Assembly (NCBI GenBank): GCA_944322255.1
Contig: CALUOK010000006.1
Location: 1 to 64,000 of the forward strand
Reading direction: 5' to 3'
Source: Candidatus Methanomethylophilaceae archaeon
Lineage (GTDB): Archaea > Thermoplasmatota > Thermoplasmata > Methanomassiliicoccales > Methanomethylophilaceae
Length of the DNA: 64,000 bases
Positions 1 to 64,000 of the stretch are shown piece after piece; position 1 is the first letter of the stretch, and each line of letters begins with the position of its first letter. The position numbers and the translations under genes were made by a program. The notes below the pieces were generated by a model. The model was not told the DNA's origin. It saw nothing but the letters and a program-made list of their open reading frames with translations, and made no database searches.

Positions 1-130
1 ACTGGGAACGCGAAAAACCACGGGAAAAACACAATCGATCAGCGGGAGCTCTCGAGATTATCTGTCAAACTCGGGTTGTTACGACCCTCCGGCGGCGCAT
101 TCAACGGTATGAGAAGATAATGTGGAGTGT

Positions 131-150
131 CCCCGGGGATGTCCCCGGGG
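131..150 (-). terminator. GC-rich hairpin after first winged-helix gene
   Basis: Two copies of the self-complementary octamer CCCCGGGG lie 4 nt apart, 14 nt beyond the stop of the winged-helix gene. They can pair with each other as a stem-loop at the end of the transcript. No clear U-run follows, so this may be an RNA 3'-end structure rather than a classical archaeal terminator. A hairpin pair sits at the matching place behind the second cassette (4330-4368), which supports a shared function. Confidence 0.35.
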
Positions 151-163
151 TAAGTGGTTGTTC

Positions 164-445
164 TCAAGGTGTCTGTGCGGCCATCTCGGCGTCGATCTCC
201 GCGAGCCTGCCGGCCACGGACCCTCCAAGGTCCGTCAGGCCGACAATCTCCGAGATGCCGACCACTTCGACGGTGACGAGTCCAGCCGATTTCATGCGGT
301 CGATCTTCGACGGCATGTTGGCGCTGCGTCCGACGGCCCTGTAGATGTCCGTCTTGCGGGCGGGCCCGTTCTCTTTGAGGAACATCAGCATCGGGATCGT
401 GTGCGGGTCGCACAGAACCTGTATCGGATGTCCCCTGTCGGCCAT
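164..445 (-). CDS. Small winged-helix DNA-binding protein, cassette 1
   Basis: A 93-residue protein with the look of a compact winged helix-turn-helix domain. Helix 1 contains the stretch IPMLMFLKENGP, followed by RKTDIYRAVG as the helix before the recognition helix, then a GLVTVE beta-wing and a C-terminal helix. The start is ATG at 445, only 4 nt after the stop of the large surface-protein gene, so the two are co-transcribed. Near-identical paralogs occur at 4382-4663 (same position behind the second surface gene) and, more distant, at 44498-44791. The conserved core is MLMFLxxNGPxRKxDIY. No ligand domain is visible. A role as a cassette-encoded transcription regulator is inferred from the fold and context; the exact family name is not recognised. 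Confidence 0.85.
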   Translation of the reverse strand: MADRGHPIQVLCDPHTIPMLMFLKENGPARKTDIYRAVGRSANMPSKIDRMKSAGLVTVEVVGISEIVGLTDLGGSVAGRLAEIDAEMAAQTP

Positions 446-449
446 GGTA

Positions 450-3400
450 TCAGTCCTTCCTGTACGCGTAGATCAGGAACACTGCGAGGATCGCTGCGAC
501 GGCTGCCGCAGCGGCACAGGCCACGATGGTGACGGTGTCGTCGTCTCCGGAGGAGGACGAGGTTCCGGGCCTGATGATGGGCAGGAGGGGCTCGTCGTCA
601 TCGCCGCCTGCGGGCGGGTTGACAGGGTCGTCATCGCCACCCGGGGTGGGTTCGGGCTCAGGCTCGGAACCCTCCTCCGTCATAGTGACGGATACCGCGG
701 TGTCTTTGCCGGAGACCTCGAAGGTCTTCGTGGCATCGTTGTATCCAGCCAGGGTGAACACAGCCTTGTACGAACCGTCGGCCAGGAGATAGGAACCATC
801 GGCCTCAGGGGTGTACGTGATGCTGCCGTCCTCTGAGGTTACCGAGACCTGGAATCCCTCGACGTTGACGGTGAAGGTCACCTTGTGACCCTTTCCGACG
901 CCGTAGCTGCCATCGGTTTCTGTAAGTGCGAATCCATCGGCCAGGTACTCGGGTTCGACGGCCTTGTTGAAGGTTCCGCCGGAGACATCGATGTCAGTCG
1001 CGGTGCCGCCGAGAGGGTCGACGACCTTGTCTGTGACCTGGAAGTCCCCTCCGGAGATCTTCACGGCCCCTATTCCCTGGCTGCCTGAGCCGCTCATCAT
1101 CTTGACTACCACGGGTCCGGTGAAGTTACCGTCGGTGATGGTGAGGGTTCCCTTGTCCATGGTGTCATCGATCTTCCCGTTGAGGACGACCGCTTCAGCT
1201 CCCTCCCCATCGACGGAGAACGTTCCTCCCGAGATGGTGGCCTCGTTCCAGTTGAGGACCGCGGCCTGGGTCACGTTCGTGAATGTGCCTCCGGCGATGG
1301 TGATCTTCCCATAGTCGTCGTTCTTGATCGTGTTGATTCCGCCGGTGAATGTCCCTCCCTCTATGGTCATGATGGAAGGGGTCTTGGTCGAGTTCTGTGA
1401 TCCGTTGTACCAGCCGTTCTCCACGAGGCTGGAGAAGTGCCCGTCCTGGCTGACGGTCACACCTGCGGATATGGTCATGGTCCCGTGGTTGACTATGTTG
1501 TAGTGTGTGTTGGTCCCACCCTCGCTGGGTGAGGATCCGGTCTCCTTGCTGCGGAGGTACGTTCCGCCCTCGAGGTAGGCTGTGGCGCCGACCTCGTTCA
1601 TGACGGCCGCCTTACCATTGGATACGTTGTCCACCTCCCCCGTCTTGGCATCGGAGCCGTCTATCACGGTCAGGGTCCCGTTGTTGGTGATGGTGTGCTG
1701 GCCATCGGTGTTGGTGAGGGTGAATCCGTTGAGGTCGAGGGTCACATCCAAACCAGACTGGATTGTGATGCTCCCAGTCAGATTTGTGAGCAGTGTGAGC
1801 GTATCACCGTTCGAAAGGTCGTTCAGCGCGTCCGTCAAGGCGGTGTACTGGGTGTCGTTCAGCTTGACCACAGCATCCCCTTCAGCCAGCTCTATGTTTC
1901 CGTCTGTAAGCTGGAATCCGTCGGCCACGTATCCGTCATCCAACGATGAATCGGGCTGTTTGGAATCGACAGTGCCCGTGTAGAAGCTACCTCCGCTGAT
2001 GAAGTTAGAGAGCACAGGGGCTGTACCTTCGTTCTCGGCATCCGAGACGAGGATTGAACCGGCCTTTCCTATGAAAGTGCCGCCCTGGATCGCCATCTCG
2101 CTTCCTGTTATGGTCTGGGTGCCACTGCTCTCGCCAAGGATGTCCTTCTCGTAGAGGCCGTATGATCCGACGAATGTGCCGTCCTTGATCGTGATGTCCA
2201 ACGGCGTCGTTGAGTCATAGGGCACCACAGACAGACCAACGCCCATCACGCCGACCTTGCCCTGTGCATCAGTTGTCGAGAACTGGCCGTTGCCTGTGAG
2301 GACAGTGTCGTTTCCTGTGATGGAGACCGTACCTCTGCGGACCTCCACGCCCGTGGATTCTCCGGTGACTTGGGAGTTATCTATCTCCAGGGTACCAGTG
2401 CTCGGGAAGTAGATTCCGACACTGCCGGATTCCACCACCGACTCTATCAGCGAGATGTCTATCTCCCTGTCGTTTCCGTTGGTCACTATTCCGAAGACGC
2501 CGTTGGTGGATACTGTAACATTATCCAGAATCAGGCCGATGTTCGAATACGAGGATCCGGACATTCCGATTCCAACATCCACTGCGCTCCCGTTAAAGTC
2601 TTTATCAGCTATTATGTCCGCATCATAAGTGGATGTGAGGGAGCCGTTCTTCACTGTCAGTGTACAGTCGTTCACGCTCAGATCCAATGCCTCCTGGTTA
2701 CTGGCATTCACCTTGTGGCCGTTGAGGTCCAGTGTGAACTCGTCGCTGGAGTTGATGCTGAGTGTTCCGTTGAAATCGTGGATCATCACGGCGGTGTGAT
2801 CCTTGGACGCTGCCATGGCATGAGCCATCTGGCCGTATAGGCGCTGGGTTCCGTCCTCCATCTCAGCAACGAAACCGCCGTTGGTCAGGTAGTCGCCTGT
2901 GGTCTCGTTGTATTCGATGTATGTGTTCGAGTCCAGTTCCAGGGCGGTTCCTCCCTGGACAGGGGCAAGGGTGACTCCGTCTAGAACGATCTCGACGGAT
3001 GTAAGGGATATGCTGACGCCAACGGACAATGAAACCGGCCCAGATATGGATGCATCGCTGTCACTCTTTACTGTGACTTTGCCCGAACCGCCATCATAGG
3101 AACCAGGAGAATGGATTTCCAAAGCGATTCCATCATCAGATGTGTTGGTGATGCTGTTGCCGTTCAGGTCCACAATTCCGTTGAGAACCGAGACCACGAT
3201 GGATTGCTCTCCGGAGTAAGGTTTCAACAGGACGAGGGTCTGACCCTCTTCCATGTTCTTACCTGCGATGGCCGGTGAGGCATAGAATGTCTCGGTACCG
3301 TCTTCGGCGACTACCTTAGCGGATGCTGTGTTCTCGTCCAAAACGTATGCTGTCCAATATTCAGACGTTTTCTCGCAACCGTATCCAGATGGTAGATGGT

Positions 3401-4139
3401 CGGTGACATCCTCTCCGAAGTTACCGTTGAGGATGGATCCGTTCGCAAATGTACCTTTAACCTCTTTAATCAGACCACTTTGGAAAACTACAGTCTGGGA
3501 ATCAGACATGCGAAGGAGGTCGATGGTCGGGCCGGTGGTGCCCTCCTTGCCCACAGTGAGCGTTCCACCAGTTTGGCTGATACTGTAATTTCCGGTATTG
3601 ACGATGTGACCACCGTAAACGTTGAGCGCACCGCCGCTCAGATAGACGGCATAGGACGTCCCTCCGGAAAGCACACCACCGGTCATGTTCATAGTGCCCA
3701 GCGAACCGATCTGCAGTGTTATGGATTTGGTATTGTCGATGGAACCGCTTTCAAAATTGAACAGTCCATTGACCTTGATGACGTTAATCACATTGCCTTT
3801 GACGGCACCATTCCCGGCGCTGTCCCTAATTGTGAGTTCGGATGCCGAAGAGATGAGTATCGTTTTATTGACAGACAGTTGTTTACCATTGAGGTCTATT
3901 GCTACGACCTGTCCGTTACTGATGTTGATTGAATCGTCGAGTGTGACATTTTCCGTCAGTTTGACGATAGTCGGTTTGCCAGACTCGATCCCAGATAACA
4001 CTTCTGAGAAATTCGAGTTTCCCGCCTCCACGGTGGTCTCGAAATCGGTAGCCTCCGTCTCGGTTATCGGGACAACACACATAATCAAAGCCACAACAGC
4101 CACAAGGGCAGCCATGGCTACAATCCCGTTTTTGTTCAT
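450..4139 (-). CDS. Secreted beta-helix surface protein, cassette 1
   Basis: A 1229-residue extracellular protein. An N-terminal signal peptide (residues 1-30, ending near TETEA) is followed by about 1000 residues of short Gly/Asn/Thr-rich repeats of the type GGTF, DLNGK and LTVKNGS. This pattern is typical of right-handed parallel beta-helix (pectate-lyase-like) adhesins. Near the C-terminus is a PEGA or carboxypeptidase-regulatory-like beta domain, then a Pro/Asp/Glu-rich linker and a C-terminal membrane anchor (TVTIVACAAAAAVAAILAVF) with a short basic tail. The start was placed at ATG 4139 because GAGGAGG lies just upstream. The upstream in-frame ATG at 4184 has no SD. The first about 37 nt of its 3' end and about 36 nt around its start match the gene at 4669-7773, framing a divergent ectodomain. 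Likely role: adhesion or host interaction (inferred). Confidence 0.88.
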   Translation of the reverse strand: MNKNGIVAMAALVAVVALIMCVVPITETEATDFETTVEAGNSNFSEVLSGIESGKPTIVKLTENVTLDDSINISNGQVVAIDLNGKQLSVNKTILISSASELTIRDSAGNGAVKGNVINVIKVNGLFNFESGSIDNTKSITLQIGSLGTMNMTGGVLSGGTSYAVYLSGGALNVYGGHIVNTGNYSISQTGGTLTVGKEGTTGPTIDLLRMSDSQTVVFQSGLIKEVKGTFANGSILNGNFGEDVTDHLPSGYGCEKTSEYWTAYVLDENTASAKVVAEDGTETFYASPAIAGKNMEEGQTLVLLKPYSGEQSIVVSVLNGIVDLNGNSITNTSDDGIALEIHSPGSYDGGSGKVTVKSDSDASISGPVSLSVGVSISLTSVEIVLDGVTLAPVQGGTALELDSNTYIEYNETTGDYLTNGGFVAEMEDGTQRLYGQMAHAMAASKDHTAVMIHDFNGTLSINSSDEFTLDLNGHKVNASNQEALDLSVNDCTLTVKNGSLTSTYDADIIADKDFNGSAVDVGIGMSGSSYSNIGLILDNVTVSTNGVFGIVTNGNDREIDISLIESVVESGSVGIYFPSTGTLEIDNSQVTGESTGVEVRRGTVSITGNDTVLTGNGQFSTTDAQGKVGVMGVGLSVVPYDSTTPLDITIKDGTFVGSYGLYEKDILGESSGTQTITGSEMAIQGGTFIGKAGSILVSDAENEGTAPVLSNFISGGSFYTGTVDSKQPDSSLDDGYVADGFQLTDGNIELAEGDAVVKLNDTQYTALTDALNDLSNGDTLTLLTNLTGSITIQSGLDVTLDLNGFTLTNTDGQHTITNNGTLTVIDGSDAKTGEVDNVSNGKAAVMNEVGATAYLEGGTYLRSKETGSSPSEGGTNTHYNIVNHGTMTISAGVTVSQDGHFSSLVENGWYNGSQNSTKTPSIMTIEGGTFTGGINTIKNDDYGKITIAGGTFTNVTQAAVLNWNEATISGGTFSVDGEGAEAVVLNGKIDDTMDKGTLTITDGNFTGPVVVKMMSGSGSQGIGAVKISGGDFQVTDKVVDPLGGTATDIDVSGGTFNKAVEPEYLADGFALTETDGSYGVGKGHKVTFTVNVEGFQVSVTSEDGSITYTPEADGSYLLADGSYKAVFTLAGYNDATKTFEVSGKDTAVSVTMTEEGSEPEPEPTPGGDDDPVNPPAGGDDDEPLLPIIRPGTSSSSGDDDTVTIVACAAAAAVAAILAVFLIYAYRKD

Positions 4140-4142
4140 ATT

Positions 4143-4168
4143 GTCCTCCTCAAACGGAGGGACGGAGG
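4143..4168 (-). promoter_or_regulatory. SD-sequestering leader hairpin, cassette 1
   Basis: In the mRNA the SD sequence GGAGG (4145-4149) is preceded by GTTTGA and then CCTCC (4156-4160), giving a perfect 5-bp stem that hides the ribosome-binding site. A second CCTCC copy lies at 4164-4168. CCTCC is also the anti-SD sequence of 16S rRNA. The same layout is found in front of the other two surface genes. Confidence 0.65.
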
Positions 4169-4186
4169 GAGAAACAGAATGCATCG

Positions 4187-4197
4187 CCCCCCCCCCC
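4187..4197 (-). repeat. Homopolymeric G11 tract, cassette 1
   Basis: Eleven consecutive C on the plus strand, that is G11 in the transcribed direction, 47 nt upstream of the start codon. It is preceded by AGCGATAAGCTGC and followed by CGA, a context shared with cassette 2. Tracts of this length are prone to slipped-strand length change, so this is a candidate phase-variation switch. Confidence 0.85.
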
Positions 4198-4231
4198 GCA
4201 GCTTATCGCTATAAGGGTGATGGTGCTCAAT

Positions 4232-4241
4232 GTAGATAATA
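4232..4241 (-). promoter_or_regulatory. Candidate TATA element, cassette 1
   Basis: On the minus strand the sequence reads TATTATCTAC, starting 44 nt before the G11 tract. Cassette 2 has CATTATCTAC at exactly the same distance and the third surface gene has CATTATACTC 50 nt ahead. Conserved sequence continues through TTGAG and CCATC. If this is the TATA box, transcription starts upstream of the G tract and the tract lies in the leader. An alternative weak TATA (CTTATAG) closer to the tract cannot be excluded. Confidence 0.45.
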
Positions 4242-4329
4242 CAGCACACAATAAGTAACTATGAGCATGCTCAAAAACCAGTCCGAACCCTCGTCATAGC
4301 TGGGAAATGTCCATGTAGAATCCGCGGAT

Positions 4330-4368
4330 CCCATGGCAGGGCGCCCATGGGAGATCCCCCTGCCAGGG
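4330..4368 (-). terminator. Double hairpin after second winged-helix gene
   Basis: Two inverted repeats lie directly downstream of the gene ending at 4382: CCCATGG with CCATGGG (4330-4336 and 4345-4351), then CCCC-TGCCA-GGGG. They separate cassette 2 from the promoter region of cassette 1. No long U-run is visible. Confidence 0.35.
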
Positions 4369-4381
4369 GTAAGATGTTTGG

Positions 4382-4663
4382 TCAAGGTGTCTGTGCGGCC
4401 ATCTCGGCGTCGATCTCCGCGAGTCCGTCGGCCACGGACCTTCCCAGGTCCGTCAGGCCGACGACCTCCGAGATGCTGACCCTGTCTATGGTGACCAGGC
4501 CGGCGTCCCTCATGCGGAGGATCTTCGCGGGCATGTTGGAGTTCCTGCCCACGGCCGCGTATATCTCCGTCTTGGTTCCGGGCCCGTTCTCCCTGAGGAA
4601 CATCAGCATGGGTATGATGTGCGCGTCGCACAGCACCTGTATGGGATGTCCCCTGTCGGTCAC
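4382..4663 (-). CDS. Small winged-helix DNA-binding protein, cassette 2
   Basis: A 93-residue paralog of the protein at 164-445, with the same core (IPMLMFLRENGP, KTEIYAAVGR, GLVTID, AEIDAEMAAQTP). It begins with GTG at 4663, 5 nt after the stop of the upstream surface gene, where cassette 1 has ATG. It is therefore translated from the same transcript as the surface protein. Sequence differences cluster in the putative recognition helix and wing (SNMPAKILRMRDAG versus ANMPSKIDRMKSAG), so the two regulators may have different DNA targets. Function is inferred from fold only. Confidence 0.85.
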   Translation of the reverse strand: MTDRGHPIQVLCDAHIIPMLMFLRENGPGTKTEIYAAVGRNSNMPAKILRMRDAGLVTIDRVSISEVVGLTDLGRSVADGLAEIDAEMAAQTP

Positions 4664-4668
4664 GGGTA

Positions 4669-7600
4669 TCAGTCCTTCCTGTACGCGTAGATCAGGAACA
4701 CTGCCATGATGGCCGCCACGGCGGCTGCTGCGGCGCAGGCCACGATGGTCACGGTGTCGTCGTCGGCGGAATCGGATCCTCCGGGCCTGATGATGGGCGG
4801 GAGGGGCTCGTCGTCATCGCCGCCAGCGGGCGGGTTGTCGGGGGTGGGTTCCGGTTCAGGTTCGGGCTCGGGCTCGGGGGTCGGCTCGGGTGTGGGGCCC
4901 TCGCCTGTGTAGATTCCGATTGCGAAGAGGCTGAAACTCGAAGGTGTGATGGTGTAGGATCCTCCTGTCGCACTTTCAACAGTTGGATAGTCTACGGATC
5001 CGTCATCCTTGAAGTGAACGACGAACAGTTTCTCATCATCATCATAGTTCATGTTGAGCGTGAACGACACCGGGTCGGTCTTGCCGTCCACTCTGTAGAT
5101 GTGCATATATTGCCAGGCATCCACTTCATACTCTGCCAGTATGTTTACAATATCTTGGTCTGGATTGTAGACCTCGGTGACTGCCAATTCCACAGTCTCA
5201 TCGCTGACCTCTATAGCCGGATTACCCTGATCGTCCTTGCTCGAATTGTATACATCCACGGTACGGCTGAAATCGCCGGCTGTGATCGTTATCTGAATCG
5301 GGGTGTCGTCGTTGCTGATGAAGGTGAAGAAACCCGCATCCTCATTGTATGATACGACAGAACTATCGTAGTTATACTGCACTTCGACATCCTTGTTGAG
5401 GGTTATGGGGAGCTTGAAACTGTCGGTCAGCACGGCAACCATCTCTTCTATGGTGAAAGGCGCCACCGCCACGGTGTTGCCGCTGGAGTCCGTCTCCATC
5501 TCCACTCCGGCCTCGATGTCTCCCTCGTCTATGGCGGTGTTGAACGTTCCGCCGCTGATGAATCCGGTCTTATCGGCGACATCTACGGCCTTCTTGTCGT
5601 CACCGGGGTTGGTGGATGTGAAGGTTCCTCCGGAGAGTGAGATCTGGACCTTCTCCAGATCTTCAGCAGCGTTCCCCTCTTCGTTGCTCTCGTAGACGGC
5701 GACGTATCCCTCCACGGTTCCGCCCTGGACATCGACCGCCGTCTCCAGCTTGGTAGTGTGCTGGACGATGGCGATTCCCGCTCCGCTCGTTGTGCTTCCG
5801 TTGGAGTTGGAGTCGGATGTTACCGGGGATCCGGTGGCGATGACGGTTCCGCCCGTCATCACGAGGGATCCGGCACGGATCTCGATTCCGGTGTTCCCGG
5901 TGATGGTTCCTCCGTAGACGTTCAGATCGCCGTTCTGAGGGTGGTAGATCGCCTGGGACATTCCGCTGGTGATGGTTCCGCCGTTGATGGTGAAGACCGT
6001 GTTGCTGTAATCCTCATCTGCGTTGTTGGTTCCGTTTCCTGCTATGGCGAACGCGGTCACATCGATGGATGCGCCATCGTTCACAGTGAGCTCAGTTGAT
6101 TTGGAATCTTCAGCTGAGGTACCGAAGACTGCGACTCCAGCCACGCTCCAGGTATCCTTACTATGTTCTAAGTCCTTACCGGTCTGCATCAGCTCCGTGA
6201 AGGATGCTCCTGAATTAAGTGTCAGAGATGCTCCCGCTTCGACGCGTGCCACAAAATTGTAGCCGTTCAAAGCACCTGGTACATACTGGGAGACGACGGT
6301 GTTCTCGATCACGAGCGACATGGATGTTCCAGTCACCACCAGGGCCTTGTATCCGCTGTCAGTCTTGCCGTCGGCCCTGGTGTCGGTGATGGCACCGCCA
6401 CCGGTGATCTTGGAATCTCCGGATGTGAACTTGATTCCCGATCCCGTGCTGTTGCCGGTAATGGTGAGCGTGTGTCCGTCGAGGTCCAGGGTTATGCCCT
6501 TGTCTATCGTGACGGGGCCAGTGCTGACATCGGCCAGCATGGATATGGTATCGCCTCCCACAGCGGCCTCGATCGCGCTCTCCAGACTGCCATACAGGGT
6601 TTCGCCGATGGAGGCCACCCACGTTCCCACTGAACCCTCCTCTGTGATGGGGAATGCCTCCTCACCCTTGGTGATCGACTTCAGGCTGGTGCAGCCGTCG
6701 AATGCTCCGGCGGGTATGCTGCAGCTCTCATCGACGGTCACGGATGTCAGAGACTCGTTATTGTAGAACGGTCTGTTTTCCATCTCCTTGAGATTTGGCA
6801 TCTCGACGGTTTTCAAGCTTTTGCATGCCGAGAATGCGTTCACTCCCAACGAGGTCACGTTGGGCATAGAGATGGACTCGATGGGTACATTGTTGAATGC
6901 GGACTGTCCTACCGTTGTCACACCCTCGCATCCGGTAACAGAGAAGAGGCTGGTGCATGATGCGAAGGCGAAGCTGGGGATCTCGGTCACGCTTTCGGGT
7001 ATGTCGATGGCAGTCAGCGACTTGCAGTTTTTGAAAGCGGATCCGCCGATTGTCTTCAACCCTTCGTTGAGTACTACAGACTCCACACTCGAGTATTCGA
7101 AGGCGTTATCTCCGATTGACTCTACATCCTCGCCGAAGGTCACTGTCTTTGCTCCAGAACTCCTGAAAGCCAGGTCACCGATGGCGACGACCCCGTCGGG
7201 TATGGTCACTTCGGCTCCGTCGGAGAAGGTGTAGGCCATGACGGTGTTGGTGCCGTCGATGACGAGTCCATTCTGGACCTTACACTGCTCGTTTCCTATG
7301 GTTATGGATGTTAGAGTGGGGCAGTTAGCGAACGTGCTGTATTTGAAGCTGGATCCCTCCTCGAGGGTCACGGACCCCAGCGATTTACATCCAGTGAATG
7401 TGCCTGTGTTGTTTTCCAAGATGTTCGCAGTCACGGTTGTGAGCGAGGTGCATCCAGAGAATGAGGCTCCGCCCATCTCTACCGATGCGGCTTGGATGGT
7501 CAGCGATTCTATGGTCGTGTCGTTACGGAAAGCCGTGTTTCCGATGGAATCGATGGTGTATGTGGCGTCACCGTTCTGTACGGTTGCGGGAATCACGAGT

Positions 7601-7773
7601 TCGGCAATGCTGTCTCCGGAGAATCCTGAGACCTCCGCGGTCTTATCAGTGTCGTCGAGAGAATACGAGATTCCATTGACGTCCACGTCCGCGTCGCTGT
7701 CCTCGGACATCGCGACGCATGCGAGCATCACGGCGACGGCCATAACCGCCGCCAGTGCGATCTGTTTGTTCAT
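4669..7773 (-). CDS. Secreted BspA-like LRR plus beta-helix surface protein, cassette 2
   Basis: A 1034-residue extracellular protein. A signal peptide (residues 1-28, ending near SEDSDA) is followed by about 320 residues of BspA/Treponema-type leucine-rich repeats, seen as recurring ITIP/VTIPDG, AFxxCxSL and IGxxAF units. A beta-helix-like region with GGTIT and GGTF turns comes next, then a beta-rich domain, a PEP-repeat linker of alternating Pro and Glu, and the C-terminal anchor TVTIVACAAAAAVAAIMAVF with a basic tail. The start is ATG 7773 behind GAGGAGG. BspA-like LRRs are common in gut bacteria and protists and mediate adhesion, so lateral origin of this ectodomain is plausible. The anchor and leader are shared with cassette 1. 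Confidence 0.88.
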   Translation of the reverse strand: MNKQIALAAVMAVAVMLACVAMSEDSDADVDVNGISYSLDDTDKTAEVSGFSGDSIAELVIPATVQNGDATYTIDSIGNTAFRNDTTIESLTIQAASVEMGGASFSGCTSLTTVTANILENNTGTFTGCKSLGSVTLEEGSSFKYSTFANCPTLTSITIGNEQCKVQNGLVIDGTNTVMAYTFSDGAEVTIPDGVVAIGDLAFRSSGAKTVTFGEDVESIGDNAFEYSSVESVVLNEGLKTIGGSAFKNCKSLTAIDIPESVTEIPSFAFASCTSLFSVTGCEGVTTVGQSAFNNVPIESISMPNVTSLGVNAFSACKSLKTVEMPNLKEMENRPFYNNESLTSVTVDESCSIPAGAFDGCTSLKSITKGEEAFPITEEGSVGTWVASIGETLYGSLESAIEAAVGGDTISMLADVSTGPVTIDKGITLDLDGHTLTITGNSTGSGIKFTSGDSKITGGGAITDTRADGKTDSGYKALVVTGTSMSLVIENTVVSQYVPGALNGYNFVARVEAGASLTLNSGASFTELMQTGKDLEHSKDTWSVAGVAVFGTSAEDSKSTELTVNDGASIDVTAFAIAGNGTNNADEDYSNTVFTINGGTITSGMSQAIYHPQNGDLNVYGGTITGNTGIEIRAGSLVMTGGTVIATGSPVTSDSNSNGSTTSGAGIAIVQHTTKLETAVDVQGGTVEGYVAVYESNEEGNAAEDLEKVQISLSGGTFTSTNPGDDKKAVDVADKTGFISGGTFNTAIDEGDIEAGVEMETDSSGNTVAVAPFTIEEMVAVLTDSFKLPITLNKDVEVQYNYDSSVVSYNEDAGFFTFISNDDTPIQITITAGDFSRTVDVYNSSKDDQGNPAIEVSDETVELAVTEVYNPDQDIVNILAEYEVDAWQYMHIYRVDGKTDPVSFTLNMNYDDDEKLFVVHFKDDGSVDYPTVESATGGSYTITPSSFSLFAIGIYTGEGPTPEPTPEPEPEPEPEPTPDNPPAGGDDDEPLPPIIRPGGSDSADDDTVTIVACAAAAAVAAIMAVFLIYAYRKD

Positions 7774-7776
7774 ATT

Positions 7777-7799
7777 GTCCTCCTCAAACGGAGGGACGG
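7777..7799 (-). promoter_or_regulatory. SD-sequestering leader hairpin, cassette 2
   Basis: The leader is identical to cassette 1 over about 36 nt around the start. SD GGAGG (7779-7783) pairs with CCTCC (7790-7794) across a GTTTGA loop. A second CCCTCC unit lies immediately upstream. Confidence 0.65.
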
Positions 7800-7820
7800 A
7801 GGGAGACACGGATCGTTTCG

Positions 7821-7831
7821 CCCCCCCCCCC
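7821..7831 (-). repeat. Homopolymeric G11 tract, cassette 2
   Basis: Eleven C on the plus strand (G11 in the transcript direction), 47 nt upstream of the start codon, as in cassette 1. Flanks are AGCGATATGCTGC and CGA, nearly the same as cassette 1. Candidate slippage tract. Confidence 0.85.
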
Positions 7832-8149
7832 GCAGCATATCGCTAGATTACGGATGGCACTCAAAGTAGATAATGAAGCATATTGTGAGAAGCTATGAGT
7901 AGGTTCAAAGGCGTCCGTATCCAGGACCATCAGTGACAACTTCGGCGACATACATTGTTACCACGAGAGGGGTGGATCCATCCATACAAATGACATACAC
8001 AAATCTCGACCGTATCTTCTGTTCTCTTCAGAGACGCACCATCACGCAACATTCATCAACATCTGGAGGGATGGAGCATCCACTCTGACATCAAACCCAA
8101 TCGACGCTTAATAGACATCCTTATCGATCAGTCCGATGACCTTTGCAGG
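7832..8149. other. Divergent intergenic region between cassette 2 and RT-like gene
   Basis: This stretch contains, on the minus strand, the conserved cassette promoter region: CATTATCTAC at 7866-7875, then TTTGAG and GCCATC, with CTCATAG further upstream. The remaining about 230 nt show no ORF with codon bias, no tRNA and no strong repeat. A weak CTTAATAG near 8107 may serve the plus-strand gene. Confidence 0.5.
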
Positions 8150-9085
8150 ATGATGACCATGAACGAACCTGAAAAGCCCGTAGAATCCCGTTCGGGGACC
8201 ATCATGGAGGACCCAGCCGAGGACTGGCGCTCCATTGACTGGCAGTACGCCGAGAAGCAGGTGCGCAGGCTCCAGGCGAAGATCTCCAAGGCGGTGTCCG
8301 GGGGCAGGACCAACGACGCCATGAGGTTCTCCCATCTCCTGACGGTGAGCTTCCTGTCCAAGGCTCTGGCCGTGAGGCGGGTGTGCGACGACCCGATGTC
8401 TGGTACTCCGGGTGTGGACAAGGTGCTGTGGTCCACCGACGCCGACAGGATGATGGCCGCACGCGACCTGGACCTGAAGGGGTTCAGGCCGAGGCAGCTC
8501 AGGCACTTCAGGGTCCGGGACACCGGGGATGGAAGGCACTACGTGGAGCTGCCGGTCATGCGCGACCGCGCCATCATGGAGCTCCTCGCGATGGCGTTCG
8601 AGCCCGTTCATGACGTCCTTGTCGGCGGAATCCGTTCCTCGTCCGCGGATGCGGTGTCTCTCCTGCGGACCGACATCGCCGGGAAGGACGGTGCGGGATG
8701 GGTGCTGACCGCCGACATCGCAGTGGCCGATGCCGACGCCCTGAAGGTTTGGATGTCCGGCAACGTCCTGATGGACAGGAGGGTTGTCAGGAGGATCGTC
8801 GAAGCCCGGTTCCTCTTCCGCGAAGAGCCAGTCTACGGCGACCGTCTGTCTACTATGGTCGAGGACGTCGTCCTCAGAGGACTTGAGGACGTTGCAGATC
8901 TCCGTCCTGTCCGTTGTGGTAACCATGTGGCTGTCGTCGTCTGTTCGAGCGAGGATGCCGAGAGGGCGGCGGAGATGCTGGTGTCGTTCCTGAAGGAGCG
9001 GGGTCTGGGGCTGGGGGAAGTGAAGGTGGCCTGCGTCGGGGATAGGTTCGACTTCCTTGGATTCCATATCGAGTCATCGTCGTGA
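8150..9085 (+). CDS. Group II intron RT-derived protein with lost catalytic motif
   Basis: About 311 residues. Residues 25-94 match the N-terminal domain of LtrA-type group II intron reverse transcriptases (DWRSIDWQYAEKQVRRLQ, LAVRRV, TPGVDKVLW). The finger/palm landmarks follow in order: LPVMRDRAIMELLAMAFEP, the SSSADAV remnant of SYGFRPxRSTxDAI, motif A as WVLTADIAVADADAL, and a C-terminal GDRFDFLGFHI. The RYADD box is replaced by RCGNHVAVV and the PQGG segment is missing, so polymerase activity is very unlikely. There is no maturase X domain, no HNH endonuclease and no recognisable domain V RNA downstream. ATGs at 8150, 8153 and 8159 are all possible starts. It appears to be a domesticated or decaying RT. 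Its full-length, biased coding sequence between two G11 promoters suggests retention for a non-catalytic job (inference). Confidence 0.75.
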   Translation: MMTMNEPEKPVESRSGTIMEDPAEDWRSIDWQYAEKQVRRLQAKISKAVSGGRTNDAMRFSHLLTVSFLSKALAVRRVCDDPMSGTPGVDKVLWSTDADRMMAARDLDLKGFRPRQLRHFRVRDTGDGRHYVELPVMRDRAIMELLAMAFEPVHDVLVGGIRSSSADAVSLLRTDIAGKDGAGWVLTADIAVADADALKVWMSGNVLMDRRVVRRIVEARFLFREEPVYGDRLSTMVEDVVLRGLEDVADLRPVRCGNHVAVVVCSSEDAERAAEMLVSFLKERGLGLGEVKVACVGDRFDFLGFHIESSS

Positions 9086-9117
9086 GTCCGCTTTCACCAT
9101 TCGGTCTTACGAACATT

Positions 9118-9127
9118 CATTATACTC
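9118..9127 (+). promoter_or_regulatory. Candidate TATA element of third surface gene
   Basis: CATTATACTC, preceded by TT as in cassette 2 (TTCATTAT), 50 nt before the G11 tract. This supports a common promoter architecture. A second AT-rich element (GTGTAAAGC) abuts the tract itself and could be the box instead. Confidence 0.4.
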
Positions 9128-9167
9128 AGTTCCCCATTCATCGTTCATACACTAAGAAGTGTAAAGC

Positions 9168-9178
9168 GGGGGGGGGGG
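9168..9178 (+). repeat. Homopolymeric G11 tract of third surface gene
   Basis: Eleven G on the plus strand, 47 nt upstream of ATG 9226, the same length and distance as in both minus-strand cassettes although the flanking sequence differs (GTGTAAAGC before, ATTCG after). Convergent retention of G11 in an otherwise diverged leader argues for function. Confidence 0.85.
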
Positions 9179-9198
9179 ATTCGCCCTTCTGGATCGTT

Positions 9199-9222
9199 CC
9201 TCCCCGTCCTCCGCATGGAGGA
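9199..9222 (+). promoter_or_regulatory. SD-sequestering leader hairpin of third surface gene
   Basis: TCCTCC (9207-9212), loop GCAT, GGAGGA (9217-9222) form a perfect 6-bp stem that contains the whole SD. ATG follows 3 nt later at 9226. Another CCTCC copy is at 9199-9203. The sequence is unlike the cassette 1/2 leader, but the layout (tandem CCTCC plus an occluding hairpin) is the same. Confidence 0.65.
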
Positions 9223-9225
9223 AAG

Positions 9226-11037
9226 ATGAATGCCAAAGCGATGATCGTGCTGATCGCCGCTGTCGTTTCCATCTCAGGCTGCATTTCGATGATGTCGGAT
9301 GATTCGGATGCAGCTGCAGGGGATGTCTCGATGGGGGGCAGCACGTATGATTCAATAACCTCGGCTCTCAACGATGCGGGAACGTCCGCGACGATCACAC
9401 TGAACAACGACATCACCGAGAAGGTGGAGATCTCGACGGGCAAGGACGTGACAATCGATCTCAACAACCATACGCTCACCAATTCTAGTGGCAACACGAT
9501 CGTTGTCGAGAACGGTGCGACACTGAGTTTGACTGGCTCTGGGACCCTGTCCAACTCTAATGATTCAAGCAGTAGCTGCATCAACGTCAATGCAGGCGGG
9601 ACCTTGAACATCTCCGAAGACGCGGACATCACACTGAGCACACAGATTGTGAACAAGGGAACTGTGAGTATCCACGGGGAGGTCACCTTGAACAAATCCA
9701 TAAGAACAGATGCTGACGCGAACCTGCATGTGTATGGCAAGGTGGTATCTGAAGGAGGCAATATCGGCAATAACGGCGGAACCGTCCATCTGGATGCCTA
9801 CAGTGACACGTTGGCAGCAACCTTCTCTGGAACGACCACGCCAATTCCCGATGAGAACAACGAGAACATCCGTTACGTGAACATCGACACTCAGGTCGAT
9901 GACGAACTCGATGACAAAGCGCTTCACACTGCTTTGTTCAGGGGGACCAACGTGTACACTCCTGGTCTGACTGTAATCATCACTCTCGAGGGGAGCACCG
10001 ACCCGGACAATCCTAGCGTGTACGGTCTGACAACATCCAGTCCGGATCGCATCCGTGCCACAAACATGGTCATCCAGCCGGCGGACGGCACATATGTGAC
10101 CATAGACCTTTCTGGCTGCTCTCAGAATGGGAACGCTGTGAGCATTACAGGAAATGGTGACATCTCCAGCCTCACAATTAGAGGCATTGCATTCACCGCT
10201 GGAACCGCCAGCCAGGTGAAGTTCAACTTCGGTGTTTACCCGAACTTCACCTTCGAGAACTGTTCGTTTGAGAACATCAACCTGGCTCAGTCGTCCGGAA
10301 CAAGTGGCACCACCGTGATCAGAGGGTGTGAGTTCGTCTGCACCGGAACCCAGATCGGTGCCTATGCGGTGGTGATCAACACCGGTACCGCCGTGGTCGA
10401 GGGCAACACTATCGACAACTACCTCTCGGGAGTCAACATAAACACCAGCGAATCCAGCGGTGAAAGCATCACTGTCTCCGCCAACGCCATCTCCAACCTC
10501 GGTGCTGATGGGGACAGAGGGGAGGCGATCCAGATCGCGGGACCATTGGCCGGGAAGTCTGTGGTTGTCTCGGACAACAGGATAAGCAACGCCAACGTCG
10601 CACTGCAGATCTATCACAACTGTGGGGATTCTGTCCAGTCCTTCGATGTGAAGGACAACTCCATAACCGACACGCCTGTGGGAATCAACTACGAGGCCGA
10701 TGAATCGGACCCACCATCTGGTGTCCAGGTGGTAGCTAATAGCAACTACTTCTCGCCCGATGGGGGTGAAGGGGTCGAGATTATCGTCACATCGGATGGT
10801 GGAACAGACGTTTCGAATCGGGTGACATGTGACACGTTCTACACCGATCCCTCAATGGATTCCACCAACGAGGACGCAGTGCCGCCGACCAGTTGGGACG
10901 ATGAAGAGGATCTGCCTCCGTTCATCCCGTCGCAGACCGGTGGTGACGACGACACCGTCACCATCGTGGCCTGCGCAGCCGCAGCGGCCGTTGCCGCCAT
11001 CATGGCGGTGTTCTTGATCATCGACAGGAAGCAGTGA
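9226..11037 (+). CDS. Secreted beta-helix surface protein (third)
   Basis: A 603-residue extracellular protein. The signal region (residues 1-29) contains ISGC, which could be a lipobox, followed by DDSDA. Residues 35-560 are short beta-helix repeats (TITLNNDI, TIDLNNHTLT, NCSFENI, VVEGNTIDNY) resembling parallel beta-helix or polymorphic outer-membrane-type adhesins. The C-terminus carries the same anchor as cassettes 1 and 2 (TVTIVACAAAAAVAAIMAVF) but ends in DRKQ rather than YRKD, and the Pro-rich linker is short. The start was set at ATG 9226 because of GGAGGA upstream. An in-frame extension to 9082 would cross the G11 tract and lacks an SD. Unlike the minus-strand genes it is not followed by a winged-helix gene. 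Confidence 0.87.
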   Translation: MNAKAMIVLIAAVVSISGCISMMSDDSDAAAGDVSMGGSTYDSITSALNDAGTSATITLNNDITEKVEISTGKDVTIDLNNHTLTNSSGNTIVVENGATLSLTGSGTLSNSNDSSSSCINVNAGGTLNISEDADITLSTQIVNKGTVSIHGEVTLNKSIRTDADANLHVYGKVVSEGGNIGNNGGTVHLDAYSDTLAATFSGTTTPIPDENNENIRYVNIDTQVDDELDDKALHTALFRGTNVYTPGLTVIITLEGSTDPDNPSVYGLTTSSPDRIRATNMVIQPADGTYVTIDLSGCSQNGNAVSITGNGDISSLTIRGIAFTAGTASQVKFNFGVYPNFTFENCSFENINLAQSSGTSGTTVIRGCEFVCTGTQIGAYAVVINTGTAVVEGNTIDNYLSGVNINTSESSGESITVSANAISNLGADGDRGEAIQIAGPLAGKSVVVSDNRISNANVALQIYHNCGDSVQSFDVKDNSITDTPVGINYEADESDPPSGVQVVANSNYFSPDGGEGVEIIVTSDGGTDVSNRVTCDTFYTDPSMDSTNEDAVPPTSWDDEEDLPPFIPSQTGGDDDTVTIVACAAAAAVAAIMAVFLIIDRKQ

Positions 11038-11134
11038 CGGGAAGTCTCCGGAGAAACCATTCAGCCCCGGCACGGGGGCGAAACCGTGCCACATCATTCT
11101 TCCTAAGATGTGCACCAGCAAACACCGGCCCACA

Positions 11135-11347
11135 TCAGCCTGTGCGTGCCGAGCGCATGTCCATCATGAGCTCCCCGAGGTTCGTCCCCAGCTCGCTCTT
11201 CAGGCGGATCGGGTCGTGGCAGAGGCCCATGCTGCGTTCCACCGCCTCGCCGACGCGATGCATGAACATCAGCGGGTCGTAGTCCGTCTTACCGTACGAG
11301 TTCTCCGCTCTGACGTCGCGGACCATGCGGTTTGAATATTGAGTCAT
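11135..11347 (-). CDS. Hypothetical protein, 70 residues
   Basis: Not recognised. It is a charged, helix-favouring sequence (DPLMFMHRVGEAVERSMG, ELGTNLGELMMDMRSA) without membrane segments or signal peptide. Codon choice (CTG, GAG, AAG, GTC) matches the genuine genes of the window. A TATA-like GGATATAGAAAC sits about 20 nt upstream of the ATG, which would give a nearly leaderless transcript. It lies tail-to-tail with the third surface gene and head-to-head with the small operon at 11425. It could be a fragment of a longer gene. Confidence 0.45.
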   Translation of the reverse strand: MTQYSNRMVRDVRAENSYGKTDYDPLMFMHRVGEAVERSMGLCHDPIRLKSELGTNLGELMMDMRSARTG

Positions 11348-11424
11348 CGATGGCAGTTTCTATATCCTACCTCGGCCTACGGACATGCATCGTGTCCCGT
11401 CGGGGACCCGCGGAGAATCGCCTA

Positions 11425-11730
11425 ATGTCATGGATGGACTGCCAAAGGATCGACGTTCGCAAGGCCATAGCCGTTCTCATAGCCATGATTGCCGTCGCCA
11501 TCGTCTCCGTCGTCATCTGCTGGTCCATCCTCATGCAGGCGGGTGCAGACGGCACCGTCACGATCGCATGCTGTGCGGCCATCCTACTGGTGGAGCTGAC
11601 GGTGTTCAGGTTCATGCAGGACACCATGGACGAGAGGCTGTACTTCAGGAAAGATCGCGGTTCGGAGGATATGGCAATCCCCAACAGTCCGGTGATAACG
11701 TGTGGACGGAATTCGAAGGGGAGGACATGA
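11425..11730 (+). CDS. Small two-helix membrane protein
   Basis: A 101-residue hypothetical protein. Two hydrophobic segments are clear (AIAVLIAMIAVAIVSVVICW and TIACCAAILLVELTVF), separated by a short hydrophilic QAGADG turn and followed by a charged cytoplasmic tail (MQDTMDERLYFRKDRGSED). The start is ATG 11425 or 11434. Its stop overlaps the next gene's start as ATGA at 11727-11730, so both are translated together. Function unknown. Confidence 0.55.
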   Translation: MSWMDCQRIDVRKAIAVLIAMIAVAIVSVVICWSILMQAGADGTVTIACCAAILLVELTVFRFMQDTMDERLYFRKDRGSEDMAIPNSPVITCGRNSKGRT

Positions 11731-12038
11731 TCAACGTGTTCATAAGATTCTACAACGGAGCGTACGTCACCGATCTCGATTCTGGTGAAAGGGCCGGGCT
11801 CGACCGTCTCTATAACGCATCCTACATCGACATAAGGATTGTCGATGGCAGGGAGTACGCCGAAGCGAGCGCCTTGGGAAGGCAATTCAAGTTCAGGGAC
11901 AGAGAATCGAAGAAACGCCGGTGTGCCATCACCTTGGGAAGATGGCTCCATGAACGTGCATTGCGAGTGGACTCCAGAATAGTCCGGCACTGTATGCGAT
12001 ACGGGCCGTCCTCCAATGGGAACCAATCACACCATTGA
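11727..12038 (+). CDS. Hypothetical basic protein in small operon
   Basis: A 103-residue protein beginning MINVFIRFYNGAYVTDLDSG. The N-terminal half is beta-strand-like and the C-terminal half is Arg/Lys-rich (FKFRDRESKKRRCAITLGRW). No domain is recognised. Translation is coupled to the upstream membrane protein by an ATGA overlap, and GGGGAGG precedes the start. Its stop is 33 nt before the start of the next gene, making a three-gene operon. Confidence 0.55.
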   Translation: MINVFIRFYNGAYVTDLDSGERAGLDRLYNASYIDIRIVDGREYAEASALGRQFKFRDRESKKRRCAITLGRWLHERALRVDSRIVRHCMRYGPSSNGNQSHH

Positions 12039-12070
12039 CGAACATTAACAGTGCAAGAGGGGAGAGGCAA

Positions 12071-12499
12071 ATGTATGACGATGCAAGAAATCTCATGGCA
12101 GCCGTTTCCAAGTCTGCAGGGCATGAATTGGACGCGGACAATCCAGACGACCGTCTCACGATGCAAATCGGATGCTACATCCTCAACTCCTGGGGGTTCG
12201 GACCCATGTACAGGTTCAGCCTCTATTTCAGGGGCCCGTACTCCGTTGAGCTGACTGACGATCATCGCTCTCTCGGGAACGAGGTGGGCGGTACCACCGA
12301 TGTTCCGGACGAGGCTGTCGAGAAGCTCTCGGAAATCTTCGGGAAGGGACTCGGCTATGCCGAGGCCTACACGACCGTCCTGCTCGTCAAGAACAACAGT
12401 CCCGGAGCCTCGTACGGCAGCATTCAGAAGAGGGCACTTGAGCTGAAGCCCCACCTGAGCAGCGAAGTCGAGGAGGCCTGCTCTTCCATTCTGGTCTGA
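12071..12499 (+). CDS. YwgA/Panacea-like hypothetical protein
   Basis: A 142-residue soluble protein. The segment RLTMQIGCYILNSWGFGPMY followed by FSLYFRGPYSVELTDDHRSL resembles the core of YwgA-type and Panacea-like (DUF4065-related) proteins, in which the motif YxxGPYSxEL is typical. Panacea proteins are known antitoxins and phage-defence components, but the similarity here is judged by eye only. The start was set at ATG 12071 because GAGGGGAGAGG lies 4 nt upstream. A TTG at 12035 would extend it by 12 residues. Third gene of the small operon. Confidence 0.6.
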   Translation: MYDDARNLMAAVSKSAGHELDADNPDDRLTMQIGCYILNSWGFGPMYRFSLYFRGPYSVELTDDHRSLGNEVGGTTDVPDEAVEKLSEIFGKGLGYAEAYTTVLLVKNNSPGASYGSIQKRALELKPHLSSEVEEACSSILV

Positions 12500-12660
12500 C
12501 TCAAATCGATGTTGGGGCTGCCTGTGTCAATCTGACTTCACATGCTGTTTCCGAGGCCCTCTGGTTTAACGGGGCGGGAAACCCATCTCGCTAGAATACA
12601 ACCCCGAAGGTAGTATCAGTTATCCCGGAGAATAGAGGAAGACGGGTCCTGTGGTAAGGA

Positions 12661-13686
12661 TCAGAATAGCTGTGCGGTCTCTTCCACGTCATCCTCCAGA
12701 CTGTCGGCTATCGACCCGAGGCCCAGGCTCCTGATTATGGGCACCCCGTCGTACAGCCCCTGCAGGTACCTCTGCCTGTTGTTGTGGTGGCCCTTCCTGG
12801 TGCGGGCGATGCATTCGAAGGTGCGGATCTCCTTGAAGCCGTCCACCGACGTGCGGATCACGTAGACGTTGGAGGGGTCCGCGGTCTCCAGCAGGAGGGT
12901 GTTGTGGGTCGTGAGTATCAGCTGTCCGTCGATGTCACCCACCACATCCTCCAGCATGTCGCGGACCATCCTGTCGTGGATCCCCGAGTCGAACCCGTCT
13001 TTCAGGGCCACGCCGCCTGTGACGCACTTCAGGAGCGCCGGCAGCATCCTCAGCAGCTTGCGGGTGCCGGCGGACTCCTGCTCGATCGGGATCCTGCGCC
13101 TCTCCCCGGCGACGACCCTGTCCACGACCAGGCGGTATTCGAGCAACCCGCCGATGTCCCAGGTCTCGTACTCCGCGCCCTTGATGTCGCTGCACAGGCG
13201 GACCAGGTAGCTGGAGGCCGCCCTGCCGAAGGCATCGAGATACGGCTTCTCCTCGGGTTCGATGGCTCCGCCCTCCACGGGCGTCCCGTCGGGCCATGCG
13301 ACCTTCCTGGGATCGCCGCCCACGTACGTGGACAACCCTGATACGAATCCTATCGCCGACATCATCGGTTCGGATATCGACGACTCCATGAACGCGTAAC
13401 CGTTCCTGGAGAACTCGGACATCAGTATGGCCAGCAGCGAGTCCCCTCTCCATGACTCGGGGATGCGCCTCCTGAGCTTCCTGGAAATCTCGGGTCCGAA
13501 TACGCCCCTGCCGAACCTGACGTCCGGGCCTTCGCCGGTTGATTCTATGAGGAACAGGCGACTGTTCCTGCTGCCCGTGGTGAAGCGGGAGAGCTCCTCC
13601 CTGACGAGGGTGCCGTCACAGGAGAAGGTCATCGCGTAGGACAGCCTGCACGCGTCGGTGTCGAACTCGTATTGGAAACCAATCAA
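12661..13686 (-). pseudogene. N-terminally truncated AAA (ATP/GTP-binding, OLD/AbiLii-like) ATPase
   Basis: A 341-residue ORF opening with TTG and no SD. The C-terminal two-thirds carry the ABC-type signature of AAA_15/AAA_21 proteins: EQESAGTRKLLRMLPALLK, then a Walker B region reading VALKDGFDSGIH where the family has DExxSxLH, then LILTTHNTLLLE. The expected N-terminal about 90 residues with the P-loop NGxGKS are absent, and only 60 nt separate this ORF from the next gene. The Walker B glutamate is also replaced by glycine. The gene is probably broken, from a defence-type ATPase family (Abi/OLD-like). An inverted repeat at 13711-13741 lies at the breakpoint. Confidence 0.65.
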
Positions 13687-13710
13687 CTTGTCTTGATTCT
13701 TAACCTTGAA

Positions 13711-13741
13711 CTCTCAGCATAGGATCGAATCATGCTGAGAG
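13711..13741. repeat. Inverted repeat between AAA fragment and DUF1828 gene
   Basis: Perfect 10-bp arms CTCTCAGCAT (13711-13720) and ATGCTGAGAG (13732-13741) around an 11-nt loop. It may act as a terminator for the gene ending at 13749 or mark the recombination junction that removed the start of the AAA gene. Confidence 0.6.
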
Positions 13742-13748
13742 TCCAGGT

Positions 13749-14522
13749 TCATGCGTTTGAAGACAACAGGCCTGCTCTTCCCAAGAACCTCTGAAGTTCG
13801 TCGGCTGGTGTGTTGTAGAACAGTTTGTCTGTGCGGTTCGTGAGCTTTACCAAGTTTTCCTTGACAATGCTGGCCGTCTGATCCACAAACGTCAGCGACG
13901 TGAACTCCATGTTGGCTTCAAGGCTGAGTGCGAGTATGGTGATTAAGGCGTCTTTGCAGCGGTCGTTGTTGGGGATACTGAACACATACAACGGTGTGGG
14001 CGCTTCGACGAACACGTCCACCACGTAATCCTCTTCCCCATAGTGTATGTGCTTATCGAACACGCATCTGTTTCCCAGTGCATTGCTCATTAGCTGTTTT
14101 ACGTCATCGGTATAGGTGTTGCGGACGTTGTTGCGTGTGAGATACAGGAGATCTGCAGTCTGAAGGACCGCTTGTATCATCGACATGAGGCACTGTCCAG
14201 CATCTTTGTCTGTGCAATCGATGTATATCCTCCCATCATCGAATAATACGTTGTTAGAAGAGAGGGTCACATCCAGTATCGTCTTGCGAGTCTCTGATAG
14301 ATTGAAATCCTCATATGATAGCCACATCAGGGTGTGCGCGTCATCAGTGATGATCCACCGGCCGTCTTTCTTCTTCAGGACCAGGTGAAGTTCATCCCCG
14401 TCCGGGAGCGTGAACCCTGTATGGACCAGGTAGCGGTCGGAACCCATCGGCTCCAAGGAGATCGTGGAGCACACGCCGTTCCTCAGGGATTCAGTCATCC
14501 GGACGATGTCGGTGCTTGTCAT
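13749..14522 (-). CDS. DUF1828-type protein
   Basis: A 257-residue protein whose N-terminal half follows the DUF1828 pattern: a short beta-rich segment (YLVHTGFTLPDGDELHLVLK) then GRWIITDDAHTLMWLSYEDF, with TDDxHTL as the recognisable core, then RKTILDVTL and DGRIYID. The C-terminal half (DYVVDVFVEAPTPLYVFSIP, NREDALITILALSLE-like) fits the companion DUF1829 region. DUF1828 proteins are frequent in mobile and defence islands; their biochemistry is not established. Codon use is less GC-rich than in the neighbours, consistent with transfer. The start ATG 14522 gives the full domain. It lies 40 nt from the 3' end of the tRNA-Leu gene. Confidence 0.65.
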   Translation of the reverse strand: MTSTDIVRMTESLRNGVCSTISLEPMGSDRYLVHTGFTLPDGDELHLVLKKKDGRWIITDDAHTLMWLSYEDFNLSETRKTILDVTLSSNNVLFDDGRIYIDCTDKDAGQCLMSMIQAVLQTADLLYLTRNNVRNTYTDDVKQLMSNALGNRCVFDKHIHYGEEDYVVDVFVEAPTPLYVFSIPNNDRCKDALITILALSLEANMEFTSLTFVDQTASIVKENLVKLTNRTDKLFYNTPADELQRFLGRAGLLSSNA

Positions 14523-14562
14523 GATGCATCATTGTATGATAATCAATATGTATATAACAAGG

Positions 14563-14646
14563 TGCTGGGAGAGGGATTCGAACCCTCGAACCACTAAGGA
14601 CAGGATCCTAAGTCCTGCGTCTTTGACCTGGCTTGACAATCCCAGC
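14563..14646 (-). tRNA. tRNA-Leu (anticodon UAG)
   Basis: On the minus strand the 7-bp acceptor stem GCTGGGA/TCCCAGC closes the molecule, with discriminator A. The anticodon stem CAGGA/TCCTG encloses loop CTTAGGA, giving anticodon TAG (reads CUA). A long variable arm (class II tRNA, TCCTTAGTGG region) and the T-arm GAGGG-TTCGAAT-CCCTC are clear. The CCA end is not fully encoded (CC follows). The 3' end faces the accessory block at lower coordinates, as expected for an integration site. Confidence 0.95.
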
Positions 14647-14746
14647 AGCACCCATCCGAAAGCGTCCCACGATATGATGGTATCGGAGCCTGCTGGCAAT
14701 GTTATAAGTGATTGGTGCCCGATACACTGCCGTTTGAGGTTTGGCA

Positions 14747-16561
14747 ATGTCGGATTTACTAGCTAGAGAGGGGAAGCAGCTCCTCCTGGGCAACGAGGCC
14801 ATCGTCAGGGGCCTGTTCGAGGCCGGCGTGGACTTCGCGTCGACCTATCCCGGGACTCCTTCCTCCGAGATCGGCAACCTGCTGGAGAAGCTCGCGTCCG
14901 ACGCGGGCATGTACTTCGAGTTCTCCACGAACGAGAAGGTGGCTATGGAGGTCTCCGCCGCCGCGGCGTCCTCCGGGCTCAGGTCGTTCGTGTTCATGAA
15001 GCACGTGGGTCTCAACGTGGCCGCGGACCCAATGATGACCCTGGCGTACTCCGGAGTCACCGGCGGCATGCTCATCCTGACCGCCGACGACCCGTCCGCC
15101 CACAGCTCCCAGAACGAGCAGGACAACCGCTACTACTCGCAGCTCGGCCTGCTCCCGATGGTGGAGCCGTCCACGCCAGCAGAGGCCAAGGAGATGGTCA
15201 AGGCCGCCTACGCGATATCGGAGGAGACCACCCTGCCGGTGCTGTTCAGGACCACCACCAGGGTCAACCACGCCCGCGGCGTCGTCGACCTGGGAGAGCT
15301 GGGGACACCGAAGGGCAAGGGCCACTTCGAGAGGGACGTGGTCAGGTTCGTGAACATCCCGGCCCACGCCAGGGTGAACAGGAAGAGGCTGCTGGAGCTG
15401 ATGAAGAAGGCGGCTGCGTTGTCCGAGGAGTCCCCGCTGAACCACGTCGAGGGCGAGGGAGACGTCGGCATAATCACATCCGGCGTGTCCTACACCTACG
15501 TCAAGGAGTTCGTGAAGGGTGCCAGCATCCTGAAGCTCGGGTTCACCAACCCCCTGCCTGAGAGGAAGATCGCCGAATTCATCAAGTCCAAGAAGTATGT
15601 CATCGTGGTCGAGGAGCTGGAGCCGTTCCTGGAGGACCAGGTGCTGAGGATCTGCGCCCAGAGCTCCATCTCCGTGCCAGTGTACGGAAAGAGGTCCGGG
15701 CACCTCCCCTACGCCTGGGAGTTCAGCCCCAGGACCCTTGAGGGAATATCCGAACTGGCTGATGTCCAGAGGTTCAGGGAGTCAATGCCCGCCACGCAGG
15801 TGAAGCTTCCGGGAAGGCCCCCGACGCTGTGCGCCGGATGCCCCCACAGGGGCATGTACGCCGCCACCAAGAAGGCAGTCGGCTCCAGGGACGTCATCTA
15901 CTGCTCCGACATCGGATGCTACACTTTGGGTGTGGCGTCGCCGTTCCAGACCGCCGACTTCATCATCTGCATGGGAGGAGGCGCCGGAGCCGCGGGAGGA
16001 TTCGCCGCCGCCACGGACCAGACGCCCATCGCCTTCATCGGCGACTCCACGTTCTTCCACGCCGGAGTTCCGGCGCTGGTGAACGCGCTGTTCAACGACC
16101 ACAAGATCATCATGGTCATCCTGGACAACCGCACCACCGCCATGACCGGACACCAGCCCAACCCCGGGACGGGAAGGGAGTTCGGCGGCATACAGACCGA
16201 GCCCATAGACATCGAGAAGCTGGTGCGCGGAATCGGCGTGAAGTACGTCGAGGAGGTCGACCCGTACGATGTCAAAGCCGCCACCAAGGCCATGAAGGGC
16301 GCCCTGGAGCACGACGGCGTGGCCGTCATCATATCCAAGTGCCCCTGCCCCCTGGAGCTGAAGAAGCGCAGGATGCTGGAGGCCAAGAGGTGCGAGGTGG
16401 ACCAGTCCAAGTGCATCCAGTGCTACACGTGCCTGAAGATGATCGCCTGCCCCGCCCTGATCAAGAAGGGAGAGTCGGTGGAGACCGACCCGACCCAGTG
16501 CATCGGGTGCGGCATGTGCGCGAACGTGTGTCCCAAGGACGCCATAGAGGTGAGGAGATGA
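14747..16561 (+). CDS. iorA: Indolepyruvate:ferredoxin oxidoreductase, alpha subunit
   Basis: A 604-residue thiamine-diphosphate enzyme that, with IorB, oxidatively decarboxylates aryl pyruvates (indolepyruvate, phenylpyruvate) to aryl-acetyl-CoA with ferredoxin reduction; it can run in reverse for aromatic amino-acid synthesis. Visible features are the N-terminal pyrimidine-binding domain (ASTYPGTPSSEIGN), the diphosphate-binding domain (AGCPHRGMY, IGDSTFFHAG, GHQPNPGTG) and two C-terminal ferredoxin-type [4Fe-4S] motifs (CIQCYTCLKMIACP and CIGCGMCANVCP). The start is ATG 14747 after GAGGT; a TTG at 14741 is also in frame. TATA-like TGTTATAAG lies near 14700. Its stop overlaps iorB as ATGA. 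Confidence 0.96.
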   Translation: MSDLLAREGKQLLLGNEAIVRGLFEAGVDFASTYPGTPSSEIGNLLEKLASDAGMYFEFSTNEKVAMEVSAAAASSGLRSFVFMKHVGLNVAADPMMTLAYSGVTGGMLILTADDPSAHSSQNEQDNRYYSQLGLLPMVEPSTPAEAKEMVKAAYAISEETTLPVLFRTTTRVNHARGVVDLGELGTPKGKGHFERDVVRFVNIPAHARVNRKRLLELMKKAAALSEESPLNHVEGEGDVGIITSGVSYTYVKEFVKGASILKLGFTNPLPERKIAEFIKSKKYVIVVEELEPFLEDQVLRICAQSSISVPVYGKRSGHLPYAWEFSPRTLEGISELADVQRFRESMPATQVKLPGRPPTLCAGCPHRGMYAATKKAVGSRDVIYCSDIGCYTLGVASPFQTADFIICMGGGAGAAGGFAAATDQTPIAFIGDSTFFHAGVPALVNALFNDHKIIMVILDNRTTAMTGHQPNPGTGREFGGIQTEPIDIEKLVRGIGVKYVEEVDPYDVKAATKAMKGALEHDGVAVIISKCPCPLELKKRRMLEAKRCEVDQSKCIQCYTCLKMIACPALIKKGESVETDPTQCIGCGMCANVCPKDAIEVRR

Positions 16562-17148
16562 AGTACACCATCCAGATCGTGGGAGTCGGGGGACAGGGGG
16601 TCCTGCTGGCCTCCATGGTCCTAGGCAACGCGGCCATGAACAGAGGTTACAAGGTGGCCATGAGCGAGGTCCACGGAATGGCCCAGAGGGGCGGAAGCGT
16701 GCTGTCCACGGTGCGCTTCGGCGACGATGTGATAAGTCCTCTGGAGGCCGACGGCTGCGCCGACCTGATCATGGGGTTCGAGCCCACTGAGACCGTCAGG
16801 AACCTGCCCCTGGGCAACAGGGACACCCTGGTCCTGATGAACCTGGACCCTGTGTATCCTTCCATGGTGGCCGCTGGCTTCGAGAAGTACCCGGAGATCG
16901 ACGACCTGATCAAGTCCGTCACCGACGTCAACCCCAACATGGTGACCCTGGACGCCACCAAGCTGGCCATCGAGGCTGGAAAGGCCGTGGCCGCCAACGC
17001 CGTGATGATCGGTGCCGTGGCGGCGATGAAGGACTTCCCCCTGATGAAGGAGGACCTCCTGGAGGCCCTGAAGGCCCAGGTCCCCGAGAAGTTCCTGGAG
17101 CTCAACGTGAAGGCGTTCGAGCTCGGGTACGCCGCGGTGAAGAACTGA
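16558..17148 (+). CDS. iorB: Indolepyruvate:ferredoxin oxidoreductase, beta subunit
   Basis: A 196-residue gamma/beta-type POR domain subunit. GVGGQGVLLAS near the N-terminus and EVHGMAQRGGSV are the hallmark segments of this family. It pairs with the alpha subunit encoded immediately upstream, with which it overlaps by ATGA (coupled translation). Length is normal for the family. Confidence 0.95.
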   Translation: MKYTIQIVGVGGQGVLLASMVLGNAAMNRGYKVAMSEVHGMAQRGGSVLSTVRFGDDVISPLEADGCADLIMGFEPTETVRNLPLGNRDTLVLMNLDPVYPSMVAAGFEKYPEIDDLIKSVTDVNPNMVTLDATKLAIEAGKAVAANAVMIGAVAAMKDFPLMKEDLLEALKAQVPEKFLELNVKAFELGYAAVKN

Positions 17149-17158
17149 GAATCTCTTT

Positions 17159-17184
17159 CCCCCGGGGTGACCCGGGGGCTTTTT
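17159..17184 (+). terminator. Terminator of iorAB
   Basis: An 8-bp stem CCCCCGGG/CCCGGGGG with a GTGA loop, followed by C and five T, 10 nt after the iorB stop. It lies between convergent genes and may serve iorAB. Confidence 0.7.
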
Positions 17185-17199
17185 CACTGAGAATCAGGG

Positions 17200-18657
17200 T
17201 CAGTTGGAGAGGTCGTCCGCCTTCCTGAGCAGGTCCATCTTGAACTCGTAGTAGGCGGGGCTCATGTCCATGTGGTGGACGTGGGGGTTCTCGAACCTCT
17301 GCTCCTCCTCCCAGATCTCGTCCCTGAGCTGCCTGTCCACGTAGTCCCTGATCTCGGTCAGGCTCCTGGGCTTAGCCACGCGCTTCCCGTCCACGATGAC
17401 GGGGTGCAGCAGCTCCCTGGAGGTGCAGTCCACCAGGAAGATGTCCTTCCACGGTTTCACCGGGTCCACGGCCCTGTAGGGTTTGGTGAGGTCGACTACC
17501 TCGTCCTCACCGGTTATGAGGTCGCACACTGCATGGCCGCTCCTGTCGTACACGCGGTGCACCTTCTTCCTGCCGGGGTTGGTGATCTTCTCAACAGCCT
17601 CGGACACCTTGATGGTCGGGCGCACGACGCCGTCCTTCTCGATGGCGGCGATCTTGTACACGGCGCCGAACACCGGGTCGCTCTTGGCCGTGATCAGCCT
17701 CTCGCCCACCCCGAAGGAGTCTATCATGGCCCCCTGGTCTATGATGGATGTGATGGAATACTCGTCCAGGCTGTTGGAGGCGATTATCCTGCAGTCCTCC
17801 AGGCCGGCGGCGTCCAGCATCTTGCGGACCTCCTTGGTAAGGTAGGCGAGGTCGCCGGAGTCCAGGCGGACCCCCTTCAGGCGCTTGCCCATGGGTTCGA
17901 GGACCTCCCTGGCACATCTGATGGCGTTGGGGGCTCCGGACCTCAGGACATCGTAGGTGTCGATCAGCAGCACGGTGTCGTCCGGGTATGTCTCGGCGTA
18001 CTTCCTGAACGCTTCGTATTCGGAGTCGAAGTACATGACCCAACTGTGGGCCATGGTCCCGCTGACCGGTATCCCGAACATCTGCCCGGCCAGGACCGTG
18101 GCGGTCCCGACAACACCGCCGATGTATGCCGCTCTGGCTCCGTAGACGGCGGCGTCCATGTTGTGGGCCCTGCGGGCTCCGAAGTCCGACACGGCTCTGC
18201 TCTGCGCCGCCCTGACTATCCTCCTGGCCTTGGTGGCGATGAGGGACTGGTGGTTCACGAGTGCCAGGATGGCGGTCTCCGCCATCTGGGCGTCGATCAT
18301 GGGGGCGGTGACGGTGATGATCGGCTCGTTGGGGTAGATGATAGTCCCCTCGTCCATGGCCCACACGTCGCCCTTGAAGCGGTAGGTGCGGAGATACTCC
18401 AGGAACCCCTCGTCGAACATTCCTAGCGAGCGGAAGTACTCGATGTCGGACTCCTCGAAGTGCATGTGCTCGATGAAGTCCACCACCTGCTCCAGGCCGG
18501 CGAATATCGCGTACCCGCCGTTGTCGGGGACCTTGCGGAAGAACACGTCGAAGGTGGCCCTGTCGTTCCCGCAGGCCTCCTTGAAGTATCCGTTGGACAT
18601 GGTCATCTCGTAGAGGTCCATCATCATGGACAGGTTGCGCTCGTCGAATATGCTCAT
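17200..18657 (-). CDS. pncB: Nicotinate phosphoribosyltransferase
   Basis: A 485-residue enzyme that converts nicotinate and PRPP to nicotinate mononucleotide in the NAD salvage pathway. The sequence has the NAPRTase order: N-terminal DLYEMTMSNGYF, FFRKVPDNGGYAIFAGLEQ, a central SxHxW-type segment GTMAHSWVMYF, LLIDTYDVLRSGAPNAI, GVRLDSGDLAYL and SNSLDEYSI, and the substrate loop GVGERLITAKSDPVFG. Length is close to the bacterial long form. GGGTGAGAGG gives a good SD before ATG 18657. It is transcribed convergently to iorAB. Confidence 0.95.
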   Translation of the reverse strand: MSIFDERNLSMMMDLYEMTMSNGYFKEACGNDRATFDVFFRKVPDNGGYAIFAGLEQVVDFIEHMHFEESDIEYFRSLGMFDEGFLEYLRTYRFKGDVWAMDEGTIIYPNEPIITVTAPMIDAQMAETAILALVNHQSLIATKARRIVRAAQSRAVSDFGARRAHNMDAAVYGARAAYIGGVVGTATVLAGQMFGIPVSGTMAHSWVMYFDSEYEAFRKYAETYPDDTVLLIDTYDVLRSGAPNAIRCAREVLEPMGKRLKGVRLDSGDLAYLTKEVRKMLDAAGLEDCRIIASNSLDEYSITSIIDQGAMIDSFGVGERLITAKSDPVFGAVYKIAAIEKDGVVRPTIKVSEAVEKITNPGRKKVHRVYDRSGHAVCDLITGEDEVVDLTKPYRAVDPVKPWKDIFLVDCTSRELLHPVIVDGKRVAKPRSLTEIRDYVDRQLRDEIWEEEQRFENPHVHHMDMSPAYYEFKMDLLRKADDLSN

Positions 18658-18794
18658 CCTCTCACCCGGCCGGTACCCGGCATCAACTTGGATGGCGTAT
18701 CGCCTTCTGATACATGATTGCTCCCACCCGACAACAATCAGCGGAGCTTGAGAAAGGGCAGGCCGTCCGGCCCGCCGGAGGAGACATAGATGCG

Positions 18795-18815
18795 CAGGAG
18801 GGCGGCGCCCTCCTG
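18795..18815. terminator. Hairpin downstream of FtsZ-like gene
   Basis: A perfect 9-bp stem CAGGAGGGC/GCCCTCCTG with loop GGC, 27 nt beyond the stop of the FtsZ-like gene. It may end or protect that transcript before pncB. No U-run is evident. Confidence 0.4.
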
Positions 18816-18841
18816 CTGGGGGAGAAAAGCGTGATTGGTGA

Positions 18842-19540
18842 TCAGGCGCTGATGAGGAGCTCGATCGGGTACTTCTCCTTCCTGGAGGTGTCCCTGGTGG
18901 TCTTGACCGGCCTCTGCCTGGAGATCTCGTCCACGAAGGTCTCCTCCACGGCGGCGACGCAGTCCATGACGTGCCTCATGATGCTCCTGTTGACCTCGGC
19001 GAACGCGCGGTCCATGGTGAGGTCCGGCATCCTGGCGAGGACCAGGTCGTTGTCGACGAGGATCGTGTGCTCGCAGACGGACCTGATGTGCCTGTAGCCC
19101 TCCCTGGCGACCTCCTTGCGCCTTCCCTCGAAGGAGAAGGGGCTGATCGCCACGGCGAAGGTCAGTATTCCCTGGGATCTGGCAGCGTCGATGACGACGG
19201 ACGCGGCTCCGGTTCCGGTCCCGCCTCCGAGACCGGCGATGACGAAGACCACGTCGTGGCCGGAGAGGGCCTGCCTGATCTCGTCCCTGTGGATGTCGGC
19301 GCACTTCTTGCCGATGACGGCGTCTCCGTGCGCTCCCTCGCCTTTGAGGACCTCCTTGCAGATGTAGATCTTGGTGTCCGCGTCGGTCCCGTGGAGGGCG
19401 TCCTTGTCCGTGTTGATCGCGATGGTGTCCACTGCGCAGAGCGAATCGCTGAAGGCGCTGACGACGTTGCATCCCGCACCGCCCACGCCGACCACCGCTA
19501 TGCGCGGCTCGACCGCGATTTCAATGTCGTTCCCTGTCAT
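18842..19540 (-). CDS. Truncated FtsZ-like GTP-binding protein without T7 loop
   Basis: A 232-residue tubulin/FtsZ superfamily protein. The GTP-binding half is intact: T1 loop GVGGAGCN (residues 18-25), T3 region EVLKGEGAHGD, and the tubulin signature GLGGGTGTGA (103-112), followed by a normal-looking helix H7 region (DRAFAEVNRSIMRHVMDCV). After H7 the protein ends within about 45 residues. The T7 synergy loop NxDFAD and the whole C-terminal activation domain of normal FtsZ (about 350 residues) are missing. It probably binds GTP but should not complete a partner's active site. ATG 19540 was chosen behind GGGTGAT. It is encoded downstream of a ribbon-helix-helix gene, a layout like the haloarchaeal cdrS-ftsZ2 operon. 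Confidence 0.82.
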   Translation of the reverse strand: MTGNDIEIAVEPRIAVVGVGGAGCNVVSAFSDSLCAVDTIAINTDKDALHGTDADTKIYICKEVLKGEGAHGDAVIGKKCADIHRDEIRQALSGHDVVFVIAGLGGGTGTGAASVVIDAARSQGILTFAVAISPFSFEGRRKEVAREGYRHIRSVCEHTILVDNDLVLARMPDLTMDRAFAEVNRSIMRHVMDCVAAVEETFVDEISRQRPVKTTRDTSRKEKYPIELLISA

Positions 19541-19657
19541 GTGCATCACCCGTTGCTTCGATCCTTTCGGTTGTAAGGTGTTTGAACAGCATCCGGCGGC
19601 CTCGGCTCTCGCCGTTCCCATCCGGCCGACGGATGCGATTTCCCATCCCTTTTCTCT

Positions 19658-20026
19658 TCACTTGAGTGCAGCGTTCCTCTGTGCCGTCCTGAAGGACTCG
19701 CTGAGCGCATCCTCCTCGATCGTCTTCGGGACGATCCTGTCGAGCACGCACTTGCGGACGAACTCCTCCTCGTTCAGGCTGATACCGCGCTGAACGATCT
19801 GGCTGAGCGCATCCATGTGCAGTTCGCTGAAGCGGACGAAGATCCCGCTTTCCGAGGACACCTGTCCGGCAGGGGAGTCGTATGTCTCCATGTACCTCTT
19901 GATGGCCTCGCGGATGAACACCGACTTGTTCTCGAGATCGCGCTCACCCATGAAGTCCTCCAGTGCCTGGAGCTCCTCGGTTCCCATCCTGAGGGTGATC
20001 TTGATTCCGTCGTCGGTCATGTCCAT
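19658..20026 (-). CDS. Tandem ribbon-helix-helix regulator
   Basis: A 122-residue protein with two RHH units. The first is canonical: strand GIKITLRM, helix EELQALEDFMGE, helix NKSVFIREAIKRYMETY. The second is GIFVRFSELHMDALSQI followed by NEEEFVRKCVLDRI. Tandem RHH makes a pseudo-dimer that can bind an operator alone or as a dimer of pairs. It is the first gene of the operon with the FtsZ-like GTPase. In haloarchaea the RHH protein CdrS is encoded with ftsZ2 and controls cell division genes, so a similar role is proposed here by analogy. The start is ATG 20026 or 20020. The upstream TGTCYKAC repeats are its likely operator. Confidence 0.75.
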   Translation of the reverse strand: MDMTDDGIKITLRMGTEELQALEDFMGERDLENKSVFIREAIKRYMETYDSPAGQVSSESGIFVRFSELHMDALSQIVQRGISLNEEEFVRKCVLDRIVPKTIEEDALSESFRTAQRNAALK

Positions 20027-20083
20027 CCATTCCTGTTGCAAGAGAGAGTTTTTCCCATCCCTTCCCGCTTGCATTCGAGATTA

Positions 20084-20135
20084 TGTCTTACGCATATTTA
20101 AAAGTTGTCTGACAGAGGTAAGACATCTGTCTGAC
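20084..20135 (-). promoter_or_regulatory. Promoter with 22-bp-spaced TGTCYKAC repeats for the RHH operon
   Basis: TGTCTTAC at 20084, TGTCTGAC at 20106 and TGTCTGAC at 20128 are direct repeats spaced exactly 22 bp apart, about two helical turns. GTAAGACA at 20118 is an inverted copy of the first. On the minus strand a good TATA box, TTTTAAATA, lies between them (about 20096-20104), upstream of the RHH start. This is a plausible autoregulatory operator. Confidence 0.6.
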
Positions 20136-20277
20136 GGGGCTTTTCCATCGGAAACAATGCTTTTCCGAGGGAAATCCGACGTCAGACGGGACTTCCGATC
20201 CGACAGGGGTCCTGACGGAGCCCTGTCATCACTCTTATCGTATGTTCTGGTTATAGATAAACCTGTTCTAAGGGAGA

Positions 20278-20331
20278 TGTCCGACGGTGTATGACGGGCA
20301 CGTCCGACGCAGCGTGTCTTACATGTCCGAC
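20278..20331. promoter_or_regulatory. Second cluster of TGTCYKAC-like elements
   Basis: TGTCCGAC at 20278, CGTCCGAC at 20301, TGTCTTAC at 20315 and TGTCCGAC at 20324, upstream of the micro-gene at 20432. The similarity to the first cluster suggests the same RHH protein may control both divergent transcription units. Confidence 0.45.
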
Positions 20332-20360
20332 GGTGTTGTGACGTGCCTGCACGGTCATCA

Positions 20361-20418
20361 CTTTAAATGCTGTCCGGGAGAAGAGGTCGCCGGTCAGGCA
20401 CGTCCAAGACCTGACCGG
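20361..20418 (+). promoter_or_regulatory. TATA box and leader hairpin of the micro-gene
   Basis: TATA-like CTTTAAATGC (20361-20370) would start transcription near 20390. There a perfect 9-bp hairpin begins: CCGGTCAGG (20390-20398) and CCTGACCGG (20410-20418) around an 11-nt loop. The SD AGGAGG of the next ORF begins 2 nt after the hairpin. This is either a transcript-stabilising 5' hairpin or a protein-binding site. Confidence 0.5.
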
Positions 20419-20431
20419 CAGGAGGCTAACA

Positions 20432-20518
20432 ATGTCGTTTGTTATCTCCAAGAGGACGTTCAACGTCCGGATCTCAGTTTCGATCTTCGGCATCGAAATC
20501 GAGATCTCCGTCCAGTGA
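20432..20518 (+). CDS. 28-residue micro-protein with strong SD
   Basis: ATG 20432 follows CAGGAGG with ideal spacing. The ORF runs 28 codons to TGA. The product starts MSFVISKRTFNVRISVS and continues IFGIEIEISVQ, alternating hydrophobic and charged residues over about 18 positions as an amphipathic beta-strand would. It has its own TATA and leader hairpin and lies 230 nt before leuS. It is not recognised. It could be a beta-strand-contributing peptide or a leader peptide. Confidence rests on the promoter-SD-ORF arrangement, not homology. Confidence 0.5.
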   Translation: MSFVISKRTFNVRISVSIFGIEIEISVQ

Positions 20519-20597
20519 TGGACGGACAAACCCTGGCCTTGACGGCCCCGGCCCTGTCCTACCAGGGTCGGTTCGGGTATGTATGATAGAACGTCGA

Positions 20598-20712
20598 GGA
20601 AGTATAAAAAGAATCGTTTCGACATTCGATAGTCGTATCACAACAGCGGAGCCTGTCCCGCCGCACCCGACGGCGCAAGCACGGCGACGCGGTTCCCAAC
20701 AATCTTTTTATC
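20598..20712 (+). promoter_or_regulatory. Candidate leuS promoters
   Basis: Two TATA-like boxes precede leuS: AGTATAAAAAG near 20600 and TCTTTTTATC near 20703-20712. The latter would give a short leader with AAAAGGG just before ATG 20751. The former would give a leader of about 120 nt. No amino-acid-responsive element is recognised. Confidence 0.45.
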
Positions 20713-20750
20713 AACCTCCTTATTACGCGCACGTGTTAAAAGGGATCCAA

Positions 20751-23636
20751 ATGGCCAACGACTACGGAACAATGGAAGCCAAATGGCAGGCCCGCTGGGC
20801 CGAGGCCGGCCTGGACAGGTCCGACAGGGACGAGTCCAAGCCCAAGTTCATGATCATCTTCGCGTACCCCGGCGTCACGGGGTACCTCCACGTCGGTCAC
20901 CTGCGCGGATACACCTACGTCGATGCGATCAACAGGTACAAGCGCATGACCGGATTCAACGTCCTCTTCCCCGTGGGGACCCACGCCACCGGGAACGGCG
21001 GCATATCCCTGTTCAACAGGATCTCCCGCGGCGACGAGGCCACCATCGACTACCTGAAGAGGAACGGCTGCACCGACGAGGACCTCGCCGGCATGAAGGA
21101 CCCCCTCTCCGTGGTCGAGTTCTTCAACAAAGTCTACGTGAACGACTACTGGAAGAGGTTCGGGTTCCTCGCCGACTGGAGGAGGTTCACCTGCACCCTC
21201 TACCCCGACTACGGGAAGTTCATCCAGTGGCAGTTCAGGAAGCTCCACGACGCCGGACTGCTCATCCAGAAGCCCTACTTCGCCCCCGCATGCCCCAGCT
21301 GCGGCCCCGTCGCGGTCGATCCCTCCGAGACGGACATCTCCAAGGGCGGAAGGGCGGAGACGCAGGAGTACACCCTCCTGAAGTTCAGGCACGGCGACGA
21401 GTTCCTCATAGCCGCGACGCTCAGGCCGGAGACCGTCTACGGCCAGGTCTGCTTCTGGGTCAACCCCGAGGTGGAGTACAGGAGGATCAGGAAGGACGGC
21501 GAGGTCTGGATCGTGTCCCCCCAGGCGGCCGAGAAACTCCAGCTCCAGAAGGACGGCATCGAGGAGATCGGAACCGTCCCCGGAGCCGACATGATCGGCT
21601 GGATGTGCGAGGCCCCCATGATCCACAGGGAGATCCCCGTGTTCCCGGCCACCTTCTGCGACCCCGACGTGGGTACCGGACTGGTCACGTCCGTGCCGTC
21701 GGACGCACCCGATGACTGGATCTCCCTGGAGGCCGTGAAGAAGGACCCGGCCCTGAAGGAGAGATACGGGCTCTCCCAGGAGCTCATCGACTCCGTGGTT
21801 CCCATCTCCATCATCGAGATGAAGGGCTACGGCGACTTCCCCGCCAAGGACATGATCGACAGGCTGGGCATCACCCAGCCCGGCGACCCCAAGCTGGTTG
21901 AGGCCAAGAAGCAGGTCTACAAGGACGGCTACCACATGGGCAGGATGAAAGATGTCTGCGGCGAGTACGCCGGGCTCCGTGTGGAGGAGGCCAAGGACAG
22001 GATGAGGCAGGCCATGATCGACACCGGAGAGGCCGAGCCCTTCTTCGACCTGACCGAGGAGGTCGTGTGCAGGTGCGGACGCAGGGTCCACATCAGGAGG
22101 ATCGACGACCAGTGGTTCATCAACTACGCCGACGCCGACCTCACGAAGAGGACCTCCGACCACTGCAGGACCATGGACATCAACCCGCCCGAGTACGCGG
22201 ACAACGTCCACGGCGTCCTGGACTGGTTCAGGGAGAGGGCCTGCGTCAGGCTGGGCAACTGGCTCGGAACGAGATTCCCGTACGACGACAAGTGGATCAT
22301 CGAGGCCATCTCCGACTCCACCCTGTACCCCATCTACTATCTCATCTCCCTGTACGCCAACTCCCACCAGATCGAGCCGGAGCAGATGACCGAGGAGTTC
22401 TTCGACTACGTGTTCCTCGGGGAGGGAGAGCTCTCCCAGGTGGCGCAGTCCACCGGAATTGCTCAGGATCTTATCGAGAAGATCAGGTCGGACGTTCTGT
22501 ACTGGTACCCTCTGGACATCAACCTCGGCGGGAAGGAGCACATGACCGTGCACTTCCCGGCGTTCCTGTTCAACCACGTGGCCGTCCTGCCCCAGGAGAT
22601 GTGGCCCCGCGGAATCACCGTCAACTGGTACATCACAGGCAAGAACAGCGACAAGATCTCCAAGTCAAAGGGAGGGGCGCAGCCCATCCCTGGAGCCGCA
22701 GCCAAGTTCGGCGTCGACGCCATGAGGCTGTACTACGCCCATGTGGCGTCGATGTTCGTGGACGTGGAGTGGAGCGAGGACACCGTGATGACCTACAGGC
22801 AGAGGGTCGACAGGATCTTCGGCGCCGTGCAGGACCTGATCGCATCGGAGTCCGACTCCCCCAGGGGCGAGATGGACGCCTGGCTGATGTCCAGGTTCAA
22901 CACCCACCTGAACGAGATCAGGGCCGCCATGGACAGGTACGACCTGAGGCAGATGACCACCACCGTCTACTTCGACATGTACAACGACATCAAGTGGTAC
23001 TCCAGGAGGGGAGGCAGCAACGCCAAGACCATCCGCGCCGCCCTCAAGATCTGGATCCAGGCCATGATGCCCGTGACCCCCCACACAGCCGAGGAGCTGT
23101 GGGAGTCCGCGGGGTTCGACGGTCTTGTGTCGGCGAGCCAGCTGCCCGAGGCCGACCCGGAGACGATCTCCGCCGCCTCCGAGTACGGGGAGAACCTGAT
23201 CCGCGACGTCATGTCCGACATCACCGAGATCAGGAAGATCGCCGGCATCGAGCCCACCAGGATCATCCTGTACACATCGGCCGAGTGGAAGAGGGAGGTC
23301 ATGAGGAAGGCCGCCGCCATGATGCAGGAAGGCAGGCTCACCATCCCCGACCTCACGAAGGCATGCATGTCCGACGAGAACATCAAGAGGAACGGGAAGG
23401 CCGCCTCGGAGCTGGCCAAGAAGGTGGCCGTGGAGTTCCCCAGGTCCACGATAGAGGCCAAGCGCCCCGTGTACGAGACGGACGAGACCGCCCTGCTCAC
23501 ATCCGCGATCAGGTTCCTTTCGGACGAGACCGGGCTGAAGGTCGACGTCTACTCGGCCGACGCCGAGGACCTGTACGACCCGCAGAAGAAGTCCAGGGCC
23601 GCCAGCCCCGGAAGGCCCGCCATCCTGCTGGAGTGA
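20751..23636 (+). CDS. leuS: Leucyl-tRNA synthetase
   Basis: A 961-residue class I aminoacyl-tRNA synthetase of the archaeal/eukaryotic LeuRS type, charging tRNA-Leu with leucine. The HIGH-box equivalent HVGHLRGY is near residue 45 and the KMSKS loop appears as KISKSKGG. Between them lies the CP1 editing insertion (RPETVYGQVCFWVNPE, GTGLVTSVPSDAPDD). Archaeal features include the long N-terminal AYPGVTGYLHVGH and the CPSCGP segment in the insertion. ATG 20751 was preferred over the upstream in-frame ORF, which lacks coding character. Length is normal. Confidence 0.97.
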   Translation: MANDYGTMEAKWQARWAEAGLDRSDRDESKPKFMIIFAYPGVTGYLHVGHLRGYTYVDAINRYKRMTGFNVLFPVGTHATGNGGISLFNRISRGDEATIDYLKRNGCTDEDLAGMKDPLSVVEFFNKVYVNDYWKRFGFLADWRRFTCTLYPDYGKFIQWQFRKLHDAGLLIQKPYFAPACPSCGPVAVDPSETDISKGGRAETQEYTLLKFRHGDEFLIAATLRPETVYGQVCFWVNPEVEYRRIRKDGEVWIVSPQAAEKLQLQKDGIEEIGTVPGADMIGWMCEAPMIHREIPVFPATFCDPDVGTGLVTSVPSDAPDDWISLEAVKKDPALKERYGLSQELIDSVVPISIIEMKGYGDFPAKDMIDRLGITQPGDPKLVEAKKQVYKDGYHMGRMKDVCGEYAGLRVEEAKDRMRQAMIDTGEAEPFFDLTEEVVCRCGRRVHIRRIDDQWFINYADADLTKRTSDHCRTMDINPPEYADNVHGVLDWFRERACVRLGNWLGTRFPYDDKWIIEAISDSTLYPIYYLISLYANSHQIEPEQMTEEFFDYVFLGEGELSQVAQSTGIAQDLIEKIRSDVLYWYPLDINLGGKEHMTVHFPAFLFNHVAVLPQEMWPRGITVNWYITGKNSDKISKSKGGAQPIPGAAAKFGVDAMRLYYAHVASMFVDVEWSEDTVMTYRQRVDRIFGAVQDLIASESDSPRGEMDAWLMSRFNTHLNEIRAAMDRYDLRQMTTTVYFDMYNDIKWYSRRGGSNAKTIRAALKIWIQAMMPVTPHTAEELWESAGFDGLVSASQLPEADPETISAASEYGENLIRDVMSDITEIRKIAGIEPTRIILYTSAEWKREVMRKAAAMMQEGRLTIPDLTKACMSDENIKRNGKAASELAKKVAVEFPRSTIEAKRPVYETDETALLTSAIRFLSDETGLKVDVYSADAEDLYDPQKKSRAASPGRPAILLE

Positions 23637-23640
23637 TCCG

Positions 23641-24096
23641 GTGTTCATAGACATCGTCCGCTCCAGGAAGAGCTGCAGGCTGTTCACCGACGTCCCCTTG
23701 GAGCAGGGGGAGATGGACCTCATCATGGAGGCGGGCCTGAAGGCCCCGTCCTCCAGGCAGCTGAAGGATGTGAGGCTGTTCCCCGTCAGGGACATCGGGC
23801 TGATCAGGAGGCTGGCGCTGTGCAAACCCTCCTCCACAACACCGCTGGAGACGGCGACCTTCGCAGTCATCGTGGCCGCCGATCCGGAGGTATGCGACGT
23901 GTGGATCGAGGACGCCTCCATCGCCACCATCATGATGCAGCTGGAGGCCGAGGACCTGGGCATCGGCAGCTGCTGGGTCCAGGTCAGGCTCAGGTCCAAC
24001 GGCGACGAGCCGGCCGAGGACATCGTGAAGCGGGAGGCCGGGCTGGACGGGAACCTGAAGATGCTGTCCATCGTGGCCTTCGGCAGAAAACCATGA
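23641..24096 (+). CDS. Nitroreductase-family flavoprotein
   Basis: A 151-residue FMN-dependent oxidoreductase of the NfsA/FRP superfamily. The N-terminal RSRKSCRLFTD and KAPSSRQLKDVR are the FMN-phosphate-binding landmarks, and LEAEDLGIGSCWVQ is the usual C-terminal segment. It is on the short side for the family, as in many anaerobes. Substrate unknown. GTG start 4 nt after the leuS stop, with GGAGTGAT as SD, so it is co-transcribed with leuS. It overlaps the next gene by ATGA. Confidence 0.85.
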   Translation: MFIDIVRSRKSCRLFTDVPLEQGEMDLIMEAGLKAPSSRQLKDVRLFPVRDIGLIRRLALCKPSSTTPLETATFAVIVAADPEVCDVWIEDASIATIMMQLEAEDLGIGSCWVQVRLRSNGDEPAEDIVKREAGLDGNLKMLSIVAFGRKP

Positions 24097-24608
24097 GCTC
24101 CCTGGAGCTCCTCCCCCTGGACCCGTCCGTGGAGGACGCGGCCAGGGACCTCTATTCTGATTCCTTCCCTGATAACGAGAGGATACCCTTCGACATCCTG
24201 CTCTCGATGGCGGCCGACCCCGGATGCAGGTTCCTCTGGATGTCCGTGGACGGGGTGTTCTCGGGGATCGCTTACACAGTCGAGACCGACGATCTCGTGT
24301 TCCTCCTGTACCTTGCCGTCTCCCCCGGCTCGAGGGACTCCGGCCTGGGCTCCGACGCCCTGTGGCTGGTCAAATGCGGATGCCATGGCAGGAGGCTGTT
24401 CCTGAACATCGAGCCCACTGACGAGCCCGCCGAGAACATCGGCCAGAGGCTCCGCAGGACCAGGTTCTACGAGCGCAACGGGTTCTCCCCGCAGTGTACG
24501 TACAGGACGCCGGACGGCATGAGGTACTCCCTGCTGAGCTGGGGCGGACCAGTGACAGTCGATGAGGCGACGGCGATGTTCAGGGCGAAGTTCCCTCCCG
24601 GCGTCTGA
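24093..24608 (+). CDS. GNAT-family N-acetyltransferase
   Basis: A 171-residue protein with GNAT layout: N-terminal DLYSDSFPDNERIPFD, beta strands around GIAYTVETDDLVFLLYLAVSP (the beta-4/beta-5 core) and the helix starting SRDSGLGSDALW as the acetyl-CoA loop. A RRTRFYERNGF segment typical of the family's end follows. The acceptor is not predictable. Translationally coupled to the nitroreductase gene by ATGA. Confidence 0.8.
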   Translation: MSSLELLPLDPSVEDAARDLYSDSFPDNERIPFDILLSMAADPGCRFLWMSVDGVFSGIAYTVETDDLVFLLYLAVSPGSRDSGLGSDALWLVKCGCHGRRLFLNIEPTDEPAENIGQRLRRTRFYERNGFSPQCTYRTPDGMRYSLLSWGGPVTVDEATAMFRAKFPPGV

Positions 24609-24676
24609 CGTATCCCCTTTCTATGTAAACTGCGTTATCCCACCTGTGCGCCGTCGACGGGGCACCGGTGGTTTCC

Positions 24677-25135
24677 ATGATAAAGTCAAGGTTCGATATC
24701 GGCGAGGTTGCGAAGGCCGTGGGGATGTGGATCCCTGGCTACAGGTTCGACGGCGGGATCCGGGTCTCGGAGGGCGAGAAGGTGTCCTACAGGCTCAGGT
24801 GCACCCGCAACGAGCTCATCGAGGACTTCGACGTGGATGTCACCGTGGTGTCCGGAGGCGAAGCGGAGGTCACTATAAGGTCGGAGGACGGGGAGTCCGT
24901 CACCGTCAGGATGCCCGTGGGCCCCGACGGTGTTCTAGGTCCAATAGAGGGCACCAAGGTCCCGGTTGCCGTGGAGGGACTTCCAACAGACGGAGGGGTC
25001 ATGGAGTACACCGTTCACCTGTTCAGGGGCCGCAGGTCCGGCATGGCCTGGGTGTACGACGGGATCGCGTACAGGACCATACACGACGCCGGAGGCTTCA
25101 GGCTCTGCTTCGACCTTGTCAGCTTCTCAGCATGA
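24677..25135 (+). CDS. Hypothetical protein, 152 residues
   Basis: Not recognised. A soluble protein beginning MIKSRFDIGEVAKAVGMWIP, with alternating beta strands (VDVTVVSGGEAEVTIRSEDG, ESVTVRMPVG) and a C-terminal FRGRRSGMAWVYDGIAYRTI. The composition suggests a small beta-sandwich. ATG 24677 was chosen because GGTGG lies just upstream; a GTG at 24668 is in frame. Convergent with ubiX, with 15 nt between the stops. Confidence 0.7.
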   Translation: MIKSRFDIGEVAKAVGMWIPGYRFDGGIRVSEGEKVSYRLRCTRNELIEDFDVDVTVVSGGEAEVTIRSEDGESVTVRMPVGPDGVLGPIEGTKVPVAVEGLPTDGGVMEYTVHLFRGRRSGMAWVYDGIAYRTIHDAGGFRLCFDLVSFSA

Positions 25136-25150
25136 GGGACGGTGGGAGGC

Positions 25151-25699
25151 TCACTCCCATCTCCTGTACAGACCGTGGTCGATGCCGACCTGGTCCAGGC
25201 ACCTTCCGACCACTATGTCGACTATGTCCTCGACCGTCTTGGGTCTGGGGTAGAATCCGGGGTTGGCGTCGACTATCCTGACGCCGAGCCTGGCGAGCTT
25301 CAGCTCGTTCTCCAGCATTATGGCGCTCTTGGGGGTCTCCCTCACAAGGAGTACAAGCTTCCTGTCCTCCTTGATGCAGACGGACACGGCGCGGGATATC
25401 AGGGTGTCGGCGATCCCGTTGGCGAACTTTGCCACCGAGGACTCGCTGCAGGGCGCCACGAACATGGCGTCGTACCTGAAGCTGCCGGATGCGATGGAGG
25501 CGAACATCTGGTCGTCGTCGAATACCTGGTCGGCCATGGCCTCCACCTGCTCCACGGTGTAGTCGGTCTCGGCGGGGATGATCTCCCTGGCGGTCTTGGA
25601 CATGACCAGAATCCTCTCGCCCTCCAGCTCCTGGAGCAGCCTTATGCCGTAGATGGCGCCGGAAGCGCCCGAGATAGCGACGACGTACCTCACGTTCAT
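25151..25699 (-). CDS. ubiX: Flavin prenyltransferase UbiX
   Basis: A 182-residue flavin prenyltransferase that makes prenylated FMN for UbiD-type decarboxylases from FMN and dimethylallyl phosphate. The N-terminal SGASGAIYGIRLLQEL, the middle PCSESSVAKFANGIADTLIS and RKLVLLVRETPKSAIMLENE are diagnostic. Length is typical. No SD precedes ATG 25699, but an ATTTTATCC element about 20 nt upstream suggests a leaderless transcript. No ubiD partner is in the window. Confidence 0.95.
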   Translation of the reverse strand: MNVRYVVAISGASGAIYGIRLLQELEGERILVMSKTAREIIPAETDYTVEQVEAMADQVFDDDQMFASIASGSFRYDAMFVAPCSESSVAKFANGIADTLISRAVSVCIKEDRKLVLLVRETPKSAIMLENELKLARLGVRIVDANPGFYPRPKTVEDIVDIVVGRCLDQVGIDHGLYRRWE

Positions 25700-25810
25700 G
25701 TCCAATGGTTAGGAGGATAAAATGCTTGTCGGGGTTCCGGTGAACTGGATATATAGTATTGATAATTTAAGTCGGGAATCAAGATATCGCCGACGGTAGA
25801 TGTCTTCCTG

Positions 25811-26047
25811 ATGTCCTACAAGAGCATCGTTTTCGCAGTTGCCGTGTCCGTGCTTGTTGTGTCGGTCACTGGCTACCTGTATCTGGAGAAGGATCTCGTC
25901 GACGAGTCGGACGTCGAGGCCGAGGCCAGGGAGAACCCGACTGCTGGTACGGAGTCGGAATGCGTCGACCACACAGACCCTGTCATCGATTCCGATGAGT
26001 CTTCCGATGAGGCTGATGCGGACTGCCCCAGTCCAGAGGGACTCTGA
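25811..26047 (+). CDS. Small membrane-anchored acidic protein
   Basis: A 78-residue ORF with one N-terminal hydrophobic segment (IVFAVAVSVLVVSVTGYLYL) and a highly acidic outer domain (DLVDESDVEAEARENP, DSDESSDEADADC) with two cysteines. The strong acidic bias resembles surface or divalent-cation-buffering small proteins. No homology recognised and no SD. GATATATAG near 25750 could be its promoter. Reality as a gene is moderately supported. Confidence 0.45.
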   Translation: MSYKSIVFAVAVSVLVVSVTGYLYLEKDLVDESDVEAEARENPTAGTESECVDHTDPVIDSDESSDEADADCPSPEGL

Positions 26048-26153
26048 TAACATTACATGCCCGCTCAGGGGCTGACGACAACCGCGAAAACCATGACGCT
26101 CGACCGGGCGTCGGCTTCACAATCCGATGTGCCAGACGTTGTGAATCAGAACT

Positions 26154-26174
26154 AGACGGGCGTTGTGCCCGTCT
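26154..26174. terminator. Bidirectional hairpin between acidic ORF and AbrB-PhoU gene
   Basis: A perfect 8-bp stem AGACGGGC/GCCCGTCT with loop GTTGT, located 11 nt beyond the stop of the minus-strand regulator gene. It probably stabilises or ends that transcript. A second short stem GACGC/GCGTC lies near 26095-26112. Confidence 0.5.
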
Positions 26175-26185
26175 GTGTGAGAGCT

Positions 26186-27202
26186 TCAATCCATCGCCGA
26201 GTTGATGGCGATCTCGGCGATGTCCATGGAGTACTCGGCGACCCTCTTGACGCTGCTGGAGATGAGCTCCGCGGCCATGGCGGTCCTCTCGTCCACCAGG
26301 CCCTCGAGGTTGGCGATCTCTTTGGAGCGCTCCACCAGCTTCTCACCGCGCTCGATGCACCTGTTGGCGGCCTCCATGTTCCTGTTGGACCATGTGCCGA
26401 CAGAGTCGGTGAACAGGGTGACGACATCCCTGCCGGTTGTGAGGATCCTGTCGTCCACCTCGGTGGGCTTGGCCTCGATGATCGGTTTCAGGTTGGATGC
26501 GAGCAGGACGGCGTGGTCGCCGATCCTCTCGATGGACCTGCTGACGCTTCCGCAGCGGGTGATTTCGCAGAGGTCCATGCCCATCCTGCGGGAGATGGTG
26601 ATGTCCTTCTGATGGATGTTCACCTGACGGGAGATGAGCCAGTCGATCCTGTCGACCTCCCTGTCCCTGTCGCCCATGGAGTCGATGATCCTGGAGTCCT
26701 TCTCCTCCAGGGCGTCGAGGACGTCGTTGAGCATGTTCCTGACGAGCACCTTCATCCTCTCGACGGACTTGGCGGGCTTGATCTCTCCCTGGTCCATCAG
26801 GTCCTTGATGACGATGCGGTTCTCGCTCTCCTCAAGGATCTCCAGGCCGATGGCGGTCTGGGTGAAGGAGGATGCGGTGCTGGCGGCCATGCTGGAGAGC
26901 TCGCCGTCCGAGTGCAACTCGATAACGTCGTGTCCGGCTATGTAGGCGCCGACCAGCTGCCTGTAGAGGTAGTCGCGGTCGGTGATGCCGTCCGCATCGA
27001 TGATCTTGGTGGACCCAGCGAGGGCCGCCTGCTCCCCGCCCGGATAGATCACCATGCTCCCGTCGGGCTGCGGCTGCAGTCCGACAGTGTCATTCTTCTT
27101 CAGGCCGACAGAGTCGGCCCAGTCTTTCGGGAGTGTGATCATGAACGATGATCCGCCGGTTATCTGTATCCTTCTTAGGTCCACGGAGGATTGATGCTTC
27201 AT
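26186..27202 (-). CDS. AbrB-domain PhoU-type phosphate regulator
   Basis: A 338-residue protein with an N-terminal SpoVT/AbrB-like swapped-hairpin DNA-binding domain (RRIQITGGSSFMITLPKDWADSVGLKKNDTV, shown here as its landmarks GGSSFMITLPK and GLKKNDTV). Two PhoU three-helix bundles follow from about residue 110, with EDR/ERIGDHAV-type helices. Archaeal proteins of this architecture are thought to couple phosphate status directly to transcription. It is divergent from pstS across a 306-nt AT-rich region and so likely controls the pst operon and itself. ATG 27202 gives a complete AbrB domain. Confidence 0.88.
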   Translation of the reverse strand: MKHQSSVDLRRIQITGGSSFMITLPKDWADSVGLKKNDTVGLQPQPDGSMVIYPGGEQAALAGSTKIIDADGITDRDYLYRQLVGAYIAGHDVIELHSDGELSSMAASTASSFTQTAIGLEILEESENRIVIKDLMDQGEIKPAKSVERMKVLVRNMLNDVLDALEEKDSRIIDSMGDRDREVDRIDWLISRQVNIHQKDITISRRMGMDLCEITRCGSVSRSIERIGDHAVLLASNLKPIIEAKPTEVDDRILTTGRDVVTLFTDSVGTWSNRNMEAANRCIERGEKLVERSKEIANLEGLVDERTAMAAELISSSVKRVAEYSMDIAEIAINSAMD

Positions 27203-27508
27203 TATGGATATAAAGTTGATTTCATTATTATATATTTATCTATATCTAATATATATGAACCGGACCGACCGATCTCAGACCCCTCGTTCCTTATTATAAG
27301 AACACATTGAATATTATGGCGAGAGGGTCAACAGAGTTGGATGGATTCTATTGAAAAGACATAGCCAGACACTGTAGTGATGAGGTGTCGTTAATCATAA
27401 ATTATGTCGAACTATATAGTAATTATATATCTATGTATGGATTGATATAATATTTCGACTAACTATATACACAGTACAAAATTACACGGATACCGAGGTG
27501 TCACAACC
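27203..27508. promoter_or_regulatory. AT-rich divergent control region of the phosphate locus
   Basis: A 306-nt region far more AT-rich than its surroundings. It contains overlapping ATAT-rich motifs (TTATATATTTATCTATATC near 27226-27244, AATTATATATCTATG near 27420-27434, GATATAATATTTCG near 27444-27457) and ATTATAAGAAC near 27293. These provide TATA boxes for both directions and repeated ATCTAT elements as candidate AbrB-domain sites. No ORF is supported here. Confidence 0.5.
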
Positions 27509-28384
27509 TTGGACAAAAAGATAACTGCAATTATTGTGGTCATCATAGTGATCATCGCGGCCGCAGCCGCCTACATGGCGCTGGGCAACGGTGGCAGTGA
27601 TGACAACAGTTCCGCCGCCCACGCCATCGACCTCGATGGCGTCGAGGCTTCCGAGGACAACGTCCTCAACGGAACCTACTCCATCTCCAGGAACCTCGTC
27701 CTCGTCACCATGGGCGAGCCCACTGGAAACGTCGCCGCCTTCCTCAGCTACGTCATGAGCGAGGAGGGACAGACCATCCTCGGTGAGGAGTTCGTCAAGC
27801 TCACCGAGTTCGAGACAGAGATCGCACCTTCCGAGAGCGGACAGAGAACCATCGCCCTCGGTGGATCCACATCCCTCTCCGAGACCGCCGACAAGCTCGC
27901 CGCGGCCTACATGGAGAAGTACCCCTTCATGACCGTCACCGTCCAGGGTGGCGGATCCGGAGCCGGAGAGTCCCAGTGCGTCTCCGGCGAGTTCGACATC
28001 GGAATGCTCTCCCGTGACCTTTCCGACTCCGGAAGGGCCGACGGACTCGTCGACCACATGATCGGTCAGGACGGAGTCGCCGTCATCGCCAACGTCGAGG
28101 GCGTCGAGGGTCTCACAACCGCTCAGGTCGCCCAGATCTTCAGCGGAGAGATCACCAACTGGAGCCAGGTCGGAGGACCCGACCAGTCCATCCAGGTCGT
28201 CATCCGTGAGGATGGATCCGGAACCCGCGACTGCTTCGACAGCGCCATGGAGGGTGTCGACGAGGACTTCGTCTCCACCCAGAACGCCGTGACCTGCCAG
28301 TCCACCGGACTCGTCATCTCCAACGTCCAGAGCACCGCTGGATCCATCGGATACATCAGCATCGGACAGCTCGCCAATCTCTAA
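27509..28384 (+). CDS. pstS: Circularly permuted phosphate-binding protein PstS
   Basis: A 291-residue membrane-anchored phosphate-binding protein. After an N-terminal TM anchor (residues 5-25) come LDGVEASEDNVLNGTYSIS and EPTGNVAAFLSYVMSEEGQ (residues 41-95), which in ordinary PstS form the C-terminus. The normal N-terminal start GGSTSLSETADKLA begins only at about residue 118. It is followed in usual order by TVQGGGSGAGESQ, FDIGMLSRDLSD, IFSGEITNWSQVGG and REDGSGTRDCF, ending in SIGYISIGQL, the point that normally leads into the displaced segment. So the domain is permuted with the cut in the hinge strand. Start TTG 27509 behind GAGGTG. First gene of the pst operon. Confidence 0.9.
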   Translation: MDKKITAIIVVIIVIIAAAAAYMALGNGGSDDNSSAAHAIDLDGVEASEDNVLNGTYSISRNLVLVTMGEPTGNVAAFLSYVMSEEGQTILGEEFVKLTEFETEIAPSESGQRTIALGGSTSLSETADKLAAAYMEKYPFMTVTVQGGGSGAGESQCVSGEFDIGMLSRDLSDSGRADGLVDHMIGQDGVAVIANVEGVEGLTTAQVAQIFSGEITNWSQVGGPDQSIQVVIREDGSGTRDCFDSAMEGVDEDFVSTQNAVTCQSTGLVISNVQSTAGSIGYISIGQLANL

Positions 28385-28396
28385 GGAGGCTGACTA

Positions 28397-30397
28397 ATGG
28401 AAACATATCAGTACGGTCTCAAAAGAGGCGGATCACGCAGTGATCAGGTAATGAAGTACGTCCTTCTTGCGGTCTCTTCTGCGGCCGTACTGATAGTCTT
28501 ACTCATCATCCTGTTCACAATCTCCAGCAGCTGGACCTCCATCTCCGCGAACGGAATCCTCGATTTCATCTTCGGAGATGTCTGGGCCCCCGGCAGGGAG
28601 GACTACGGTGCTCTGCCCCTCATCGCCGGAACGATCCTCGTGACGTTCGGCGCCATGGTGTTCGCAGTGCCCGTGGGACTCGCCTCCGCCATCTACATTT
28701 CCGAGATCGCTCCCGCCAAGACCAGGAACGTCCTGAAGCCCCTGGTGGAGCTGTTCTCGGCCATCCCCTCCGTCGTGTACGGATTCATCGGAATGGTCGT
28801 CCTGATCCCAGTGCTCAAGATGTTCTTCCCCGACCAGCAGGTGTTCAGCAACTCCTGGTTGGCTGCATCCCTGGTGCTGGGCGTGATGGCCATGCCAACG
28901 ATCATCTCCGTCTCCGAGGACGCGATACACTCCGTGCCGCAGTCCTACAGGGAGGCGTCCCAGGCAATGGGCGCCACCAAATGGGAGACAATCATCAAAG
29001 TCGTGGTTCCGGCCGCTATCTCCGGAATCTCCGCAGCCATCATTCTGGGCATCGGCAGGGCGATCGGTGAGACCATGGCGGTCCTCATGCTGACCGGCAA
29101 CTCACCCGTGATCCCTGAGCCCCTGTGGAACGTCTTCGGTCTGATCAGCACACTCACCGGAACCATCGCGCTCCAGCTCCCCGAGTCCGTGGCAGGGTCC
29201 GTCACCCAGTCCGCCCTCTTCGAGCTGGGAGTCATCCTGATGGTCATGGTCCTCGCCGTCAACATCTGTGCGAGGTATGTGATCAAGAGGACCAACCGCA
29301 AGCTTGGCAACGCCGACCCCACGAAGTCGCTCCTGTTCCGCATCACCGGCAGGACGAGCCTGCTCCCGGCCGGCTCGGGACTGATGGACAAGGCCTCCGA
29401 CCATAAGGGCGAACTGATGACCCTGTTCCTCTTCGCGCTCGTGTTCGTCGGAGTGTGGATGTTCGCGTCCCTGCTGACCAGCGACCTCTACTCCCTCATA
29501 GCCGCAGTGGTGGTCGTCGCCGCGCTCGCCGCGGTCCTGAAGGTCTTCTCGGGGGTCAACTCCACCGAGAGGCAGAAGGTCTGCTTCGGCGGACTCACGG
29601 TCGTCATGGGCTTCGTGCTCCTGATACTGGTGGTCATCATCGGATACATCCTGATCAACGGGCTCCCCGTCATCGACTGGGAGTTCCTCACCACGAGCCC
29701 CACACCCGGAGGAAGGGGCGGAGGAATCTTCCCCGCCATCGTCGGGTCCCTGGAGCTCATCGCCGGTACCGCGCTGATCGCGTTCCCGCTGGGAATCCTC
29801 ACGGGAATCTATCTGAACGAGTACGCCAGGAACACCCCCTACACGAGGGTCATCAGGGAGGCCATCGACCTCCTCAACGGAACGCCGTCCATCGTGTTCG
29901 GAATGTTCGGTATGATCGTCTTCGTCAGGTACGCCGGCATGGGATACTCCATGCTCGCAGGCTGGATAACCCTGGCCTTCATGATCCTGCCCGTCATCAT
30001 CAGGACCACCGAGGAGGCCATGAAGTCGGTTCCACCGGAGCTCAGGGAAGCCTCCAGGGCCATGGGCGCCACCAAGTGGAAGACCATCTACAAGGTGGTC
30101 ATCCCCGCCGCCATGGGAGGTATCGTCACCGGTTCCATCCTGTCCATCGGACGCGCCGCCGGAGAGACCGCCCCCATCATGCTGACCGCCGCGGTCATCT
30201 CACAGCCCAACCTGGCCGGATCCATCTTCGAGCCCGTCATGGCGCTCCCCCTGCACCTGTACCATCTGGCGATGGACCTGCCCGGTACGACGGACCTCCA
30301 GTACGGAACAGCCACAGTGCTGCTGTTCATCGTGCTGGTGTTCTTCGTCGCGGCATCGCTGATCAGAAGCCACTACAACAAGAAGGTTAGGTGGTGA
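28397..30397 (+). CDS. pstCA: Fused phosphate ABC permease PstC-PstA
   Basis: A 666-residue membrane protein joining both phosphate permeases in one chain. The first half (to about residue 300) is PstC-like with the EAA-loop EASQAMGATKWETIIKVVVP. The second half (from about 390) is PstA-like with EASRAMGATKWKTIYKVVIP and the LNGTPSIVFGMFGMIVF segment. Two extra hydrophobic helices between the halves (LFLFALVFVGVWMFASLL, LIAAVVVVAALAAVLKVF) act as linker. SD AAGGAGG precedes ATG 28397, 12 nt after pstS. The protein forms the inner-membrane channel driven by PstB. Confidence 0.95.
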   Translation: METYQYGLKRGGSRSDQVMKYVLLAVSSAAVLIVLLIILFTISSSWTSISANGILDFIFGDVWAPGREDYGALPLIAGTILVTFGAMVFAVPVGLASAIYISEIAPAKTRNVLKPLVELFSAIPSVVYGFIGMVVLIPVLKMFFPDQQVFSNSWLAASLVLGVMAMPTIISVSEDAIHSVPQSYREASQAMGATKWETIIKVVVPAAISGISAAIILGIGRAIGETMAVLMLTGNSPVIPEPLWNVFGLISTLTGTIALQLPESVAGSVTQSALFELGVILMVMVLAVNICARYVIKRTNRKLGNADPTKSLLFRITGRTSLLPAGSGLMDKASDHKGELMTLFLFALVFVGVWMFASLLTSDLYSLIAAVVVVAALAAVLKVFSGVNSTERQKVCFGGLTVVMGFVLLILVVIIGYILINGLPVIDWEFLTTSPTPGGRGGGIFPAIVGSLELIAGTALIAFPLGILTGIYLNEYARNTPYTRVIREAIDLLNGTPSIVFGMFGMIVFVRYAGMGYSMLAGWITLAFMILPVIIRTTEEAMKSVPPELREASRAMGATKWKTIYKVVIPAAMGGIVTGSILSIGRAAGETAPIMLTAAVISQPNLAGSIFEPVMALPLHLYHLAMDLPGTTDLQYGTATVLLFIVLVFFVAASLIRSHYNKKVRW

Positions 30398-30400
30398 CAA

Positions 30401-31315
30401 ATGAATTTCAAGTTCGGAAAGAAAGAGAACAACGAAGTGGCGGCGCCGTCCGCCGACGGCCCTAAGATGGCCGCCGAGATCGACGAGAACACCGCCAAGG
30501 ACATCAACTTCCTCGAGTGGTCGAAGAACACCGACCCGATGGTCGTCAGCTTCGACAAGGACGACGTCTGCATAGACATCAGGAACATCGACCTCTGGTA
30601 CGGCGAGAAGCAGGCCCTGTTCAAGGTCGACCTCCCGGTCAAGAAGAACTCCATCACCGCCCTCATCGGACCCTCCGGATGCGGCAAGTCCACCCTGCTG
30701 AGGAGCATCAACAGGATGAACGACCTGGTCCCCGGATGCAGGATCGAGGGCGAGATGCTGTTCCACGGAGACAACCTGTACGCCCCCGACGTGGACATCA
30801 ACGACCTGAGGACCAGGATCGGGATGATCTTCCAGAAGCCCAACCCGTTCCCCATGACCATCAGGGAGAACATCACCTACGGGCCGAAGATCCACGGCAT
30901 CAAGGACAAGAAGGAGCTGAACGAGATCGTCGAGAGGTGCCTCCAGCAGGCGGCCCTCTACGACGAGGTTGCCGACCGTCTCGACACCTCCGCCCTTGGA
31001 CTCTCCGGAGGACAGCAGCAGAGGCTGTGCATCGCCAGGGCGCTCTCGGTCAACCCCGAGGTCATCCTCATGGACGAGCCCACATCCGCCCTGGACCCCA
31101 TCGCCACCTCGAAGATCGAGGACCTGGCCCTGGAGCTCAAGAAGGACTACACCGTGGCCATCGTCACCCACAACATGCAGCAGGCTTCCCGTATCGCGGA
31201 CTACACCGGGTTCATGTACCTCGGCAAGATGATCGAGTTCAACGACACCGGTGCGATGTTCAACAAGCCGGAGAAGGCAATGACCGAGAGATACCTCACA
31301 GGAAGGTTCGGATGA
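30401..31315 (+). CDS. pstB: Phosphate ABC transporter ATP-binding protein
   Basis: A 304-residue ABC ATPase. Walker [11 protein letters not shown]-loop [18 protein letters not shown] (diagnostic for PstB), signature LSGGQQQRL, Walker [14 protein letters not shown] and switch THNM are all present. It has an N-terminal extension of about 50 residues before the usual start near the [11 protein letters not shown] strand, rich in charged residues and of unknown role. ATG 30401 is 3 nt after the pstCA stop region with GGTGGTGA as SD. Confidence 0.97.
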
Positions 31316-31319
31316 TAAC

Positions 31320-31967
31320 ATGCAGAGATTCCTAGACGACATTGAAGCACTGGTGAACGAGACCGTGGACATGGGCAACCTGGCTTCCGAGATGATCGAG
31401 AAGTCGGTTCAGGCTATCGTCGACGGCAACCTGGACCTGGCGGACGAGGTCATCGACGAGTTCGCCAGGATCGACCGCTACGACCACGAGATCGAGGACG
31501 CCGCGATAAGGATCCTCACGATCTACCAGCCCACCGCCATGGACACCAGGACCGTCGCCACGATCCTGAAGTCCATCACCTACCTGGAGAGGATCGGGAA
31601 GTACAGCTACAACATCGCCACCGCCACCAAGTATCTGGCGGACAAGCCGATGTTCGAGCCCGTGCACCTGATCCAGCCCGTGGGAGAGGTCGCCGTCCGC
31701 ATGGTCAAGCTGGTCACCAAGGCCTTCGAGGAGAAGTCCGTGGACGAGCTCGACAAGATCTCCGAGATGGACGACTACCTGGACAAGACCATGCGCGAGG
31801 ACCTGATGAAGATCGTCGATTTCATCAACGAGAACGATCAGAGCGCCGACGTGTGCACGTACTACATCACGGTGATCAAGTACCTCGAGAGGGTCGGCGA
31901 CCACGCGTGCAAGATGGCCGAGAAGGTCAACTTCATGGTCACCGGAATGCGCGCCCACATCGCCTGA
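31320..31967 (+). CDS. phoU: Phosphate transport regulator PhoU
   Basis: A 215-residue protein of two three-helix bundles (MGNLASEMIEKSVQAIVDGN, EKSVDELDKISEMDDYLDK) with the conserved E/DxxxRIxxY and YLERVGDHACKMAE helices that bind metal. It follows pstB by 4 nt, so it is the last gene of the operon. It probably restrains the transporter when phosphate is ample. It is distinct from the AbrB-PhoU fusion upstream. Confidence 0.95.
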   Translation: MQRFLDDIEALVNETVDMGNLASEMIEKSVQAIVDGNLDLADEVIDEFARIDRYDHEIEDAAIRILTIYQPTAMDTRTVATILKSITYLERIGKYSYNIATATKYLADKPMFEPVHLIQPVGEVAVRMVKLVTKAFEEKSVDELDKISEMDDYLDKTMREDLMKIVDFINENDQSADVCTYYITVIKYLERVGDHACKMAEKVNFMVTGMRAHIA

Positions 31968-32113
31968 ACATTCAAACCCTTTACACCTTTATCCCATCGG
32001 GGCTTCGGCCCCACCTTTGTCTGAAGTGGCGGTCTCCGGATGGATACATAGTTTGCGCACCGCCTCCTTCGATACCGTTTTCTTCACACCTTCAGATTCC
32101 CAACTGTGTTACC

Positions 32114-32416
32114 ATGAGGTGCTTGGCCGTCGAACTGAAGAGGTCCCAGTGGGTTTTCTACCTGATCGTTGGACTTCTGTCTATCGTCTTTCTGATCTTG
32201 AACGTGCTCTGGTTCATGACCACCGACTGGGGCTTTGGGGCGTACATATCCCTGGTCTTCTGCCCCCTGGTCCTGTGCTACCTCGCTTTCGACTCCTTCA
32301 GGCAGTACAGGAAGGCCGCCGTCACGGACATGTCCGACGGCGACGTTCGTGCCGCCCACGTCAAGGGCCTTTCGATGGGCACGTACGCGGTCGAGATCGA
32401 CGATGGGGAGGAGTGA
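32114..32416 (+). CDS. Small two-helix membrane protein
   Basis: A 100-residue hypothetical protein with two hydrophobic helices (WVFYLIVGLLSIVFLILNVL and GAYISLVFCPLVLCYLAF) and a hydrophilic C-terminal tail (QYRKAAVTDMSDGDVRAAHV). Codon usage fits the genome. No SD is obvious at ATG 32114. Function unknown. Confidence 0.55.
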   Translation: MRCLAVELKRSQWVFYLIVGLLSIVFLILNVLWFMTTDWGFGAYISLVFCPLVLCYLAFDSFRQYRKAAVTDMSDGDVRAAHVKGLSMGTYAVEIDDGEE

Positions 32417-32468
32417 CCTCCCCGAGAAGGGTCCGGACGGTGTCCGGTAAGCGGTTTGCGGCGGACCG

Positions 32469-33020
32469 TCAGCTGGCGAAGCACTGGCCGTTCTCGCGGA
32501 TCCTGTTGGTCACGTAGAGTCCGATGACGCACAGGATGATCCCGAACAGCACCGCGTCCACCACCCCGAGGGCCATGAACAGCGGAAGCACCGATGCGGC
32601 GATGCAGAGCACCAGGCTGAGCCTGTAGTTCTCCCTTTTTCCGGTCATGAACCCGGACACCAGGGCGCACAGGCCGCTGAGCAGGATGAAGACGCCGATG
32701 AACATCACGGCGGTGGACGTCTGGTCCAGGGTCAGGCCGTAGAACAGGCCGTTCTCGTCCGCCAGCTCCGCCCAGTTGCCGTCCAGCATCCCGTAGGCGG
32801 CGAAGGCCACCACTCCGGCGAGGACCGCCAGGATGCCGTACAGCATCATCAGCCTGGGTATGCTCTCCAGGGTGTCCTCCTTCTTCCAGCCGGCCTTGTT
32901 CCTGTAGAAGTCGGCGGTCCTGTCGTAGGGGGTCCCGTCCAGGGCGGCCCCGCATGTGGGGCAGTACTCCGACCCATCGGGGATCGGCTCCCCGCACCTT
33001 ATGCAGTGTCTCTCCTCCAT
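32469..33020 (-). CDS. Zinc-ribbon multi-pass membrane protein
   Basis: A 183-residue protein with an N-terminal zinc ribbon (CIRCGEPIPDGSEYCPTCG, CxxC...CxxC) and four predicted membrane helices beginning at about residue 56. It is paralogous to the gene immediately upstream (33030-33566), suggesting tandem duplication, and belongs to a loose family also seen at 45638 and 62882. Role unknown. The genes are 9 nt apart and co-transcribed. Confidence 0.8.
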   Translation of the reverse strand: MEERHCIRCGEPIPDGSEYCPTCGAALDGTPYDRTADFYRNKAGWKKEDTLESIPRLMMLYGILAVLAGVVAFAAYGMLDGNWAELADENGLFYGLTLDQTSTAVMFIGVFILLSGLCALVSGFMTGKRENYRLSLVLCIAASVLPLFMALGVVDAVLFGIILCVIGLYVTNRIRENGQCFAS

Positions 33021-33029
33021 GGTCCCGCC

Positions 33030-33566
33030 TCAGGATGTGAACATGTTCTTGTCCCTGTACAGCAGGAACGTGACGATCAGTCCGACGATGATGCTGATGA
33101 AGCTGAAGAACCCGTAGCTGAGGACGGATGCGGCCAGGCAGGCCACCACGGCGTAGGTCTTCGGGCCTCCCTGCCTGCAGAACCAGTAGCTCACCAGGGC
33201 CAGGGCCCCGCTGACGATGGTCATGACGCCGCTGATCAGGTACTCGGTGGGGATGGAGTCGCTCCAGGCCGGGAGGGCCAGTCCGAACGACTCGTACATG
33301 TCGGCGATCTGGTTGTAGTCGGCCTCGGTGAAGGTCAGGCCGATGTATGTTCCGTAAACCCCCACGATGAGCGCGATTATCCCGTACAGCAGGACGAAGA
33401 TCCCGATGTTGATGCCCCCGGACTGGGAGCCGGAGTATCCCGCGCGGGCCTCGGCGGCGTGAGGGTTGGACCTCCCGTCCACGCCGGATCCGCAGGCCGG
33501 GCAGAACTCCGCACCGGGCGGGAGCATGGCCCCGCACACCACGCAGAAGTTGTTCTCTTCCGTCAT
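33030..33566 (-). CDS. Zinc-ribbon multi-pass membrane protein
   Basis: A 178-residue protein with zinc ribbon CVVCGAMLPPGAEFCPACG, a Gly/Ser-rich linker and four hydrophobic helices (IFVLLYGIIALIVGVYGTYI and others). The start is ATG 33566 with GGGAGTGG upstream; an in-frame GTG/ATG further out has no SD. It is paired with the downstream paralog. Confidence 0.8.
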   Translation of the reverse strand: MTEENNFCVVCGAMLPPGAEFCPACGSGVDGRSNPHAAEARAGYSGSQSGGINIGIFVLLYGIIALIVGVYGTYIGLTFTEADYNQIADMYESFGLALPAWSDSIPTEYLISGVMTIVSGALALVSYWFCRQGGPKTYAVVACLAASVLSYGFFSFISIIVGLIVTFLLYRDKNMFTS

Positions 33567-33653
33567 GCCACTCCCTAGCACCATATCCTTTAACTACTCT
33601 ATTATGGGAGGTTCGGAACCGTCCGCCATCCATAATCGAGGCACTCGGCAGGG

Positions 33654-33790
33654 TTATATACGACATCCCCATCTTCCCAATCACGGAGTTCAGATGCCGT
33701 CAAGGTGTCTGCCGTGGAGGGTTTTTCACCCTCAGGCCGCACGGGGTCGATGGACGGACGTGCGGAGACCGAGCAGCATGTCTGCAGTAA
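33654..33790 (+). ncRNA. Candidate structured small RNA between two TATA boxes
   Basis: TATA box TTATATAC (33654-33661) predicts a start near 33682. The following about 100 nt lack a credible ORF but fold well. GTCT (33707) pairs with AGAC (33766) around two internal hairpins, GAGGGT/ACCCTC with loop TTTTC (33717-33733) and a 7-bp CCGCACG/CGTGCGG (33737-33765). A second TATA box at 33815 serves the ribosomal operon, so the first promoter needs its own product. No C/D or H/ACA boxes were identified with certainty. The class is unknown. Confidence 0.35.
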
Positions 33791-33814
33791 CAGTATTGTT
33801 CCTTCTAGCAACGC

Positions 33815-33822
33815 TTATATAC
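33815..33822 (+). promoter_or_regulatory. TATA box of the rps19e operon
   Basis: TTATATAC, 75 nt upstream of the rps19e start. The predicted start near 33842 leaves a leader of about 48 nt containing the palindrome CCTCACGGCATCGTGAGG (33853-33870). Confidence 0.6.
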
Positions 33823-33889
33823 CACTTCACTATACCAACGCCCGTTATTGCGCCTCACGGCATCGTGAGGAGCGATGCGAGGTATCAAT

Positions 33890-34318
33890 ATGGTAACCGT
33901 CTACGACGTCCCTGCCGAGCAGCTCATACTCAAGACGGCCCAGAAGCTCAAGGAGAACCCCAACATCGTTCCCCCTGAGTGGGCCGAGTATGTGAAGACC
34001 GGCAGGCACACAGAGAGGGGCCCCACCCAGGACGACTGGTGGTACACTAGGGCCGCCTCCATCATGAGGAAGCTGTACGTTAAGGGACCGATGGGATCCT
34101 CCAGGCTCGCCGCCGAGTACGGCGGATACGCCGACAAGGGATCCATGCCCAACAGGGCAGTCAAGGGAAGCCGCAACATCGCCAGGAAGTGCATGATGCA
34201 GCTCGAGGCCGCCGGCTACCTGGTCTCCAAGGACAAAGAGGGCCGCGCCATCAGCCCCGCGGGACAGTCCCTTCTGGACAACACCGCCAAAGAGGTTTAC
34301 GACGAGATGAGGGCCTGA
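33890..34318 (+). CDS. rps19e: Ribosomal protein S19e
   Basis: A 142-residue small-subunit protein of the archaeal/eukaryotic S19e family. Landmarks are the N-terminal VTVYDVPAEQLILKTAQKLK, the core WWYTRAASIMRKLYVKGPMG and C-terminal GRAISPAGQSLLD. The start ATG 33890 follows GAGGT. It leads a compact operon with PDCD5, L39e, L31e and eIF6, the usual archaeal arrangement. Confidence 0.97.
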   Translation: MVTVYDVPAEQLILKTAQKLKENPNIVPPEWAEYVKTGRHTERGPTQDDWWYTRAASIMRKLYVKGPMGSSRLAAEYGGYADKGSMPNRAVKGSRNIARKCMMQLEAAGYLVSKDKEGRAISPAGQSLLDNTAKEVYDEMRA

Positions 34319-34330
34319 GGAGGAATCGGC

Positions 34331-34660
34331 ATGGAAGATCCCGAATTGGAGGCAATCAGACAGAGGAGGATGGCCGAGCTCCAGCAGCAGGCCCAGAACC
34401 AGGCAGCCCAGGAGGAGCAGGCCAAGAGGATGGAGATGCAGAAGCAGAACGCCCTCAGGCAGATCCTCACCACCGAGGCCAGGCAGAGACTGGCCAACAT
34501 CAGGCTCGCCAACCCGCACATGGCGGACACTGTCGAGATGCAGCTCATCCAGCTCGCCCAGAGCGGCAGGATTCAGGGAATCATCGATGACACCATGCTG
34601 AGGAACATCCTTGCGCAGATCACCCCCCAGCAGAGGGAGATCACCATAGAGAGGAGATAA
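34331..34660 (+). CDS. PDCD5-family DNA-binding protein
   Basis: A 109-residue protein of the PDCD5/TFAR19 family. It has a Gln/Ala-rich coiled N-terminus ([20 protein letters not shown]) and a helical core ([32 protein letters not shown]). Archaeal homologs bind DNA non-specifically and are regularly placed between rps19e and rpl39e. SD GAGGAG precedes ATG 34331. Confidence 0.93.
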
Positions 34661-34662
34661 TC

Positions 34663-34818
34663 ATGTCAAGCACAAAGGCCCCCGCGATGAAACAGAGGCT
34701 GAACAAGAAGGTCAACCAGAACCGCCGTGTCCCGGCCTGGGTCATGCTCAGGACCAACAGGCAGTTCCTCCGCCACCCCAAGAGAAGGTCGTGGCGCATG
34801 TCCAAACTTAAGGAGTGA
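34663..34818 (+). CDS. rpl39e: Ribosomal protein L39e
   Basis: A 51-residue, very basic large-subunit protein. The core [20 protein letters not shown] and [14 protein letters not shown] are typical of L39e, which lies in the exit tunnel. ATG 34663, 2 nt after the PDCD5 stop. Too short to stand out as an ORF but unambiguous by sequence and by position before rpl31e. Confidence 0.95.
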
Positions 34819-34823
34819 TTCGG

Positions 34824-35087
34824 ATGGCAGACGAAGTCGAGAGAATCATGGTCATCCCGCTCAGGGCGGCGAAGCAGGCACCCCGCACCCGCAGGGCCAA
34901 GCGCGCCATCAAAGAGGTCAGGGAGATCGTCATGAGGCACATGAAGGTCGACGCCGAGCACGTCTGGATCGACGCCAGTGTCAACGAGAAGATCTGGGAG
35001 AACGGAATCCGCAACCCGCCCTCCAAGATCACCGTGAAAGCAGTCAAGTTCGACGACGGCCTCGTAGAGGTCTCGCTGGCCGAGTGA
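34824..35087 (+). CDS. rpl31e: Ribosomal protein L31e
   Basis: An 87-residue large-subunit protein. EVERIMVIPLRAAKQAPRTR, RAKRAIKEVREIVMRHMKVD and the WIDASVNEKIWENGI region identify L31e. ATG 34824, 5 nt after rpl39e. It is followed by tif6 as in most archaea. Confidence 0.96.
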   Translation: MADEVERIMVIPLRAAKQAPRTRRAKRAIKEVREIVMRHMKVDAEHVWIDASVNEKIWENGIRNPPSKITVKAVKFDDGLVEVSLAE

Positions 35088-35091
35088 TACG

Positions 35092-35754
35092 ATGATGAGG
35101 TTCTCGCGCCACTCAGGCAACCCCAACATCGGCGTGTTCGCCGCGGTGAACGAGAGCCTCGCCTTCACCTCCGCCGACGCCTCCCCGGAGTTCGTAAGAG
35201 CCCTCGAGGAGGCGATCGGCGTCAAAACCATTAAAACAACGGTGGCAGGGGCCCACGTCATAGGCTCCCTGATGGTCATGAACTCCAACTGCGCGGTGGT
35301 CTCCGGGCTCACCGAGGAGAGGGAGGTCCAGGTCATCGAGGAGCACATCCCCTGCTACAGGCTGGACGACGCTCTGAACGCCGCCGGGAACAACATCCTG
35401 GTCAACGACCACGGCGCCATCGTCAGCCCCGAGTACGGGCCGGCCGTCGCGAAGCCGCTCTCTGACGCACTTGGCGTTGAGGTGGTCTTCTCCTCCATCG
35501 CCGGATGCAACACCGTCGGATCCGTGTGCAGGGCCACCAACAAGGGCTGCGTCTGCCACATGGACGCCAGCGACGAGGAGGTCCAGCTGATCAAGGACGT
35601 TCTGAAGGTCCAGGAAGTTGTGAGGACCTCGGTCAACCACGGTTCCCGCATGGTCGGAGCCGGACTGGTGGCCAACTCCAAGGGCGCCGTAGTCGGCGAC
35701 GAGACCACGCCCATCGAGATGGGCAAGATCGAGGACGGGCTGCTGCTCTACTGA
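35092..35754 (+). CDS. tif6: Translation initiation factor 6
   Basis: A 220-residue aIF6, an anti-association factor that binds the large ribosomal subunit. The five-fold pseudo-repeat typical of the pentein fold is visible (NPNIGVFAAVNESLAF, NSNCAVVSGLTEEREVQVIE, NDHGAIVSPEYGP, TNKGCVCHMDASDEEVQLI, NSKGAVVGDETTPIEM). ATGs at 35092 and 35095 are both possible. Last gene of the translation operon. Confidence 0.97.
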   Translation: MMRFSRHSGNPNIGVFAAVNESLAFTSADASPEFVRALEEAIGVKTIKTTVAGAHVIGSLMVMNSNCAVVSGLTEEREVQVIEEHIPCYRLDDALNAAGNNILVNDHGAIVSPEYGPAVAKPLSDALGVEVVFSSIAGCNTVGSVCRATNKGCVCHMDASDEEVQLIKDVLKVQEVVRTSVNHGSRMVGAGLVANSKGAVVGDETTPIEMGKIEDGLLLY

Positions 35755-35805
35755 GCGGCCCTCCCATCTCTTTCTCTTCTATTACTCAAAAAGCGACAGT
35801 GCGTG

Positions 35806-36447
35806 TCAGCGGTCGAAGACCCAGCACTGCTTCATGCCGTCGATGTCGTCCCTGGACACGTCGATCTCGTTGCCGATGTAGTCCACGGCGTTCTCCGGTA
35901 TCATGTCCAGGAAGTCGTCCAGCGGGGTTATGGGTATGGACAGCCCGCCCACCCTGTAGTGCATGGGGACGATGACGTTGGGGTTCACGAGCTCCAGGAA
36001 CCTCTTGACCTCGGGAAGGGGCATGGTGAAGGTCTCACCCACAGGGACGAAGAGCATGTCCACGTTCCTGATCCTGGACAGGACGTCATCGTCGGGGATG
36101 CATCCGAGGTCTCCGCAGTGGCAGACGGAGATGTCGTCCATGCTGAACAGGTACATGGTGTTGGGTCCGCGCTCCTTCCCGCCCACTGCGTCGTGCCAAC
36201 TGGGAAGCCCATCGACCTCCAGGCCCTTGACTGTGAAGATCCCCTCGCGGGAGAGGATGTCGTCGTGTCTCCCGCGGACCGCGCGGACGGCGTTGTGGTC
36301 GTAGTGGTTGTGGGTCATCAGGACCACGTCGGCGGACACCGCCGGGGGCTTGATGCCGATGGAGCGGCCGTCGTGGGGGTCGACGACCAGCGTCAGCTGG
36401 GAGTCGCCGAACTCGAAGCAGGAGTGACCGTGCCATCTTACCTTCAT
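35806..36447 (-). CDS. UlaG-like metallo-beta-lactamase-fold hydrolase
   Basis: A 213-residue MBL-fold protein of the UlaG/COG2220 type. It begins MKVRWHGHSCFEF, the typical beta-strand start, and has the metal motif THNHYDH, then CHCGDLG and PMHYRVGG as later ligand regions. Substrate unknown. Divergent from the DUF373 gene, with a 105-nt gap that holds both promoters. Confidence 0.88.
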   Translation of the reverse strand: MKVRWHGHSCFEFGDSQLTLVVDPHDGRSIGIKPPAVSADVVLMTHNHYDHNAVRAVRGRHDDILSREGIFTVKGLEVDGLPSWHDAVGGKERGPNTMYLFSMDDISVCHCGDLGCIPDDDVLSRIRNVDMLFVPVGETFTMPLPEVKRFLELVNPNVIVPMHYRVGGLSIPITPLDDFLDMIPENAVDYIGNEIDVSRDDIDGMKQCWVFDR

Positions 36448-36552
36448 GCCGGCGTGTAACGGCCGGGTCGATAATAACCTGTCGTTGTGAACGGCGTTTC
36501 AAAGAGACATTCACAGCGAAGTCTCATAAGTAGGAGATTGCATTCACCACAC

Positions 36553-37680
36553 ATGAAGAAGACTCTGGTCCTGGTCGTGGACAGGGATGACGACTTCGGC
36601 GTCAAGGGGAAGGTCAACACCCCGGTCATAGGCGTTCAGAACTGCCTCGATGCGGCCACAGCCTTCGGAATAGCCGACCCGGAGGACTCGGACCTCAACG
36701 CCCTCTTCGCCGCCGTGAGCGTGTGCCTGGAGATCCAGGAGGACGGACACGAGGCCGATGTCGCCCTCATCTGCGGGGACGAGAAGGTGGGGCACCGCTC
36801 GGATTTAGCATTGGTGGCCCAGCTGGAGGAGGTCCTGGACGAGATCGAGCCGGACAGCGTGGTCCTTGTGGGGGACGGTGCGGAGGACGAGTACATCTAC
36901 CCGATCATCTCCTCCCGCGCCCATGTGGACTCGGTCAGGAAGGTCTACGTCAAGCAGGCCCCCGGCATTGAGGGTTCGTTCTACATCATCACCAAGATGC
37001 TGTCCGACCCGGGCAAGAGGAAGAGGTTCCTGGTCCCGCTGGGACTGATCATCGTGCTGCTGTCGCTGTTCTTCATAACGCCGGCCCTGATGGTCTACTC
37101 CGCGGACCACGACATCAACACCCTCGCCAGCATGTCCGGCGCCCTGGCGTTCTTCTTCATCGGTTTCGTCATCATCCTGTACGGGTACAACGTGGCCGAA
37201 CGGTACGAGGAGTTCAGGAGGAACCTGATATCGTCCCTGGCCGGGGACACCACCCGTCTGATCTTCCTGTGCATATCTGTGTGCATCGTGGTCATCATGG
37301 CCGCCTGGAACTACATCGAGCTGGGCGACCTGTACATCACCAGCGTCATCCAGTGGTGGCTGTACTTCGTCACCTCAATGATCTGGCCGGTGATCATCGC
37401 CATCATGGTCTACATCGTCGGGGCCGCCATCCAGGAGTACCAGACCCGCAGGGTCGTCAGGCTCAGCATCGTCTTCGGAAGCGTGGGCATCATGAGCCTC
37501 GGACTGGTGGGGATCGGGCTCCTGGACATGATATCCTACTTCGCGGGGATGTCCGTGTCCGTGGAGCTGGCCGTGGCCGAGATCGCCGCCGGTGTGGCGC
37601 TGTCCATCCTGAGCTCGTTCGTCAAGGACCGCATGACCCCCAGGAGCACCCAGGAGGCCGTCGGGGATGGAGTTCAGTGA
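36553..37680 (+). CDS. DUF373 family membrane protein
   Basis: A 375-residue protein of the archaeal DUF373 family. The soluble N-terminal domain (residues 1-145: KKTLVLVVDRDDDFGVKGKV, DGHEADVALICGDEKVGHRS, DSVVLVGDGAEDEYIYPIIS) is followed by about six membrane helices (from residue 155). The family is conserved in Euryarchaeota but its biochemistry is not known. ATG 36553 probably starts a short-leader transcript. The gene overlaps mptE by 14 nt. Confidence 0.9.
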   Translation: MKKTLVLVVDRDDDFGVKGKVNTPVIGVQNCLDAATAFGIADPEDSDLNALFAAVSVCLEIQEDGHEADVALICGDEKVGHRSDLALVAQLEEVLDEIEPDSVVLVGDGAEDEYIYPIISSRAHVDSVRKVYVKQAPGIEGSFYIITKMLSDPGKRKRFLVPLGLIIVLLSLFFITPALMVYSADHDINTLASMSGALAFFFIGFVIILYGYNVAERYEEFRRNLISSLAGDTTRLIFLCISVCIVVIMAAWNYIELGDLYITSVIQWWLYFVTSMIWPVIIAIMVYIVGAAIQEYQTRRVVRLSIVFGSVGIMSLGLVGIGLLDMISYFAGMSVSVELAVAEIAAGVALSILSSFVKDRMTPRSTQEAVGDGVQ

Positions 37681-38335
37681 GTGGGAACCAGTCTACGAGG
37701 GGATTCTCGAGGACATGGGCTACGACCGCTCCGGGGACGAGGCCTGCGTCAGGGTCCTCAAGGCAGTCACCATGAACTCCGACCTGATCACGGACGACGA
37801 GGCCGCCGAGTTCTTCCAGACCATAGCCACCGTCTTCGGCGACGCCCCCTGCCTGGAATCAGACATCGGGATACATCCGCCGGAGGGGACGCTGATAGCC
37901 TCCGGATCGTCGGTTCGCAGGCTAGCTTCGCTCGACATCCGCCCGGACGTAGTCGTCACCGACCTGGACGGAGAGATCGGCCCTCAGCTCGACGCCAGTG
38001 CCGCAGGTGCGCTCACGTTCATCCACGCCCACGGCGACAACTCCGACCTAGTCAGGGAGTACGCAGGCCAGTTCAAAGGTCCGGTGATCCTCACTACCCA
38101 GTCCAGGCCGGAGAACACGGTGTTCGACTTCGGCGGTTTCACCGACGGCGACCGGGCGGTGTGCATCGCGCAGAGCTTCGGAGTGAGGAAGGTCATCCTG
38201 GAGGGATTCGACTTCGACAACCCCAGCCCCAAGGCCGGATCCGACCCCTCTGTGAAGCTCAGGAAGCTGTCCTGGGCCCGCCGCATCATCGACTCACTGG
38301 AGGGCAGAATCCAACTGGTCCGCCTGAGCGAGTGA
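37667..38335 (+). CDS. mptE: 6-hydroxymethylpterin diphosphokinase MptE
   Basis: A 222-residue DUF115-family enzyme that adds diphosphate to 6-hydroxymethyl-7,8-dihydropterin on the way to tetrahydromethanopterin. The core DVVVTDLDGEIGPQLDASAA, FIHAHGDNSDLV and ILTTQSRPENTVFDFGGFTDGD fits the family. It starts within the 3' end of the DUF373 gene, so the two are coupled. Its presence fits methanogenic C1 metabolism, although in Methanomassiliicoccales the pterin role may differ. Confidence 0.88.
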   Translation: MEFSEWEPVYEGILEDMGYDRSGDEACVRVLKAVTMNSDLITDDEAAEFFQTIATVFGDAPCLESDIGIHPPEGTLIASGSSVRRLASLDIRPDVVVTDLDGEIGPQLDASAAGALTFIHAHGDNSDLVREYAGQFKGPVILTTQSRPENTVFDFGGFTDGDRAVCIAQSFGVRKVILEGFDFDNPSPKAGSDPSVKLRKLSWARRIIDSLEGRIQLVRLSE

Positions 38336-38385
38336 CACCCTCCGTTTTATAGGAGAAGCAACTACCGACCCATCGAGGGACCGAG

Positions 38386-39972
38386 ATGGATCTGGCGTAC
38401 CAAGTTCTGATAGTGCTGGCTGTCATCTACGTCCCCATCTGGGTCTGGGTGTGGAGGTGCCCCGAGAAGGCATCCAGGTACCACCTCTGCAAGTACGGCC
38501 CGTGCATCATGATCAAGACCAGGCTGGGCTTCAAGACCATGGACCGCCTGTGCAGGTACACCAGGTTCTGGTCGGCCTTCGGGTTCTTCTCCAAGCTGGT
38601 CTCCGCCGTGCTGTTCTTCCTGATGATGTACATGCTGGTCATCGCCATAATCGCGGTGCCGGCGAGGATGGCAAGCGGCTCCAGCATAGGGATCGAGTAC
38701 GCCCTGGCGATACCCGGCCTCAACCCCATGCTGCCCCTGTTCTACGGTGTGGTGGCGCTTGTCGTGGCCATGGTGGTCCACGAGCTGGGCCACGGGATCC
38801 AGGCCCGCGCCAACGGCGCCAGGGTCGACTCCTCCGGACTCCTCTACGGGGTCGTCCCGCTGGGCGCTTTCGTGGAGCCCAACGAGGAGGACATGTCTAA
38901 GAAGTCCCGCAGGGCCCAGATGGACATGTACACCGCAGGCATCTCGGTGAACACCGTCGTGGCGTTCCTGTGCTTCGCGCTGCTCATCGGATGCTGCGGA
39001 ACTCTTACTTCAGACTACGAGGACGACGCCGGCGTCTACTACGTCGACAGCGACTCCCCCGCGTACCTGGCGGGGATCCCCGCGTCCGCCATCATCACCG
39101 GACTCTACGAGGAGGGAAGCGACGTCAGGATCGAGGTCGGGACCTCCATAGTGGACGGACAGGTCTCGTTGGACGCGTCCATGGACCCGACGAAGAGGTA
39201 CCATGTGGAGTACGTGTACCACGATTCGACGTACGTCACTGAGAAGGCCGTGCAGATGGGCGTGTACATACGCGCCATTACCACCGGCAGCCCCGCGGAC
39301 ACAGGCGGACTGGAGAATGGGGAGTTCCTGTACTCGATCATCATCGATGAAGTCGAGCACAAGGTCGGCTCCATCTCCGAGTTTAGGCAGCTGATGTCGC
39401 AGACAACCTCTGGGCAGACCATCATCGTAGGCACAATTTCAGTTGTCGCCGAGGGAGAGACTCCTAAGATAGAGTACACTAACGAGCTGACCCTGACCGA
39501 CAAAGGCGGAATCGGGTTCCTGGGCATCACCGTCTCCACGGGCGGGATGACATTCACCACCCCGGGAATGCTCCTGGACCGCGCGGTCAACCCGTTCTAC
39601 GGCGCCGACTCCGCGTACGGATACCTCACTTCGTTCCTGGGATACCTGTCCGGACCGTTCAACGGCATGGACCCCATCTCGGAGGACGTGCAGTGGTGGT
39701 ACGACGCCCCGATGGGCCAGGCGTTCTGGATCGTCATCACGCTGCTCTACTGGCTGTTCTGGCTGAACATCCTGCTGGCGATCTCCAACGCCCTTCCCGC
39801 ATATCCGTTCGACGGAGGATTCATATTTGCCGGAGGCGTCAGCTGGCTCTGCGAGAGGCTGGGCGTACGCGACGAGGAGCGCCGCCAGCGCATAACCGAC
39901 AGCGTCTCCAACAGCGTCTCGACAGTGGTCCTGTTCATGTTCATGATAGTGATCCTGTCGTTCGTTATGTGA
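38386..39972 (+). CDS. Site-2 type membrane metalloprotease (M50)
   Basis: A 528-residue intramembrane zinc protease. The active-site motif HELGH lies in a membrane helix (VVALVVAMVVHELGHGIQAR, about residue 128) and the second metal ligand region reads ALPAYPFDGG near residue 470. A PDZ-like domain between them (SPADTGGLENGEFL, GIPASAIITGLYEEGS) and several membrane helices are visible. It probably cleaves membrane-bound regulatory or secreted proteins. Length fits archaeal S2P homologs. Confidence 0.92.
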   Translation: MDLAYQVLIVLAVIYVPIWVWVWRCPEKASRYHLCKYGPCIMIKTRLGFKTMDRLCRYTRFWSAFGFFSKLVSAVLFFLMMYMLVIAIIAVPARMASGSSIGIEYALAIPGLNPMLPLFYGVVALVVAMVVHELGHGIQARANGARVDSSGLLYGVVPLGAFVEPNEEDMSKKSRRAQMDMYTAGISVNTVVAFLCFALLIGCCGTLTSDYEDDAGVYYVDSDSPAYLAGIPASAIITGLYEEGSDVRIEVGTSIVDGQVSLDASMDPTKRYHVEYVYHDSTYVTEKAVQMGVYIRAITTGSPADTGGLENGEFLYSIIIDEVEHKVGSISEFRQLMSQTTSGQTIIVGTISVVAEGETPKIEYTNELTLTDKGGIGFLGITVSTGGMTFTTPGMLLDRAVNPFYGADSAYGYLTSFLGYLSGPFNGMDPISEDVQWWYDAPMGQAFWIVITLLYWLFWLNILLAISNALPAYPFDGGFIFAGGVSWLCERLGVRDEERRQRITDSVSNSVSTVVLFMFMIVILSFVM

Positions 39973-39985
39973 TAGAGAGGTGAGA

Positions 39986-40933
39986 ATGATGATGGACATC
40001 TACGAGATGCAGGGCGGCAAGCCGGTGAAGACGGACGAGATCAAGGATGATGTCTGGATCAACCTCGTGAACCCCACAGCCGAGGAGATAGACACCGTCC
40101 AGGCCGCGCTCCAGATCGACAGGGAGGCCCTCACCGCCGCTCTGGACGACGAGGAGGGATCCAGGACCGAGGTCTCCCAGAAGTACACCCTCATCCTGGT
40201 GGACGCCCCTGCCAGGGAGTGGAGGAACAACCGCGAGGAGTTCACCACGTACCCCCTTTCCATCACGATCACCGACACCGCCATCGTGACCGTCTCCCTG
40301 CTGGAGATGTTCGCCCTGACCAACATCACCGCCGGGAAGAACAAGAACATCAACACGGTGAACGTGGCCAACAGGACCCGCTTCGTTCTGCAGATCCTGT
40401 TCCGCGTGGCGATGAACTACCAGGCGGACCTGAAGTACATCGAGGTCAAGAGGATGGCCATCGAGGAGTCCATCAGGAAGGCCACCCGCAGGGACGACCT
40501 GTTCGAGCTCCACGAGCTGGAGTCCAACCTGGTCTACTTCAAGACCAGTCTCAGCGTGAACTGCTCGGTCATCGACAGGATCGGGAAGCTGTCCCGCTTC
40601 GTGTCCAGCCCTGAGGACCGTGACCTGATGGACGACGTGATCATCGAGACCAACCAGGCTCTGGAGATGACCATGACCTACAGCCAGATCATCAAGGGTA
40701 CCAGGCAGCTGGTGGAGGCGGACCTCAACAACTCCCTGTCCACCATCATGAAGTTCCTGACCTCAATCACGCTGATCATAGCCATACCCACGCTGGTGGC
40801 CAGCTTCTACGGGATGAACGTGGCGCTGCCCGGCGAAGACTATCCTTATACATACATCGTGCTTCTGGGGGTCATGGCTGCCATATGCATCCTCGCGATC
40901 TGGCGTCTGCAGAAGCGCGGCATGTGGCGTTGA
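39986..40933 (+). CDS. corA: CorA family magnesium/cobalt transporter
   Basis: A 315-residue CorA-family channel. The cytoplasmic funnel domain is followed by two C-terminal membrane helices with the selectivity motif YGMN between them (ASFYGMNVALPGEDYPYTYI). SD GAGAGGTGAGA precedes three ATGs; 39986 is the first. The canonical basic C-terminus (KRGMWR) is present. It lies 13 nt after the protease gene stop. Confidence 0.93.
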   Translation: MMMDIYEMQGGKPVKTDEIKDDVWINLVNPTAEEIDTVQAALQIDREALTAALDDEEGSRTEVSQKYTLILVDAPAREWRNNREEFTTYPLSITITDTAIVTVSLLEMFALTNITAGKNKNINTVNVANRTRFVLQILFRVAMNYQADLKYIEVKRMAIEESIRKATRRDDLFELHELESNLVYFKTSLSVNCSVIDRIGKLSRFVSSPEDRDLMDDVIIETNQALEMTMTYSQIIKGTRQLVEADLNNSLSTIMKFLTSITLIIAIPTLVASFYGMNVALPGEDYPYTYIVLLGVMAAICILAIWRLQKRGMWR

Positions 40934-40945
40934 AGGAGTGATCTG

Positions 40946-41923
40946 ATGTCGATCGAAGATGTAGCAGAGGCGATCCGCAGCTATCCCGGAGTGACGAGGA
41001 AGCACGCGATCCACAAGATAGTGGACCTTCTCCCCACCGAGGCGTTCCCCCAGGTGGCCGCCGCGGAGGGGGAGGACGCAGCTGCTATCGACGTCGGCGA
41101 CCAGTACATCCTGTTCGCCGCGGACGGCATCATGGAGTCCCTGGTTAACACCAACCCCTACTACGCGGGTTACTTCGCGGTCCTCGTGAACGTGAACGAC
41201 ATCGCAGCCATGGGCGGAAGGCCCCTGGGCATGGTGGACGTGATGTCCATCGTCCACGGCGAGGTCTGCAGGGAGATCATCCGCGGCATGAAGGACGGCA
41301 TCCGTAAGTTCAACGTCCCGATAGTCGGAGGCCACGTGCACCCCGACTGCCACTACAACGCCATCGACATCTCCATCGTCGGCAGGGTGGCCAAGGACGC
41401 CCTCCTAAGGAGCAGCACCGCCGAGCCCGGAGACGACATCGTCTTCGTGGTGGACACCGACGGGTTCTACCCCAGCGACCTGCCCTACGCGTTCGTCACC
41501 ACAGTGGACAAATCGGACGAGCTGGTCCGCGCACAGATGGAGGCCGCGGCCGTCGTCGGGGACAGGCACCTGGCCCACTCATGCAAGGACATGAGCAACC
41601 CCGGCAGCATAGGGACCCTGGGCATGATGCTGGAGTCCTCATCCGTGGGTGCGCTCGTCGACGTCACCGCGATCCCCCGCCCGGAGGGAGTGGACGACAT
41701 CAAATGGTACCTCTCCTACCAGGGATGCGGCTTCTGCTTCGCATGCCCGCCGGAGAACTCCCAGGAGATCATCGACATCTTCAGAGAGGTCGGGTGCGAG
41801 GGAGCGGTCGTCGGAAAGGTCGACGACACACGCAAGTTGAGGATCACCGACGGCAAGGAAACCGCGGTGCTGTTCGACTTCGACTCCGAGATCATCACCG
41901 GATGCAGGCCCAAGGAGAGGTGA
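40946..41923 (+). CDS. Methanogenesis marker protein 2 (AIR synthase-related)
   Basis: A 325-residue PurM/AIR synthase-fold protein. EGEDAAAIDVGDQYILFAAD, NVNDIAAMGGRPLGMVDVMS and IVGGHVHPDCHYNAI are the ATP-binding landmarks of the superfamily, and the overall sequence matches the methanogenesis marker 2 family found in methanogens. Exact role unsettled; PurM relatives include HypE and SelD, which bind ATP for amide or selenide chemistry. 12 nt after corA, so probably co-transcribed. Confidence 0.88.
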   Translation: MSIEDVAEAIRSYPGVTRKHAIHKIVDLLPTEAFPQVAAAEGEDAAAIDVGDQYILFAADGIMESLVNTNPYYAGYFAVLVNVNDIAAMGGRPLGMVDVMSIVHGEVCREIIRGMKDGIRKFNVPIVGGHVHPDCHYNAIDISIVGRVAKDALLRSSTAEPGDDIVFVVDTDGFYPSDLPYAFVTTVDKSDELVRAQMEAAAVVGDRHLAHSCKDMSNPGSIGTLGMMLESSSVGALVDVTAIPRPEGVDDIKWYLSYQGCGFCFACPPENSQEIIDIFREVGCEGAVVGKVDDTRKLRITDGKETAVLFDFDSEIITGCRPKER

Positions 41924-41954
41924 GCCTCCTTCGTTTTGTGCCGGAACCATTATC

Positions 41955-42265
41955 AGAAGTGCCCGGCCACAGGGGTTGACCTCACATCCCGATCCAAGTT
42001 GACCATTTCGCTTCTCGACCCTGCGACCCCGTAAACGTCAGTAGTTCGAGGTAAGGCTGCTCCCGTCAGGACCTGACCCGGTTTCCCCGATTGATGTGTG
42101 AACAGCGGCCCTCCGGTCGCTTTCGTCACAAACACCGACTCTACAGGACAAAGTTTCATAGTCGCTAGATGGGCTTGGATGTTCAGCGGGGCCGTCCCCT
42201 GCTGTCGCCCCCGCGTATTGACGATTTCGGGTGTAGGGCACGCCAAGCGCCCCGGCCAAGCCAGA
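41955..42265 (-). ncRNA. 7S SRP RNA
   Basis: On the minus strand the helix 8 signature GGGTCAGGTCC-TGAC-GGGAGCAGCC is clear, with a UGAC tetraloop in place of GGAA. The 5' region GGCCGGGGCGCTTGGCG resembles the Alu domain start. Helix 5 is supported by ATCCAAG (near 42174-42180) pairing with CTTGGAT (near 41992-41998) and by GTGCCC (near 42242) pairing with GGGCAC (near 41960). TATA box TTATTATAAAC at 42287-42297 predicts the start near 42265. Ends are approximate. The RNA scaffolds SRP54 and SRP19 for membrane targeting. It is transcribed convergently to the methanogenesis marker gene. Confidence 0.87.
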
Positions 42266-42286
42266 CAGAGGGTTGATTGCCCCTCT

Positions 42287-42297
42287 GTTTATAATAA
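42287..42297 (-). promoter_or_regulatory. TATA box of the SRP RNA gene
   Basis: TTATTATAAAC on the minus strand. The stem CAGAGGG/CCCTCTG (42264-42288) lies between it and the predicted start and may overlap the initiation region. Confidence 0.6.
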
Positions 42298-42430
42298 CTT
42301 CGTTCCTTTCGTTCGATTGCTCCGTCCAGAAGCGGGGCCGTGTCCTCGCCGGGCTCGGATAATCATTATATACGATTTCCATAATCATGTCATTACCGTG
42401 CTACGTGTTAGCACGCCACTTGGTGAGAAG

Positions 42431-42559
42431 ATGGACTTCTTCGGATTGACGGACCCTTGGATAATCGGAGGATACGTTGGAAGCTTCCTGTGCGTGGCTT
42501 TCTGCATAGCCTACGGAGTCCTGAAGGGCAGGGGAGAGGAGGACGAGAACGATGAGTGA
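42431..42559 (+). CDS. Symporter small accessory protein
   Basis: A 42-residue single-helix membrane protein: DPWIIGGYVGSFLCVAFCIA with a C-terminal acidic tail GRGEEDENDE. Small DPWI-start proteins of this kind are encoded directly before SSS-family transporters in archaea and bacteria and are thought to be small subunits. SD GGTGAGAAG precedes ATG 42431. It overlaps the next gene by 8 nt, ensuring coupled synthesis. Confidence 0.75.
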   Translation: MDFFGLTDPWIIGGYVGSFLCVAFCIAYGVLKGRGEEDENDE

Positions 42560-44195
42560 CGGTGTGGACCTCACCGTGTTCGGAACGATGACCGCAGTGT
42601 TCCTGGTGGTCACGCTGATCCTCGGATGGTACGGATACAAGAACACCCGCAACAACGAGGAGTTCCTCCTGGGCCGCAACAAGGCCGGCCCCATGATCAT
42701 CGCGCTGTCCTACGGCGCCACGTTCCTGTCGGCTTCGGCTGTCATAGGGTTCGGCGGTCAGGCCGCCGTCCACGGGATGTCCGTCATGTGGCTCTGCCTG
42801 CTGAACCTGTTCGTCGGGCTCATCGTGGCGTTCCTCGTCTTCGGAGGACCCACCCGCAGGAAGGGCAGGGCCCTCGGAGCGTCCACCTACGCCGACCTCC
42901 TGGGGAAGATCTTCAAGTCCAAGGGGATCAGGGCTTTCACCGCGATCCTCATCATCGTCATGATGCCCATCTACGCCGCGGCCGTCCTGAAGGGCGGCGT
43001 CAACTCGCTGGCTGTCATCACGGGACTCACCGAGTACTACGATTACATCCTCATCGCGCTCGCCGTGATCGTCGCCGTCTACGTCGTCTACGGAGGGATC
43101 ATCGCCGTCATGTACAACGACGCCTTCCAGGCCGCGATCATGTTCATCGGAATGGTGGTCATCCTGATCGTCACCTACTCCTACTTCGGTGGCGTCACCG
43201 CCGGGAACAGCGCCCTGGACGGTCTCTGGGACCAGTCCATCGCCGACCTCGGCAGCCTGGGAGTGCAGGAGGGATTCAACGGATGGACGCAGTTCTCCGA
43301 CTTCGGCTCCAAGGAGTGGCTCACCGTCGTGACCACGTTCCTGCTCGGAGTGGGGATCGGTGCGCTCACACAGCCCCAGCTGGCGGTGAGGTTCATGTCC
43401 GCTAAGAACGACAGGGACCTCAACAAGTCCCTGATCGTCGGATCGGTGTTCATGCTGGCCATCGTCGGTTCCGCGTACACCGTCGGCGCCCTGAGCAACG
43501 TGTACTTCATCGATAACCACGGGATGACCGCGTTCGAGTACATCTCCCAGATGGGTCTGGGTACCGACTTCATCATCCCCGAGTACATCCTGGAGATCTT
43601 CAGCGACATCTCGTTCGGCGACGTGTTCGTCTCACTGTTCCTGCTGTCCCTGGTCTGCGCGGCGATCTCGACGATCAGCGCACTGCTGCACACCATCGGT
43701 GCCGCCGGAGGATACGACCTGTACACACTCTGGAAGAACAAGAAGGGACACACCACCGGCGACTCCCAGTCGGTCAACCTCAACCGCGCGTTCATCGTGG
43801 TGATCATGGTGCTGACCGTGGTGTACTGCTACCTGATGCCCAACGACATCATCGCCAAGGCGACCTCGGTGTTCATGGGTATCACCGCCGCCGCGCTGCT
43901 GCCGGCCTACTTCCACGGCCTCTACTCGAAGAACCCGTGCAGGAAGGCAGCCATCGCCAGCATGACCGCGGGCACCGTGGTGTACCTGTTCTTCGCGCTG
44001 TTCGTCAACGCGGGGACCAGCGTGTTCCTCCCGGTCTGCGAGATGATCACCGGTCAGAAGGTCCTGTTCCCCGACAGCGTCCTGGCCAGCACCGACGCGC
44101 TGGTCATCGCCCTGCCGGTGTCGATCCTGGTCATGGTCCTGGCCCTGGTGTTCTTCAGGCACACCGAGAAGGCCGCCGCCACAGAGACATCCTGA
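42552..44195 (+). CDS. Sodium:solute symporter (SSS family)
   Basis: A 547-residue transporter with about 13 membrane helices. Family landmarks are GRNKAGPMIIALSYGATFLS in helix 1-2, GFGGQAAVHGMSVMWL, VYGGIIAVMYNDAFQAAIMF and GIGALTQPQLAVRFMSAKND. Substrate (carboxylate, amino acid or other) cannot be read from sequence. It is coupled to the small accessory gene upstream. Confidence 0.92.
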   Translation: MSDGVDLTVFGTMTAVFLVVTLILGWYGYKNTRNNEEFLLGRNKAGPMIIALSYGATFLSASAVIGFGGQAAVHGMSVMWLCLLNLFVGLIVAFLVFGGPTRRKGRALGASTYADLLGKIFKSKGIRAFTAILIIVMMPIYAAAVLKGGVNSLAVITGLTEYYDYILIALAVIVAVYVVYGGIIAVMYNDAFQAAIMFIGMVVILIVTYSYFGGVTAGNSALDGLWDQSIADLGSLGVQEGFNGWTQFSDFGSKEWLTVVTTFLLGVGIGALTQPQLAVRFMSAKNDRDLNKSLIVGSVFMLAIVGSAYTVGALSNVYFIDNHGMTAFEYISQMGLGTDFIIPEYILEIFSDISFGDVFVSLFLLSLVCAAISTISALLHTIGAAGGYDLYTLWKNKKGHTTGDSQSVNLNRAFIVVIMVLTVVYCYLMPNDIIAKATSVFMGITAAALLPAYFHGLYSKNPCRKAAIASMTAGTVVYLFFALFVNAGTSVFLPVCEMITGQKVLFPDSVLASTDALVIALPVSILVMVLALVFFRHTEKAAATETS

Positions 44196-44497
44196 TAACC
44201 ATTTTAGGATGTTGGATTAAACCCCTTAAACACTTTACCCTTTTTTATATGGATTTTCTAACGGGCCTCTATTGGCTCCATCCGTTGGACAGTTCCGACA
44301 TCCACTGATATTTAAATGTATCTCAAGGTCGGCAGGAGAATGTATCTTTATTGATATAATTTTCCAATCATTCGTTTCGTTGTTCCGAATCGAATTTAAT
44401 TCTTACAGACTTTTATTTATACTACCGCAGTAATTTAAACTTAGGTTTCGAAACTGATGATTAGTATTACAGGTTGAGACCTTTCGGGAGAAATAAC
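44196..44497. other. AT-rich intergenic region upstream of winged-helix gene 3
   Basis: About 300 nt without a supported ORF. It has several plausible plus-strand TATA boxes: ATATTTAAATG (44308-44318), TTTTATTTAT (44411-44420) and TAATTTAAAC (44431-44440). The unusually long AT-rich stretch suggests regulated transcription of the winged-helix gene that follows. No G tract is present here. A GGTTTCGAAAC palindrome lies at 44443-44453. Confidence 0.45.
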
Positions 44498-44791
44498 ATG
44501 GCTAAGAAAGAGAGCTCGGATGGAGTCACGGCTTTTGAGGAGAAACATATGATTTCGATGCTCATGTTCCTGGGAGCCAACGGCCCGAGCAGGAAGATCG
44601 ACATCTATGAGGGAGTGTCCTCCAACCCGAGGATGCCCGACAAGCTGAACCACCTCGAGGAGATCGGGCTTGTCACACAGGAGATGGACATGGTCACTCG
44701 TTCGACCATAGTCACCCTCACGCCGGCGGGGGAGCAGGTCGCCAGCCTCTTCGTCGCCATCGACAAGTGCATCAAGGGAATCCAGAGATGA
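44498..44791 (+). CDS. Winged-helix DNA-binding protein, stand-alone family member
   Basis: A 97-residue paralog of the two cassette regulators (164-445 and 4382-4663). The shared core reads MISMLMFLGANGPSRKIDIYEGV, then MPDKLNHLEEIGLVTQEMDM and TLTPAGEQVASLF. It has a longer, charged N-terminus (MAKKESSDGVTAFEEKH) and its own long AT-rich promoter instead of sitting behind a surface gene. GGGAGAAA is the SD. It could be the chromosomal ancestor or a master regulator of the cassettes (inference). Confidence 0.82.
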   Translation: MAKKESSDGVTAFEEKHMISMLMFLGANGPSRKIDIYEGVSSNPRMPDKLNHLEEIGLVTQEMDMVTRSTIVTLTPAGEQVASLFVAIDKCIKGIQR

Positions 44792-44837
44792 AAAGGCGAG
44801 ACCTGAGGATTAAGTATCTCCTTGGTATGGGACCTTC

Positions 44838-45641
44838 ATGGAGAAGGCTCTCGAGCTGAGGAACGTCTCTGTGGTCAGGGACGGAAGGTACATCCTCAGG
44901 TCCGTCGATCTGGACATCTGCAAGGGGGAGAACGTCGCGGTCATAGGACCCAACGGCTCCGGCAAAACCACACTCATAAAGCTTCTTCGCGGGGACATAC
45001 ACCCGTACTACGACGAGGACAACCCGGCGCTCATGAGGATATTCGGACGGGAGAGGTGGAACCTCTTCGAGCTCCGCAGCCGCATGGGCGTGGTGTCCAT
45101 GGACCTCCAGAGCCAGTTCCGCCCGGACACCCGCGTCAGCGAGGTCATCTGCTCCGGGTTCTTCAACAGCCTGGACGTCTTCAGGAACCACACCGTCACC
45201 CAGGAGATGGTCGAAGCGGTGTACGAAGCCGCCCTCATGATGGGGATCGAGGACCTCCTGGACAGGCCCATAGAGAACCTTTCCCTGGGGGAGATGAGGA
45301 GGGCCCTCATCGCCAGGGCCATGGTCACCAAGCCCGACCTGCTGGTCCTGGACGAGCCCATGACCGGCCTCGACATCGTGATGAAGTCCAAGTTCAGGTC
45401 CATGTTCGACATCCTCATCGAGAGGGGTGTCTGCATAGTCATGATCACCCACGAGCTGACCGACATCCCGGCGTCCGTGAAGAGGATCGTCATGGTCAGG
45501 GACGGCGCCATATTCGCCGACGGGGACAAGGCCGAGCTGCTGAACGATTCGACCGTCTCGGAGCTTTACGGCGAAAGTATAAAGGTGGAGTGCCAGGATG
45601 GAATCTACCGCATGCATCTCGCCGGTGACGTGATCCAATGA
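44838..45641 (+). CDS. ABC-type ATPase (ModF/PhrA-like, stand-alone)
   Basis: A 267-residue ABC ATPase: Walker A GPNGSGKTT, signature LSLGEMRRALIARAM, Walker B LLVLDEPMTGLD and switch ITHE. It resembles the COG1119-type ATPases (RIFGRERWNLFELRSRMGVV, HTVTQEM region). No permease gene is adjacent; the following gene encodes a small zinc-ribbon membrane protein, joined by ATGA overlap. Confidence 0.85.
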   Translation: MEKALELRNVSVVRDGRYILRSVDLDICKGENVAVIGPNGSGKTTLIKLLRGDIHPYYDEDNPALMRIFGRERWNLFELRSRMGVVSMDLQSQFRPDTRVSEVICSGFFNSLDVFRNHTVTQEMVEAVYEAALMMGIEDLLDRPIENLSLGEMRRALIARAMVTKPDLLVLDEPMTGLDIVMKSKFRSMFDILIERGVCIVMITHELTDIPASVKRIVMVRDGAIFADGDKAELLNDSTVSELYGESIKVECQDGIYRMHLAGDVIQ

Positions 45642-46108
45642 AATACATATGCCACGACTGTGGGTACGAGATACCCGGGGACATGGACTTCTGCCCGCGC
45701 TGCGGTTGCCTCAGGGACAGGTCCACCCCCGTTGACGATGAGACAGGCATGCCTCTCGGGGTGTGCCCCAGCTGCGGCGCCCAGTCCAAGCCGGGGGACC
45801 TGTACTGCGGGTCCTGCGGGGCCCAGCTGCCTCAGGTCAGGATGGTCGTGCCGAAGCTCCGCAAGAACGGCATGGTGGCGCTCATACTGGGTCTCGTGCC
45901 GGGATTCCTCAACATATTCGGACTGGGCCACCTGCTGCTGAAGGAGTGGTCCAAGGGGATCATGTTCCTGGCCATGTCGGCCATACTGTTCTACGTCAAC
46001 GGCGGTCTTATCGCCGAATCCATGCTGATGTCGCTGCTGAGCGTCGCCGTGTACTTCTACCAGTGCATGGATCTGATAAGGGTCGCCTACTCCCCGGAGG
46101 TCCGCTGA
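45638..46108 (+). CDS. Double zinc-ribbon small membrane protein
   Basis: A 156-residue protein with two N-terminal zinc ribbons (CHDCGYEIPGDMDFCPRCG and CPSCGAQSKPGDLYCGSCG) and two or three hydrophobic helices with a FGLGHLLLKEWSKGIMFL segment, reminiscent of TM2-type and DUF5683-type proteins. Coupled by ATGA to the ABC ATPase upstream and by a 1-nt overlap to rfcL downstream. Role unknown. Confidence 0.8.
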   Translation: MKYICHDCGYEIPGDMDFCPRCGCLRDRSTPVDDETGMPLGVCPSCGAQSKPGDLYCGSCGAQLPQVRMVVPKLRKNGMVALILGLVPGFLNIFGLGHLLLKEWSKGIMFLAMSAILFYVNGGLIAESMLMSLLSVAVYFYQCMDLIRVAYSPEVR

Positions 46109-47598
46109 TGGACTGGACCGAGAAGTACCGCCCCCAGACCCTGGACTCCGTGGTGGGCAACCCCACCGCCGTCAACAGCCTCAGGGCCTGGGCACGCAGC
46201 TGGGAGCACGGCATACCGGAGACCAGGGTCGCCGTCCTCAGGGGTCCGCCCGGAGTGGGGAAGACAACCTCCGTCGAGGCATTGGCGAGGGAGATGGGCT
46301 GGAGCATCATCGAGATGAACGCCTCCGACCAGCGCACCGGGAAGGCCCTGGAGGACGTGGCCCTCAGGGGGTCCATGTTCGAGACCTTCGCCGACGACGG
46401 GTCCTTCACCAGGTCGACCGAGGGCGGAAGGAAGCTCATCGTCCTGGACGAGGCGGACAACTTCTACGGCAACCACGACAAGGGCGCCATGCCCGTCGTC
46501 AACGCGCTGATCAAGGGGACCTGCCAGCCGGTGGTGCTGATAGTCAACGACTTCTACGAGCTGAGCAGGAAGAGCAGCGCCGTCAACGACAGCACGCTGC
46601 AGATCACGTTCAAGAAGCCACAGGCCTCAACCATCGCCAAGGCGCTTTACAAGATTGCCGATGCGGAGGGCGTCGAGGTGGACCCGGAGGCCATGGAGCT
46701 CATCGCTCAGAACGCCAACGGCGACATGCGCGCAGCCGTCAGGAACCTGGAGTCCCTGGCGCTGGGTCAGGATTCGGTAACGTTGGAGATGGCCGAGGGC
46801 CTCTCCCCGAGGGACACCCGCTCCGACATCTACGACCTCATGAAGGCCGTCTTCCTCGGTGGTGACCCGGCAGAGGCCCGGAGGAAGGCCATGGACGTGG
46901 ACGAGGACCCGGGCATGGTCCTGATGTGGATCGACGAGAACATGCCCACCGAGTGCACCGATGTGGGCGATCTGATCAGGGGCTACGAGAAGCTGTCCCG
47001 CGCGGACATATTCATGAGCAGGGTCTACAGGAGGCAGTACTACCGCTTCTGGTCCTACGCCAAGGACCTGATGACCTTCGGAGTATGCGCATCAAAGAGG
47101 GCCAGGTCCAAGCCCGGAACGAGGATCAACTTCCCCTCCTACCTGGGACGCATGTCCAGGAGCAAGAAGGTCCGCGCCGTCCGCGCATCCATCTCGCTGA
47201 AGCTGGCTCAGCACCTCCACACCACCTCCCGCAGGGTCCAGAACGATGTTGTTCCCTACGTGAGGGACATGGTCAACAACGACTCAGAGCTGCGTCTCCA
47301 TCTGGCCGACGAACTCGATCTCGACGCCGATGAGCTGGCGCTCCTGATGTCCAAGAAGGCTGACAGCAAGGCCGTGACATCCGTCATCAAGGAGGTCGAG
47401 GCCCTCCGCCAGGCCAGGATCGCATCCGCCGTCCCGAAGGACGCCCTCGCTGTCCGCATCGAGGCCCCTGCACCTTCGGCGGCTCCGAAAGCATCAAGTC
47501 AGGAGAAGCCGTCGGAGGTCCCGGTCGAAGCCGAGAAGCCCAAGGCCCCCGCCAGGAAGGCGCCGGCCAAGGGACAGAGGAGCCTCTTCGACTTCTGA
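46108..47598 (+). CDS. rfcL: Replication factor C large subunit
   Basis: A 496-residue clamp-loader subunit that, with RFC small subunits, loads PCNA. The N-terminal WTEKYRP motif, Walker A RGPPGVGKTT, Walker B VLDEADN and sensor regions are present. The C-terminus is an Ala/Pro/Lys-rich tail ending QRSLFDF, a PCNA-interacting (PIP) motif. The start overlaps the previous stop by one base (TGATG). Confidence 0.96.
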   Translation: MDWTEKYRPQTLDSVVGNPTAVNSLRAWARSWEHGIPETRVAVLRGPPGVGKTTSVEALAREMGWSIIEMNASDQRTGKALEDVALRGSMFETFADDGSFTRSTEGGRKLIVLDEADNFYGNHDKGAMPVVNALIKGTCQPVVLIVNDFYELSRKSSAVNDSTLQITFKKPQASTIAKALYKIADAEGVEVDPEAMELIAQNANGDMRAAVRNLESLALGQDSVTLEMAEGLSPRDTRSDIYDLMKAVFLGGDPAEARRKAMDVDEDPGMVLMWIDENMPTECTDVGDLIRGYEKLSRADIFMSRVYRRQYYRFWSYAKDLMTFGVCASKRARSKPGTRINFPSYLGRMSRSKKVRAVRASISLKLAQHLHTTSRRVQNDVVPYVRDMVNNDSELRLHLADELDLDADELALLMSKKADSKAVTSVIKEVEALRQARIASAVPKDALAVRIEAPAPSAAPKASSQEKPSEVPVEAEKPKAPARKAPAKGQRSLFDF

Positions 47599-47602
47599 TA
47601 CC

Positions 47603-48550
47603 ATGGACCAGGCATACCACGATCTGTTGATCAAGCAGCAGTACAGGCTGTACAAGGACCATTCCGCGGTCAAGCTCTGCCACTGGATGAAGGAGAGCAT
47701 GCTCCGCGGCAGATGCTGCTACAAGCAGGACTTCTACGGGATCGACTCCCACAGGTGCCTGCAGATGACACCCGCCCTCAACGAGTGCAGCCACATGTGC
47801 ACCTTCTGCTGGAGGGTCCAGGACAAGGACTTCCAGGTCGATGACTGGGCCGAGCCCAAGGAGATGCTCGATGCGCTGATCGAGGGCCAGAGGAAGCTGG
47901 TGTCCGGGTTCAAGGGCGACACCAGGTGCGACCTGAAGAGGTACGAGGAGGCCAGGAACCCCAACCAGGTGGCCATATCCCTGGCAGGAGAACCGATCAC
48001 CTATCCGTACCTCTCCGAGTTCCTGAGGGAGTGCCACAGGCGCGGAATGACCACTTTCATGGTCACCAACGGGACCTACCCGGAGAAGCTGGAGGCCCTT
48101 GACACCCTGCCGATGCAGCTCTACGTCACAGTTGCCGCACCGAACGAGGAGGTCTACCGCCAGGTTTGCAGGCCCAAGATCCCAGACGGATGGCAGCGCC
48201 TGATGAGGACGCTAGAGATGATGCCCTCCCTGGACACCAGGACCGTGATAAGGCACACGCTGGTGAAGGACGCCAACTTCGGATGGGTGGACGACTACGC
48301 CAGGCTGGACCGGATTGCCGACCCGGACCTGGTGGAGCCAAAGGGCTACGTGTTCGTGGGCAGCTCCAGGAACCGTCTCTCCATATCATGCATGCCGTCG
48401 TTCGCCGAGATCAGGGACTTCTCCCTGCAGCTCGGCAGCAGGATCGGCATGGAGATCATCAAGGAGCGCGAGGACAGCCGCGTGGTGCTTCTCGGACATC
48501 CCGGCCAGGAGACCGACGTCCGCAAGATCTACGGTCTCGACAGGAATTGA
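47603..48550 (+). CDS. taw1: tRNA 4-demethylwyosine synthase (Taw1)
   Basis: A 315-residue radical-SAM enzyme that makes 4-demethylwyosine at position 37 of tRNA-Phe. The cluster-binding CSHMCTFCWR (Cx3Cx2C) and flanking GIDSHRCLQMTPALNECSHM, SLAGEPITYPYL and GYVFVGSSRNRLS are characteristic of Taw1/TYW1 without the flavodoxin domain. It follows rfcL by 4 nt. Confidence 0.95.
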   Translation: MDQAYHDLLIKQQYRLYKDHSAVKLCHWMKESMLRGRCCYKQDFYGIDSHRCLQMTPALNECSHMCTFCWRVQDKDFQVDDWAEPKEMLDALIEGQRKLVSGFKGDTRCDLKRYEEARNPNQVAISLAGEPITYPYLSEFLRECHRRGMTTFMVTNGTYPEKLEALDTLPMQLYVTVAAPNEEVYRQVCRPKIPDGWQRLMRTLEMMPSLDTRTVIRHTLVKDANFGWVDDYARLDRIADPDLVEPKGYVFVGSSRNRLSISCMPSFAEIRDFSLQLGSRIGMEIIKEREDSRVVLLGHPGQETDVRKIYGLDRN

Positions 48551-48582
48551 GAAAAGACGGGGGATCGCTCCCCCATGGTTTT

Positions 48583-48861
48583 TCAGATCGCCAGCGTGCC
48601 GGAGTACACCAGGTACGCCAGAATCAGGATGTGGAGCACCAGGAAGACGTAGACGAGCTTGAACTTCAGCTTCAGCGTCTTGTGCCTGGCCAGCTTCATC
48701 CCGGCGACGGCCCCCCACGGCCCGACGAGGGCCGCGATGAGCAGGGTGGACTCCTTGGTGCGCCACTGGTCGTTCTTCGCCTTGTGCTTGTCCCAGACGT
48801 ACATCGCGAAGGCGATGACGTTCAGGACCAGGTAGACGATCAGGAACGGTACGGCGTCCAT
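48583..48861 (-). CDS. DUF1294 membrane protein
   Basis: A 92-residue membrane protein of the DUF1294 family: FAMYVWDKHKAKNDQWRTKE followed by LLIAALVGPWGAVAGMKLAR, HKTLKLKFKLVYVFLVLHIL. The WDKxxAxxxxWRxxE motif is diagnostic. The start ATG 48861 lies 3 nt after the stop of the flavodoxin gene on the same strand. Function unknown. Confidence 0.88.
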   Translation of the reverse strand: MDAVPFLIVYLVLNVIAFAMYVWDKHKAKNDQWRTKESTLLIAALVGPWGAVAGMKLARHKTLKLKFKLVYVFLVLHILILAYLVYSGTLAI

Positions 48862-48863
48862 GC

Positions 48864-49268
48864 TCACAGCTCTGCTATGAAGTCGTCGACGGCCTTCGGG
48901 AAGCCCGCCTCGTTCATCTCCTCAGCCTTCTTGTTGAAGTACACGGCCTTCTGGATGCCCAGCTGCTCGGCCACGGCGTCGCGCTGCTTGTCGCCCTTCT
49001 CGCCGTTGTACATGCACTCGATGAACAGGTACAGCTTCTTCTGGACGAGGGAGTCCTTGTTCTTCTCGATGTAGTCGACCAGCTGCTTGTAGGGCTTCCC
49101 TGCGTGGATGCCAGTGCCGAAGACGATGGTGTCGTACTCCGTGATGTTGATCATGGTGATCTCCTTCAGGTTGAAGATGTCTGCACCGATCTTCCTCGCG
49201 ATGTACTCAGCGACCTTCTTCGTGTTCTTCGTCATTCCGGTTGCGTAGATGACTGCGGTTCTTCCCAT
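48864..49268 (-). CDS. Flavodoxin-domain protein
   Basis: A 134-residue FMN-binding protein. The N-terminal YATGMTKNTKKVAEYIA is the phosphate-binding loop of the flavodoxin/HemG-like type, and TIVFGTGIHAGKPYKQL is the second FMN contact. It lies in a cluster with a related iron-sulfur flavoprotein upstream (13 nt gap), so it may serve in electron transfer controlled by the HxlR regulator. Confidence 0.88.
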   Translation of the reverse strand: MGRTAVIYATGMTKNTKKVAEYIARKIGADIFNLKEITMINITEYDTIVFGTGIHAGKPYKQLVDYIEKNKDSLVQKKLYLFIECMYNGEKGDKQRDAVAEQLGIQKAVYFNKKAEEMNEAGFPKAVDDFIAEL

Positions 49269-49281
49269 CCGTATCCCCTTG

Positions 49282-49824
49282 TCAAAGCTTCTTCGCCAGT
49301 TCCTCGGCGGCGGACATGATCTCCGCGCTGTCCTTGGCGGGGCCGCTTGTGGCCTCGGCGAAGACGATGCTCCCCATGACCTCGAACTTGAAATAGTTCG
49401 CCATGACCTTCTCGATCATCTGCTCGATGTCCTGGGCGCCGGCTCCGGAGCCGGACGTGACCACGATGGCCAGCTTCTTGGGTGTGATGGCGCAGGTGAA
49501 GTCGCCCCTGACGAAGCCGTACATCCTGTCCTCGAACATCCTGTACTGGGAGGTGGACTGTCCGAAGTAGTCGGGTGTGGCGAGGATGACGGAGTCGCAG
49601 TTGGCGACGGAGTCCAGAACGGGGGTCAGTCCGTCCTTCCTGACGCACTTGCCGGTCTTCTTGCATCCCATGCAGGCCTGGCAGCCCTTGGCCTCCAGCT
49701 GGTTGAGGTAGAAGATCTCCACCTCGTTGCCGGCCGCCTTGGCGGTCTCGGCCATCTTCTCTACGATTGCAACACAGTTCCCGGATTTCCTGGGAGACGC
49801 TACGATAGCTGTGATCTTTGCCAT
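49282..49824 (-). CDS. Iron-sulfur flavoprotein (Isf type)
   Basis: A 180-residue NADPH-dependent FMN reductase-fold protein. SPRKSGNCVAIVEKMAE binds FMN phosphate, and CQACMGCKKTGKC (Cx2Cx2Cx5C) is the compact cysteine motif that holds a [4Fe-4S] cluster in Isf proteins of methanogens, which are linked to oxidative-stress electron transfer. ATG 49824 lies just inside a palindromic operator. It is divergent from the HxlR regulator. Confidence 0.9.
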   Translation of the reverse strand: MAKITAIVASPRKSGNCVAIVEKMAETAKAAGNEVEIFYLNQLEAKGCQACMGCKKTGKCVRKDGLTPVLDSVANCDSVILATPDYFGQSTSQYRMFEDRMYGFVRGDFTCAITPKKLAIVVTSGSGAGAQDIEQMIEKVMANYFKFEVMGSIVFAEATSGPAKDSAEIMSAAEELAKKL

Positions 49825-49825
49825 A

Positions 49826-49840
49826 GTATCCAAATGATAC
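49826..49840. promoter_or_regulatory. Palindromic operator 1 (flavoprotein side)
   Basis: GTATC-CAAAT-GATAC, a perfect 5-bp inverted repeat with a 5-nt centre, directly abutting the start codon of the iron-sulfur flavoprotein gene. It matches operator 2 in arms, spacing and centre. Binding here would block that gene's start region. Confidence 0.65.
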
Positions 49841-49884
49841 GAATAGAACTCACATATATAAGCTTGGTTAAGAAATGTTATTAA

Positions 49885-49899
49885 ATATCCTAATGATAT
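49885..49899. promoter_or_regulatory. Palindromic operator 2 (regulator side)
   Basis: ATATC-CTAAT-GATAT, consensus with operator 1 being RTATCCWAATGATAY. It lies 9 nt upstream of the HxlR start codon, suggesting autorepression. Confidence 0.65.
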
Positions 49900-49908
49900 C
49901 AAAGGTTC

Positions 49909-50325
49909 ATGTCCCCTCAGAACGCCCGCTACAACTGCTCCATCGATGCAGCCATGTCGGTCATCGAGGGCAGATGGAAGGGAACCATCATCTGCATGCT
50001 CGCCAAGGACGGGACGCTCCGCTTCTCCGCCCTCCAGAGGAAGATAGGCGAGATCACATCCAGGATCCTCTCCAAGCAGCTGAAGGAGCTGGAGTCCGAC
50101 GGCATGGTTCAGCGCACGGTGGTGCCCGACGGCAAGGTGAAGGTGGAGTACTCCCTCACGGAGAAGGGCCGCTCCATCCTGCCGGTGCTGGAGTCCCTGG
50201 CCAGATGGGGCGCCATGCACCAGTGCATCCAGGTGATCGTGCCGGAGAAGGACGCCGTCTCACAGCTCTGCGACCTTGACCGCAACACGTCTGGTGCGGG
50301 GTCCGTCGAATTCGCAGAGGAATAA
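49909..50325 (+). CDS. HxlR-family transcriptional regulator
   Basis: A 138-residue winged-helix protein. The opening CSIDAAMSVIEGRWKGTIICML, then RFSALQRKIGEITSRILSKQLKELE and a wing ending VEYSLTEKGRSILPVL are textbook HxlR. The early cysteine (residue 10, YNC) may sense redox state, as in HypR-type members. It likely controls the divergent flavoprotein operon. The 3' end overlaps the convergent UPF0047 gene by 66 nt. Confidence 0.93.
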   Translation: MSPQNARYNCSIDAAMSVIEGRWKGTIICMLAKDGTLRFSALQRKIGEITSRILSKQLKELESDGMVQRTVVPDGKVKVEYSLTEKGRSILPVLESLARWGAMHQCIQVIVPEKDAVSQLCDLDRNTSGAGSVEFAEE

Positions 50326-50664
50326 CCCCTGCCAGGTCCCCAGCAGAAGGTCCCCGTCCGACACTATCAGCGTCTGCGACGGCCCCACGCACGAGGTCCT
50401 CAGATGGGAGTGGGAGTTGCCCTCCATGTGCCTGTAGTCGTCCCTCTCGGGGAACGCCCTGGAGAGGCCGGCTATCATGTCCGTCTTGACATCGGGGTCG
50501 GCGTTCTCGTTTATGGTTATACCGGCGGTGGTGTGCATGGAGAACACCAAGCATAAGCCGTCCCTGACTCCGCTCTCTTTCACTATCCTCCTCACCTGGG
50601 AGGTTATGTCCACTATGTCCTGGCTACCTCCGGTCCTGACTTCTACGGTGCTGTATCCCGACAT
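50260..50664 (-). CDS. YjbQ/UPF0047 family protein
   Basis: A 134-residue protein of the secondary thiamine-phosphate synthase enzyme/UPF0047 family: VFSMHTTAGITINENADPDV, HMEGNSHSHLRTSCVGPSQT and LGTWQGLFLCEFDGPRTRRV are highly conserved. The biological function is not settled; some members show weak thiamine-phosphate synthase activity. It overlaps the HxlR gene in convergent orientation. Confidence 0.92.
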   Translation of the reverse strand: MSGYSTVEVRTGGSQDIVDITSQVRRIVKESGVRDGLCLVFSMHTTAGITINENADPDVKTDMIAGLSRAFPERDDYRHMEGNSHSHLRTSCVGPSQTLIVSDGDLLLGTWQGLFLCEFDGPRTRRVAVKVAEL

Positions 50665-50719
50665 GCAACTGGTAACGTCCCAACACTAAATAAGTCGAAG
50701 TAGATGACCCAGGGAGAAC

Positions 50720-51670
50720 ATGGCCTACAGAATCGTCGAGATCGATTCGGAGAGGACGGCGGAGCTCCGCGACCGCTGTTCGAGAATGAACTTCTACACG
50801 TCGAAGGCGGACATAAACGGAATCTGCGTGCAGCTCTACACGTCCAACCGCGACTACATGAACATGTGGCAGGACAACTTCTACCACATGTCCGACTCGG
50901 TCAGGTCCCATGCCAGGATCTACTGCCTTGACGATCCGGACACGGACCTCCACGCCGAGTACGACCTGCAGTCGTTCACCATGTTCCTGTTCAACTTCGA
51001 CTACTACGGCTGGATCAAGAGCATCGCCCTCGGAATGGCCGGCAACATCCTGGAGGACGGCCACGGCATATTCTCGGTCCACGGCGCCGCCCTGGACATC
51101 GACGGTGCCGGCGTGACGCTCATAGCGCCATCCAAGACCGGCAAGACCACACAGTCCTGGGGCCTTCTCAGGATGGATAACGCCCACCTGATCTCGGACG
51201 ACTGGTACTTCGTGTCCTTCGGATGCGGAAGGCCCGCTGTCGAGGGTTCCGAGAAGAACTGCTACATCGACGCCGACATCGGCGACGTCTGGGAGGAGTA
51301 CAGGCCCCTGGTCCAGGAGGTCAGGTTCGACAACAAGGGCCGCGGCATCGGGAACGTGAGATGGGTAGCAGGGGAGGGTTCCGTCATCAGGAGCACATCC
51401 ATGAGGTACGTGTTCATGCTGAAGCGCGACCCCTCGGACGAGCGCAAGGTCTACCGCATGTCCTCGGAGGAGGCCCTGGAGTACCTCTCCGGCGAGGGAT
51501 TCTGCAACCCCCACCAGCTGGTCTGCGACCTGAGGCGCGTGGCCCTGAGGAAGGAGTTCTTCCGCAGGTACCTGTCCGAATGCGAGGTGTTCATGGTGAA
51601 CACCACCTGCACCGCCGAGGAGACCCAGGACAACATCCGCGGCGTGCTAGACGGGAGGTGCGGGCTTTGA
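50720..51670 (+). CDS. HPr kinase-like P-loop protein
   Basis: A 316-residue protein with the HPrK/P-type fold: P-loop APSKTGKTTQ near residue 140, then LISDDWYF, where the family has an aspartate pair for phosphate chemistry. The N-terminal about 120 residues are a separate beta-rich domain. HPr and PTS are generally absent from archaea, so the substrate is unlikely to be HPr; relatives occur in peptide-modification and regulatory loci. It is coupled to the following membrane protein (TTGA overlap). Confidence 0.75.
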   Translation: MAYRIVEIDSERTAELRDRCSRMNFYTSKADINGICVQLYTSNRDYMNMWQDNFYHMSDSVRSHARIYCLDDPDTDLHAEYDLQSFTMFLFNFDYYGWIKSIALGMAGNILEDGHGIFSVHGAALDIDGAGVTLIAPSKTGKTTQSWGLLRMDNAHLISDDWYFVSFGCGRPAVEGSEKNCYIDADIGDVWEEYRPLVQEVRFDNKGRGIGNVRWVAGEGSVIRSTSMRYVFMLKRDPSDERKVYRMSSEEALEYLSGEGFCNPHQLVCDLRRVALRKEFFRRYLSECEVFMVNTTCTAEETQDNIRGVLDGRCGL

Positions 51671-52647
51671 AGATCAAGATGCCGGACATAGGCAAAGGCG
51701 AAGGCAAGGGCGCCGGCACCAGGGCCAGGCTGGACGGTGTTAAGGATTCGATCAAGTCCAAGACCTCCAGCACCGCCAAGGGGCTTGACCCGAAGTTCAA
51801 CAAGATCAGGGCCTCCACAGTGGAGCGCTCCCACGAGATCTCCGTCCTGTGGCTGTCGGTTCTGGTAGTACTGGTCACGAGCCTCGTGATGTTTGCAGTG
51901 GTCGTGGTTATCGGCGACGTCTGGACCCTGGGCGACTACATGAACAACATCTTCTGCAACAACATCGCCCTGCTGATCATCATCCTGTTCCTGGACACCA
52001 TCGTCAACAGCAACAAGGAGAGCCGTCAGAAGAGGGACGAGGCCAGGAGGATCCTCAGGTACGACCGCCTCATCCATCCGAACCTGGACCTCTACCTTGT
52101 CAGGAAGAACATGGTCATCACCCCCAACGGCAAGACCGTCCACAAGTTCCAGATCGACTCCGACTTCAAGGTCAGCGACATGAGGGACATGTACACCCCC
52201 TCCGAGCTGGTGTCCGATGTCGGAATCTCCAAGATCAAAAGGTACGGGCACTTCCAGTCCATCCTCAAGCACGACTTCTCCAAGCTCATCGAGAACGTGG
52301 ACTTCGTCTACTACCCGGAGATTGCCGAGGCGGTCATGAGGTACCTGAACGCCACCTCCTACGGCGAGGCGGCGCTGGAGGCCGTCATCGGATACGAGGA
52401 TGCCCGCGCGGGGACCAAGTCCATGAGGGTCATGGTCACCGGTATGATCAAGGAGGAGCCGGACAACGGCAGCTTCATGCAGGCCAACCCCACCATGAAG
52501 AACGTGTACCTGGTCCATCAGATGATCAACGACCAGGAGAAGGCTGTCTCCGACTACATCAGGCTCATCAGGACCCTGGAGGACTCCGACCCCGCCGAGA
52601 GGAGGAAGAGGTCCAAGCACGTCTACGACGAAGAGGACTACGAGTGA
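51667..52647 (+). CDS. Hypothetical two-helix membrane protein
   Basis: A 326-residue protein not recognised by family. It has a basic N-terminus (KGEGKGAGTRARLDGVKDSI), two membrane helices (VLWLSVLVVLVTSLVMFAVV and FCNNIALLIIILFLDTIV) and a long soluble C-terminal domain (residues 125-326). TTG 51667 was chosen because it overlaps the previous stop and GGGAGGTG sits 7 nt upstream; ATG 51679 is the alternative. Its co-translation with the HPrK-like gene suggests a functional pair. Confidence 0.7.
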   Translation: MKIKMPDIGKGEGKGAGTRARLDGVKDSIKSKTSSTAKGLDPKFNKIRASTVERSHEISVLWLSVLVVLVTSLVMFAVVVVIGDVWTLGDYMNNIFCNNIALLIIILFLDTIVNSNKESRQKRDEARRILRYDRLIHPNLDLYLVRKNMVITPNGKTVHKFQIDSDFKVSDMRDMYTPSELVSDVGISKIKRYGHFQSILKHDFSKLIENVDFVYYPEIAEAVMRYLNATSYGEAALEAVIGYEDARAGTKSMRVMVTGMIKEEPDNGSFMQANPTMKNVYLVHQMINDQEKAVSDYIRLIRTLEDSDPAERRKRSKHVYDEEDYE

Positions 52648-53342
52648 ACATACCGGTGGGGCAGCGGCGAGTCCACAGTCATGGAGTCCTCGGTCACGAC
52701 GCAGTCGTACACCAGCACTTTGACTCCCATCGACTCCGCCCTCTCCATCTCCTCCCCGAACTCGCGGTGGATCTCGTAGTCTGGAACGAACTCCCTCATG
52801 CCCTTCATCTGCACCATCAGGGCGATGTACGCCTCGTAACCTTCCGAGACGCACCTCTCCAGCCCCCTGATGTGCTTAAGGCCCCGTTCGGTGGGGGCGT
52901 CCGGGAACATGCAGACGCCGTCGAACTCGCGAGTCACGCCTTTGACCTCCACGAAGATCTTCCTCTCGCCGGATTCTATGTAGAAGTCGAACCTCGAGTC
53001 CCCATGGCTGTGCTCGGGATGGACTTTCGGATCTGGTCCGAAGATCCCCGAGGACAAGACGAACTCCCCGAAGGCCCTGTTGGGGGACTGGGAGTCGATG
53101 TTGATCAGGTTGTCTCCCTTGTATGCTGCGATCAGGTCATACCTGGTCTTCCTGGAGGGGTTGCCGGAGTCCTCCAGGACCACGGAGGTTCCGGGGATCA
53201 GTATCTCCCTGCACCTGCCGGTGTTCTTCACGTGGACCGTCTCCACCTTACCGTCGACCTCGACCTGGGCGATGAACCTGTTGGGGCGGGACAGGAACGT
53301 CCCCCTGACAGTCTTACCGTATTGCACGCCGCCCCATGACAT
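52638..53342 (-). CDS. sfsA: SfsA-family nuclease/regulator
   Basis: A 234-residue SfsA protein. RFIAQVEVDGKVETVHVKNT, GRCREILIPG, SRFDFYIESGERKIFVEVKG and CMFPDAPTERGLKHIRGL match the family, including the PD-(D/E)xK-like EVKG core. It is the only gene of the window that clearly stops with TAG. The convergent overlap with the upstream membrane-protein gene is 10 nt. No SD at ATG 53342, probably leaderless. Confidence 0.92.
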   Translation of the reverse strand: MSWGGVQYGKTVRGTFLSRPNRFIAQVEVDGKVETVHVKNTGRCREILIPGTSVVLEDSGNPSRKTRYDLIAAYKGDNLINIDSQSPNRAFGEFVLSSGIFGPDPKVHPEHSHGDSRFDFYIESGERKIFVEVKGVTREFDGVCMFPDAPTERGLKHIRGLERCVSEGYEAYIALMVQMKGMREFVPDYEIHREFGEEMERAESMGVKVLVYDCVVTEDSMTVDSPLPHRYVHS

Positions 53343-53374
53343 TCTTCATATTACAGTTGTCCGTATCGGAGGCC

Positions 53375-54034
53375 ATGGAAGGATTCAGGACCTACGAGAG
53401 GGACCCGTCGGACCCCAAGAAGTTCAGGATAGCCAGCCTCGACGAGCTCCCGCCCGACGAGATCTACGTCCTGGACACCGAGACCACCGGTCTAGAGGGC
53501 GCCCCCAAGGACCTGGTGGTGGACATCGGCATCTGCCGCGTCTCCCTGCGCCGCGGGACGGTTGAGGACGTGTACTCCTCCGTGCTGGGCTACGACGTGG
53601 ACTCCTGGGACGACTACCACAGGAACGCCTGGATCTTCCAGAACACCGACATGACCCTGGAGATGGTGGCCGACGCCCCTCCTGCCATGAAGGTGATCGA
53701 GGACGTCCGCAAGATCGTCAGGAACAAGACCGTCACGGCCTACAACATCGCCTACGACATGGACAAGTTCCTGTACAAGGAGCCATGGAACATGAAGGGG
53801 GAGTTCACTCCCTGCAGCGACATCATGCTGGCGGCGACGCCGGTGTGCAAGGTCCCCAGCGAGTACTACGGGAGACAGTACAGGTACCCCAAGCTGGACG
53901 TGGCCTACGCGAAGATCGTCGAAGGCGATCCAGCAGGTATCCATGGCACCCAGAACCACCGCGCCCTCTCGGACGCGCAGATGGCCTCCTACGTCATGAT
54001 ACAGATGTTCCGCGACGGCAACTACCAGCCGTGA
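53375..54034 (+). CDS. DEDDh 3'-5' exonuclease
   Basis: A 219-residue RNase T/DnaQ-type exonuclease. Exo I YVLDTETTGLEG (catalytic Asp and Glu), exo II around AYNIAYDMDKFLY and exo III NHRALSDAQM are all present, so the protein should be active on DNA or RNA 3' ends. GGAGG precedes ATG 53375. A degenerate paralog is encoded at 62324-62875. Confidence 0.9.
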   Translation: MEGFRTYERDPSDPKKFRIASLDELPPDEIYVLDTETTGLEGAPKDLVVDIGICRVSLRRGTVEDVYSSVLGYDVDSWDDYHRNAWIFQNTDMTLEMVADAPPAMKVIEDVRKIVRNKTVTAYNIAYDMDKFLYKEPWNMKGEFTPCSDIMLAATPVCKVPSEYYGRQYRYPKLDVAYAKIVEGDPAGIHGTQNHRALSDAQMASYVMIQMFRDGNYQP

Positions 54035-54036
54035 GC

Positions 54037-56595
54037 TCACTCGTCCTCGATGACGTCGCCCTTGGTGTACTCGTCCTGCAGCTTCTCCATGTAGAGGGTC
54101 TCGAACCTGTCCACCGCGTGCTTGAACACGTTCTTCTTCAGCACGAACAGCTCCGCGAAGAACCAGACAGCGACGATCCCGATGAGGAACAGGAACACCT
54201 CCGTGGGGAACAGGACCAGCTCCACCAGGTCCACTGCCACGATGGGGAAGTACGCGTACATGGCGAAGATCACCAGGAACACGAACACCACCAGGCCGAT
54301 GGGGATGAGGCTCTTGTTGACCCTCCCGTCCGGGGACAGGAACCTGAACCTGGGGCAGACCAGCAGCATCTGCAGGATTCCGGCTGTGCTCACGAAGAAC
54401 AGCATGGCGGACCTGGCGACGATCTCGTTCTCGTTCACCCCGGACGCTCCCCAGCTGTACTTCTGCAGCAGGGAGTCTATGCTGTCCAGGCCGGCGATGT
54501 CGGCCATGTTCTGCCAGTCGATGTGCAGGTATCCGCCGCTGTTGAGCATCCAGAACCCGGCGTATATGGCGAGGCCGAATCCGGCTATCATGATGGCCGA
54601 CGGGACGCAGAACCGCAGCACATCCGGGAGGATGAGGTTCTTGTTGTCGTCCGGTTTCGCGAAGATGGTCATGAAGAATGCCATGATGGTGACCGAGACG
54701 AACGCGTAGTAGGTGTTCTGGATGGGGATCATCGGGAGATACCCGATGAAGACGTAGATGGCGATGAACATCAGGGCCAGGGCCAGGTTCCTGGTCAGGT
54801 AGATCTTGAGGATGTCCCTCATTCCGGAGACCGTCCTCCTCCCCTCAACCAGAGCCTTGGGCAGGGCGGCGAAGTTGTCGTCCACCAGGACCATGTCCGC
54901 GACCCCGCGGGCGGCCCCGGAGCCGCTCTCCAGAGCCACTCCGACCTGGGCGGTCTTCAGGGACTTGACGTCGTTGACGCCGTCCCCGATCATGGCCACG
55001 TACCTGCCGTTCTTCTTGAGAGCCTCGATGACGGCCTGCTTGTTCTCCGGCTTCATCCTGCCGAAGATGTTGGTCTCGAGGACGGTCTTCTCGAAGGTCT
55101 CCGGGTCCATGGCGTCCAGCTCAGGGCCGGAGACGATCCTCCTCTCGCCCGGGATGTCGGCGATGGAGAACAGCGCGTCCACGGTGACGGGGTCGTCTCC
55201 GGAGATGACCTTCAGGTCCATCCCGTTGTCCAGGAACACCTGGATGGTGTCCCTGCAGTCGGGTCTGACCTCGTCGCGTATGGAGATGACGGAGACGGGC
55301 ACCAGGTCGTGGATGACCGGGTTGCCGTCGGCGTCGTGGAGCGGACCGTCCTCTCCGAGGCAGAGGAGGACTGTGCGAAGACCCTTGGAGGATTCCGAAT
55401 CTATGATGAACTGGATGTCCAGGTCGGTCCTGCAGTGGCTCCCGAGGGAGGTCCAGGCCCCGACGTACATTGTGTACGACCTGTCGCCGTCTCTCGCCCT
55501 CACAGCGCTGAACTTCCTCTCGGAGGAGAACTGGATCTCCTCCTCCAGCTCTGCGTCCGCCTCACCGTAGTGCTCGAGGATGGCGACCATGGTCCTGTTC
55601 CTGCTGCCGCTGAGGGTGGCGAACACCGAGGCGTAGCGTGCGGCCTCCTCCGCGGGGACGAAGTCGGTCTCGGACTCGTACCTGAGCTTGTTGGTGGTGA
55701 TCGTCCCGGTCTTGTCCATGCAGACGGTGTTGACGTGGCTGATGGATTCGACGGAGTTGGCCCTCTGCAGCAGGACGCCGGAGTCGGCCATCCTGGCCGC
55801 GGCGATCATGTATGTGAGGGTGATGAGAAGGAAGAGGGCGATGGGGACCACGTCCAGACAGAGGACGAACACCTCCAGGGTCTGACCCAGGTCCTCGTGG
55901 GTAATGAATATGGATTTGAAGATGGTGATCACGAAGAGGATCGCCGCGATGAGCATCAGGATGTTGGTGATGGTCTGCGTCTCCATCTGCAGCGGGGTCT
56001 TCTTGGACGTGAACCTCCTGGCGCTCCTCAGCATCTGGGAGGCGTAGGCGTCGTTGCCGACCGCCGTCACCTTGTAATAAGTCTCCCCGGTCACGCACAC
56101 GGAGCCCGAGTAGACGCGGTCGCCCTCGTGCTTCCTGACGGTGCTGGACTCCCCGGTGAGGAGGGACTCGTCCATCTCCGTGGACCTGCATTTCTCGACT
56201 ATGCCGTCCACCAGGGCCTGCTCGCCGGCGCGGATGACGATCAGGTCGTCCACAACTATCTCGGACTGGTCTATCTCCACCTCCTTTCCGTCGCGGACGA
56301 CGGAGACCTTGGGTCTGACCAGCAGGGAGATCTTGTCCATCTTGCGCTTGGCGCGCATCTCCTGGATGGTGGAGATCAGGATGTTGGCGATGATGATCCC
56401 CGTGGCGGATACCGCGCTGACGACCTCGTCGCAGATGACGAGGAGGATCCCGATGATGAAGAGAACCACGTTGAAGGGTGTGAAGGTGTTCTTCACGAAG
56501 ATGTCGGTGTACGTCCTGCTTGTGCGGACGTCGGCATCGTTGGCCAGCCCCTTGGCTTTACGCTCGGCGACCTCTTGGCTGGTCAGTCCTTCCAT
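54037..56595 (-). CDS. P-type cation-transporting ATPase (CtpE/P2-like)
   Basis: An 852-residue P-type ATPase. TGES in the actuator domain (LLTGESSTV), phosphorylation motif CMDKTGTIT and hinge MIGDGVNDVKSLKTAQVGVA are intact, with ten membrane helices and an N-terminal cation-ATPase segment (GLTSQEVAERKAKGLAN). There are no CPC or other heavy-metal motifs, and the M4 segment reads DVVPIALFLL. Overall it resembles cation-transporting ATPase E (CtpE), for which calcium transport has been proposed; the ion here is unproven. Confidence 0.88.
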   Translation of the reverse strand: MEGLTSQEVAERKAKGLANDADVRTSRTYTDIFVKNTFTPFNVVLFIIGILLVICDEVVSAVSATGIIIANILISTIQEMRAKRKMDKISLLVRPKVSVVRDGKEVEIDQSEIVVDDLIVIRAGEQALVDGIVEKCRSTEMDESLLTGESSTVRKHEGDRVYSGSVCVTGETYYKVTAVGNDAYASQMLRSARRFTSKKTPLQMETQTITNILMLIAAILFVITIFKSIFITHEDLGQTLEVFVLCLDVVPIALFLLITLTYMIAAARMADSGVLLQRANSVESISHVNTVCMDKTGTITTNKLRYESETDFVPAEEAARYASVFATLSGSRNRTMVAILEHYGEADAELEEEIQFSSERKFSAVRARDGDRSYTMYVGAWTSLGSHCRTDLDIQFIIDSESSKGLRTVLLCLGEDGPLHDADGNPVIHDLVPVSVISIRDEVRPDCRDTIQVFLDNGMDLKVISGDDPVTVDALFSIADIPGERRIVSGPELDAMDPETFEKTVLETNIFGRMKPENKQAVIEALKKNGRYVAMIGDGVNDVKSLKTAQVGVALESGSGAARGVADMVLVDDNFAALPKALVEGRRTVSGMRDILKIYLTRNLALALMFIAIYVFIGYLPMIPIQNTYYAFVSVTIMAFFMTIFAKPDDNKNLILPDVLRFCVPSAIMIAGFGLAIYAGFWMLNSGGYLHIDWQNMADIAGLDSIDSLLQKYSWGASGVNENEIVARSAMLFFVSTAGILQMLLVCPRFRFLSPDGRVNKSLIPIGLVVFVFLVIFAMYAYFPIVAVDLVELVLFPTEVFLFLIGIVAVWFFAELFVLKKNVFKHAVDRFETLYMEKLQDEYTKGDVIEDE

Positions 56596-56631
56596 GGCAA
56601 CCCCTCTGGCCTCAACATATAATAACCTTGC

Positions 56632-59592
56632 TCATTCAGCTTCGGAGTTCCCCATATTCTCCCTTTCCCTCTCGAGATAGGTGCGGACCCTTTCGGAGAT
56701 GACGTCCATGCCGAGGGGCTCGAAGGTCTTGGAGTACCCCATGGTGACATAATCGATCATACAGACGGCCCTCCTGCCGTAGTACCTGGAGGCGGTCTCC
56801 GCGTACACCGAGAGCTGGAACTCGTACTCCGCCTCGAACCTGTCGGAGGCGTCCGTCTTGTAGTCGTGGATCTCCACCCTGTCCGGGTAGACTGCGATGA
56901 GGTCGATCCTGCCGCTCAACACCGCCCCATGCTCAGGCACCGGGAGGGTGCAGTCCATCTCGCAGTACCTCAGGTCGGCCTTCTCGGTCTCTGCCACGAT
57001 GCGCCTGATCATCTCCAGCTCCGGGTACTCCTCCCGGACCGGCCATCTCTCGAAGACGGCCTGGGCGGCGTTGTGGACGTCGGTGCCGTGGTCCTTCCCT
57101 CCGCTGCCGAACTCGTCGATCTCTGACATCCCGCCCATGCCGTCCTCGTCGCCGAAGCTCATCAGGCTGTGGACGCCGATCTTCTTCCTGCGGGGGGTGT
57201 ACCCGGTGACGTCCGGCCTCTTGGCGCGGTCCGAGTCCTCGTCGTGGGGGACGGGAGGGCACTCCGGGATATCGGAGTAGTTCCCGCCGGACAGCCCGGT
57301 CATGAACTTGGAGGGCCTGGGTCCGCAGATGAGGGTCTCGTACTGCCTGGCCCTGGACATCACCACGAACATCAGGCGGCGCTCCTCGTCGTAGTCGCTG
57401 TCGAGGGTGGCCCTTGCCAGGATGGTCCTCCAGTTGGTGCAGATCTTGGAGTAGTCCCCGAACCTGCCCACCTCCTTGGAGCACCTGACTCCCAGCCTCT
57501 CGTCGTAGGAGAAGCACTCCCCTCTGGATCCTCCGACGGCGGGCATGGTGTTCCGGTCCATGTACGGGACGATGACGGCCTCGAACTGCAGCCCCTTGGA
57601 CTTGTGCATGGTCATGATCGTCACGGCGTTGCTGTCGATGGAGTTCTCCACAGGGTAGACGGTCCTCTCGCGGATGCCGTCCTCGATGATGCGGATCAGG
57701 TCGGCGATGGTGATGAGGGAGTCCCTGTGCGCCGTGGACAGCGTGGTGATGATGGCCTGGGTGATCTCGTTGTTCAGGCCGTAGAACCCGTAGATCTCCG
57801 ACAGGAGCTGGGTGACCCTGCGGGTCTTCTGCCTCAGGTCCTTGCGCATCATCTGCATCTCGGTGGGGAGCATGTAGCTCTTCCCGCGCATGCTCAGGCA
57901 TTCCGACAGGGAGTACCCCATGTCCGCCAGGATGGGCATGTACCCCCAGGCGTCATCGTCGTTGCTGATGTACCTGAGCCAGGCCAGTGCCAGCTTCCCC
58001 TCCCTTGTGGACATGATCTCCATGTCGCCCTGGAGGAAGGCCGGTATCCCGGCATCCCTGAGGGCCTCGAGGACGTTCCTGCAGTGGGACGTCTTCCTGC
58101 AGAGGACGGCGATGTCGCCGTAGCCCATTGGCCTCTGGGAGTCGCGGCTGTGGACAACGTATCTACCAGAGTCCACGTAGTCGCGGACGCATCTGACGAC
58201 CTCCTCCGCCTCGGACTCCACGCTGTCGCACTGTACGTAGCGGATGTCTGTGTGCTCGTCCGGGATGTCGGTGCGTCCCGGCTGGATGAGCGAGACGCGG
58301 GAGATCAGCACGGGGTCGATGACGTCCTTGTCCTTCCCCTCAAGCTCCATGCACTCGAAGGCCTTGTCGATGATCGCTCCGGAGGAGCGGTAGTTGTACT
58401 CCAGCCTGACCTCCACCGCCTTCTCCGGCAGCCTCACGCGTACGCGGGTCTGATCGAGGTTGAGGAACTCCCTCAGGGCCGCCGCCCTGGCGTCGAAGTC
58501 TATGATGTTGTCTATGGAGACGAACCTGAAGCCGTAGATCCCCTGCTTCCAGTCCCCGACCACGCACAGGTTGGGTTCCCTGAGGATCATCAGGGCTATC
58601 ATCAGCTGACCGGCGTTGGTGTCCTGGAACTCGTCGATCATCACGAAGCGGTAGGAGTTCCTCTCCCTGACGCCGGAGTCCCCGTAGAGCAGCGAGAACG
58701 CGAGCATGGCGTTGATGCCGAAGGTCAGGCGGTCCTCGGCCACGCACTTCCTGACGTAGCCGTGGTACACGTCGTGGACAAGCCTGAGCATCTCCCTGCG
58801 GCCCTCGTCTTCCGCCGCCTCCTTCAGGAACTCCCCGGGGACGGTCTTGTCCACGATGGGCGGCGGGGAGCAGACGTCGTTCACGTCCAGTTTGGCTATG
58901 GCGGTGGCCATCGAGGAGGCGCCTCCCCTCTTGCCGGTGACGTTGCGCCTCTCCATCGTTTCCAGCAGGGCTTCTGTGTCGCCGAGCAGCTGTCCCCAGA
59001 CGTCCATGCCGAACCAGCCCTTCGCCATCGGGTAGACGCCGCGGGACATCAGCCTGTTGATCAGGTTGTACAGCCCCACCGGGTACTGGCTGGCTATGGC
59101 CGCCCAGTCCCCGTAGTCCCCGAGGCGGTCGTTGAGGAACCTGTCCAGGTATGACCTGAAGTGCTCCCTGTTGAGGGACTCGTTGGTGACGATGGTGGCG
59201 CCGCGGGTCAGTCTCTCCTCGATGCCGAAGAGGCCCCCCGCATCCTCGGGGGAGTCCATGATGACCGAGAGGCAGAAGGCGTCGAAGGTCTTAACCTGCA
59301 CGTGCTTTGACCTCTCCCTGAGCCTCTCCACCACCTCCTCAGCGTATGTCTCGCGGAGGGTCTCCAGGTCGGACAGCCTCTCCTTGATGCGCTCTTCCAT
59401 CTCGTTGGCGGCGTTGTTCGTGAATGTCAGAAGCAGGACGTCCCTGGGCTCAACGTCCTTCCTGGCGATGAGGTTCACGTACCTGGTGACGATGGTCTCC
59501 GTCTTCCCGGTTCCCGGCCCGGCGTCGACGACAATGGTGCCGTCGAGGGTCTCGGAGATCAGCCTCTGGGACTCGTTCGGTCCGTCACTCAT
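56632..59592 (-). CDS. addA: UvrD/AddA-like helicase-nuclease
   Basis: A 986-residue superfamily 1A helicase fused to a C-terminal PD-(D/E)xK nuclease. Walker A AGPGTGKTETIVTRY, motif Ia LLTFTNNAANEM, Walker B FVMIDEFQDTNAGQ, QxxR-type motifs and MTMHKSKGLQFEAVIVP are present. The nuclease core reads LSGRIDLIAVYPDRVEIHDYKT. ATG 59592 overlaps the upstream addB-like stop (ATGAGTGA), so translation is coupled. The pair would process DNA ends for recombination, as AddAB/RecBCD does in bacteria. Confidence 0.88.
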   Translation of the reverse strand: MSDGPNESQRLISETLDGTIVVDAGPGTGKTETIVTRYVNLIARKDVEPRDVLLLTFTNNAANEMEERIKERLSDLETLRETYAEEVVERLRERSKHVQVKTFDAFCLSVIMDSPEDAGGLFGIEERLTRGATIVTNESLNREHFRSYLDRFLNDRLGDYGDWAAIASQYPVGLYNLINRLMSRGVYPMAKGWFGMDVWGQLLGDTEALLETMERRNVTGKRGGASSMATAIAKLDVNDVCSPPPIVDKTVPGEFLKEAAEDEGRREMLRLVHDVYHGYVRKCVAEDRLTFGINAMLAFSLLYGDSGVRERNSYRFVMIDEFQDTNAGQLMIALMILREPNLCVVGDWKQGIYGFRFVSIDNIIDFDARAAALREFLNLDQTRVRVRLPEKAVEVRLEYNYRSSGAIIDKAFECMELEGKDKDVIDPVLISRVSLIQPGRTDIPDEHTDIRYVQCDSVESEAEEVVRCVRDYVDSGRYVVHSRDSQRPMGYGDIAVLCRKTSHCRNVLEALRDAGIPAFLQGDMEIMSTREGKLALAWLRYISNDDDAWGYMPILADMGYSLSECLSMRGKSYMLPTEMQMMRKDLRQKTRRVTQLLSEIYGFYGLNNEITQAIITTLSTAHRDSLITIADLIRIIEDGIRERTVYPVENSIDSNAVTIMTMHKSKGLQFEAVIVPYMDRNTMPAVGGSRGECFSYDERLGVRCSKEVGRFGDYSKICTNWRTILARATLDSDYDEERRLMFVVMSRARQYETLICGPRPSKFMTGLSGGNYSDIPECPPVPHDEDSDRAKRPDVTGYTPRRKKIGVHSLMSFGDEDGMGGMSEIDEFGSGGKDHGTDVHNAAQAVFERWPVREEYPELEMIRRIVAETEKADLRYCEMDCTLPVPEHGAVLSGRIDLIAVYPDRVEIHDYKTDASDRFEAEYEFQLSVYAETASRYYGRRAVCMIDYVTMGYSKTFEPLGMDVISERVRTYLERERENMGNSEAE

Positions 59593-62248
59593 CGGAACCA
59601 TCCTCCTCGACTGTGAGGACCTGACGGGTGCAGGCCTCGAAGTAGTCGCAGTCACGGCAGTCGATCCTGGGCTTCGCCGGGAGGTCGTTGGTGGAAGCCT
59701 CCACGGCCTCGGCGTGCATCCTGTCGACGGACTCCAGGAAGTTGTCAAGCATCTCACGGGGGATCTCCACTGACCTGTGGGTCACCACCATGCCACCGAC
59801 GACGCAGTCGGCGACGTAGCCGACGGCGACCTCGGCGTCCTTCTGGGCCGAAGTGCCCGAGAGGCCGGCCCTCTCCACCACCGCGTTCACCACGGCCTGG
59901 TCGGACCTCCAGCCCTGTGGGTCCCCCTGGGCGGTCTCGGCGACGGCGTCGACGACCGCGTCGGCATGGTCCTTCATGGCCGCCTTCAGCTTCCTCCGGA
60001 CCTCCTCCCTGAGGCCGGTGCTCTCGGACATGCAGCGGTTGATGTTGCCCGGACGGACGCTGACGGTCCTGACGTTGTCCCTGATGTCGAATCCGGGGTC
60101 GGCGGAGACGACGTCGTTGTCCATGGCGTAGAACATCTCGAAGCGGTCCCCGAAGCCCTCCAGCTCCGAGGCTATTGCCAGGTAGATCAGGGGCTGGAAC
60201 TCGGGGTACTGCGCTCCGGACTCCCAGGTCATCTCCCTGCCGATGACCTTGCCGTCCTTGGCCTTCCCCGTCTTGTAGTCCGTGATCGCCCCCTCCCAGT
60301 AGAGGTCGAACTCCCCGTGGATGGGATGGGCGGTGGAGGGGTAGTCCGTCTCGCAGACGGTGCTGGACTCCTCGATCCCCAGGACCTCCATGAATCTGTT
60401 GGGGTGGGCTTTGCTGGAGTTGCGGGAGTCCAGCGGAGCTGCGACCTTGCGCATGTCGAGGTAGCGGGTGATGTTGAGCATTGCCCTGCGGACGGCGTCG
60501 TAGTCCACCTCCTCCATAGTCGGGGAGGAGAGCCCGGAGTAGCGGTCGGAGATGAGGTCCACGAAGGTGACCAGCCCCATCCTCTCCACCACGTCCCTGT
60601 GGCAGGCGTAGAGCTCGGCGAACGAGTGGATCAGGGTGCCGAACTCGTTGCTCTTCTTCTCGTCCGAGGGAAGGAGGGACCTGAACATGTAGCATCTGGG
60701 GCAGGAGTAGTAGGCGTCGAAGGACGACTTGGAGAAGGGGCGGTCGAACCTGCCGGCGCCGTCGAGTATGATCTCTCCCTTGCCGCGCTCGATCTCCTCG
60801 GGCTCCTGGAACCACCTGCCGGAGACCACAGGGGCGATGCTGTCGAACCCCTCTATCTTCCTGTCGGCGAGTATCTGGTTGAACATGAGGCAGGGCTTCG
60901 CGGGTTTGCCGTTCTTGGTGGTGTTTATCAGGTACACCCTCCTCTGGCCCTGCTGCAGAAGCGCGGAGAACCTCATGGCGTTGACCTCCGCCTCCCATTC
61001 CGAATCGATGTACCTCCGGTTGACCACAGGGATGTTCCAGTCCTGCTCCAGGCCCAGGTAGATCACCACGGGCTTGTCCACGTAGACGGAGTTCTTGCAG
61101 TCCGCCAGGAGGACGCCCGTCATCTCATACGCGGGGATCTCCTCGTTGTGCTTCAGCTCCTTCACGTTGTCCACGGCGTAGCGGAGCTCGGACAGGCGCT
61201 TCGGGGTGACGGTCTGGTCCTCCAGGCGGAGGCTCTGTATGACGGTGCTGACGCGGGACTTGTCCTGGGGCTTGAACACCCTGTCTATGACCTCCCCGAA
61301 GGTGAGCCCGTCGTAGAACGCCTCCCGCATGATGTCGCGGAGTCTGTGGTCCCCTGCCCTCATGTCATCCTCCTCGTCGATCTTCGACAGGAGGTACCCC
61401 TCGCGGCCGGACTTGAAGTACTCCCTCATCCCGGCGAAGAGCTCCTTAACCTGCCCCACGCGGACGGTCTCGTAGTCCATGGCGAAGGACAGGAAGCTGA
61501 TGTAGTCCCTGATGAGGGAGAGGTCCCTGACGGTCAAGCTGTTGACGAAGGGGAGGCTCCTCCTGTAGAGCGCCGCCCTGACCGCGTCGGCGATGGGTGC
61601 GGTGGCGTTCATGACTATGGCGAAGTTGTCCGGATGCTCCGGGTCGATGAGGTCCGCCGCGTGCTCCGCAATCTGGCGGTCGTTCCCGATCCTGCGGAAC
61701 TCCGGGATCTCGTAGCTCCCCTCGCTCCCGTCCCTGAATATGTCGATGACGTCGTGGTCAGGAGGGTTGAAGTGCTTATCCAGGTCGTCGAAGAGCTCCG
61801 GGGCGATGACGGCGACCCTCTTCCCCTCCAGGAACTCGCAGGGGTTCTCGAAGGGGTCGAAGTCGTTCATGGCCTTCTCCCTGGTGGGCAGGGAGCAGTA
61901 CGAGTCGAAGACCCTCCTGGAGCGGTTGGTGGTCAGGTGGTCCCTGACGTTGGCGGTGTATCTGCGGATCTCCCTGAAGTTCAGGATCTCGCTGTACACG
62001 TACTTGAAGTCCAGCTGCGTCTCCTCGGCGACAGCCGCGACCAGCTCGAGATCGCTCATCTCCCCGCGGCCCAGGATGCCGTGGGAGAGGTCCCTGGCCA
62101 GGTGGCGGGGGGTGACGGCGAAGGTCCCCATGCGGACGGTGTCGACGCGGGCGTTCAGGGCGGTCTCCAGCGCCGCGTCGTTGGTGATAACCAGGTCGTA
62201 GTCCCTGACCTCCGCGTAGAGCTCGTCGATGGACTTCAGGATCTGCAT
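59585..62248 (-). CDS. addB: AddB-like nuclease/inactive helicase subunit with Fe-S motif
   Basis: An 887-residue partner of the AddA-like helicase. No Walker A is found in the helicase-like N-terminal two-thirds, as in AddB subunits with degenerate motors. The C-terminal nuclease has PIHGEFDLYWEGAITDYKTGKAKD as the PD-(D/E)xK core, with cysteines before (SCPRC) and after (CRDCDYFEAC, Cx2Cx5C) that would hold a [4Fe-4S] staple, as in AddB and Cas4. ATG 62248 begins near a GTATATCG TATA box, suggesting a leaderless transcript. First gene of the two-gene operon. Confidence 0.85.
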   Translation of the reverse strand: MQILKSIDELYAEVRDYDLVITNDAALETALNARVDTVRMGTFAVTPRHLARDLSHGILGRGEMSDLELVAAVAEETQLDFKYVYSEILNFREIRRYTANVRDHLTTNRSRRVFDSYCSLPTREKAMNDFDPFENPCEFLEGKRVAVIAPELFDDLDKHFNPPDHDVIDIFRDGSEGSYEIPEFRRIGNDRQIAEHAADLIDPEHPDNFAIVMNATAPIADAVRAALYRRSLPFVNSLTVRDLSLIRDYISFLSFAMDYETVRVGQVKELFAGMREYFKSGREGYLLSKIDEEDDMRAGDHRLRDIMREAFYDGLTFGEVIDRVFKPQDKSRVSTVIQSLRLEDQTVTPKRLSELRYAVDNVKELKHNEEIPAYEMTGVLLADCKNSVYVDKPVVIYLGLEQDWNIPVVNRRYIDSEWEAEVNAMRFSALLQQGQRRVYLINTTKNGKPAKPCLMFNQILADRKIEGFDSIAPVVSGRWFQEPEEIERGKGEIILDGAGRFDRPFSKSSFDAYYSCPRCYMFRSLLPSDEKKSNEFGTLIHSFAELYACHRDVVERMGLVTFVDLISDRYSGLSSPTMEEVDYDAVRRAMLNITRYLDMRKVAAPLDSRNSSKAHPNRFMEVLGIEESSTVCETDYPSTAHPIHGEFDLYWEGAITDYKTGKAKDGKVIGREMTWESGAQYPEFQPLIYLAIASELEGFGDRFEMFYAMDNDVVSADPGFDIRDNVRTVSVRPGNINRCMSESTGLREEVRRKLKAAMKDHADAVVDAVAETAQGDPQGWRSDQAVVNAVVERAGLSGTSAQKDAEVAVGYVADCVVGGMVVTHRSVEIPREMLDNFLESVDRMHAEAVEASTNDLPAKPRIDCRDCDYFEACTRQVLTVEEDGSDE

Positions 62249-62323
62249 GATGACCACATGGCGCGTTCGATATACAAACCTTCGATGGGATGGTCTTATG
62301 AACGTCGCGACCATCTCCGTCCC

Positions 62324-62875
62324 ATGGACGATGTGTACGTTGTCGAGATAGCCGCCACCGGGCCCAAGGGCATGCCCAAGGACACCGTCGCCGAGGTGGC
62401 CGTGTGCAGGATGCTGGCGGACGGCAGCGACTTCGACACGGTCTACGACTGCATGGTCGCCATGGACCCCAGGGACATCGGCAAGGAGGGTCTGGACTAC
62501 CTGACATCCAACTACGGGATCCAGCCCGAGGAGCTGTACTCGGGGGAGGATCAGTCCGTGGTGGTCTCCCAGCTCCAGAAGGCCGTGTTCGGCAGGGAGT
62601 GCACATCCTACAACGTCGGCGCCGTCTTCGGCAAGTACCTGAGCTTCGAGCCCTGGGACTGCGCCAGGGAGCTCACTCTTCTTCCGTCTATTTCCATGAG
62701 GCTGGACAAGGAGCTCAAGGGAGCGCCGGAGAGGGAGCACGAGTTGATCAGGAAGGCGTACGACACCCTCTGCCCCGGAGACCCAGCATGCGTGGGCGAC
62801 GGCCGCAGGGCGGTGCATCTGGCACAGATGGCCGTCTCCGTTCTGATGAGGCTCAGGCGGGACGGATGGTTCTGA
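62324..62875 (+). CDS. Catalytically dead DEDDh exonuclease paralog
   Basis: A 183-residue protein aligning along its length with the exonuclease at 53375-54034: YVVEIAATGPKGMPKDTVAEVAVCRM against YVLDTETTGLEGAPKDLVVDIGICRV (compared over short landmarks YVVEIAATG and YVLDTETTG). The Exo I aspartate-x-glutamate is replaced by EIA, and Exo III NHRALSDA becomes GRRAVHLA, so no metal-binding acid set remains. The ORF is intact and codon-biased, so a structural or inhibitory role is likelier than decay. The start is ATG 62324; 62285 is an in-frame alternative. Divergent from addB. Confidence 0.75.
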   Translation: MDDVYVVEIAATGPKGMPKDTVAEVAVCRMLADGSDFDTVYDCMVAMDPRDIGKEGLDYLTSNYGIQPEELYSGEDQSVVVSQLQKAVFGRECTSYNVGAVFGKYLSFEPWDCARELTLLPSISMRLDKELKGAPEREHELIRKAYDTLCPGDPACVGDGRRAVHLAQMAVSVLMRLRRDGWF

Positions 62876-62881
62876 TCCCGT

Positions 62882-63292
62882 TCATCCCATCCTGATGAAG
62901 ACGTTGTCCATCAGGACCAGGGCGGTGCATCCCAGGTACATCAACGCGTAGATTATCCAGCAGGGCACCGCGGCGACTATGGTTATGAGGCCGACGGTCA
63001 GGAACACGGCCAGTATGAAGAACAGGGCGCCGAACAGCAGAGCCACGTAGCCCCTCTTCTGCCTGGGGTTCCTGTAAATCAGTCCCAGGCCGAGGATGCC
63101 GAACAGTCCGGGGATTAGGGTGAGCGCCAGTGCCAGCTTCCTGTTGTAGGTCCTCCCCTGTTCGTTCTTCGGCCTCCTTTTCTCCTCGCGGACAGGCTCC
63201 GGTTCGACGGGGATCTTCCTGTAGCACTTGGGGCAGGTGATGCTGTTGCTCGGTACCAGCTCTCCGCAGTACGGGCAGCGTCTGTCGGCCAT
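62882..63292 (-). CDS. Zinc-ribbon small membrane protein
   Basis: A 136-residue protein with N-terminal zinc ribbon CPYCGELVPSNSITCPKC, a charged linker (EPEPVREEKRRPKNEQ) and three hydrophobic helices containing GLFGILGLGLIYRNPRQKRG, like the protein at 45638-46108. It lies 4 nt downstream of the thioesterase gene on the same strand. A decayed copy of its N-terminus is at 63781-63885. Confidence 0.8.
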   Translation of the reverse strand: MADRRCPYCGELVPSNSITCPKCYRKIPVEPEPVREEKRRPKNEQGRTYNRKLALALTLIPGLFGILGLGLIYRNPRQKRGYVALLFGALFFILAVFLTVGLITIVAAVPCWIIYALMYLGCTALVLMDNVFIRMG

Positions 63293-63296
63293 GGTA

Positions 63297-63722
63297 TCAC
63301 TTCAGGACGAAGGCAGTGTTGACCGCTGATGCCACGAGCTTCCCCTCCTCGGAGAGGACGCGGACCTCGTAGACCTCCAGGGACCTGGATCTGTTGATCG
63401 GGTGGCTTATGGCCCTCAGCCTTCCCTGGGCGGGCCTGTAGAAGTTGATGGTGGTGTTCTGGCCGGTGCAGGGGTGCATGATGTTGCAGTGTATGGCGAA
63501 GGTGTGGTCCACAAGGGCGAAGATCGCCCCTCCGTGGCCGCGACCCATGCTGTTCATCTGCACGGGACGGAGCTCCATCTCGCAGACGACCTCGTCGTTG
63601 GAGACCGACACGATCTCTATGCCCATCTGGCGGGCGAACGGGGCGTTGTACATGTCCATGACGTTGTCCACATACCCCTTCACATCGTAGCTCATTCTCG
63701 AGAGGAGCTCTTCCCTGTCCAT
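63297..63722 (-). CDS. PaaI-type hotdog thioesterase
   Basis: A 141-residue hotdog-fold acyl-CoA thioesterase. RPVQMNSMGRGHGGAIFALV, with GHGGAIFALVDHTFA as the catalytic HGG helix region, is diagnostic, and NTTINFYRPAQGRLRA is the usual following strand. The substrate is probably an aryl- or acyl-CoA, which would suit the arylacetyl-CoA chemistry of iorAB, but this link is inference. A second copy starts at the window end. Confidence 0.9.
   Translation of the reverse strand: MDREELLSRMSYDVKGYVDNVMDMYNAPFARQMGIEIVSVSNDEVVCEMELRPVQMNSMGRGHGGAIFALVDHTFAIHCNIMHPCTGQNTTINFYRPAQGRLRAISHPINRSRSLEVYEVRVLSEEGKLVASAVNTAFVLK
63300..63413. repeat. Duplicated segment, copy 1 (3' part of thioesterase gene)
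   Basis: This segment recurs at 63893-64000 with long runs of identity (for example CTTCCCCTCCTCGGAGAGG and the about 60 nt after it). The copies are in the same orientation about 600 nt apart, so this is a tandem duplication of the zinc-ribbon and thioesterase gene pair. Confidence 0.85.
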
Positions 63723-63780
63723 GGTCCGCCGAATGCGGGTCGTTTATTTGATTTTTGGTCAGCATGCATCGAGCATGACG

Positions 63781-63885
63781 TCAGATACTGCTCCCGCGAT
63801 CCATCTGGATCCTCCTGCAGCACTTTGGGCGGGTGAGGCTGTCGATGAGGACGAGATCCGAGCAGTGCGGGTAGCGTTCGTCCAT
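63781..63885 (-). pseudogene. Decayed copy of the zinc-ribbon gene
   Basis: A 34-codon ORF reading MDERYPHCSDLVLIDSLTRP then KCCRRIQMDRG and stopping. It aligns with the start of the intact protein at 62882-63292 (MADRRCPYCGELVPSN). Two of four zinc cysteines are lost (CPYC to YPHC, TCPKC to TRPKC) and the membrane part is gone. It sits 5 nt after the second thioesterase copy, the same relation as in the intact pair. Confidence 0.75.
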
Positions 63886-63889
63886 CGTG

Positions 63890-64000
63890 TCATCTCTTAA
63901 GGACGAAGGCCGTGCAGACCGCTGAAGCTACCAGCTTCCCCTCCTCGGAGAGGACGCGGACCTCGTAGACCTCCAGGGACCTGGATCTGTTGATCGGGTG
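63890..64000 (-). CDS. PaaI-type thioesterase, second copy (partial, cut by window end)
   Basis: The last 36 codons of a second hotdog thioesterase: HPINRSRSLEVYEVRVLSEE followed by GKLVASAVCTAFVLKR and TGA. It is nearly identical to the copy at 63297-63722 apart from Cys for Asn near the end and one extra Arg. The gene continues beyond the window. Confidence 0.85.
   Translation of the reverse strand, partial: HPINRSRSLEVYEVRVLSEEGKLVASAVCTAFVLKR

Follow-up and report, generated by a model that had tools for sequence, protein, structure and literature searches.

Poly-G tracts before archaeal surface-protein genes as likely contingency loci with a predicted leader RNA switch

Bacteria provide the textbook case of repeat-driven phase variation, and slippage in G tracts is known to switch adhesin expression in Neisseria, Campylobacter and Bordetella. 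The poly-G/C contingency loci (phasomes) of Campylobacter, Helicobacter and Neisseria comprise many tracts of ~8-13 G in surface and methyltransferase genes, with out-of-frame coding tracts and length differences between loci, and all of these traits recur in the genome described here. It differs from those phasomes in being archaeal, in that most of its surface-gene tracts reside in a leader with a Shine-Dalgarno (SD) hairpin and not in a coding frame, and in that neither MutS- nor NucS-type mismatch repair was detected, an absence shown across the genus (31 of 31 genomes, controls positive). In Helicobacter pylori, a 5' UTR G-repeat of tlpB acts with the sRNA RepG, such that 7-12 G are repressed and 14 or more activated (PMC8295292). 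The archaeal leaders share with tlpB a variable G-repeat, a C/U-rich partner and a length threshold close to the one predicted below, their 5' UTR position being inferred and their length-dependent expression predicted. However, the tlpB partner is a separate sRNA, whereas the archaeal partner lies in cis, beside an SD-masking hairpin, and the archaeal design recurs in front of many paralogs.

Phasevarion methyltransferases likewise carry a simple repeat within the gene, as do three methyltransferase genes here, two of them with the tract out of frame; unlike phasevarions, the archaeal genes are without a known regulon and have not been shown to belong to the type III mod genes. The surface proteins themselves resemble the adhesin-like proteins of gut methanogens, which are large, secreted, anchored repeat proteins with many paralogs, and for which we found no repeat-based switching in the literature searched. 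Nor did that search return any case of archaeal repeat-driven phase variation, and a 2025 review mentions archaea solely as a target of future surveys (PMC11868660). The kind of system is likely a known one, found in a new domain of life and with a leader design that appears to be new.

We analyzed a 64 kb stretch of a Candidatus Methanomethylophilaceae archaeon (the window), its genome and related genomes. A first-pass annotation of the window, made from sequence alone, had reported three G11 tracts that each lie 47 nt upstream of an SD-supported start, and no other homopolymer of that length. Both claims held, the first exactly: all three tracts end 47 nt upstream of an ATG with a GGAGG Shine-Dalgarno, and nothing else in the window forms a homopolymer of 7 or longer (Table 1). 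Its description of the products as large secreted, anchored beta-helix or LRR proteins held in part. The products of all three genes share a signal-peptide-like N-terminus and a C-terminal anchor, TVTIVACAAAAAVAA.., and that of gene 2 is a BspA-type LRR protein (PF13306, 6.6e-54); genes 1 and 3 matched no Pfam family above the cut-off, and a beta-helix fold for their products is plausible but not shown.

Table 1. Positions of the surface-gene cassettes in the window and of the methyltransferase tracts elsewhere in the genome
Feature	Position	Strand	Description
Surface gene 1	450..4139	(-)	1229 aa, signal peptide-like N-terminus, C-terminal anchor tail
TATA-like box, gene 1	4233..4240	(-)	ATTATCTA, 43 nt 5' of tract
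G11 tract, gene 1 leader	4187..4197	(-)	
Pyrimidine tract, gene 1	4164..4174	(-)	TTTCTCCCTCC, predicted G-tract partner (hairpin 1, fold)
SD-sequestering hairpin (hairpin 2), gene 1	4145..4160	(-)	CCTCC-GTTTGA-GGAGG
Winged-helix regulator	164..445	(-)	93 aa, directly 3' of surface gene 1
Surface gene 2	4669..7773	(-)	1034 aa, BspA-type LRR (PF13306), anchor tail
TATA-like box, gene 2	7867..7874	(-)	ATTATCTA, 43 nt 5' of tract
G11 tract, gene 2 leader	7821..7831	(-)	
Pyrimidine tract, gene 2	7798..7806	(-)	TCTCCCTCC, predicted G-tract partner (fold)
SD-sequestering hairpin, gene 2	7779..7794	(-)	CCTCC-GTTTGA-GGAGG
Winged-helix regulator	4382..4663	(-)	93 aa, GTG start, directly 3' of surface gene 2
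Surface gene 3	9226..11037	(+)	603 aa, signal peptide-like N-terminus, anchor tail
TATA-like box, gene 3	9119..9126	(+)	ATTATACT, 49 nt 5' of tract
G11 tract, gene 3 leader	9168..9178	(+)	
Pyrimidine tract, gene 3	9197..9205	(+)	TTCCTCCCC, predicted G-tract partner (fold)
SD-sequestering hairpin, gene 3	9208..9221	(+)	CCTCC-GCAT-GGAGG
Methyltransferase tract	C1:156708		G12, out of frame
Methyltransferase tract	C2:87592		G10, out of frame
Methyltransferase tract	C2:84602		G11, in frame

The three tracts are among 18 G tracts of length 9-13 in the genome, 15 of them outside the window, a class shown to be separate from ordinary G/C runs. In the 1.59 of 1.88 Mb scanned, runs of length 6, 7 and 8 numbered 313, 7 and 0, and those of length 9, 10, 11, 12 and 13 numbered 2, 3, 9, 3 and 1, with a second mode at 11. 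Twelve tracts lie in or before surface genes (8 intact leaders, 1 leader split by a group II intron, 1 C13 leader and 2 intragenic tracts), three within DNA methyltransferase genes and one before an ABC transporter, with two unassigned. These positions, which are shown, are sites at which a change in length can alter expression (5' leader, promoter or 5' coding region), and the frames, also shown, place 4 of the 5 intragenic tracts out of frame (OFF) and one in frame (ON). The three methyltransferase genes match Pfam N6_N4_Mtase and C5 DNA_methylase; for the one on C1 no ortholog was found among 40 relatives, precluding a comparison of tract length. The ABC-transporter tract (C11:955) borders a TATATA-like box on its upstream side, and transcriptional tracts may therefore exist in this genome. 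Some tracts are located close to contig ends (C1, C11, C24).

The surface-gene leaders share a common architecture. Each of the 28 collected leaders has its G run on the sense strand and contains an SD hairpin. Taken together, they show a TATA-like AT peak 40-47 nt upstream of the tract, a peak reached by 0 of 1000 shifts. Because of the position of this peak, we place the leader tract inside the transcript; its transcription is likely, with the start inferred from the AT peak alone and transcript ends unmapped. In the archaeon's own genome, 43-47 nt separate tract and ATG in 8/8 intact leaders, and every real CCTCC-GGAGG-ATG leader (9/9) precedes a tailed surface-family gene, eight with G10-12 and one with the intron-split tract. 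The conserved SD-sequestering hairpin is there confined to G-tract leaders, and this co-occurrence is shown. Compensatory hairpin arms (CCCTC/GAGGG) were found in the leaders of two other genomes, G014 and G027. Hairpin pairs were counted per leader and not from the MAFFT leader alignment, which misplaces the hairpin because loop length varies. SD burial in the leaders exceeds that of 278 background genes (p = 2e-14), a value that is optimistic because the leaders are related to each other; single leaders gave no strong excess over composition-preserving shuffles. A coding role for the leader tracts, by an upstream start reading through the tract, was rejected: at the observed length an in-frame upstream start exists in only 11/28 leaders, and the signal peptide starts at the SD-preceded ATG.

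Folding of the leaders predicts that the SD is freed as the tract lengthens, with an SD-free probability of 0.03 at G11, 0.30 at G13, 0.45 at G14 and 0.59 at G16, compared with 0.14, 0.20, 0.21 and 0.26 at the same lengths when the middle segments were shuffled. Release is predicted above ~11-12 G only, such that nearly all leaders are predicted to be OFF at their observed lengths. Hairpin 1 is already predicted with 6 G, and also with 11 G. These predictions model the pairing of poly-G with C/U tracts crudely and ignore G-quadruplexes. The first-pass annotation had left action through promoter spacing or through the leader RNA as alternatives; the AT peak and the SD hairpin favor the leader RNA.

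Tract lengths vary, and the differences are shown. Among the 28 leaders, tracts of 9 (2 leaders), 10 (5), 11 (17), 12 (2), 13 (1) and 14 (1) G occur; two leaders of G020 that are identical over the 41 nt 3' of the tract have G11 and G12; and the ABC-transporter tract reads G11, G10 and G11 across three species. Comparing lengths across related genomes, as the first-pass annotation had proposed, thus reveals differences between species. These lengths derive from assemblies, without reads, and an assembly may be one base off in such tracts. The leader pattern recurs in the archaeon's own genome, G014, G015, G020 and G070 (the reversed-pattern control gave 0 in these), including the same design in the single-contig genome G014. 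Fixed non-G leaders before orthologs, which that annotation held would refute switching, were mostly not encountered: of the 21 tail genes inspected across G014, G015, G020 and G027, 18 carry a tract, but the tail genes of G001, G004 and G023, which are more distant, lack one. Its proposal of archaeal phase variation is supported by the tract class, its targets, the out-of-frame coding tracts, the varying lengths, the occurrence in other species and the absence of MutS and NucS, and is not proven, since no within-clone length variation was measured.

For the majority of surface genes the next gene 3' encodes a winged-helix regulator, although none follows surface gene 3. Structure prediction for this regulator gave a pLDDT of 44 from the single sequence and 90 with eight paralogs. 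Co-switching with the surface gene is likely, with regulator function inferred and no target known. An RT-like ORF located between the tracts could have suggested a diversity-generating element, a reading set aside given the ORF's resemblance to a degenerate group II RT and the lack of any intron RNA found in the window.

We consider it likely that the G tracts are slippage-based contingency loci, with the slippage rate inferred and switching itself unmeasured. Replication slippage would alter G runs of 9-13, with no MutS- or NucS-type repair to correct the changes, and single cells would in this way switch their surface proteins, their DNA methyltransferases and an ABC transporter. The surface-gene tract would act within the 5' untranslated RNA, where the G run is predicted to pair with a pyrimidine tract 10-20 nt 3' (hairpin 1), adjoining the CCUCC-loop-GGAGG hairpin that would mask the Shine-Dalgarno (hairpin 2). 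With up to 11 G, hairpin 2 would stay closed and the surface gene low or OFF; at ~13 G or more, the additional Gs would invade the CCUCC arm and open hairpin 2, turning translation ON. In most cassettes, the winged-helix regulator directly 3' would probably be switched alongside. This explanation taken whole, contingency loci together with a leader RNA switch, we favor by a modest margin; the transcription start, length-dependent translation and regulator function are all inferred.

A first alternative, which we consider unlikely, accepts phase variation but has the leader tract act at the DNA or transcription level, through promoter spacing, start-site choice or RNA polymerase slippage. The conserved, fixed distance of the tract from the TATA-like box and the ATG speaks for it, as does the ABC-transporter tract touching its TATATA-like box. 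However, at 40-47 nt upstream the AT peak is too distant from the leader tracts for an effect on TATA-start spacing, and spacing would require neither G on the sense strand in 28/28 leaders nor a pyrimidine partner and SD hairpin. Also unlikely is a second, in which selection holds the G11 leader at a constant length as a structural RNA element and not as a switch; it might then be, for instance, a ribosome standby site, a stabilizing hairpin at the 5' end, or a place where a regulatory protein or a trans-acting sRNA binds. Exactly 11 G in 17/28 leaders and the prediction of hairpin 1 at both 6 G and 11 G fit this reading, but leader lengths range over 9-14 with identical leaders one G apart, out-of-frame tracts of the same kind occur within surface and methyltransferase genes of the same genome, and mismatch repair (MutS, NucS) is absent. 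An origin of the tracts in chance, or in errors of sequencing or assembly, is very unlikely: homopolymers are error-prone and some tracts lie near contig ends (C1, C11, C24), but runs of 7-8 are almost missing and those of 9-13 form a mode apart, positions are non-random, and the leader design recurs in independent genomes, including the single-contig G014.

Returning to the contingency-locus reading, the leader design makes a precise prediction, a threshold near 12-13 G, and one may ask, given the paired regulators, whether surface genes cross-talk or exclude one another. A bolder version, against which the balance presently tips slightly, would see an archaeal lineage lacking MutS and NucS with a full phasome: a cis-acting RNA length gauge in each surface cassette, winged-helix co-switching and phase-variable methyltransferases. 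If so, slippage at one locus could reset the expression of others. An archaeal phasome, if borne out, would mean that archaea, too, evolved bet-hedging of this kind at the cell surface, in the absence of MutS- or NucS-type repair.

The three G11 tracts of the window lie exactly where the first-pass annotation placed them, and its statement that no other homopolymer of this length occurs there also held, with no further homopolymer of at least 7 nt. From the end of each tract it is 47 nt to an ATG preceded by a GGAGG Shine-Dalgarno (SD), and the three predicted products share a hydrophobic N-terminus and a common C-terminal anchor. The window is archaeal, since it carries an archaeal SRP RNA. 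Between two divergent tracts lies a reverse-transcriptase-like ORF with 38% identity to the reverse transcriptase of the C4 intron described below; an Rfam search of the window gave no group II intron RNA.

Positions of the features (window coordinates unless a contig, C, or a stretch read, L, is named; G000 is the source genome, other G-numbers are related genomes)
Feature	Location	Strand	Details
Leader tracts, surface genes 1, 2, 3	4187-4197; 7821-7831; 9168-9178	-; -; +	G11
Surface gene 1	450..4139	-	1229 aa
Surface gene 2	4669..7773	-	1034 aa; BspA-type leucine-rich repeats
Surface gene 3	9226..11037	+	603 aa
Reverse-transcriptase-like ORF	8150-9085	+	RVT_N; weak group II RT/maturase match; YADD box not clear
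SRP RNA	41960-42267
C4 group II intron	L073:3952-6120 (G000 C4:123952 to about 126120)		antisense within surface-gene G tract; G12 on promoter side, G6 on leader side
C13 leader	L032 (G000 C1:118635)		C on surface gene's sense strand, 16 nt before ATG
ABC-transporter tract	L038:955-1718 (G000 C11); G014 C1:1566476; G027 C7:302943		G10-11, C on gene's sense strand, directly upstream of TATATA-like box
Acyltransferase-like gene	L170 (G040 C1:305130 and 305762)		two G11 tracts
Winged-helix regulator gene	L166 (G018 C4:70918)		G13 at 5' end
Long run	L203 (G027 C1:73716)		23 G

The source genome (1.88 Mb, 31 contigs) contains 18 G tracts of at least 9 nt. In the 1.59 Mb of it read as stretches, G/C runs of 6, 7 and 8 nt numbered 313, 7 and 0, and those of 9, 10, 11, 12 and 13 nt numbered 2, 3, 9, 3 and 1; the counts fall to zero at 8 nt and then resume, and the long tracts form a separate class and not the tail of ordinary runs. 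Eight of the 18 lie in intact surface-gene leaders, one in a surface-gene leader split by the C4 intron, one is the C13 leader, two are within surface genes, in both cases at the signal peptide, three are within DNA methyltransferase genes and one is upstream of an ABC-transporter gene, with two left unassigned. A tract accompanies 12 of the 15 surface genes bearing the common tail. The intron probably separates its surface gene from that gene's own promoter, and the C13 run could itself pair with the SD.

Several observations bear on slippage. As assembled, only one of the five coding tracts leaves its gene in frame; the other four put it out of frame. Comparison across related genomes, which the first-pass annotation had proposed as a check, showed that lengths differ: two G020 leaders, otherwise identical over the 41 nt following the tract, carry G11 and G12, and the ABC-transporter tract, likely a transcriptional contingency locus, reads G11, G10 and G11 in three species. 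In searches of 31 genomes from the genus no MutS (PF00488) or NucS/EndoMS (PF01939) turned up, whereas positive controls did; this agrees with unstable tracts, no length variation within a clone having been shown. In G040, from a different family of the order, both tracts of an acyltransferase-like gene break its frame as assembled (read by eye), resembling bacterial surface-sugar modifying genes. A regulator gene related to those downstream of surface genes carries a tract in G018, and one G027 run far exceeds the usual 9-14.

Leader anatomy was compared in 28 leaders from six genomes (source, G014, G015, G020, G027 and G070), where tracts measure 9-14 nt (mode 11) and lie 35-52 nt, mostly 43-47 nt, from the ATG. 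Upstream, 8-nt windows beginning 45-49 nt before the tract show an AT peak (mean 0.75 versus a median of 0.55; reached in 0/1000 circular-shift controls), which can be read as an archaeal TATA box. From this reading and general knowledge of archaeal promoters, transcription is inferred to start about 15-20 nt before the tract, which would therefore be transcribed. Downstream, a pyrimidine-rich stretch is joined by a short linker to a CCUCC-loop-GGAGG hairpin holding the SD. Such a hairpin occurs in 28/28 leaders; altered SD arms are matched by compensating partner arms (CCCTC/GAGGG in G014 and G027, CCTCCA/TGGAGG in G015). All genuine CCTCC-GGAGG-ATG leaders of the source genome belong to G-tract surface genes (eight with G10-G12, the ninth with the intron-split tract), and the hairpin is missing from those of its surface genes that have no G leader. 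Median SD accessibility is 0.02 in leaders versus 0.43 in 278 other genes.

RNA folding predicts two adjoining hairpins, one pairing the G tract with the pyrimidine tract, the other the anti-SD with the SD. When tract length was varied in silico in 22 leaders, the SD was predicted to stay closed up to 11 G and to open stepwise from 12-13 G (mean free probability 0.03, 0.13, 0.30, 0.45 and 0.59 at 11, 12, 13, 14 and 16 G); shuffling the segment between tract and hairpin flattened the response (0.14 to 0.26). In the model, surplus Gs would push the SD strand off CCUCC. This resembles the Helicobacter pylori tlpB leader, whose G-repeat is paired with the C/U-rich sRNA RepG and responds to length, 7-12 G giving repression and 14 or more activation (PMC8295292); there, however, the C/U partner is a separate sRNA, whereas here it lies within the same leader. 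The leader likely works through RNA, the displacement step being predicted only.

The leader pattern recurs in the source genome, G014, G015, G020 and G070 (another genus of the family), none of which matched a reversed-pattern control, and G027 shares this leader design but with variant hairpin arms. Among 390 genomes drawn from the phylum, a stricter pattern matched only the source genome, G014, G070 and G132, the two G132 matches resembling chance. The system is therefore patchy, tracts being absent from the tail genes in G001, G004 and G023.

Within about 30 nt downstream of 11 of the 15 surface genes, including window genes 1 and 2, lies a paralogous regulator gene of ~93 aa. Structure prediction from eight paralogs gave a confident model (pLDDT 90), for which the matches were winged-helix regulators (PH1061, AF1382, ArsR and MarR folds). 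Given this proximity, surface-gene switching would probably also switch the regulator, whose function is inferred.

We found no report of repeat-based phase variation in archaea, in the order or in gut methanogens in the literature searched, which was incompletely covered, and earlier work may exist; one survey treated mainly poly-A/T in 18 archaeal genomes (PMC2831843), while a 2025 review urges that archaea be surveyed. The order is provisionally taken, on gene content alone, to be Methanomassiliicoccales. The candidate phase-variation system proposed for the three window tracts held and widened to the 18-tract set. Although length variation within a clone has not been shown, the G tracts of this archaeon very probably constitute a set of contingency loci, and on balance we favor, with less assurance, the fuller statement that they do so with a leader acting through RNA.
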